Below, piece by piece: positions 1-37,201 of a stretch of DNA of 37,201 bases (position 1 is the first letter of the stretch; each line of letters opens with the position of its first letter). The notes beneath the pieces are model-generated. The model was not told the origin of the DNA. It saw only the letters and a list, made by a program, of their open reading frames with translations, and searched no databases. The translations under genes and the position numbers were made by a program. The stretch is from an uncultured Fidelibacterota bacterium (lineage in GTDB: Bacteria; Fidelibacterota; Marinisomatia; Marinisomatales; UBA1611). The stretch lies in the NCBI GenBank assembly GCA_902602795.1, contig CACKSF010000009.1:1-37201 (forward strand), given 5' to 3'.

Positions 1-708
1 AAATAGAGTTAAACCTTGTGTTGCATTAAAAATTATCTCTGACTTTTCAACAAAAGGATTTAAATCTAATTCCTTATTTGGATTTAGGATGTGACTAATT
101 GAAGGTAAAGTATCATTTTTAAAAGTATATGCAATCTGTCTAGCGGTTTTTAACTTTATAAAATATGGTGGTTTAACCGATAAGAGTTCCTGGCTAGAAT
201 TATCTGAAACAAAGTCTTTATTCAAATCTTCATAAGTTAATGGCGTTAATGTTTTAACTATTACAGGACCATTATTACTTCCGACGGCTTTACTTTCTTG
301 ATTAAAGATCTTCTGAAAAATAAAAATAGAAAAAACAAAAATTACTGAAAATACACCAGCAATAATATAATCCCTCCTAAGATCCTTATTTGAAATGAAA
401 CCGCTTGTAAATGTTTTTTTTGTTCCAAAATTAGAATTGTCACTTAAAATACTATTTTGAATCATAGGAGCTTGACTAGTTCCTGAATACGAATCAAGTT
501 GCTCAAGGGCACGTTGAGCATCACTTCCAATTTCTTCTGCATAAGCTCTTAAGAATAATCTCAGGTAGGGAGTCTCGATATCTTCAAAAGTCCCTTTCTC
601 AATATCTTGAAGGTATTGGACATTGATTTTAGTTCTTTCACTAATTTCATCCAGTGAAATTTTTCTGGATTCGCGAAGTTCTTTGAGTTCTTTATAAAAT
701 TTTGACAA
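1..708 (-). CDS. RodZ-like protein: N-terminal helix-turn-helix (HTH_25/Xre-like), one TM segment, periplasmic C-terminal region; 3' end runs off the left edge
   Basis: Manual minus-strand translation from a likely TTG start: (M)SKFYKELKELRESRKISLDEISERTKINVQYLQDIEKGTFEDIETPYLRLFLRAYAEEIG..., then a hydrophobic segment DYIIAGVFSVIFVFSIFIF. Typical RodZ layout. Not in the ORF track because it is open at the edge. Confidence 0.75.
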   Translation of the reverse strand, partial: MSKFYKELKELRESRKISLDEISERTKINVQYLQDIEKGTFEDIETPYLRLFLRAYAEEIGSDAQRALEQLDSYSGTSQAPMIQNSILSDNSNFGTKKTFTSGFISNKDLRRDYIIAGVFSVIFVFSIFIFQKIFNQESKAVGSNNGPVIVKTLTPLTYEDLNKDFVSDNSSQELLSVKPPYFIKLKTARQIAYTFKNDTLPSISHILNPNKELDLNPFVEKSEIIFNATQGLTLF

Positions 709-786
709 AATAAGCAATAGCGTTGCGACAAGTTACATTTACATAACTAAAAGAAATAAGTTAAAAAAATGTATAATAATTATTTT

Positions 787-1359
787 TCATAAAGATTTGA
801 AAATCATTTTGTAATGATGAAAAAACTTGGAAAGAGGGAATCCCATTACATTATAATAACAGCCGTCAATATTTTTAATAAAAACTGAAAAGCCATCCTG
901 GATACCATAACTACCAGCTTTATCTATTGGATTAAATTTTCTTACATATGACAATATTTCCTTATCTGTTATTTTTGTAAGAGTTACAATAGTCCTTTGA
1001 TTAAAAGTATAATCAATATTTTTGCCTAGTAATATTAGTGAAACTCCTGTTATAACTTCATGAGATTTACCTGAAAGAGATCTTAACATTTCAAAGCTCT
1101 CTTGGCTATTTTTAGGTTTCCCATAGAACTTATCATTTAATGAAACAACTGTATCTGCACCTATTATAATTTTATTCTTATACATTTTTGCGACTTTCAT
1201 AGCCTTGCCTCGTGCTAAACTTTCAGCTAGGGCTTCAGGTGGAATATTGCCATTAAAATCTTCTTGATAATTGCTGGGGACTACTGAAAAGATAAAACCT
1301 ATTTTATCAAGTAAATTTCTTCGCCTTGAAGATTTTGATGCTAAAATATTTAATTCCAT
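787..1359 (-). CDS. maf: Maf family nucleoside triphosphate pyrophosphatase
   Basis: N-terminus LNILASKSSRRRNLLDKIGF, IIIGADTVV, GKPKN.QESFEMLRSLSGKSHEVITGV, DKAGSYGIQDG and NVMGFPL motifs of the Maf/HAM1-like family. Confidence 0.93.
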   Translation of the reverse strand: MELNILASKSSRRRNLLDKIGFIFSVVPSNYQEDFNGNIPPEALAESLARGKAMKVAKMYKNKIIIGADTVVSLNDKFYGKPKNSQESFEMLRSLSGKSHEVITGVSLILLGKNIDYTFNQRTIVTLTKITDKEILSYVRKFNPIDKAGSYGIQDGFSVFIKNIDGCYYNVMGFPLSKFFHHYKMIFKSL

Positions 1360-1372
1360 CTAATCTAATTTA

Positions 1373-4300
1373 TCAAAATTTTGCGATTCTACCTAAAGAT
1401 GAGGTTTTTTCATTTTGAGAGGTAGCTTTTATATGATAAATGTATACTCCATTTGCTAAGATATCTCCAAAACTACTTTTGCCATCCCAATTAATAATAT
1501 TAAATCCCCTAGGAGCACCAACTTTTTCGATAGAAAATATCTTTTTCCCGCCTAAAGAATAGATATCTATTTGAATATCGGAAGGCTTTGATAATTCAAA
1601 TGTGAACTGAGTAAAGTCTGAAAAAGGATTAGGGAAATTATACATATTGTGGATTTTTAATAAGTTGCTTTCTGAACGATTTAGTACAATACTTTTTTCT
1701 GAAGGATTATTCGCATTGTCCCATGCTTTTATTTTAATATTTATTTGTTCATCATAAAATTTCAGTAATATTGTTCCACTTTCTATGCTATTTTTATCAT
1801 AAGAAAACTGATTTGTTTTATTATAGGTTTCTTGAGTACTCAAATCTGTTAAAATTATCTCATGCCCCACTTCATTTGTTAAATTAATGCCAATTGGATC
1901 AGATATCCTTATAACTAATTTCTCAGATTCTATTAAGTGGTCATCTTCTTCTAGCCTTAGTCCATTAACTGTTTCAAAAATTATATTGGGACCTTGATTA
2001 TCTTGAATTGCTTCTCCTCCCTCTAGTTTTAATGATTTTATAACACCAATCACATCTCTATTTTCATCGTTTAAATAGATCAATAATCTAGCTAAATTAT
2101 TTGAGTAAGATATATCGAGTGGAATTCGTACTTCTCCTTCAAAACTCGAACCTGAAAATGAGAATTGCCCTCGAAATAAGTTTGCTCCAGGAATTAAATA
2201 GCTAAGGGAGTATGTTTCAGATGAAACATCATAATTCCGCACAACATTCCTATCAGCATCTATCAATGAAACATAACCATCTCCAGACTCTGTTATTGCC
2301 ACTTGATTTCCGTAAAACGTTCCTTTTTCTAAAGTCTTCAAAGTATCAGGAGATATAGTAATTGATAATAAGGTATCTTTTGGCATTGGGATTTTCATGC
2401 CCGGGTCACCAAATAAATGAAAATATTGAGACTCAGAAGTTCCATCTTTGATTGACTGTAATATTATCCCGACTGTTTGATTACTGACTTTTCCATTATC
2501 AAAAATCTTTTCAAATAAATCTTTTGTGTATCTTTCATTTCCAACAACAGAAATAGCGCGGGTTGTAGAAATTACCATTGATGCACAATTCATATCTGCT
2601 TTAATGAGTTCTTCAGAAAATGATTCATTCAAAGGATCATCAAACCAACCAAAGGAGCATGTCCCAACTATCCATAATGGTAGTTTTGCGCCGGTATTTA
2701 TTTGATTGATATCGCCACGATTGAGGTCTAAAAGTTTTTCTTGAGCTAATTGGTATGGTGATCCATGGCCAATGTATGAAATAATCGCTGTTCCATTTTT
2801 TAAATTATCAAATAATGATTCAGTTGCTTCTGGTTTGATAACTCCGTACGCAGATGCATCATTCACTTCGGGAAATTCCATCATGTAAAGTTTTTCAATC
2901 TTTATACTTGGAGGTATCAAACTAGCTAGTTGTTCAGAATTAATGGTATGAGACTGACCTGTTGCGATGGATCCATGATTCGGTTCAGGTCTAGCAGCAT
3001 CATCGGCAATTAGAGTAACCTTTTGGCGCCAAGGGCCAAAAGTAGGTGAGAGTTCAATACTTTTAATTTTTCTTATAAATTTAGAAACATCTTCAATGTT
3101 TTTAGCAGGATATCGGCCCAATGCTACTTCTGGTATGTTTCCATAGATACTCGCAAGTAGATCATCCGTTGCATAACTACGAGAGGCTTGGACCTGTATG
3201 GTTGGTATTAATATTGATGAAAAACCATTGATATTCCTATAGTCATACCCACCATCCCCTAAAAGCAAGACATGATTTGCACTGGGATCTCCCCAATATT
3301 CTTGAGTCCATTGGATGAAACTTCTAATTGCCATAGGATCTGGGTTTCCAGCAGAAAACTCATTGTAAATAGTTTCAATACTTGCATAAATAGAATTATT
3401 TCTTATTTCTAATAATTCAAGAGACTCTCCTCTGAATTGCTCTGGGCCAATAATTATATAATCAGCTTGGATATTAACATTTCGTAATTGGTTAAAGCTT
3501 TGATCTTCTTTCAAGTATAGACTAGGTATAGCCGATATCTCATTTTTGTCAAAAAGAACAAATCGGTTTGGTCTGTTAATATGATTTTGAACATTGCAAA
3601 GTCCAGATTCATTTATCTCCAGATTAATAATATTCACCGGGTCACTTATATCCCAAAGAAAAATATGGTTAGGTTTTTGACTTCCAAAGTCAAATCTAAT
3701 ATTTTGATCATTGACTGGTGAAGTGAAAGTAAAGGTCTCATCAAAGTTTAATGTTTTTGCATATTCAATTTGAAAATAATCAAGATGAGGTAATGAATTT
3801 TGATCGGAAGTTGAGTTTAATAAATAGAAAATATTAGTACCATCAACAAGGTCAAAACCTTGATTGTTAGCAGTTATTGTTTTAACGGTATTACCCGTCC
3901 AATTCTCAGTTTGACCAATTTGATTACCGTTTAAATTATTTTGAAAGATTTTAATTTGGTGCAAAGCAATAGAATTATGATCTACAGAATGGCCTTTGAG
4001 TCTAGTAGACAAACTAAAACTAGCTCCAAGTTTAGGATTGTTCATTTGTAGTATAATTGGTTTGGCTGTTCCAGCAATTATCGGACTATCAAGCCACTCG
4101 GTTCCTGAAGATGATAAATTTGTTAAATCTAATTCAATGTGATTAGAGACTAAGCCATAGTCAATAAGTACACCAGATTCGGGTTGTGTGATTTGTAAAA
4201 CTCGTTTGCCTCTATTTTGATTATTATCGGGAATTAACAGCATGCATGAATTTTTATTAAAATATAAATTTTGATTCCATACTAAATCGTTTTGATTAGA

Positions 4301-5095
4301 ATCAAAACCTGAAGGACCTCTTCCGTAAAAAATAATTTTATCATTTGAGTTAAAAACACCATCTTCTTCACCATCTATATATAATGGGATTTCCAAAAAG
4401 TTATCTAAAATTGTTTGATTAAAATTTTGTGTCCTTGATCTACCCATATCACTACTAATAAAAATCGATATAGATCTTGGATCAATATTTGATATATTTT
4501 CAATTACATCGGATAGTGTCTCATAAGACAATGAATGTATTCCATCTTTTTCAGTGAAAAATTGGTACCAGGTGCCTTGAGGGTAATCAACTTCTTTGTA
4601 GCTTGACCGATTTGATTTTAAAAACCATTTTTTAGCAATATCCCAATTTACTAACCGATTTTTTAAAAAATTAATTTCGGCGCTATTAGGTAATCTATAA
4701 TTATTAACAGGTATTTTAAAATTTATGGTTATTCTTACTTTTTTATAATAATGATTATTTATTGAAAGTGGAGAAACTCTAAGTGTCCCTGTATGTAGGT
4801 TTTTCAATTTTTGAAAATTTATCCAATTGTAACCAGTAATCGATTCATGATTGGATTTAAATGGAATTTGGCTTCTTTCGTAGTACTGAATATCAGTCGT
4901 AGGCATTTTTTGTTCTGGAAGTCCTATTAATAAACTAGTGGGACATAAGTCTGCATCTGAAAAAGCATCAAAATCAAGTTCAATAATAATTTTAGTTTTG
5001 TTTTGTTCTATAATTGTTTTTTTTACTGAAGGGAATAAATGGCTGACAAAAAAAAATATAAAAAAACAACTTAAATTGCTTACAAAGTACTTCAT
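1373..5095 (-). CDS. PorU-like C25 (gingipain-type) cysteine peptidase with C-terminal FlgD-like / type IX secretion sorting domain
   Basis: 1240 aa with signal-like N-terminus; C25 motifs ISYIGHGSPYQ (His) and LWIVGTCSFGWFDDP (Cys), LLGDGGYDYRN, FHLFGDPGMKIPMP; C-terminal NMYNFPNPFSDFTQFTFELS...GVYIYHIKA typical of T9SS CTD/FlgD-like domains. Confidence 0.85.
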   Translation of the reverse strand: MKYFVSNLSCFFIFFFVSHLFPSVKKTIIEQNKTKIIIELDFDAFSDADLCPTSLLIGLPEQKMPTTDIQYYERSQIPFKSNHESITGYNWINFQKLKNLHTGTLRVSPLSINNHYYKKVRITINFKIPVNNYRLPNSAEINFLKNRLVNWDIAKKWFLKSNRSSYKEVDYPQGTWYQFFTEKDGIHSLSYETLSDVIENISNIDPRSISIFISSDMGRSRTQNFNQTILDNFLEIPLYIDGEEDGVFNSNDKIIFYGRGPSGFDSNQNDLVWNQNLYFNKNSCMLLIPDNNQNRGKRVLQITQPESGVLIDYGLVSNHIELDLTNLSSSGTEWLDSPIIAGTAKPIILQMNNPKLGASFSLSTRLKGHSVDHNSIALHQIKIFQNNLNGNQIGQTENWTGNTVKTITANNQGFDLVDGTNIFYLLNSTSDQNSLPHLDYFQIEYAKTLNFDETFTFTSPVNDQNIRFDFGSQKPNHIFLWDISDPVNIINLEINESGLCNVQNHINRPNRFVLFDKNEISAIPSLYLKEDQSFNQLRNVNIQADYIIIGPEQFRGESLELLEIRNNSIYASIETIYNEFSAGNPDPMAIRSFIQWTQEYWGDPSANHVLLLGDGGYDYRNINGFSSILIPTIQVQASRSYATDDLLASIYGNIPEVALGRYPAKNIEDVSKFIRKIKSIELSPTFGPWRQKVTLIADDAARPEPNHGSIATGQSHTINSEQLASLIPPSIKIEKLYMMEFPEVNDASAYGVIKPEATESLFDNLKNGTAIISYIGHGSPYQLAQEKLLDLNRGDINQINTGAKLPLWIVGTCSFGWFDDPLNESFSEELIKADMNCASMVISTTRAISVVGNERYTKDLFEKIFDNGKVSNQTVGIILQSIKDGTSESQYFHLFGDPGMKIPMPKDTLLSITISPDTLKTLEKGTFYGNQVAITESGDGYVSLIDADRNVVRNYDVSSETYSLSYLIPGANLFRGQFSFSGSSFEGEVRIPLDISYSNNLARLLIYLNDENRDVIGVIKSLKLEGGEAIQDNQGPNIIFETVNGLRLEEDDHLIESEKLVIRISDPIGINLTNEVGHEIILTDLSTQETYNKTNQFSYDKNSIESGTILLKFYDEQINIKIKAWDNANNPSEKSIVLNRSESNLLKIHNMYNFPNPFSDFTQFTFELSKPSDIQIDIYSLGGKKIFSIEKVGAPRGFNIINWDGKSSFGDILANGVYIYHIKATSQNEKTSSLGRIAKF

Positions 5096-5771
5096 TTAAT
5101 AATAATTATGCTTTCACTTAGGTTTCTGTAAAGTATAATGATTTATTTATTTTGTTTTTTTATAAATTGTTATATTTATTTATAAAGAATCTTAATTATA
5201 ATTAAAAAGTATAAAAAGAAAATCTAATTTAATTTTAAATCTAACAAATTTTTTGTTTCAAATTTAATCTCATCGTGTTGCTCAAGGGCATTAAGCAATT
5301 ACAAAAAAATCACAACCTTTACAAAAATAAAAATTAAAATTCTAAATAGAGAATTTTATATTTGCTCATTGAAAATTTTCCATATAATTTGGAAGTCAAG
5401 GAAAAAATTCTAAAATCTATTTTTAATACAGAATAAAGAATTAATAGCTATTTTAATTGTAAATTGACAGTACAGTACCGCATTAATAAATTCATAACAA
5501 TAAGATATAATTAAATAAGGAAAAAAATATTTTCAAAATTTTGTACTAAATTTTCTAGAATTAATTATCGCAATAATGTTTTTGAAAAATTGGTATAGAT
5601 TCTGCAAGGCTAAAATGATCCTTTTAACTTAACCTATGATAATTATAATAATCTGAGGTTTTTCAATCTTAGCTAGCGATAGAATTAGTAGTAAATTGTA
5701 GCTATAAATTTTCTAGTTATTTTTCTTTAGTTAAATAATTGATTTATAACCTTAGCAACAAAAACAATAAA

Positions 5772-8561
5772 ATGACATTAAAAATGGATTTGTATAAAGA
5801 TTACATAGAAGAAAATAAAAAACGAAAAGAATTAGATCTTAATCCTAAGCCGATTGATGATGGAAATTTGCTAAAACATATTATTAAACGTATTAAGGAT
5901 GTAAACCATGCTGATCGGGAGGCTTGTCTTAAATTTTTTATTTATAATGTAATACCTGGAACTACAAGTGCTGCTAATGTGAAATCTAATTTTTTAAAAA
6001 ATATTATTCTTAACAAAACCTGTTTAAAAGAGATCTCACCTAATTTTGCTTTTGAGTTACTATCCCATATGAAAGGAGGATCTTCTGTTGAAGTCCTTCT
6101 TGATTTAGCTTTAGGAATCGATGAGATTAATGCTAAAAAAGCAGCACATATTCTTAAATGTCAAGTTTTCTTATATGAAGCGGATATGCAACGTTTAGAA
6201 GAAGCTTATAAAGATGGGAATATTTTTGCTAAAGATATCATATTAAGTTACTCTAAAGCTGAATTTTTCACTAGACTTCCAAAAGTTGAGAAAGAAATAA
6301 AAATTGTAACATATGTTGCCGGAATCGGAGATGTATCTACAGATTTTCTTTCTCCTGGCAGCGACGCACATTCTAGGTCAGACAGGGAACTTCACGGTAA
6401 ATGCATTTTTGAACATGATATCGATCAACAAAATCAACTAATTGGCTTACAAAAAGAGCATCCAGATAAGGCTATAATGTTGGTTGCAGAAAAAGGTACA
6501 ATGGGAGTAGGGTCTTCGAGGATGTCTGGAGTAAATAATGTTGCTCTATGGATAGGTAAAAAAGCTAGTCCATATGTGCCTTTTGTAAATATTGCCCCTA
6601 TTGTAGGAGGAACAAATGGTATTTCTCCTATTTTCTTAACGACTGTTGACGTAACAGGAGGTATAGGTCTTGATTTAAAAAATTGGCGGAAGAAAAAAGA
6701 CCTTAATGGAGATACTATTTTAGACCAGAAAGGTCAATCAGTTCTTGAAGAGGTATACACTATCAAAACTGGAACAGTACTTACAATCAATACCGAACAT
6801 AAAAAACTTTACAAAGGTGATAAGGAATTATGTGATATTTCAAGTGCATTTACTCCTCAAAAAATAGAATTTATGCGAGCAGGAGGTTCTTATGCTGTTG
6901 TATTTGGAAAAAAATTACAAACATTTGCGGCTAAAGTTTTGGGTGTCAAAATTAAAGAAGTGTTTTCTCCTTCAAAAGAAATTGCAATTAAAAATCAAGG
7001 TTTAACGGCTGTTGAAAAAATATTTAATAGAAATATTGTTGGTAAGAAATTAGACAAGTTTCTGCATGCAGGCTCGGATGTGCGTGTGAAGGTTAATATT
7101 GTGGGATCACAAGACACTACCGGTCTTATGACCTGCCAAGAGCTAGAGTCTATGGCTGCTACCACTATTTCACCAATTATTGATGTAGCTTATCAGTCAG
7201 GATGTCATACCGCTTCTGTATGGGATAAAAGATCTCAAAAAAACATTCCAAAACTAATGAAGTTTATGAACGATTTTGGTCTTATTACAGGTCGAGATCC
7301 AAAAGAGAAGTATCACGCTATGACGGATGTAATACACAAGGTTTTAAATGACTTAACAGTAGATGATAGGGCAATTATTATAGGAGGCGATTCTCATACT
7401 AGAATGTCGAAAGGTGTTGCTTTTGGGGCTGATTCAGGGACAGTAGCTCTTGCGCTTGCTACTGGTGAAGTAACCATGCCTATTCCACAATCTGTAAAGG
7501 TTACTTTTAAAGGTACAATGATGCCTTATATGGACTTTAGAGATGTTGTTCATGCTACCCAAGCGCAAATGTTGGAAAAGTTTAATGGGGAGAATATTTT
7601 TCAAGGTAGAATTATTGAAGTTCATATTGGAACTCTTATTGCAGATGAGGCTTTTACATTTACAGATTGGACAGCAGAAATGAAAGCAAAAGCTTCTATT
7701 TGTATATCAAATAGTGATACGTTGATAGATTCATTAGAAATTGCGAAAAAAAGAATTAAAGTTATGATTAATAAAGGTATGGACAATGCGTCATGTGTAC
7801 TCCAAAATCTTTTGAACAAAGCTGATAAAAGAATATCTCAAATAAAACTTAGAGAAAATAAACCGTTATTTCCAGATTCGGATGCAAAATATTATGCAGA
7901 GTTTGAGGTGGATTTAGGTTCTATATCTCAACCAATGATTGCTGATCCTGATGTAAACAATAATGATATTTCAAAGCGATATACTCATGATACAATCCGA
8001 GCACTATCTTATTATCAAGGAAAGAAAAAAGTAGATCTTGGATTTGTTGGATCTTGTATGGTGCATAAAGGTGATTTAAAAGTGCTTGCTCAAATGCTTA
8101 GAAATCTTGAGCAGGTTTATGGGAAAATTAAATTCAACGCTCCTTTAGTAGTAACTGCTCCTACTTATAATATTATTGATGAGCTAAAGAATGAAGGTGA
8201 TTGGAAGGTCTTGCAACAATATTCTGGTTTTGAATTTAATGATGCAGATCCTAAAACTACTGCTCGCAGACAATATAAAAACATGATGTACTTAGAAAGA
8301 CCAGGCTGTAATCTTTGTATGGGTAACCAAGAAAAAGCTGAAGAAGGTGATACTGTAATGGCTACTTCAACACGTCTTTTTAAAGGTCGTGTTGTCGGAG
8401 ATTCTGATGAGAAAAAAGGTGAATCGCTATTGGCTTCAACTCCCGTTGTAGTTCTTTCTGCAATACTCGGCAGAACGCCATCAATGAAGGAGTATGAAAA
8501 TGCAGTTGAAGGTATTGATTTAACAAAGTATTCTCCTCCCGTTACTAACCTTTATGCTTAA
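5772..8561 (+). CDS. acnB: Bifunctional aconitate hydratase 2 / 2-methylisocitrate dehydratase (AcnB)
   Basis: ORF track starts at 5739 (TTG), but ATG at 5772 or 5784 gives the usual AcnB N-terminus DLYKDYIEENKKRKELDLNPKPID. HEAT-like N-terminal domain, IIGGDSHTRMSKGVAFGADSGT, and PGCNLCMGNQ Fe-S region. Confidence 0.96.
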   Translation: MTLKMDLYKDYIEENKKRKELDLNPKPIDDGNLLKHIIKRIKDVNHADREACLKFFIYNVIPGTTSAANVKSNFLKNIILNKTCLKEISPNFAFELLSHMKGGSSVEVLLDLALGIDEINAKKAAHILKCQVFLYEADMQRLEEAYKDGNIFAKDIILSYSKAEFFTRLPKVEKEIKIVTYVAGIGDVSTDFLSPGSDAHSRSDRELHGKCIFEHDIDQQNQLIGLQKEHPDKAIMLVAEKGTMGVGSSRMSGVNNVALWIGKKASPYVPFVNIAPIVGGTNGISPIFLTTVDVTGGIGLDLKNWRKKKDLNGDTILDQKGQSVLEEVYTIKTGTVLTINTEHKKLYKGDKELCDISSAFTPQKIEFMRAGGSYAVVFGKKLQTFAAKVLGVKIKEVFSPSKEIAIKNQGLTAVEKIFNRNIVGKKLDKFLHAGSDVRVKVNIVGSQDTTGLMTCQELESMAATTISPIIDVAYQSGCHTASVWDKRSQKNIPKLMKFMNDFGLITGRDPKEKYHAMTDVIHKVLNDLTVDDRAIIIGGDSHTRMSKGVAFGADSGTVALALATGEVTMPIPQSVKVTFKGTMMPYMDFRDVVHATQAQMLEKFNGENIFQGRIIEVHIGTLIADEAFTFTDWTAEMKAKASICISNSDTLIDSLEIAKKRIKVMINKGMDNASCVLQNLLNKADKRISQIKLRENKPLFPDSDAKYYAEFEVDLGSISQPMIADPDVNNNDISKRYTHDTIRALSYYQGKKKVDLGFVGSCMVHKGDLKVLAQMLRNLEQVYGKIKFNAPLVVTAPTYNIIDELKNEGDWKVLQQYSGFEFNDADPKTTARRQYKNMMYLERPGCNLCMGNQEKAEEGDTVMATSTRLFKGRVVGDSDEKKGESLLASTPVVVLSAILGRTPSMKEYENAVEGIDLTKYSPPVTNLYA

Positions 8562-8733
8562 TTTTGGGTATCACGAAAATATCAACTTCCTAATATATTG
8601 ATATCAAAAAATAAGTAGTTGTTTTTTTGAATTTTTTATTTTACAGTTTTAGGTTGTTTAAAGCGCAAATTAACAATGATTTTACTATGCGTTTATTTTT
8701 ATTAATTCAAATAAATTAGAGTTAAGGTGGTTT

Positions 8734-9174
8734 ATGATGTCTAAGCTTTGGGATGACCTTAAAGACAATATGAAAGATTGGAGCGTAACTGCAGTTGAAA
8801 AAGCAGAAGAAATGAGTAAAATTGCAGTAGCTAAAACAGAAGAAATGACTCGTATTTCAAAAGTTAAGTTTGAGATTCATCAACTTCATCGAGAAATGAA
8901 TAAAGTCTTTGAAGATTTAGGTAAATTGGCTTTTGAGCATACAAAAAATGAGCATATGGCTTCTTTTTCTGGTAATAAAGACTTTTTTAAACTTGTTAAT
9001 AAAATAGAAGATTTAAAGATTAAAATTGAAATGAAAGAAAAAGATATTAATGAAATTAAAGAAAAGTTTGACGAGCCTGATATTGAAGAAGATAGTATTC
9101 CAAGGGTTGAAAGTGATAATCTTGATATTGAAGAATCATCAGAAAGGCATGATAACCAGATTTTAAAAAACTAA
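8734..9174 (+). CDS. Hypothetical small coiled-coil protein
   Basis: 146-aa ORF rich in Lys/Glu heptad-like helices (KFEIHQLHREMNKVFEDLGKLAFEH...), acidic C-terminus; no family recognised with certainty. Confidence 0.6.
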   Translation: MMSKLWDDLKDNMKDWSVTAVEKAEEMSKIAVAKTEEMTRISKVKFEIHQLHREMNKVFEDLGKLAFEHTKNEHMASFSGNKDFFKLVNKIEDLKIKIEMKEKDINEIKEKFDEPDIEEDSIPRVESDNLDIEESSERHDNQILKN

Positions 9175-9224
9175 ATTTAACTATTTACTAGTCTAATCCA
9201 TAATTAAACCCTAAAACAATCATA

Positions 9225-10133
9225 ATGAACAATTTTATTTTACAAAAAGAGTCAGATGATAAGGTTGCTCAATTGCGGATAAATAGTAGGCAAGCAATTT
9301 TTTTGATATCAATCTGCGCCTTTACTTTATTATCGACTCTTTATTTATCAGCTGAAATTTTGAGTGATATGTTTTATAAGGAAAGATTAAATGAATTCAA
9401 AAAAAATTACAATGTAATGTCAGAAAATCTAAAACTTTTACAAAAAAAGCTTGAAGACCTTGATGGTAAAGTTGTAGTAATTGAAGAAAAAGATAAAGCA
9501 GTAAGAAATTATGCGGGTATGCCGGAAATTGATTTAGATATAAGAAAACTCGGCACTGGTGGGTACGGAATAAAGTCAAATATTTTATCTGATAATATAT
9601 CTCCAATAGTAAATGAGGAATTGATTGCTCTAAGTCTAGATATAGAAAAAATTTCTAGAAATGTAAATTTAGAAATTGAAAGTTATGAATCCATTTATGA
9701 TAAAGTAAAAAAAGATATAAATCGCATTTCAAAAATACCTTCAATTCGGCCCGTAAAAGAAGGGTACTTGAATTCATCTTTTGGTTATAGAAATGATCCA
9801 ATTGATAATGTGATGCGATTTCACCAAGGTCAAGATATAACAGTAAAATCTGGTACTCCAATTTATTCTCCAGCAGATGGTATAGTTAAAAGAGCTTATT
9901 ACGCTGGAGGTTTTGGCAATCATATTAAGTTGGATCATGGAAATGGGTATACTACATTATTTGCGCATTTATCTAAAATTAAAGTTAAGCATGGTCAAAA
10001 AGTATCTAGAGGAGAAGTGATAGGACTTACTGGTAATACGGGTAGATCTACTGCACCTCATTTACATTATGAAATTCACCATTACGGTGAATCAAAAAAT
10101 CCTCTAGACTATTTCTATCATAAACAAGATTAA
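9225..10133 (+). CDS. M23 family metallopeptidase (LytM/murein hydrolase activator-like) with N-terminal TM and coiled coil
   Basis: C-terminal SSFGYRNDPI...FHQGQDI...GTPIYSPADGIVKRA..GGFGNHIKLDHGNGYTTLFAHLSKI.VK.GQ.V.RGEVIGLTGNTGRSTAPHLHYEIH. Confidence 0.93.
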   Translation: MNNFILQKESDDKVAQLRINSRQAIFLISICAFTLLSTLYLSAEILSDMFYKERLNEFKKNYNVMSENLKLLQKKLEDLDGKVVVIEEKDKAVRNYAGMPEIDLDIRKLGTGGYGIKSNILSDNISPIVNEELIALSLDIEKISRNVNLEIESYESIYDKVKKDINRISKIPSIRPVKEGYLNSSFGYRNDPIDNVMRFHQGQDITVKSGTPIYSPADGIVKRAYYAGGFGNHIKLDHGNGYTTLFAHLSKIKVKHGQKVSRGEVIGLTGNTGRSTAPHLHYEIHHYGESKNPLDYFYHKQD

Positions 10134-10480
10134 TTCGATGGCTTTTTGTAATGGTAAATTAAAGATGCATTGTTAATATAATTGGACTCTGATCTCCTCT
10201 TTCTTTAATAATGGCTCTATACCGACTTTCACTTTTATTACTTATATTTTGGTATCGGAAATATTGTAAGATTTAATGTTTATTTTTTACGTTATTTTGC
10301 GTCTAGTATAATAATCTTTATAATAGAAAAATTGTTGTTTTTATTAAGATGACACCAAAAAAATAAATAATGATAAAAAAATATTTTTACAAAGAAGAAA
10401 GCTTTAAAAAACCAAAAAAGGGGATAGAAACATAATATCGATAAAGTTGTTATCGGTTATTATCGTTCTGCAAAATAACT

Positions 10481-11866
10481 ATGAGTGAAGTTTTAACCCT
10501 TGAAAAACAACTCCTCACCAATCAAAAAGAGGTTAAAAAAACACCAGTAAAGAAATTCTATATAGAGACCCTTGGATGCCAAATGAACGTAGCTGATTCT
10601 GAATTAATTATTGCAATGCTTGTTGACAAAGGATTTATAAAATCTGATAACCCACAAAATTCTGATTTAATTTTTATAAATACTTGCTCTATTCGAGAAA
10701 GAGCAGAGGAAAAGGTTCATTCCCAACTTGGAAGATGGGCTAAAATAAAAAAAAATAAGCCAGAAGTAATTATTGGTGTTTTAGGATGCATGGCGCAAAA
10801 TTTAAAGCAAGATATACTTGAGAATAGGCCTTTTGTGGATATTATTCTTGGACCAGACTCTTACAGAAAACTTCCAGAAATAATAAATAGATCAATGTAT
10901 GATCAACAAAGTATCGTTGATACTAAGCTTTCTAGATATGAGGTTTACGATGGACTATTTCCAAAAAGAAAGGATGGGGTAAATGCGTGGATTTCGATAA
11001 TGAGAGGGTGCGATAAATTTTGCACATTCTGTATTGTACCTTTTACTCGGGGGAGAGAAAGAAGTCGAAACATAGATAGCATAGTAAAGGAAGCAGAATA
11101 CGCTGTAAAGAGTGGTTACAGGGAGCTAACGCTTCTAGGTCAAAATGTTAATTCTTTTAGATATGGTGATTTTATGTTCCATGATCTTCTTGAAATTGTA
11201 TCTCAAATATCTGGTGTTGATAGGATAAGATATACTTCTCCGCATCCTCAAGATATTAGTGATGAGCTTTTAGCAGTAATGCGAAAAAATGACAACATCT
11301 GTAACTATATTCATTTGCCTCTGCAATCAGGAAGTGATAAAATTTTAAAAAGAATGCATCGATCTTATTTAAAAGAAGACTTTTTATCTTTAGCAAAAAA
11401 AATTAGGCAGATACTTCCAGGCGTTGGAATATCTACTGATATAATTGTTGGTTTTCCTGGAGAAACCGAAGAAGATTTTTTAGAAACGATTAGTGTAATG
11501 GAAGATGTTAAATTTGATAGTGCGTTTAATTTTAAATATTCACCTAGGGTAGGAACAAAAGCTTCTGAATATGAAGATCAAATATTAGAAACAACTAAAC
11601 AAAAACGTTTAGAAAAAGTAATTAATCTTCAAAAAGAGCATTCAATCCAAAGAAATAAAAAATTGATAGGGACAACGCAAATAATTTTAGTTGAAAAACA
11701 ATCTAAAATGTCTTTAGATCATTGGGCTGGTAGGACTGATTCAAATAAATGGGTTATTTTTAGAAAAGGAAAAGTCAAATTAAATGAAATGGTAAAGGTT
11801 TTAATTATAGATTCTAAAGGTATTTCGTTGAAAGGAGAATTAGTAAGCGAGGAAAAATTGGCATAA
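10481..11866 (+). CDS. miaB: tRNA-2-methylthio-N6-dimethylallyladenosine synthase
   Basis: FYIETLGCQMNVADSE, radical SAM motif RGCDKFCTFCIVPFTRGRERSR, LLGQNVNSF, SGSDKILKRMHR, C-terminal TRAM region. Confidence 0.95.
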   Translation: MSEVLTLEKQLLTNQKEVKKTPVKKFYIETLGCQMNVADSELIIAMLVDKGFIKSDNPQNSDLIFINTCSIRERAEEKVHSQLGRWAKIKKNKPEVIIGVLGCMAQNLKQDILENRPFVDIILGPDSYRKLPEIINRSMYDQQSIVDTKLSRYEVYDGLFPKRKDGVNAWISIMRGCDKFCTFCIVPFTRGRERSRNIDSIVKEAEYAVKSGYRELTLLGQNVNSFRYGDFMFHDLLEIVSQISGVDRIRYTSPHPQDISDELLAVMRKNDNICNYIHLPLQSGSDKILKRMHRSYLKEDFLSLAKKIRQILPGVGISTDIIVGFPGETEEDFLETISVMEDVKFDSAFNFKYSPRVGTKASEYEDQILETTKQKRLEKVINLQKEHSIQRNKKLIGTTQIILVEKQSKMSLDHWAGRTDSNKWVIFRKGKVKLNEMVKVLIIDSKGISLKGELVSEEKLA

Positions 11867-12180
11867 TGAAATTGCTCAAGACATTCTTTTTAATTATAAT
11901 AATTTTATTTTTGATTTACTTTTTGAGTATGAATAATGCTAAAGTGGATATTGATTTACTTTTTAAGAAATTTAATCAAGTATCAATTTCTATGGTAATT
12001 TTTGGTGCTTTGTCACTAGGTGTACTATTTGGATATATAATAGCGGTATTCTCGATCTTATCTGTCAGAGCTCAGAATAGAAACTTACAGAATAAAATAA
12101 AAAGTTTAACAGACGAATTAAATGATCTTCGAAATGTAGCTATAAACGAGACTGTTTATGAAGATGATGGAATAAATTGA
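11866..12180 (+). CDS. LapA-domain (DUF1049) membrane protein
   Basis: 104 aa, two TM segments with the LapA-like pattern SMNNAKVDIDLLF...VSISMVIFGALSLGVLFGYIIAVFS, then a coiled coil; directly upstream of a LapB-like TPR gene. Confidence 0.75.
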   Translation: MKLLKTFFLIIIILFLIYFLSMNNAKVDIDLLFKKFNQVSISMVIFGALSLGVLFGYIIAVFSILSVRAQNRNLQNKIKSLTDELNDLRNVAINETVYEDDGIN

Positions 12181-12229
12181 ACTATGTTATTTTCATCGAT
12201 AGATTTATTAATTTTCTTCAGGAGTTGTC

Positions 12230-13231
12230 ATTTTTCAATTTTTTTCTTTATTTAAATCTAAAAAGACTCCAAAGGTCGAAACTTTATTTTCGGATGCTCT
12301 AAATGCACTTTTAAATGGAGACAACACTAGAGCTATTTCCCTCCTTCAGCAGGTTGTCAAGAAAGATACAAACCATGTCAGAGCATATTTGCAACTAGGC
12401 AACATATTAAGGGAAGAGAATACTGACCAAGCTATAAAAATTCACCAGTCATTAACAGTAAGACCAAACCTTAGTGCAGATCAAAGGGTCCAAATCCATA
12501 AAGCATTGGCTAAAGATTACATAGAAATAGGTTATATAAAAAAAGCAATGGAGGAAGCCAAAAAAATACTCCTTATTGAAAAACGTAATTTGTGGTCACT
12601 AAAATTTTTGATAAAAACTTCTGAAGAAAATCAAGATTGGGAAGAAGCTGCTATTTGGAGTAAACATTTACAAAAAGTAAGTGGAAAAAAAGAAGTAAAT
12701 GATTTATCTAGATTTGATATTTATAAAGGACTTGATTGTATGATAAATGGTAAGATTGAAGAAGCAAAGTCGTTTTTTAAAATAGCTATCAAAAAATCGC
12801 CTGATAACAGTCAAGCATATAAATACTTGGGTGACCTGTATGAGAAAAATAGAGATTTAGTAAAAGCATTGGAAAATTGGCAAACTTATGCTACCAGGGA
12901 TGAGAAATCTGGTATTGATGTGTACCATAAAATAGAGTCTGCTTTATTTGACCTTGGACGCTATAGTGAAGTAGAAAAATTTTATCAAAAGTTAATTTCA
13001 TTAGATAAGTTTAATTTGGAGGCCATAATAAAACTTGCAAATGTCCTTGAAGAAAAAGGCGAAATAAGTACAGCTTTGAGTTTAGTTGAAAATTTATCTG
13101 ATAAGAACAATAATGATATTAGAATTGATTTAATGAGGCTAAAATTATCAATACCAACCGCAACTCCAATTGAACTTGGACATCAAATAGATGCTATAAT
13201 TGATAAAAGATCAAAAAATAATAATGATTAA
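12230..13231 (+). CDS. LapB-like TPR protein lacking the C-terminal rubredoxin-type zinc ribbon
   Basis: ORF track begins at TTG 12389, but the same frame is open upstream and encodes a coherent TPR: ..FQFFSLFKSKKTPKVETLFSDALNALLNGDNTRAISLLQQVVKKDTNHVRAYLQLGNILREENTDQAIKIHQSL.... Resembles LapB (VEAHLTLGNLFRSRGEVDRAIRIHQTL in E. coli). Start is uncertain; ATT 12230 follows AGGAG. Confidence 0.65.
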   Translation: MFQFFSLFKSKKTPKVETLFSDALNALLNGDNTRAISLLQQVVKKDTNHVRAYLQLGNILREENTDQAIKIHQSLTVRPNLSADQRVQIHKALAKDYIEIGYIKKAMEEAKKILLIEKRNLWSLKFLIKTSEENQDWEEAAIWSKHLQKVSGKKEVNDLSRFDIYKGLDCMINGKIEEAKSFFKIAIKKSPDNSQAYKYLGDLYEKNRDLVKALENWQTYATRDEKSGIDVYHKIESALFDLGRYSEVEKFYQKLISLDKFNLEAIIKLANVLEEKGEISTALSLVENLSDKNNNDIRIDLMRLKLSIPTATPIELGHQIDAIIDKRSKNNND

Positions 13232-14000
13232 ATTTTTAATTTTTATTTTCCCAATTTTTATTTTGTGTCAAAATATTGATATGTATATATCCCTAATTGA
13301 TGAAGGGCAGGAGAACTCTGTAAAAGAAAAATTACCTGAATTAATTTCTAAATATCCGAACAGTGCTGGTGTTATTTACCTACAGGCACTCTTAACTAAG
13401 GATGGTATAAAATCTTTAGATCTATATAAATTAATAATTGAAAAATTTCCTAGATCAAGTTTTTCTGATGATGCATCTGTTAAATTGGGTGAATATTTTT
13501 ATGCAAGGGGACTCTACTCTCAAGCATGTAGAAGTTTATCGCAGTTTCCTAGAAAACATCCTCGCTATCATGAAATGCAAAGAGTAATAGATTTATTGGT
13601 GAGTTCTTTCCAAGCTGTTGGTCAAAATGATTCTGCTCAATATTATCTTAGCATATATCAAGGTATGTTTCCATATTTAGATGTAGAAAAATATGGCATT
13701 AATACTAATGATGTAAATTTACCTAGAACTCAGAAAGAGCAACATAGTAATAAACGATCTCCTTATGTAATCCAGATAGGTGCATTCAGTAGCCTAAAGA
13801 ATGCAAATAGATTGAAATTACAGGCAAATCAAATAGGTCATGAAGTGGAAATAATAAAAGTGGAAACTAAAGATAGAACTTTAAATGCTGTAAGGGTTGT
13901 AAGATATAATTCTAAGACCGCTGCGGAAAAAGTTGGACAGAATATTAAAAGAAAATTAGGTGTAGATTACAGAGTATTGTATCGTCCAATAAATGGTTAA
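13224..14000 (+). CDS. TPR-like lipid/envelope protein with C-terminal SPOR domain
   Basis: Signal-like MIKFLIFIFPIFILCQ (ATG 13224), tetratricopeptide-like repeats, C-terminal SPOR: YVIQIGAFSSLKNANRLKLQANQIGHEVEIIKV...VRVVRYNSKTAAEKVGQNIK. Confidence 0.8.
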   Translation: MIKFLIFIFPIFILCQNIDMYISLIDEGQENSVKEKLPELISKYPNSAGVIYLQALLTKDGIKSLDLYKLIIEKFPRSSFSDDASVKLGEYFYARGLYSQACRSLSQFPRKHPRYHEMQRVIDLLVSSFQAVGQNDSAQYYLSIYQGMFPYLDVEKYGINTNDVNLPRTQKEQHSNKRSPYVIQIGAFSSLKNANRLKLQANQIGHEVEIIKVETKDRTLNAVRVVRYNSKTAAEKVGQNIKRKLGVDYRVLYRPING

Positions 14001-14006
14001 ATATTT

Positions 14007-14099
14007 GGGAATGATTGAGTTGCTGGTGCTCTCCGCGGCCTTCAAAGCCGTTGTCTGTAATTTATTTACAGAGCTGGGTTCGATTCCCAGGCGTTCCCG
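14007..14099 (+). tRNA. selC: tRNA-Sec (anticodon TCA, selC-type)
   Basis: Folded by eye: acceptor GGGAATGA/GCGTTCCC (7 pairs including one GU, eighth A.G), D-stem GAGT/GCTC, anticodon stem GCGGC-CTTCAAA-GCCGT with TCA at 14042-14044, 7-bp variable arm TCTGTAA/TTACAGA, T-arm CTGGG-TTCGATT-CCCAG, discriminator G. 93 nt. UGA is used as an ordinary stop nearby (e.g. pseB). Confidence 0.88.
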
Positions 14100-14200
14100 C
14101 GAAAATTGAATTAATTAATTATTAATATTCATAAAGATCTTAAAATAACAAAGTTGATTTCATAACTTTTAAAGCTAGTCTATTGTAAAATAAAAAAGTA

Positions 14201-15211
14201 ATGTATTCTAAATATATAAAAGATAAAAATATTTTAGTTACAGGTGGTACTGGAACCTTTGGAAAAAAGTTTATTGAAACCATTTTAAAAAATTATAGAC
14301 CGAATAAAGTTGTAGTTTATAGTAGAGATGAATTAAAACAGTTCGAAATGCAACAATTGTATCCCGATGATGGTATTTGTCCTATCCGTTATTTCATTGG
14401 GGACGTAAGGGATCTTCCTCGCCTGAGGATGGCTATGTCAAGAATTGACATTGTTGTCCATGCAGCTGCCCTTAAACAAGTTCCCGCTGCTGAATATAAT
14501 CCATTTGAAGCAATTAAAACTAACATTATCGGCGCACAAAATGTTATTGATGCAGCAATTGAAAATAACGTAAAGAAGGTGATAGCTCTAAGTACAGATA
14601 AAGCAGCAGCTCCAATAAATTTATATGGTGCCACAAAGCTTGCATCAGATAAACTATTTGTTGCTGCTAATAACTATATAGGTACTAAAAACATTAAATT
14701 TTCTGTTGTTAGATACGGAAATGTTATGGGTAGTCGTGGTTCTGTGATTCCTATCTTTTTAGATAAAAAAGATTCAGGTGAAATACCCATTACTGATGCT
14801 AGAATGACTAGATTTAATATAACGTTAGAAGAGGGTATAAATTTTGTTTTAAAGTGCATTAGTCGGATGTGGGGGGGAGAGCTATTTGTTCCAAAAATAC
14901 CATCTTATAGAATACTTGATCTCGCGAAGGCTATTGCCCCTGATGCAGAGATAAAAATTATTGGGGTAAGGCCAGGTGAAAAAATACATGAAGAAATGAT
15001 AACGAAGACAGATGCGTTGAATACGATTGAATTTAAAAATTATTATGTGATACTTCCTTCGAGTCGATTGTGGGATGTGGAGCAATTTAGATTAAGTAGT
15101 AATCAAGGTGAGGGGAGGTTTTGTGAAGATGAGTTTTTTTATGAAAGCGGTACAAATGATAGGTTCTTAACCTCAGATGAATTATCAAATCTTATTAGTA
15201 CAATTATTTGA
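14201..15211 (+). CDS. pseB: UDP-N-acetylglucosamine 4,6-dehydratase (inverting), PseB
   Basis: ILVTGGTGTFGKKF, VVYSRDELKQFEMQQ, HAAALKQVPAAEYNPFEAIKTNIIGAQNVIDAA, STDKAAAPINLYGATKLASDKLF: PseB/FlaA1-type SDR. Confidence 0.93.
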   Translation: MYSKYIKDKNILVTGGTGTFGKKFIETILKNYRPNKVVVYSRDELKQFEMQQLYPDDGICPIRYFIGDVRDLPRLRMAMSRIDIVVHAAALKQVPAAEYNPFEAIKTNIIGAQNVIDAAIENNVKKVIALSTDKAAAPINLYGATKLASDKLFVAANNYIGTKNIKFSVVRYGNVMGSRGSVIPIFLDKKDSGEIPITDARMTRFNITLEEGINFVLKCISRMWGGELFVPKIPSYRILDLAKAIAPDAEIKIIGVRPGEKIHEEMITKTDALNTIEFKNYYVILPSSRLWDVEQFRLSSNQGEGRFCEDEFFYESGTNDRFLTSDELSNLISTII

Positions 15212-15452
15212 TATCAAAAAAATTTGCTACTCATTAAAGTGGTAACTTTTTTATCTTTGTATTAAAATTGTTTATGCTCAATTATTTTTTGGCTTATTCA
15301 AAATATTTCCAGGATATATCCACATTTTTTTCATTGAAAAAATTGATAATATAAAGTCATATTCAACTAATATGTCTTTCTATTAGGAGATTATAAAGTT
15401 TTTGGAAGGTATTTAGTTTCAATTTGAATTAGATATTGAAAGGCTATATTGT

Positions 15453-16499
15453 ATGAAGATTATCTTTAGAGTAGACTCTTCAAAAAAAATTGGCAGTGGC
15501 CATTTAGTGAGATGTTTGTCAATTTCAGATTTATTAATTGATAAAGGTGCACAAGTTTTTTTTATATCGTGTTCCACTAAAGGCAATTTTAATAGCTTAA
15601 TTAAAAAAAAAGGTATTCCCTACAGAGTAATAAAAAATAAATTAGAAAAAGATCTAGACAATAGCGAAATTGATGACGCTAATGAAACTATAAAATTGAT
15701 AAAAGATCAAAGTTTAGATATGATAATTATTGATCATTACTCATTAGGTATTCGTTGGGAAAGAGCTTTAAAGCCATATACAAAAAAAATTTTTGTCATT
15801 GATGATCTTGCAAATAGGGAGCATGATTGTGATTTTTTATTAGATCAAAATTTTGTTCTAAATTATGATGATAGATACAGAAACAAAGTTCCAAAAAAAT
15901 GTAACCTTTTTCTTGGACCTAAGTACGCATTGCTCCAAAAAGATTACGATTCATTCCAAGTAAGAATAAGGACAAGAGTCAAAAGATTGTTAATTTTTTT
16001 CGGAGGGCATGATAATCAAAGTCTATCTTTAGTTATTTTAAAGTGTGTTTTAAAAATGAAATTACCTAATACCTATATTGACATTGTTATCTCTTCAGAG
16101 GATAATTCTGTTGATACGATGAAAAAAATTTCTAAAAATAATCCTAATATTTTTTTCCATCATAATTTACCAAGTTTATCTGCACTAATAAACAAGTCTG
16201 ATTTAGCAATTGGAGCTGGTGGCGTAAGTCTATTGGAAAGGTGTTTATTAGGCCTCCCTGCGATTGTTATTACAGTTTCTGACAATCAAATCGAAAGTTG
16301 TAAAGCTTTAAGCGAAGTTGGTGCGATAAAATTATTAGGACATTTTGATGAGTTTAGTGAGGACGTTTTTGTTTTAGCACTAAAAAAATTAATATCTAGC
16401 AAAAAAGAATTATCATTAATATCAAAAAATGCATATAATGTAATGAAAGAGTGGTCATATAATTCTATCTCAAAAAATATATTAAATGAATTTAGATAA
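15453..16499 (+). CDS. pseG: UDP-2,4-diacetamido-2,4,6-trideoxy-beta-L-altropyranose hydrolase, PseG
   Basis: FRVDSSKKIGSGHLVRCLSISDLL...; IIIDHYSLGIRWE; FVIDDLANREHDCDFLLDQNF; FFGGHDNQSLSL; IGAGGVSLLERCLLGLPAIVI. Confidence 0.92.
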   Translation: MKIIFRVDSSKKIGSGHLVRCLSISDLLIDKGAQVFFISCSTKGNFNSLIKKKGIPYRVIKNKLEKDLDNSEIDDANETIKLIKDQSLDMIIIDHYSLGIRWERALKPYTKKIFVIDDLANREHDCDFLLDQNFVLNYDDRYRNKVPKKCNLFLGPKYALLQKDYDSFQVRIRTRVKRLLIFFGGHDNQSLSLVILKCVLKMKLPNTYIDIVISSEDNSVDTMKKISKNNPNIFFHHNLPSLSALINKSDLAIGAGGVSLLERCLLGLPAIVITVSDNQIESCKALSEVGAIKLLGHFDEFSEDVFVLALKKLISSKKELSLISKNAYNVMKEWSYNSISKNILNEFR

Positions 16500-17043
16500 A
16501 ATAACAGAAAAGTACTTTTTAAATATAAAGCACAAATTAATTCAATCAAGAAAACTACCACATCCATTTCACTCAAAAAATGGCAGGGAATTAACATTTC
16601 AATGGATTGATTTATGCGAGCCCTCACTAATACTGGAGGTAAGAAACTCAAGAAAAGTTGTTCAGATGTCTAGCTCAAATAAGGAAGTATCAAAAAAAGA
16701 GCACAACTTTTTTATAAAAAATTATCTTAAAATACCAAGAATAGATTTAATAATTATTGATCAATTAACTAATAAATATGTTGGATCAGTAATTATAAAT
16801 TTTACTAAATATGGTTTGGAAATTGGTAAGTACATTGGGGATAAAAAATTTTTGGGTAAAGGAATAGCTTATTATGGCATGAATAGTTTTTTAAAATTTT
16901 TAAAGATCTATTTAAGTGGAAAAAAAATTGTTGCTAAGACGATGAAAAGCAATGTGGTAAACATTCACATAAATAAAAAATTAGGTTTCCTTAATATAAA
17001 AGCACTAGACGATAAATATTTTTTAATGAGTAGGAGATTGTGA
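16486..17043 (+). CDS. GNAT family N-acetyltransferase (PseH-like position and role)
   Basis: 185 aa; GNAT-like architecture (YVGSVIINF..GLEIGKYIGDKKFLGKGIAYYGMNSFLKF..V..KTMKSNVVNIHINKKLGF); overlaps pseG by 14 bp. Confidence 0.75.
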   Translation: MNLDKITEKYFLNIKHKLIQSRKLPHPFHSKNGRELTFQWIDLCEPSLILEVRNSRKVVQMSSSNKEVSKKEHNFFIKNYLKIPRIDLIIIDQLTNKYVGSVIINFTKYGLEIGKYIGDKKFLGKGIAYYGMNSFLKFLKIYLSGKKIVAKTMKSNVVNIHINKKLGFLNIKALDDKYFLMSRRL

Positions 17044-18755
17044 TGTGTGGATTTATTTGTGTCGTGAAAAAAAATTCACCAAAAAAAAAGAAAAAAACTA
17101 TTATAAATAAAAAATTATTAGAACACAGAGGGCCTGATTTTTCAAAAGAAATAAATTATAAAAATATTTCATTTCGGCATTGGAGATTATCGATAATAGA
17201 TTTAACTGAGTACTCTAATCAGCCGATCGTAGATGGAGATAATATATTCCTGTATAATGGCGAATTATATGATTATAAAGAGGTTGGTAATAAATATAAA
17301 GTAAAAGAAAATGGTGATACGCATACATTTTTTTCTATTTTGAGACAGGAAAATGGTCTTGAAAAATTGCAAAAGCAGCAAGGGTTTTTTTCTTTTCTGA
17401 TTTATAATAAAAAGATCAATTTATTAAAAGGAGGAAGAGATAGGTTTGGTAAAAAGCCATTATACTATTTCATTAACCGTAAACTTGCAATTTTTTCCTC
17501 AGAAGAAAAGGGTATTTTATCTTTTTTAAAAAGTATTAGTATAGATTTTAATTCGATAATGGAATATTTTTTGTACAAAACTACATTTTATGGGAAAACA
17601 TTTTTCAAAAATATACTTGAAATTCCTCCAGGTTCATCATTTAAATTTGATATTAAAACATGGGATTTTCAAACGTCCATTAACTGGTCAGATTATTACT
17701 CACAAGATTTAAGCAAGACTTTTTTTCCAAATAGATTTGATAATACTATATCGGAGGACAATAACATTGAAGATATGTTAACTGAAGCAGTAAATCGCAG
17801 AATTAAGTGTGATGTTCCTGTTCAGATTGCTCTTTCTGGAGGAATTGATTCTACAACAATTTCTGCGTTAGCAAAAGCTTCTGAATTTAATTATAATATT
17901 CTTAGGTCTATCACATTAGGTTTTGATATTGGTATTGATGAGTCTAAAATAGCTTTGGAGATTTCTAGCAAATTAAATTTGGCAAATCAAATAATAACTT
18001 TTAATAGCAATGAGTTTTTAAATTTATTAGAAATTACTATCAAAAAAATGGAAAGTCCTCTAGATCACCCACATGCAATTGGGTATTACATTCTTACCAA
18101 AGAAGCTGGAAAAAAAGGTAAGGTTTTGATAACTGGGGAAGGAGCAGACGAATTATTTTATGGATATAACCATTACAATAATTTTAGAGGAAGATCTTTT
18201 GCATTTAGAGAGTACCTACAGAAAGAAGATGAAAATATTTTTAAAGGGAAAGTTTTTAATTCTATCCGTGATCATGCTATGATAGGTCGCTATAGAAAAC
18301 ATGCCATAAAATCCTATCAGAACTCTAGAAATTTTGAATTGAAGACTCACCTAATTTCTTTGCTGAAAAGAAATGATAAGATGAGCATGGCAAATTCAGT
18401 TGAAATTAGAGCACCATTTCTCGATCAAAAAATTATTTCTTATGCTTTAAATTTTGATCAAAACAGAATTATAAAATCTAGAAAGAGTTTTATTAAGGAT
18501 ATAGCTAAAAACTTAGTTCCTAATTTGCCAGAATTTGGAAAAAAAAATGGTTTTCGAGTTCCTTTTGATGAAAATTTTAATGATATTAAAAAATCAGATA
18601 GAGGAAAGCACTATATCAAATTAGCTCTTGATCAAATAAAAAATATTACAGGAGTAGGATATGATAATTGTAATTTGAATCCTAGAGTAGGCTGGTCGCT
18701 AGTTAATATTGGATGCTTTTTAAATATATTTCAAGAATCAGATTATTGTAATTGA
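17043..18755 (+). CDS. Asparagine synthase (glutamine-hydrolysing)-like amidotransferase
   Basis: ATG at 17043 gives MCGF with catalytic Cys2; LEHRGPD, FLYNGELYDY, GGRDRFGKKPLYY, LSGGIDSTTISALA PP-loop, TGEGADELFYGY. Confidence 0.9.
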   Translation: MCGFICVVKKNSPKKKKKTIINKKLLEHRGPDFSKEINYKNISFRHWRLSIIDLTEYSNQPIVDGDNIFLYNGELYDYKEVGNKYKVKENGDTHTFFSILRQENGLEKLQKQQGFFSFLIYNKKINLLKGGRDRFGKKPLYYFINRKLAIFSSEEKGILSFLKSISIDFNSIMEYFLYKTTFYGKTFFKNILEIPPGSSFKFDIKTWDFQTSINWSDYYSQDLSKTFFPNRFDNTISEDNNIEDMLTEAVNRRIKCDVPVQIALSGGIDSTTISALAKASEFNYNILRSITLGFDIGIDESKIALEISSKLNLANQIITFNSNEFLNLLEITIKKMESPLDHPHAIGYYILTKEAGKKGKVLITGEGADELFYGYNHYNNFRGRSFAFREYLQKEDENIFKGKVFNSIRDHAMIGRYRKHAIKSYQNSRNFELKTHLISLLKRNDKMSMANSVEIRAPFLDQKIISYALNFDQNRIIKSRKSFIKDIAKNLVPNLPEFGKKNGFRVPFDENFNDIKKSDRGKHYIKLALDQIKNITGVGYDNCNLNPRVGWSLVNIGCFLNIFQESDYCN

Positions 18756-18846
18756 AGAAATATTTATTGATGCTTTATGTTTCTTTAGCTTTTTTTTGCC
18801 AAAAAATATACTAAAATTTTATTTACTATGGGTAAGTTGATATATA

Positions 18847-19905
18847 ATGAGTGAGATAAAAATAGGTGCAAAAAAAATAGGAAGGCACCAGAAACCTTTT
18901 ATAGTCGCAGAAATGTCTGGTAATCATGATCAATCTATTGAAAAAGCATTCAAAATAATTGATAAGGCATTAGAATGTGGCGCTTGTGCGATTAAACTTC
19001 AAACATATACGGCAGAGAGCATGACATTAGACATTCATAAAAATGAGTTCATGATTAATGATAAAAGTAGTCTTTGGTATGGCCAATCTTTATTTAATTT
19101 ATATAGGAAAGCTTATACTCCATGGGAATGGCATAAAGACCTTTTTGCACATGCAAAAAAAAGAGGAATAATCTGCTTTAGCTCTCCCTTTAGTCTTAAA
19201 GCTGTAGATCTATTGGAAGAACTAAATTCGCCAGCCTACAAGATTGCTTCTTTTGAAATAGTACACACTAAACTTATAGAAAAAGTAGCTTCTACAGGTA
19301 AACCAGTTATCATTTCTACTGGGATGGCATCTCTCCAAGAAATAAGTAGAGCAGTTGAAATTGCCAGAAAGAATGGATGCTTGAACTTAATTCTTTTAAA
19401 ATGTACAAGTAGCTATCCAGCTTCGCCGAAAAATAGCAATATTTTAACTATACCTCATCTTCGGGATCTTTTTCAATGTGAAGTTGGATTATCCGATCAC
19501 ACTAAAGGAATAGGCTCGGCCATAGGAGCGATTGCACATGGAGCTACAGTAATAGAAAAACATTTTACTTTATCAAAAAGCGATGGCGGTATTGACGCTG
19601 AATTTTCCTTAGAACCATCTGAAATGAAACTATTAGTAGATGAATCTAATAATTGTAAGGATTCCCTTGGAAGTATATTATATGGACCGACAAATGAAGA
19701 AAGATCTTCAATAGGTTTACGTAGATCGATTTATATTTCTGCTGATATGAAGAAAGGTGAACTCTTTTCGAATGAAAATCTAAAAATTATTAGACCGGGT
19801 AAAGGTTTAGATCCATATTACTATGACCTTTTTATAGGAAAGCAAGTTAAAAAATCAGTATTAAAAGGAACACCTCTATCATGGGATTTAATCCTAAAAA
19901 ATTAA
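18847..19905 (+). CDS. pseI: Pseudaminic acid synthase PseI (NeuB family, C-terminal SAF domain)
   Basis: FIVAEMSGNHDQSIEKAFKIIDKALECGACAIKLQTYTAESMTLD; ISTGMAS; LLKCTSSYPA; GLSDHTKGIGSAIGAIAHGATVIEKHFTLSKSDGGIDAEFSLEP; SAF end. Confidence 0.94.
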   Translation: MSEIKIGAKKIGRHQKPFIVAEMSGNHDQSIEKAFKIIDKALECGACAIKLQTYTAESMTLDIHKNEFMINDKSSLWYGQSLFNLYRKAYTPWEWHKDLFAHAKKRGIICFSSPFSLKAVDLLEELNSPAYKIASFEIVHTKLIEKVASTGKPVIISTGMASLQEISRAVEIARKNGCLNLILLKCTSSYPASPKNSNILTIPHLRDLFQCEVGLSDHTKGIGSAIGAIAHGATVIEKHFTLSKSDGGIDAEFSLEPSEMKLLVDESNNCKDSLGSILYGPTNEERSSIGLRRSIYISADMKKGELFSNENLKIIRPGKGLDPYYYDLFIGKQVKKSVLKGTPLSWDLILKN

Positions 19906-20128
19906 TTTTTTGAAATCATACAGAGTTGTTAAATGAAAAAAAAGCAATCCTTTGACCATTTTAACTTAGCTTTGGAACTATATATAAAAACGAAATTGGA
20001 AAACTTGATTAAAAATAACAAAATATTTTTTCTATTTTTTAGCATATGATAATTGTTTACATGATTAGTTTAATATTAATCTTTAATTACTGATTATCCT
20101 TAAAAAATGATTACCAACCTTATCTAAA

Positions 20129-21292
20129 ATGATTTCGTACGGAAAACAAACAATAGACCAAGAGGATATTGATTCTATTCTAGAAGTTTTAAGAAGTGAC
20201 TGGCTTACACAAGGTCCTGGTGTTGATAAGTTTGAAATGGATTTAAGAAATTATTTTGGAGCAAATTTCACTTCTGCAGTTTCAAATGGTACAGCCGCCT
20301 TGCATCTTGCGGGAAAAGCTTTATCTTGGAATCAAGATGATATTGTAATCACTACTCCAATAACTTTTCTTTCTACTGCCAACAGTATAGTACATAATGG
20401 TTCTAGACCAGATTTTGTAGATATATGTCCCAAATCTTATACCATTGATCCTAACCAAGTTGAAGAAAAAGTTAAAATTTATAGATCTGCTGGCAAACAT
20501 ATAAAAGCAGTAATAGGAGTTGATTATGCTGGTCACCCCTGCGATTGGTCATCGCTTAGACAGATTGCTGATAAGTATGAGTTACAATTAATAAATGATA
20601 ATTGCCATGCATTAGGCGCTTCATATTTAGGTGACAAACAATATGCCGTAAAGTATGCCGATCTTGTCACTCAGAGCTATCACCCTGTAAAACATATTAC
20701 AACTGGAGAGGGTGGGGCAATTCTAACAAATGATTTACAACTCGATGATAAGATTAAATTATTAAGAACCCATGGTATGACTAAAAATCCAGAAAAAATT
20801 GAGAAGAGTGATGGCCCATGGTTTTACGAGATGCAAGTACTTGGATTTAACTATCGTATAACTGATTTTCAATGTGCATTAGGATCAAGTCAGCTTAAAA
20901 AGTTAGATCATTTTAACAAAAAAAGAAAAAACATAGCTGATGTTTACAATGATTCGCTTAAATCTGCAGAGTTTTTAAAAACACCCCAACTTAATGATAA
21001 AATAGAACATTGCTATCATTTATATCCAATTCAAGTAGATTTTAAAAAATATTCAATATCAAAAATAAATTTCTTTAAGTGTATGAAAAGTTATGGAATT
21101 AATCTTCAAGTACACTACATACCTATTCATTTACAACCATATTATAAAACAAAATTTGGATTTAAGGCTGGTGATTTCCCAAATTCAGAATATTTTTATA
21201 ATAATGAAATTTCTTTACCTATTTATCCAACTTTATCTAAAAATGACCAGATGAATGTTATAAAAAAAATAAAAAAATTATTAAATGGATAG
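20129..21292 (+). CDS. pseC: UDP-4-amino-4,6-dideoxy-N-acetyl-beta-L-altrosamine transaminase, PseC
   Basis: MISYGKQTIDQEDIDSILEVLRSDWLTQGPGVDKFE, NGTAALHLAGKAL, SYHPVKHITTGEGGAI, LGFNYRITDFQCALGSSQLKKLD; DegT/DnrJ/EryC1 fold, PseC subtype. Confidence 0.93.
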   Translation: MISYGKQTIDQEDIDSILEVLRSDWLTQGPGVDKFEMDLRNYFGANFTSAVSNGTAALHLAGKALSWNQDDIVITTPITFLSTANSIVHNGSRPDFVDICPKSYTIDPNQVEEKVKIYRSAGKHIKAVIGVDYAGHPCDWSSLRQIADKYELQLINDNCHALGASYLGDKQYAVKYADLVTQSYHPVKHITTGEGGAILTNDLQLDDKIKLLRTHGMTKNPEKIEKSDGPWFYEMQVLGFNYRITDFQCALGSSQLKKLDHFNKKRKNIADVYNDSLKSAEFLKTPQLNDKIEHCYHLYPIQVDFKKYSISKINFFKCMKSYGINLQVHYIPIHLQPYYKTKFGFKAGDFPNSEYFYNNEISLPIYPTLSKNDQMNVIKKIKKLLNG

Positions 21293-22163
21293 TGCAATCA
21301 AAAAGCTAGTAATAGGTTCAGCTCAGTTTGGCCAAAAATATGGTATATCTAATAATAGAGGCATGGTAGAAACTAAAGATGTTATTGCTATCCTTGACCT
21401 TGCTTATAAAAATGGAATAAACACTATTGATACTGCTAAAGGTTATGGGGTGAGTGAAATTATTATTGGTAATTATATTAGGCAAAAAAAAACCTTATGG
21501 AAGATTATTTCTAAATATGAAAATTATCATGAAGGAAAAGGGATAATACAACAAATTCAAGAGTCTACTGATCTATTAGGTACTAGTCTTGAAACAATAC
21601 TTGCACATAACGTAAATCTTTTCTTGGATCCTCGGTTTCAATATGAAGTTCAACAAGCAAAAGATAGAGGCCTTGTAAAAAGTGTTGGTGTTTCAATATA
21701 TAGTAATAAAGATATAGATTTAATATTAGCTTCAGACCTTATCCCTGAAATTATTCAATTACCTTTGAATATTCTTGACACACGCCTTTACCATAAGGGA
21801 AGTTTAAAGCTCTTAACCGAAAAAAAAATTCATATTCACGTAAGATCCGTATTTCTGCAAGGTCTTTTTTTTTTAAATCCCATAAAAATAGAAAAAAAAT
21901 TCAAAGATGTCATTCCTACACTTAGTAAGCTTCAAAACATTGCTAGAAATTCCGGACTTACAATTTCTGAATTATCGCTATGCTGGGTAGCAAGTCTAGA
22001 TTGTGTTGACAAAGTAATTATAGGAGTAGAAAATTCAAAGCAGCTCCAATCGCATTTGAGTTTATTGAAAAAACCAAGGAAAAGTTTATCATTCAAAGAA
22101 GCTCTTTCTTTAAAGTACCAAAATAAAAAAATATTGAATCCGGTATTATGGCCTCAAATATAG
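21285..22163 (+). CDS. Aldo/keto reductase
   Basis: LVIGSAQFGQKYGISN, GINTIDTAKGYGVSE, LAHNVNL, SVGVSIY, ELSLCWVASLDCVDKVIIGVENSKQL. Confidence 0.88.
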   Translation: MDSAIKKLVIGSAQFGQKYGISNNRGMVETKDVIAILDLAYKNGINTIDTAKGYGVSEIIIGNYIRQKKTLWKIISKYENYHEGKGIIQQIQESTDLLGTSLETILAHNVNLFLDPRFQYEVQQAKDRGLVKSVGVSIYSNKDIDLILASDLIPEIIQLPLNILDTRLYHKGSLKLLTEKKIHIHVRSVFLQGLFFLNPIKIEKKFKDVIPTLSKLQNIARNSGLTISELSLCWVASLDCVDKVIIGVENSKQLQSHLSLLKKPRKSLSFKEALSLKYQNKKILNPVLWPQI

Positions 22164-24181
22164 TAGCAATTGTTCAAGCAAGAATAGGTTCAACACGTTT
22201 TCCTAATAAAGTTCTTAAAAATATTAATGAAAACAATGTAATCGGATTAGTCTTTGACCGCTTATCAAAATCAAAAAATATTGATAAGATTATCTTAGCT
22301 ACCGCTAGCAGTATCGAGAACAATCAACTTGCTGATTTCATTATAAGAAAAGGTTACGGCGTTTTTCGAGGAAATGAAAACGATGTTTTGAGTAGGGTTT
22401 ATGATGCTGCAAAGTTCTATAATGCCTCATCTATTGTGAGATTAACGGGTGACTGCCCTCTTATAGATGTTGAAATAGTAGATTCTGTTATTTCACTCTT
22501 TAAGAAAAAGAAAGCGGATTATGCCTCAAACACTGCCCCCCCTACGTTCCCAGATGGATTAGACGTTGAGGTTTTTACCTATGAATCACTTAAAAAAGCT
22601 GCCTTAAACGCTAAAGATACGTTTGATAGAGAACATGTTACACCATTTATTCGAAGAGATAAAAATTCAAAAAAAGTTAATTTTTATAGTCCCAACGATA
22701 ACTCTGAGGAGCGTTGGACTCTAGATTGTAGAGAAGACTTTCAAGTTATCAAAAATATAGTAAATCATTTTAAACCAAACATTCATTTTAAATATGATGA
22801 TATATTAAATCTTAAACAAGAGCATCCTCATTATTTCGAAGCTAATAAAAATATTGAGCGTAATCTTGGTTCTAAAATGGGTACTGGACAAAAATTATAT
22901 CAAAGAGCAAAAAAAATTATCCCAGGAGGAACAATGTTACTATCTAAACGCCCAGAGCAGTTTTTACCTGATGGCTGGCCTGCGTACTATAGTAAAGCTA
23001 AAGGATGTAGAATATGGGATTTAGATGGCAATGAATATATTGATATGTCAATAATGGGAATTGGCACAAACACTCTTGGTTATTCTCACCCGGAGGTAGA
23101 TAACGCGGTATTAGACGTTGTAATGAAAGGTAATATGTCTACACTAAACTGTCCGGAAGAAGTTCTTTTAGCTGAGCGTTTGATAGAACTCCATCCATGG
23201 GCAGATATGGTTCGATTTGCTAGGTCTGGCGGAGAAGCGAATGCAATTGCAGTTAGGATAGCTCGTGCTGCTGCAGGAAAAGATAAAATTGCGATCTGTG
23301 GTTATCATGGATGGCATGACTGGTATTTATCTGCTAATCTTGGCAATGATTCAAAACTAGATGGGCATTTATTACCTGGTTTAGATCCAAAAGGTGTTCC
23401 AATTCATTTAAAAGGAACTGTTGTACCATTTCGCTATAATGATCCTGCTCAACTAGAAAATATAGTTCTAAATAATGATATAGGTATTATAAAAATGGAA
23501 GTCTCAAGATCTATGGGGCCCCAAAAAGGTTATTTACAGTTTGTAAGAAAATTGGCATCTGAAAATAATATAATTCTTATTTTTGATGAATGCACTTCTG
23601 GTTTTAGGGAAACCTTTGGCGGATTACATAAAAAGTACGAAGTTGTTCCTGATATGATAATGCTAGGGAAAACACTTGGGAATGGATATGCAATAACTGC
23701 TGTTGTTGGCAAAAAAAGAATAATGAAATATGCCGAAGAAACTTTTATTAGTAGCACATTCTGGACAGAAAGGATCGGACCCACTGCAGCATTAAAAACC
23801 TTAGAAATAATGGAAAAAGAGAGTTCCTGGACACAAATTACTGAAACAGGTAAAAGTATTACTGCATTCTGGAAAGAATTAGGAAAAAATCATAATCTTA
23901 AAATTGAAATTAAAGGACTTCCCTCTTTAGCTAGTTTTACAATAAAATCTGAAAATTGGCTTAAATATAAAACTTTAATTACCCAAGAGATGCTGAAGAA
24001 TGGATTTTTAGCTTCAAATCTAGTTTATTCGTGTATTGATCATAAAAATCATATTTTAGATGAATATTTTGATAGGTTGGAATCTGTTTTCTCAGTGATT
24101 GAAGAATGTGAAAAAGGTAAAGATATAAATCTACTTTTGGAGGGGAAAGTATGTCAGTCTGGATTTAGTAGGCTGAATTAG
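22148..24181 (+). CDS. Fusion: SpsF-like cytidylyltransferase (about aa 1-238) + class-III aminotransferase / glutamate-1-semialdehyde aminomutase-like domain (about aa 240-677)
   Basis: N-term IVAIVQARIGSTRFPNKVLKNI...VRLTGDCPLID...DREHVTPFIRR; C-term RAKKIIPGGTMLLSKRPEQFLPDGWP...ARSGGEANAIAVRIARAAAGKDKIAICGYHGWHDW...IFDECTSGFRE...MLGKTLGNGYAITAV (PLP Lys region). Confidence 0.92.
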   Translation: MASNIVAIVQARIGSTRFPNKVLKNINENNVIGLVFDRLSKSKNIDKIILATASSIENNQLADFIIRKGYGVFRGNENDVLSRVYDAAKFYNASSIVRLTGDCPLIDVEIVDSVISLFKKKKADYASNTAPPTFPDGLDVEVFTYESLKKAALNAKDTFDREHVTPFIRRDKNSKKVNFYSPNDNSEERWTLDCREDFQVIKNIVNHFKPNIHFKYDDILNLKQEHPHYFEANKNIERNLGSKMGTGQKLYQRAKKIIPGGTMLLSKRPEQFLPDGWPAYYSKAKGCRIWDLDGNEYIDMSIMGIGTNTLGYSHPEVDNAVLDVVMKGNMSTLNCPEEVLLAERLIELHPWADMVRFARSGGEANAIAVRIARAAAGKDKIAICGYHGWHDWYLSANLGNDSKLDGHLLPGLDPKGVPIHLKGTVVPFRYNDPAQLENIVLNNDIGIIKMEVSRSMGPQKGYLQFVRKLASENNIILIFDECTSGFRETFGGLHKKYEVVPDMIMLGKTLGNGYAITAVVGKKRIMKYAEETFISSTFWTERIGPTAALKTLEIMEKESSWTQITETGKSITAFWKELGKNHNLKIEIKGLPSLASFTIKSENWLKYKTLITQEMLKNGFLASNLVYSCIDHKNHILDEYFDRLESVFSVIEECEKGKDINLLLEGKVCQSGFSRLN

Positions 24182-24203
24182 AGGGAATAAATATACAAGA
24201 GTA

Positions 24204-25267
24204 ATGAAAATAGAAAAGATAATATACTACTTAACTCCTCAATTATTTTGGAAGCTATACCAGAAATTTAAGCCAATTAAAAAACCATATAATCAACAAC
24301 ATTTTAATTCTGGTTCCACGATTGAGGAGTTAATAAATTTAAAAAATAAAGGATTTAACTATTTTTTTGATAAAGAAGTAATCGAGGTATTTTGTGATTA
24401 TATGGATTATGACCTAAAAAAACTAGCCTATAGATCCCAAGATTGAATCAAATAATCGATATTTAGATGAGTTAATTAGAAACGATTTTTGTAAAATTAT
24501 TAATCCTATCAAAACTGAATCTGTAAAAATCATTTATGATCAATCAATGGAAAATATAAAGCAACTTGAAAAGGGAGTTGATGATTTGATTGGTTAACAT
24601 GTTATTGATTCTTGAAAAAACAGACAAGGAAAACATCGAGGCCTTAAAGTAAGCATAGATTTAAATAATGGTGTAGTAAGTTTATGGGATGTATAAAAAT
24701 CGAGCAAAATTATTTAATCAGAATTCATTAATAAATTGATAATATGTGATATTTGTGAGAGTTTTTTTAGGCGGTAACATAAATGAAACACGAATTTATG
24801 CAGAGCATAAGTTTAAGAAGCACTTATTAGTTCCTATTTTACGAGCTCATCGCGATTTCCCATTTGGGATGTTAAAAGCTTTTTTAGCGCTTGATGATAT
24901 TGAGTTAGAAAATGCTCCATTTATTTATTGTAAAAAATCTCATAATTTAAATCAATGGAGAACACTGAAAGATCTGCTAGAATTCTCACAAGCTAATAAA
25001 TAATTTTTTTTAGCATATGTGAATTATAATAGTTTAAAATTGTCTAAGATTATTGAAAATTATCCAGGAGTGATATCAAGGAGTGAAATTGTTAAAGGAA
25101 AAACAGGAGATATTGTCATTACGGACAATAGAGGTGTGCACCAAGGCAGTGTTTTAAAAAATGGTTACCGGTTACAATTAGGCTTAGGTTTAGCTTCATT
25201 ATATGATGAGAACATTAATACTACTACCCATTATGTTAAAAGAAAAAGCTCCTCTATTTGGAGTTGA
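24204..25267 (+). pseudogene. Degraded phytanoyl-CoA dioxygenase (PhyH)-family gene
   Basis: Consecutive PhyH-like fragments in more than one frame: 24204-24446, alternate frame to TAA at 24595, 24746-25000 (RAHRDFPFGMLKAFLALDDIELENAPFIYCKKSH) then in-frame TAA 25001-25003 and continuation to 25267 (GDIVITDNRGVHQGSVLKNGYRLQLGLG). Confidence 0.8.
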
Positions 25268-25294
25268 TTTCTAAATTAATCTTAGTTAAATAAA

Positions 25295-25912
25295 ATGAAG
25301 AATGTGAAAGTTTGTTTACTTGATTATGGTAGCGGTAATGTAAGATCCGTCTTTAACTTAATAAATCATATTGGATTTAGAGTTGTAGTATCAAATGACG
25401 AAAAAGATATAAGAAGCTGTACTCATTTAATATTACCAGGTGTTGGATCATTTGGGACTGCCATGGATAAGATAAAGAGGAAAATACCTTTATCAGTTTT
25501 AGATAAGGAAGTATTAATCAAAAAAAAACCTTTTCTAGGTATATGTGTTGGTCTGCAGGTAATATTTCAAAAAGGATATGAGTTTGGAGAACATGATGGC
25601 CTTGGCTGGTTAAATGGGATAGTAGAAAAACTTGATTCTGAAAATCACCCTCTCCCACACATTGGATGGAATAGTATTAAAGAAAAGAAGCGATCACCAC
25701 TTTTCACAGGTTTGGGCAAAATTAACGATTTTTATTTTGTCCATAGTTTTGCTGTAAAAACTGATGCTGCCTTAGTAATATCTAAAACATTTTACGGCAA
25801 TACTTTTTGCTCCGCAATCCAGAAGGATAATATTTTTGGAGTTCAATTTCATCCTGAAAAAAGTCAGAAAGCTGGGATAGTTCTTATGAAAAATTTCCTT
25901 AGTCTAATATGA
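25295..25912 (+). CDS. HisH-like glutamine amidotransferase subunit (HisH2, nonulosonate/sugar amidation type)
   Basis: LLDYGSGNVRSV, LILPGVGSFGTAMDK, FLGICVGLQVIF (catalytic Cys), PHIGWNSI, FYFVHSF, GVQFHPEKS. Confidence 0.92.
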   Translation: MKNVKVCLLDYGSGNVRSVFNLINHIGFRVVVSNDEKDIRSCTHLILPGVGSFGTAMDKIKRKIPLSVLDKEVLIKKKPFLGICVGLQVIFQKGYEFGEHDGLGWLNGIVEKLDSENHPLPHIGWNSIKEKKRSPLFTGLGKINDFYFVHSFAVKTDAALVISKTFYGNTFCSAIQKDNIFGVQFHPEKSQKAGIVLMKNFLSLI

Positions 25913-26715
25913 AAAAGAAACGTTTGATTCCTGTCCTTCTCTTAAAAAATGGTTGGCTAGTACAAAGTAAAAGTTTTAGCAGATATCAAAATCTTGGCAA
26001 TCCTACTACTTCTGTTAAAAGACTAAGTCAATGGGGATCGGATGAGTTAGTATATTTAGATATTACAAAAGATAGTGATTATAGCTTGAGGCGAGATGAT
26101 CAAAATTATCCGAATCGTCAAACATTTTTAGAAATTATTGAAGACGTTTCTAAAGTTACTTTCATGCCAATCACTGTTGGAGGGAAAATTAGTAAAATTT
26201 CTGACATTGAAAATCGTCTTAAGTTGGGAGCAGATAAAGTTTCTTTAAACAGCGCTTTAATAAATACTCCTAAATTGATTTCAAAAAGTGCCAAAGAGTT
26301 TGGTTCACAATGTATAGTTGCTTCTATTGATGCAAAGATAGAAAAAAATGACTACTATGTATATAATAGTAAAAACTCTAATATTTATAATATTTTAGTT
26401 ACTGAATTAGCTCAACTAGCTGAAAGTTTAGGAGCGGGAGAGATATTGCTTAATTCTGTTGATAGAGATGGTGAGGGAATTGGATATGATATTGAACTTC
26501 TAAATAAAGTGTGTGAGAAGGTAAATATTCCGATCATAGCATGCGGTGGTGTAGGCGAATGGTCCCATTTTAGGGATGGCCTTGATAAGTCAAATGTTGA
26601 TGCTGTTGCCGCAGCAAATATCTTTCACTATCAAGATCAAAGTGTATACTTAGCAAAAAAGTTTTTGCATGATAATCAAATGAATGTTAGAAAACCAGAT
26701 TTAATAAGGTTATGA
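25909..26715 (+). CDS. HisF-like protein (HisF2; ammonia-generating partner of sugar amidotransferase)
   Basis: Full HisF barrel motifs (GSDELVYLDIT, ITVGGKIS, GADKVSLNSA, SIDAK, GAGEILLNSVDRDGEGIGYD, IIACGGVG); 4-bp ATGA overlap with hisH2; residue 11 is Leu rather than Asp. Confidence 0.92.
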   Translation: MKKKRLIPVLLLKNGWLVQSKSFSRYQNLGNPTTSVKRLSQWGSDELVYLDITKDSDYSLRRDDQNYPNRQTFLEIIEDVSKVTFMPITVGGKISKISDIENRLKLGADKVSLNSALINTPKLISKSAKEFGSQCIVASIDAKIEKNDYYVYNSKNSNIYNILVTELAQLAESLGAGEILLNSVDRDGEGIGYDIELLNKVCEKVNIPIIACGGVGEWSHFRDGLDKSNVDAVAAANIFHYQDQSVYLAKKFLHDNQMNVRKPDLIRL

Positions 26716-26719
26716 AAAA

Positions 26720-27904
26720 ATGAAGTATTGTAAAAAATGCGTATATCCATACTATGCTGTAGCATTAGAGGTTTCAAAGGATGGCGTTTGTAGTAGTTGT
26801 AAAAGTTTTGAAAGATCAGAGAAAATAAGCCAGTCCTTCTGGAAAAATAGAAAAAAAAAACTAGATAGCATATTTGAATCAGTTATTCAAAAAAATTCTA
26901 CTAATTACGACTGCCTTATACCAGTGAGTGGTGGGAAAGACAGTTACTATCAAGCTCATATTATTATCGAAGAGTATGGTCTTAAACCCTTGCTGATGAC
27001 CTATCATGGAAATAATTACCTTCCGGAGGGCGATTTTAATAGAGATAAGATGCGCCACAATTTTGATGCTGATCATATTGTATGGGGACCAAGTGTTGAA
27101 GTATTAAAAAAATTGAATAGAGCAACTTTTAAAATTATGGGAGATATGAATTGGCAAAATCATTGTGGAATTATGAGTGCACCTATTAGGGTTGCTGTTA
27201 ATTTTAAAATTCCATTGATCATTTGGGGAGAAATATATATGGATTTTGCAGGAATGCATGACCCCGACGATTTTGTTGAATTTAGCGCTAGGTCAAGACT
27301 TGAACATGACTTAAGGGGTTATGAATGGTATGATATTATGGATAAATCTGATGAGAATTTTTCAAAAAAGGATTTTAATTGGGCAATGTATCCTGATGAT
27401 ATAGAAATAATTGAATTAGGAGTTAGAGGATTATATATAGGAAATTTTTTTAAATGGGATCCCAATAAACATACTGATTTAGTGATAAAAAAATATGGGT
27501 GGAAGCAAGCAGAACAACCATTTGAAAGAACCTATAGAAGGATGTCTAATTTAGATGATAGGTATGAGAATGGAATTCATGATCTGATGAAATTTATTAA
27601 ATTTGGATATGGTCGTGCTTCAGATCATGCATCTAAAGATATTAGAACTGGATATATGTCGAGGGAAGAAGGCATTGAAATGGTTCGCAAATATGATCAT
27701 ATCGTATCGAGTGATTTGTATTATTGGTTAAAATATGTTGATATGAAAGAAGATGCATTTTGGGAAATTGCTGACTCGTTTCGCGACCCAAATATATGGT
27801 GGATTAGTAAAGGAAAATGGTATAAAGATAACATTTGGGGTGATTCTAGCAGCTATGGAGAGACTAATCTTTCTCGACTAGAGCAAAAGAAATACATTAG
27901 ATAA
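26720..27904 (+). CDS. N-acetyl sugar amidotransferase, PseA/WbpG family
   Basis: CKKCVYP...CSSCKSF zinc-type cysteines, IPVSGGKDSYYQAHIIIEEYGLKPLLMTYH PP-loop ATPase, NWQNHCGIM, IIWGEIYMDFAGM. Confidence 0.92.
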   Translation: MKYCKKCVYPYYAVALEVSKDGVCSSCKSFERSEKISQSFWKNRKKKLDSIFESVIQKNSTNYDCLIPVSGGKDSYYQAHIIIEEYGLKPLLMTYHGNNYLPEGDFNRDKMRHNFDADHIVWGPSVEVLKKLNRATFKIMGDMNWQNHCGIMSAPIRVAVNFKIPLIIWGEIYMDFAGMHDPDDFVEFSARSRLEHDLRGYEWYDIMDKSDENFSKKDFNWAMYPDDIEIIELGVRGLYIGNFFKWDPNKHTDLVIKKYGWKQAEQPFERTYRRMSNLDDRYENGIHDLMKFIKFGYGRASDHASKDIRTGYMSREEGIEMVRKYDHIVSSDLYYWLKYVDMKEDAFWEIADSFRDPNIWWISKGKWYKDNIWGDSSSYGETNLSRLEQKKYIR

Positions 27905-27924
27905 AAAATAAATTGTGATTTTGT

Positions 27925-29160
27925 ATGAAAAATAATAAAAAAAGAAGTATACCATTTACTAGTATCCAAGATATAAATAAAAGGTGTAAAAATAGAAAAA
28001 TTATTCTTTTTGGCGTTGGTTCTATCGCTTCGAAGACATGTAGAATTCTTAATGGAAAAAAAATTGATGCAGTGATAGATAATGCTTCAAATCTTTGGGG
28101 TGAGTTTGATCAAGGAGTTGAAGTATTTCCTCCTGAATACCTGCTAAACAATAATAAAAAAAGCTTTTTTGTTATTATTTGTACAACATCTTTTGTTGAA
28201 GTAGCTGATCAACTTGAGGGAATGGGTTTTCTACCGGAGAATGATTTTTATGTGAGTCCCATTTTAAATGACTTAAGAATTATTGATGAGTTAGAAACAA
28301 TTGAAAAAACCATGCTATTTACGTCTGGATCACCTCCCGTGGATTTAGATACATATGGTGGAGGTATTTACGAGTTAAAAGTTAAGCAAGATATTTGGAA
28401 TTATAAAAAGGTGATAAGTGGTAATTGTTATGGTTTAATAACTTTTAAGGATCACTTTATTTCTGTTGATACTGAGTTGGGAATATTTGAGTTTGATCAG
28501 GACTATAAAATTGTCAGATCAAAGCCATTACCAAAAGGAATGAGAGCTCATGGAGTAGATTTTTCAAAAAAGCATGATTGCTTTTTCGTTGTTGGAAGCC
28601 ATAGAGATGCGGTTCTTATTTTAGATAAAAATTTTAATGTTATAGAGGAGATAGAAATTTCTAATAAAAAAGAGCAAAGCAATGGCGAGCCTCAGCATCA
28701 TTGCAATGATTGTCTAGTTATTGATGATAGTTTGTTTGTATCCATGTTTTCAGCTTCCGGGAACTGGAGAAGAGATGTCTTTGATGGAGCAATATTGGAG
28801 TACGACATAGAGCGTAGGAAAGTTAGAGGGAAAGTGATAGATAATTTGTGGATGCCTCATAATGTTAAATATATTGAAGGCAGCATACATGTGCTTAACT
28901 CATTACAAGGACAATTAAGAGCGAACAACGCTCAAATTATTGGACAATTTCCTGCATTTACAAGGGGATTAGATTATGATGGAGTTTTTTACTATATTGG
29001 ACAAAGTAGGAACAGAAACTATTCAAAAAATATCGGAGTTTCTCTCAATATCTCTATTGATGCAGGTATAATAGTTTTTGATTCCAATACAAAAGCATCA
29101 CGTTTTTTACAACTTCCTCCCAAGATGTCAGAGATTCATTCTATATTATTACTAAATTAA
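27925..29160 (+). CDS. Two-domain protein: N-terminal Rossmann-like module and C-terminal beta-propeller-like (DUF4915/TIGR03032-like) module
   Basis: N-term RKIILFGVGSIASKTCRILNGKKIDAVIDNASNLWG...; C-term repeats with GLITFKDHFISVDTELGIFEFD, MRAHGVDFS, QHHCNDCLVIDDSLFVSMFS, LWMPHNVKYIEGSIHVLNSLQGQL. Family assignment is from memory of the motif style. Confidence 0.6.
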   Translation: MKNNKKRSIPFTSIQDINKRCKNRKIILFGVGSIASKTCRILNGKKIDAVIDNASNLWGEFDQGVEVFPPEYLLNNNKKSFFVIICTTSFVEVADQLEGMGFLPENDFYVSPILNDLRIIDELETIEKTMLFTSGSPPVDLDTYGGGIYELKVKQDIWNYKKVISGNCYGLITFKDHFISVDTELGIFEFDQDYKIVRSKPLPKGMRAHGVDFSKKHDCFFVVGSHRDAVLILDKNFNVIEEIEISNKKEQSNGEPQHHCNDCLVIDDSLFVSMFSASGNWRRDVFDGAILEYDIERRKVRGKVIDNLWMPHNVKYIEGSIHVLNSLQGQLRANNAQIIGQFPAFTRGLDYDGVFYYIGQSRNRNYSKNIGVSLNISIDAGIIVFDSNTKASRFLQLPPKMSEIHSILLLN

Positions 29161-29710
29161 AACTCGCAAATAAATGTTGCAAACTAATCAATACCTTTTT
29201 CAATATTTATTAAATGATATCGTTCCCAATTACCGTTTATATTTTAAATCAATCTTTTATGAGTTAGGGATGTTTCACTAAGGTTTAATTTTAAAATACT
29301 AACAGTAGATGACAATAAAGATTAAAGACTAGATTCAAATGTAGCTTTTTATCATCTTGTTCTAAGAATCAAATTATGGATAGGAAAGATATGAGGGGAG
29401 TATTATATATTGGATGGGAGTATGTTATTACAAATAAGCGACCTTAAAAAATATGTTTAAAGTATAAAAAAAAGTTATAAAAACACCACCTTATTGGCTT
29501 TAATGAGCGGAAGTGATAAAAATGATAATTATTAGTTCCTGTGAAAGATATCATCTATTGTTTTTAAAGCCTAAATGGCCTATCCTTTGTTTAATTAAAA
29601 TATTGCGCAGGAGAGATTGATAAAACGCTGCCGATAACGAAAGGAATTAGATGTATCAAATTTAATTTTAATTTTTAATATTACTAATATGCTATATACA
29701 ATAACAAAAA

Positions 29711-30688
29711 TTATACTATTTTGACTACATTTTTTAAAATAGTTTTTGATGCACTACTCAGATTCCATCCAAATAGTCTTCGTAGCTCTTGCAAAGATTT
29801 CTTGTAGTTTAATCCTAGCTCCTCATTAGCAATCTTATAATGGCTTCTATGATCGAAATTTTCCCACAAAATTTGAGGATATTTTTCTCGATATTTATTT
29901 TCTATCTTTCTTATCTTTTGCTTTCCTACATTGTGTTCATCATTAAAATACCACATACTTTTTCCATATATAAAGGTTTTTCTTTTCATTGCTAAACTGT
30001 AAAAAATAGCACTTGACCAAGACTCAGATGAGACATATTCAAATTCTTTTACAATGTCGATAAAATTCTCTAGAAATTTGGGATTATTGTCTCTTTTACC
30101 CATGCAAACAGTTGAAATATTTTGCCTGGTAAATAGATCAACTATGTATTCGTTTTTAAATTCAATATCATATAATGAAACTGCAACGATTTCGAAATGA
30201 GATTTAATTTTATTTATATCCTCTATATACTTTTCATAAATATTTTCTATTTTGGTGAAATTATCTGACTCGCAAGAATGCAAAGGGAATAGGATTAAAC
30301 TTTTTGGTTTTGGTTTAGTGGTAATCGCATACATATCTAGTAAATATAAAAACGGAGCTCCTATCCCAATTGTATTATTTAAACCATCTTTTTGGCTACT
30401 TGATAAATTCCATTTATTCCACAAGTAGTATCTTTTACTTTTATCAAAGAATGGCTTTAGGTCAGGATTATTGGGACCTACACCATTATAAACTGACCAA
30501 CCATGTTGCATCTCACCGTTAATTTTATAGGGAAGAAAGGTTCTACTATATTTTTTTAAAATAGAGTAATGACCATAATAAAGGTTATCGATATTGTTTT
30601 CCCAAAAAACGGTCGATAACAAGTGTAAGACCTTTTTTTTTAGCTTGTATAGTTGAAAATGAAAATATTTAAAAATATTTAAAAACAC
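29711..30688 (-). CDS. Putative glycosyltransferase (GT-B-like), function unassigned
   Basis: 325 aa; INGEMQHGWSVYNGVGPNN, NNTIGIGAPFLYLLD, LILFPLHSCE, FEYVSSESWSSAIFYSLAMKRKTFIYGKSM resemble C-terminal nucleotide-sugar binding regions of capsule-type glycosyltransferases. No named family recognised. Confidence 0.5.
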   Translation of the reverse strand: MFLNIFKYFHFQLYKLKKKVLHLLSTVFWENNIDNLYYGHYSILKKYSRTFLPYKINGEMQHGWSVYNGVGPNNPDLKPFFDKSKRYYLWNKWNLSSSQKDGLNNTIGIGAPFLYLLDMYAITTKPKPKSLILFPLHSCESDNFTKIENIYEKYIEDINKIKSHFEIVAVSLYDIEFKNEYIVDLFTRQNISTVCMGKRDNNPKFLENFIDIVKEFEYVSSESWSSAIFYSLAMKRKTFIYGKSMWYFNDEHNVGKQKIRKIENKYREKYPQILWENFDHRSHYKIANEELGLNYKKSLQELRRLFGWNLSSASKTILKNVVKIV

Positions 30689-30725
30689 TCTACTAAAAAG
30701 AATCCAAAATTTTTCCTATGTAATT

Positions 30726-31193
30726 TTATTTTGAGTGCTGATTTAAATGCTTAATGTCTTCTTTAGGAAAATAAAGTTTATTGAAAGATTCTAAGCGTTC
30801 CCTAGCATTTTGTACATTTTCGAATTCAACACTTTGTTTACATTTCATAGAAGAAACTAATAATAGGTGGAGGATCTTAAGCTTTTTCAAATAATCCTTA
30901 GAGTTTTCGCTCAGCCTTTGAGTCATGAAATATTCAGCTACAATAACTTGAATATTTTGAGCATGCGTTTCTTTAGCATTCGTCCACCTTATGACCTGAT
31001 TTATTGATTGGGGATCATTCTTAGAAGATAATTTGACTATTTGTTCCATTGCTTTTTCAATTGTATCTAGATCTTCACGAATTTGGGAAACTTGCATAGC
31101 ATCTGAATAAATTCCGCAGGGGACTTGGCAATGAGCAAACAAATAAAAATGATACAAGCAAATCATTAAAAAACATTTAAAACCGTTAATCAT
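30726..31193 (-). CDS. Nickel superoxide dismutase (SodN-like) with predicted N-terminal signal peptide
   Basis: MINGFKCFLMICLYHFYLFA|HCQVPCGIYSDAMQVSQIREDLDTIEKAMEQI...: matches the NiSOD nickel hook HCxxPCGxY followed by the helical bundle (HAQNIQVIVAEYF). Confidence 0.87.
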   Translation of the reverse strand: MINGFKCFLMICLYHFYLFAHCQVPCGIYSDAMQVSQIREDLDTIEKAMEQIVKLSSKNDPQSINQVIRWTNAKETHAQNIQVIVAEYFMTQRLSENSKDYLKKLKILHLLLVSSMKCKQSVEFENVQNARERLESFNKLYFPKEDIKHLNQHSK

Positions 31194-31439
31194 AAAACAG
31201 ATCCTTATTTTTATTAAATATAATCAAAAAAATATCAATTTATATTAAAATTTAATCAAAATATTGTAAAGATTAAATTGTACTTTACAAATGTATTATT
31301 TTCTATAGATGAACACATATTATGATAGCCTTTAATAGGCTACCATATGCTTAAATCTATAATTTATATTTTTTGTCTTTTTAGTTAAATGTGATTTTAA
31401 AAAGAGATTTTGAAAACATTAAGAAATAAAATATTCTCT

Positions 31440-32156
31440 GGGTCTTTGCAAGCAATTAAAAGGAAAATTAGCAGAATATTTAAGAATTAAATTTAAAAGC
31501 GTGTTAATGTATGTTACAACTGCGTTAATAATTGCATAAAAAGCTTCAACATTTAAAGGAGTGGTTATTACCTTACTCTATTCATATATTGCAATAGCGC
31601 ATTCCAGAAAAAGGAAAAACTTACCAAAAAAATAATATTTTTACTTTTATGATGGTGTACCATCAATAAGCGTTAATGTAAATGGCAAATCTTTTTTGCA
31701 TTTTGGCAATATGTCTATTCTATGTTTTAAGATACAAAAATTTTCACAAAATTTGAAGATACTGTTTTTATTTCAAAAAACTAAACTTTGAAGAATAGAA
31801 TTAATAAAATGAGAAATTTTTTATCAAGGGGAAACAATCCTATTCCAGAGATCGGCATAAATGAAAAATAAATGAGGTATCTGTCGCAATGGGTATGTTG
31901 CAATTGAAATATTTATCCACAAATATTAGTAAGAGGCAAAAATGTTTAGAATGCTACTTGAAAATGATATTGCATGCCTCAAGTATTGGTATCCTTTCGT
32001 ATCTAATCAACCAGTTTATAAGTATGAAAAAACTTTTTCTCTGGAAAAAGAGCTGCGCATTATAAATCTGTAATCTCTCTACTAATTTATTCAGAATTAA
32101 CTGATTCTGAAACAGATTGGATTATCAAAATAATTAAGGAAAATTATATTAGTTGA
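31440..32156 (+). pseudogene. Decayed DegT/DnrJ/EryC1-family sugar aminotransferase
   Basis: No intact ORF, but ordered fragments of a DegT protein across frames: CKQLKGKLAEYLRIKF / MYVTTALIIA*KAS.FKG (cf. GT.AL..ALKA..I..GD) / VVITLLYSYIAIAHS (cf. VITTP.SFIATA) / NEVSVAMGMLQLKYLSTNISKRQK / AHYKSVISLLIYSELTDSETDWIIKIIKENYIS*. Confidence 0.75.
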
Positions 32157-32408
32157 AATCTAGCAATACTTATTTCTCTGCTGAATTATGCGATAAGGAT
32201 TAGAACCGATCCATCTTTATTGATCGTTCATATGATGGATTATGTTATTTTACCACGAAATATATTATTTACTTAATGCTTGCTTTTTTTATTTTGACCT
32301 ATTTAATATACAAATGCCTTAAACGGTAACCTTGTGCGGAGTTCTATTCAATTGAATATTTTAGTTTTTCATAACAAATTTAATTTATAAAGTTGATTTT
32401 TTAATTAA

Positions 32409-33374
32409 ATGCGAAATACAATAAAGTTTTTTTGTTTATCATGCATGATTGGAATGCTTTTTGGCTTGCACGGAAAAATAGTTTTTTATGATGGCACTTA
32501 TGTTATTGGTAAAGTTACAAAAGTTGATGAATCTTCAGTATACATTATTCCTATTGGATTAGATACCCCTGAGGGTGTTTTGGTTGGGAATATCGATTCA
32601 TTAAATATGGAAAATGGTATGGTTCCAGTTTTAAATAGTAATGTGGAATATTTTTATCAAGGAGGGACATTTACACCTAACAATGACGATTGGATGGCAA
32701 ATGCAAGTCAAAAAGATTATTATGAGCACATTGATCTTGAAAAAGAATTTCAGGCTATAAATAATCCCAAAAAACATTGGAATTATTTTAACTTTTCATT
32801 AATTGGTGGTATTCCTTTGTTCGCTGCAAATTCTTTAAAAGAGGTAGAATCAGGCCAAATGGCTGAAATGGGTCCAAATGTAGGTCTTAACATACAATTC
32901 CCATATTATCCTCTCGGACCTATAGATATTTCCCCAGGTTTAAGGTTTATGACATTTAGTTACAAGGCAAATCATTTGGGATCTTTGAAAGCTTTACAAG
33001 TTGGAGCATTTACAAATATAAATTTAAGACCTATATTGTACTTTCTTCCAGAAAACCTTCATCTAACATTAGATGGTGGGGTAAACTTCAACCTTGCTAC
33101 AGACCTGGACCAAGACCTGTTTACCTATAATATTGATTTGCCAATTGGCTCAACTGACTTAAAGGATGAAAAATATGGCGGACCAGGAATGCATTTTGGT
33201 TCTTCTCTGGATTATTATCTGACTAAAATTCCAATTGCCTTCAAACTTTTTTTTAATGCTAATGTAGTTCCTCAAACCCCTCCTTTTACATCTACTTTTA
33301 CATATTTTGGTAATGTGGGTCTTTCAATGGTGTTGATTTTGAAACGAAATACGAAGAATAATTCGATTAGATAG
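32409..33374 (+). CDS. Putative outer-membrane beta-barrel protein
   Basis: Signal-like N-terminus MRNTIKFFCLSCMIGMLFGLHG and alternating amphipathic strands in the C-terminal two-thirds; family not recognised. Confidence 0.55.
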   Translation: MRNTIKFFCLSCMIGMLFGLHGKIVFYDGTYVIGKVTKVDESSVYIIPIGLDTPEGVLVGNIDSLNMENGMVPVLNSNVEYFYQGGTFTPNNDDWMANASQKDYYEHIDLEKEFQAINNPKKHWNYFNFSLIGGIPLFAANSLKEVESGQMAEMGPNVGLNIQFPYYPLGPIDISPGLRFMTFSYKANHLGSLKALQVGAFTNINLRPILYFLPENLHLTLDGGVNFNLATDLDQDLFTYNIDLPIGSTDLKDEKYGGPGMHFGSSLDYYLTKIPIAFKLFFNANVVPQTPPFTSTFTYFGNVGLSMVLILKRNTKNNSIR

Positions 33375-33570
33375 TCATTTTATTTTTTTTAGTAGCGCAT
33401 TAATATTGTTAAAATACTAAAATGTATAAAAATAGTTAGTAAAAGGGAACAATCCTAAATGAAGAATAAAAGTTTTTTGCTCCTGCTTTAGCTAAATTTT
33501 GGAAGTTTTTAGTCTTATTTAATATATAAGTTTTATTAATATTTTGATAAAAAGTAAATAGTTTGTAAAA

Positions 33571-34299
33571 ATGATTGATATTCATAACCATATATTTCCA
33601 AATATCGATGATGGTTCTAAATCAATTGAAATGTCTATAAATATGCTAAAATATGCATACGAGCAAGGTGTCACAGATGTAGTTAATACTGTTCATTTTC
33701 AGCATCCATTATTTTTAAATATTGATCATTCTTTAGAAAACTTTGAGAGAATTGCAAAATCATTACAATCAAAATTAGATGAACTTAAAATTTCTATAAA
33801 AATCCACTTAGGTTCAGAGGTATTTTATTACGAAAATTTATTGAAGATAAGTCATGAGCCTTTGACTACTATGGGATCTGGAAAATATATGTTAATAGAA
33901 TTTTCACCTAAAAATATTCCAAATAGTCAAAAACAGACACTCTTTGATTTAAAAATGAGTGGTATAACTCCAATTATAGCCCATCCTGAACGATACAAAT
34001 TAGTCCAAGAAAACTTTCATGTTATATATGACTGGATTAATGCGGGCTGTCTTATTCAAGTAGATGCTGGAAGTTTATTAGGATTAATGGGGGAAAAAGC
34101 GAAAAAATCTTCTCATTTAATAGTCAAGGAAAATTGTTGCCATATTTTGGCTTCAGATGCTCATAATGATTCAAATAGAAATTTTTGCATAAAAGATGCA
34201 TATGATTATGTAAAAAATATAATTGGTAAAAAAAATAGTGAGCTTCTGGTTTATGAACATCCTTCTAGTATAATAAAGGGAGAAGATCTATATTTTTAA
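33571..34299 (+). CDS. CpsB/CapC/YwqE-type PHP-family tyrosine-protein phosphatase
   Basis: MIDIHNHIFPNIDDGSKSIEMSINMLKYAYEQGVTDVVNTVHF, GSEVFYY, MLIEFSP, PIIAHPERY, LASDAHN. Confidence 0.92.
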   Translation: MIDIHNHIFPNIDDGSKSIEMSINMLKYAYEQGVTDVVNTVHFQHPLFLNIDHSLENFERIAKSLQSKLDELKISIKIHLGSEVFYYENLLKISHEPLTTMGSGKYMLIEFSPKNIPNSQKQTLFDLKMSGITPIIAHPERYKLVQENFHVIYDWINAGCLIQVDAGSLLGLMGEKAKKSSHLIVKENCCHILASDAHNDSNRNFCIKDAYDYVKNIIGKKNSELLVYEHPSSIIKGEDLYF

Positions 34300-34345
34300 T
34301 GTTATAATTTTGCTTTAATCGGTTACAATAAATAATATAATTTTA

Positions 34346-34858
34346 ATGGTTAACAACATAATGTGTAAAAGACCTATATTTTTTTCGTTTATTTTTTTTA
34401 TTTGCTTTCTGAAAGGACAGTCTTTTAGTGACAATTTGAAATCTATTAAAGAGTACCAAAGGTCAAGCCAAAAATATATATCAGGTACTGATGGGAAGGT
34501 ATATATGAATGTAAATTTTTGGGGAACTGATGGAAATTCAGGTGTAATTCAAGTGCAAGAGGGTATTGATTTTGCATCTTTATTATCTGCTTATGGAGGT
34601 CTGGGCCAATTTTCAAATTTTAAAAAGATAAGGCTTTATAGAGAAACACCTGATGACAACGATCAAATGGTTTATTTTGTAGATTTAACACCATTTCTCA
34701 AAAATGGTGATAGGTCTAATTTCCCAAAAATAAAACCAAATGATACGATAGTTATAAAAAAAACCTTGACAGGAATTTTTCTTGAGGATATAAATACTAT
34801 TCAAACCTTTGTAGCAGTCATTACATTATTTTTCCAATTAAACACTGTCCTTAATTAA
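34346..34858 (+). CDS. Stand-alone SLBB-domain exported protein (polysaccharide export related)
   Basis: Signal-like N-terminus (alternative ATG 34361) and VYMNVNFWGTDGNSGVIQVQEGIDFASLLSAYGGLGQFSNFKKIRLYRE...IKPNDTIVIKK, an SLBB pattern; C-terminal hydrophobic segment. Confidence 0.75.
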   Translation: MVNNIMCKRPIFFSFIFFICFLKGQSFSDNLKSIKEYQRSSQKYISGTDGKVYMNVNFWGTDGNSGVIQVQEGIDFASLLSAYGGLGQFSNFKKIRLYRETPDDNDQMVYFVDLTPFLKNGDRSNFPKIKPNDTIVIKKTLTGIFLEDINTIQTFVAVITLFFQLNTVLN

Positions 34859-34859
34859 C

Positions 34860-37201
34860 ATGAATAACAAGCATCTAGACTACAGGTCAGATAATGTAAA
34901 TTATCAAACGATGGATAACGAGTTATATTTAAAAGATTATTTCATCATACTTCGGATCCATTTAAAAAAAATAATTACTATTTTTTTGATTGCTTTGTGT
35001 TTAGGAGTTTATTCCACATACAGTAAGACTCCTAAGTTTAGGGCTGAGGCCACAATAATGGTAACGCAAAAACCTGGATCACAATCACTTCAAAATTTTG
35101 GGAATTCAGATAACACTAGCCAAATAAATAACAAGATATTATTGTTGAAGTCTAGGGGATTATTAGAATTAGTAGTTAAAGAATATTGGGATTCTAGTAG
35201 GCGAAATAATATGTTTCTCTTTAATACTAGAAAATTTTATCCTCGAGGCCAAACAGTTAGAACACTTATCAAGGAAATATTTACTTTAGGATTGTATGAT
35301 GCAGATAAATTTATGGAAACTAAAGTTCTCGATGAAACATATAACGAAGAGATCGGCATAGAATATGCAAAAGTACTAAAAGGCAACTTAAGTGCTGGAA
35401 GAAGAGGTGCTACAAACATGATCTCGGTTAATTATGTAAGTGAGAATGCTGATGAGGCACGTAGAATATTAAATACCATTTTAAGGCGGTTTGAACAGAA
35501 AGACAAAGAATGGACAAATAAATATGCTACAAACTCTATTGCATTCTTGGACTCCCTTGTGACACTGCAAGAACAGAAAATTGAGATTTCCGAGAATAAA
35601 AAAATGAAATTTATGCTTGAGCATAATTTATTTAGCATGGAAGCAAATAGTGATGTGATTATTTCCCAAATTAATGATTATGAAATGAAATTATATGATG
35701 TTAATACAGAATTAAGTATCCAACAAAAACAGATTGATTTGCTAAAATCTAAATTCTCTAAACAAGAATTAAATCTAACTAGTTCTTTAATGGATAATAT
35801 AAATATACAATTATCTTCCTTGCGGAGCGAAGTTGGACGCATCGAATCGCAGATTGCATTAAATTCTGGAATCTATGGAGACAAACATGGTTCTGTAATT
35901 GCATTAAATGAAAAACATGACCTTATAAAAGAAGAAATAAATAAGAAAGCTTCGATGCTAATTGAAAAAGGGATGACTACTAATGATCCATTATTAATGC
36001 GAAATGATCAAATTTCTCAAATCCTAGCTTTAGAAAACAGTATGATAGCATTAAAATTAAATAAAGATCAAAATGAAAAAATGTTAGATCTTTTTAAGAA
36101 TAAACTTAATTCAGTTCCTGAGACTAACATGATGATGGAAAGAATGAATAGAGAACATGAAATATTAAATGAGCATTATCTACAACTTGTTAATACATTA
36201 GAAACAACTAAAATGAATAATGTAATTGAAAAAGGAGATGTGCAAATAGTTGATTTAGCTAAAAAACCTTCAAGTTCTTTTACACCAAATCATCAAAAAG
36301 ATATTCTTATTTTTAGTTTTTTTGGTTTGGGTATTTCTTTAGTTATAGTCTTTCTTATAGAATTTATTGACAACACTATAAAAACAATTGATGAAATAGA
36401 GAAATATGATAAAAGTGTGATAGGTGTTATACCTGCAATTGGTAAAATAAGTTCTCAAGGTATAATTAGTAGATATTTAGAAAGTAAATCCATTACAGTC
36501 TTGGGCGGTGAGAAGGGAATAAAAAGAAAAATTATTACAAGAGATAATCCTAAATCTCCGATCTCAGAGTCCTACAGAGGTCTAAGAACAAATATTTTAC
36601 TTACAAATACAAAAGATATTAAATCAATCCTTATTTCTAGTGCTGGACCGGGTGAAGGGAAGACAACTACTGTAGCTAATCTGGCTATTACTTTTGCTAA
36701 TCTTGGAAGGAAAACCTTGCTTGTTGATACAGATTTGCGAAGACCGGTAATACACTCAGTTTTCAATGTAAAGAGAGAGCCAGGTGTTACTAACTACCTT
36801 TCTGGACAAACCAATGACTATCGCAAATTAATTAAACCTTCAGAAATTGAAAACTTATCTCTTTTGACTTCAGGATTAATACCACCAAACCCTTCAGAAA
36901 TGCTAGGTTCTAAAAAGATGTCACAATTTATAAAAAAATTACAGTCGGATTGGGACATGATTCTTTTTGATAGTCCTCCACTTGTTGCTGTCACAGATGC
37001 TACTATGATTTCAAAAGAGATTGATAGTATTATACTAGTAATCAAAGCTGGCCGGACTGATAAAAAAGCTTTTCATCATACAATGGCTAACTTAAAAAAT
37101 ATTGAAGCTCCTTTAGACGGTATTGTAATGAATGCAGTTACAAGTAAAAGTAATTATGGCTCTTATTATTATTATTACTATCATCAGTATTATCACTATT
37201 A
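34860..37201 (+). CDS. Wzz/Wzc-type polysaccharide co-polymerase with BY-kinase domain; runs off the right edge
   Basis: Manual translation from ATG 34860: MNNKHLDYRSDNVNYQTMDNELYLKDYFIILRIHLKKIITIFLIALCLGVYS... Wzz; SSAGPGEGKTTTVANLAITFANLGRKTLLVDTDLRRPVIH Walker A/A', WDMILFDSPPLVAVTDA; Tyr-rich tail GSYYYYYYHQYYHY at the edge. Confidence 0.93.
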   Translation, partial: MNNKHLDYRSDNVNYQTMDNELYLKDYFIILRIHLKKIITIFLIALCLGVYSTYSKTPKFRAEATIMVTQKPGSQSLQNFGNSDNTSQINNKILLLKSRGLLELVVKEYWDSSRRNNMFLFNTRKFYPRGQTVRTLIKEIFTLGLYDADKFMETKVLDETYNEEIGIEYAKVLKGNLSAGRRGATNMISVNYVSENADEARRILNTILRRFEQKDKEWTNKYATNSIAFLDSLVTLQEQKIEISENKKMKFMLEHNLFSMEANSDVIISQINDYEMKLYDVNTELSIQQKQIDLLKSKFSKQELNLTSSLMDNINIQLSSLRSEVGRIESQIALNSGIYGDKHGSVIALNEKHDLIKEEINKKASMLIEKGMTTNDPLLMRNDQISQILALENSMIALKLNKDQNEKMLDLFKNKLNSVPETNMMMERMNREHEILNEHYLQLVNTLETTKMNNVIEKGDVQIVDLAKKPSSSFTPNHQKDILIFSFFGLGISLVIVFLIEFIDNTIKTIDEIEKYDKSVIGVIPAIGKISSQGIISRYLESKSITVLGGEKGIKRKIITRDNPKSPISESYRGLRTNILLTNTKDIKSILISSAGPGEGKTTTVANLAITFANLGRKTLLVDTDLRRPVIHSVFNVKREPGVTNYLSGQTNDYRKLIKPSEIENLSLLTSGLIPPNPSEMLGSKKMSQFIKKLQSDWDMILFDSPPLVAVTDATMISKEIDSIILVIKAGRTDKKAFHHTMANLKNIEAPLDGIVMNAVTSKSNYGSYYYYYYHQYYHY

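Follow-up and report, generated by a model that had tools for sequence, protein, structure and literature searches.

The window analysed here, a stretch of 37,201 nucleotides from a Candidatus Neomarinimicrobiota bacterium (a phylum now named Fidelibacterota at NCBI), encodes a nickel superoxide dismutase (NiSOD) that is probably exported, that would owe its nickel-binding His1 to the cut of signal peptidase, without SodX, and that would be loaded with nickel outside the cytoplasm. We give this reading a probability of about 0.78. The translated open reading frame (Table 1) bears out what an earlier note on this DNA had seen in it, namely a hydrophobic leader ending in LFA with the nickel hook HCQVPCGIY right behind it.

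Table 1. Parts of the gene for the probably exported NiSOD in the window.
Feature	Position	Strand	Details
NiSOD precursor (export predicted)	30726..31193	(-)	155 aa, ATG start; PF09055 99.1 bits
Sec-type signal peptide (predicted), 20 aa, MINGFKCFLMICLYHFYLFA	31134..31193	(-)	sequence, cut-site matrix, 140 homologues
Nickel hook HCQVPCGIY	31107..31133	(-)	codons run 31133 down to 31107
NiSOD helical-bundle body	30729..31106	(-)	AlphaFold2 + Foldseek; Y88-F89, clade-wide RW..KE.HA

The start codon is preceded, 8 nt upstream, by AGGA. The leader, MINGFKCFLMICLYHFYLFA, abuts the hook directly and has a lysine (K6) in its n-region, a hydrophobic core, leucine at -3 and alanine at -1, so that in n-region, core and both cut-site positions it has what is expected of a substrate of Sec and type I signal peptidase. 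Export through Tat and a lipoprotein were also considered and set aside, the leader containing neither an RR motif nor a lipobox. In the hook the ligands His1, Cys2 and Cys6 are intact and Pro5, Gly7 and Tyr9 are present, while residue 3 is Gln where the classic enzymes have Asp. A degenerate-codon pattern for HC[EQ]xPCG matches the window only at 31114-31133(-), and never in 100 shuffled versions of it.

The protein belongs to the Sod_Ni family (PF09055, E 3.6e-28, 99.1 bits against a cut-off of 25), the match spanning profile positions 5-124 of 127. Since it falls below the cut-off of the NCBIfam sodN equivalog TIGR02753 (39.3 bits against 90 required) and matches the Streptomyces NiSOD only weakly in a phmmer search of the PDB, it is, judged by its sequence, a divergent NiSOD; of the traits of classic SodN (Asp3, a short non-hydrophobic propeptide, an adjacent sodX) it has none. 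Residues of the NiSOD bundle might have been missing on alignment, as the earlier note had envisaged, yet the predicted structure is a NiSOD-like bundle and the hook ligands are intact: a family-based AlphaFold2 model gives a helical bundle (mean pLDDT 89.1), and 16 of the 17 top Foldseek matches in the PDB are NiSODs (TM 0.72-0.80 by target). An alignment across the order shows no variation in the residues of the hook or in the pair Y88-F89 (YF), and this pair aligns with the 'DYF' motif of Streptomyces NiSOD, Y88 with Tyr62. A near-invariant cysteine of the exported class, within MKCKQ, gives way to S or T in three members (L011, L021, L027) and is thus not strictly required.

The positions aligned with Glu17 and Arg47 of the Streptomyces enzyme are not conserved, and residue 3 is E or Q, so the choice of metal or the rate could differ. 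In the best of the alternatives, the protein is exported and cut at His1 and either works with another metal, such as copper, or is a metal-binding or sensor protein. The loss of D3 in all exported members, the lack of conserved Glu17 and Arg47 equivalents, the score below the sodN cut-off and the general metal transporters found as neighbours elsewhere (for instance ZnuA/ABC-3 in L079) all speak for it. We nevertheless consider it unlikely: H1, C2, C6, P5, G7 and Y9 are kept in 140/140 homologues (the search pattern demanded most of these), the tyrosine aligned with Tyr62 is invariant, the fold matches NiSOD, and genomes of the window's family (f1) with the exported type show no other SOD.

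That the NiSOD is cut at His1 is supported by the way in which the leader is conserved. A scan of public genomes for far homologues, made with the family alignment and with patterns placed within the mature protein, the leader being excluded, returned at least 562 relatives. Among the best 80 of these, which come from Desulfobacterota, Planctomycetota, Verrucomicrobiota, Calditrichota, Acidobacteriota, Gemmatimonadota, Nitrospirota and others, the leader ends exactly at His1 in every case and the -1 residue is A, G or S in 77. In the window's order, too, every exported-type NiSOD starts with a hydrophobic leader that runs right up to the hook. Taken together, 140 distinct homologues with a readable leader, from Neomarinimicrobiota and many other phyla, carry a signal-peptide-like leader directly at His1 (median peak 9-residue Kyte-Doolittle hydropathy 2.84), in a set for which the hook itself served to find the proteins and start codons were picked to give leaders of reasonable length. 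Their -1 residue is A in 108, G in 19, S in 10, P in 2 and V in 1 (A/G/S in 137, 98%) and their -3 residue is always L, A, V, I, T or S, with positions -2 and -4 to -12 variable; behind the leader, the hook of the class reads HC[E/Q]xPCG, D3 being replaced in every exported member. A cut-site matrix covering positions -13 to -1, built from 136 homologous leaders, none of them from the window's genus, gives the window protein a single positive cut, LFA|HCQ, at 14.7 bits (next best -1.3), and in a leave-one-out trial it picked the His1 cut in 126/139. The proposal that signal peptidase cuts after Ala20 and so exposes His1 is backed by both the -1/-3 pattern and the matrix, and A20|H21 is supported as the predicted cut site.

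Alternatively, the leader could stay on as a membrane anchor or be cut elsewhere, leaving His1 blocked and the enzyme inactive or different. The window's leader is indeed short, its end is rich in aromatic residues, and with Leu in position -3 it is not a textbook AxA case. A small residue at -1 in 98% of homologues with the neighbouring positions free is expected only of a cut site, however, and the matrix favours A20|H21 and no other cut in the window protein, so that we regard this alternative as improbable. The layout of predicted leader and hook is a widespread conserved class that extends beyond a single gene; viral contigs yielded no relatives. The class is directly testable because it has members in cultured strains, among them Desulfacinum infernum, Desulforhopalus vacuolatus and strain NaphS2.

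SodX follows a second type of NiSOD. Neomarinimicrobiota also have 11 classic NiSODs, whose hook is HCDxPCG and whose leaders are short and polar (MNEINAYA is an example). When 245 genomes of the phylum were searched for SodX (TIGR02754, E <= 1e-6), it was found in exactly 10, every time directly next to a classic D3 NiSOD; the remaining, 11th classic gene runs past the end of its contig. Not one of the 73 genomes that hold only the exported type has it (Fisher p = 4e-12, related genomes not being independent), and the three genomes holding both types (G015, G082, G083) have it only by the classic gene. Above the curated cut-off it was likewise absent from 50 genomes of other phyla with the exported type. 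Matches below the cut-off were mostly LepB-like frames of 320-400 aa matched in their C-terminal part only; three others (G260, G288, G292) were frames of 179-279 aa. All are below the cut-off, the ones that could be read resemble signal peptidases, and none was accepted as SodX. The earlier note had seen no dedicated maturase in the window, and the idea that none is needed finds support across the phylum. SodX was detected neither in the window nor in the window's genome (1.38 Mb, 59% complete). LepB was not found in that same 59% complete genome; LepB-like matches are present in genomes of the same genus.

A tree of mature NiSODs (FastTree, with long branches present) splits the D3 enzymes, Streptomyces included, from the E/Q3 enzymes by one branch with support of 100. 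From this tree and the distribution of SodX, hook residue 3, leader type and SodX travel together, and at the level of sequence we could show that the signal-peptide NiSODs with E/Q3 form a class separate from the SodX-dependent D3 class. Because SodX is itself a signal-peptidase-like (S24/S26) protease, one may read the exported class as having passed the same cut, between a small residue and His1, on to the housekeeping signal peptidase. The arrangement seems to stand in for the dedicated protease on which known NiSODs depend for their maturation. A further alternative is that the NiSOD stays in the cytoplasm and is matured by a protease like SodX that is encoded elsewhere in the genome and has escaped recognition. 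A cytoplasmic role would be useful in a family without a detected cytoplasmic SOD, and the genome is incomplete, but with hydrophobic leaders where true SodX substrates have short polar ones, and with SodX missing from 73/73 exported-only genomes and, above the cut-off, from the 50 of other phyla, we give it very little credence.

The preferred reading, export with maturation by signal peptidase, would run as follows. Sec would carry the unfolded precursor across the inner membrane, and type I signal peptidase (LepB), to go by the conserved -3/-1 pattern, would cut after Ala20. This single cut would release the protein into the periplasm and free the N-terminal His1 of the HCxxPC hook, and because one cut would do both, no dedicated SodX would be needed. 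Nickel would be loaded after export and outside the cytoplasm, since the hook depends on a free amino group at His1, which is absent before the cut. In the periplasm, the mature enzyme would go on to dismute superoxide.

We also looked for other superoxide-removing enzymes in these bacteria. Among the 33 genomes of the window's family we found neither Fe/Mn-SOD nor Cu/Zn-SOD, and no superoxide reductase beyond one 27-bit fragment, absences that are weak evidence in each draft genome and consistent across the family. A 22-bit Fe-SOD match in one of them (G001) proved to be an amidohydrolase-like protein. The exported NiSOD is present in 18 of the 33, including genomes that are 96% (G005), 95% (G010) and 92% (G012) complete, and the classic type in three, one of which (G015) has the exported type too. 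In family members that carry it, the exported enzyme may therefore be the main or only SOD. Some other family genomes (G003, G021, G022; 92-96% complete) have none of the four SOD and superoxide reductase families searched, an odd lack in bacteria that live in oxic sea water. Three genomes of the wider order combine an exported NiSOD with a leaderless Fe/Mn-SOD, as expected if the two work in different compartments, and nine Fe/Mn-SODs of the order start without a leader, like cytoplasmic enzymes. Cu/Zn-SOD and exported NiSOD never occur together in 61 relatives (0/25 against 6/36, p = 0.07), an exclusion that fits a periplasmic role for NiSOD without being strong. As for nickel uptake, importers of the NikM/CbiM type were found in 0/33 family genomes, and HupE-type permeases occur in a minority of relatives, both with and without NiSOD, which makes them uninformative as a marker. 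We put forward more tentatively, at somewhat under even odds, a broader proposal: that a large class of NiSODs, spread across phyla, is activated by the general signal peptidase and takes up its nickel outside the cytoplasm, and that in one Neomarinimicrobiota family such an enzyme would be the sole one removing superoxide, the cytoplasm having no recognisable SOD.

The surroundings of the gene vary. Surface glycan genes do lie nearby, as had been pointed out (CpsB/CapC, PF19567, at 33571-34299), but they look incidental: they recur next to NiSOD within the genus and in a few members of the family, and the NiSOD neighbours of other Neomarinimicrobiota are different ones. A search around NiSOD for an operon or chaperone gave no neighbour common across lineages, only single cases such as CbiQ/ABC in L058 and ZnuA/ABC-3 in L079. 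A 325-aa protein without a Pfam match is encoded on the same strand 37 bp downstream (29711-30688(-)) and adjoins NiSOD in the same-genus contig L193 too; it is possibly co-transcribed with NiSOD. In the divergent intergenic region upstream of NiSOD, the window has about 980 AT-rich bases (approximately 31351-32335) more than L193 (8054-8279). These extra bases hold no ORF longer than 58 aa, match nothing in Rfam and lack clear terminal repeats. TGC is all that the junctions have in common, and the difference is either an insertion in the window or a deletion in L193. The upstream region also contains an 11-pair palindromic stem-loop, TATGGTAGCC/GGCTATCATA (31321-31347), largely kept in L193 and possibly a terminator or an operator. 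In another genus (g11; L188, L202, L203, L204, L206) the exported NiSOD stands beside giant secreted-looking proteins of 1300-2500 aa, on the same strand.

A literature search combining nickel superoxide dismutase with signal peptidase gave no match, though an earlier mention in work on NiSOD diversity is possible. SodX has been described as the activating protease of NiSOD (PMC8346466, PMC3919588, PMC4284471), and cyanobacteria with sodN and without sodX have been considered possibly unable to use it (PMC8346466); if signal peptidase can mature a NiSOD, the absence of sodX is no evidence of inactivity. Many NiSODs of sulfate reducers, planctomycetes, verrucomicrobia and marine FCB bacteria would then be exported rather than cytoplasmic (one has been reported in a sulfate-reducer genus, with no comment on export in the relevant part of that report; PMC10116758). 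Some nickel enzymes would then also do without any passage of their metal into the cytoplasm, and in some bacteria the one recognised SOD would be a protector of the periplasm.

Compared with known systems, the window NiSOD has in common with the classic SodN and SodX pair of Streptomyces and marine cyanobacteria the HCxxPCGxY hook, the four-helix bundle, a mature chain of about 120-135 aa and, if the cut is as predicted, a His1 freed by proteolysis. Classic SodN has a short polar propeptide, Asp3, an adjacent sodX and no export signal, whereas the window NiSOD has a predicted Sec signal peptide, Gln3 and no sodX. The ubiquitin-NiSOD fusions of algae offer a parallel, as a general-purpose enzyme is proposed there to free the hook instead of SodX; they differ in being eukaryotic and in having ubiquitin as the partner, with no export signal noted in the parts of these sources that describe them (PMC4460010, PMC6332867). 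With the bacterial periplasmic Cu/Zn-SOD (SodC), finally, the exported NiSOD would share location and role, the removal of superoxide in the periplasm, through an unrelated fold and different metals.
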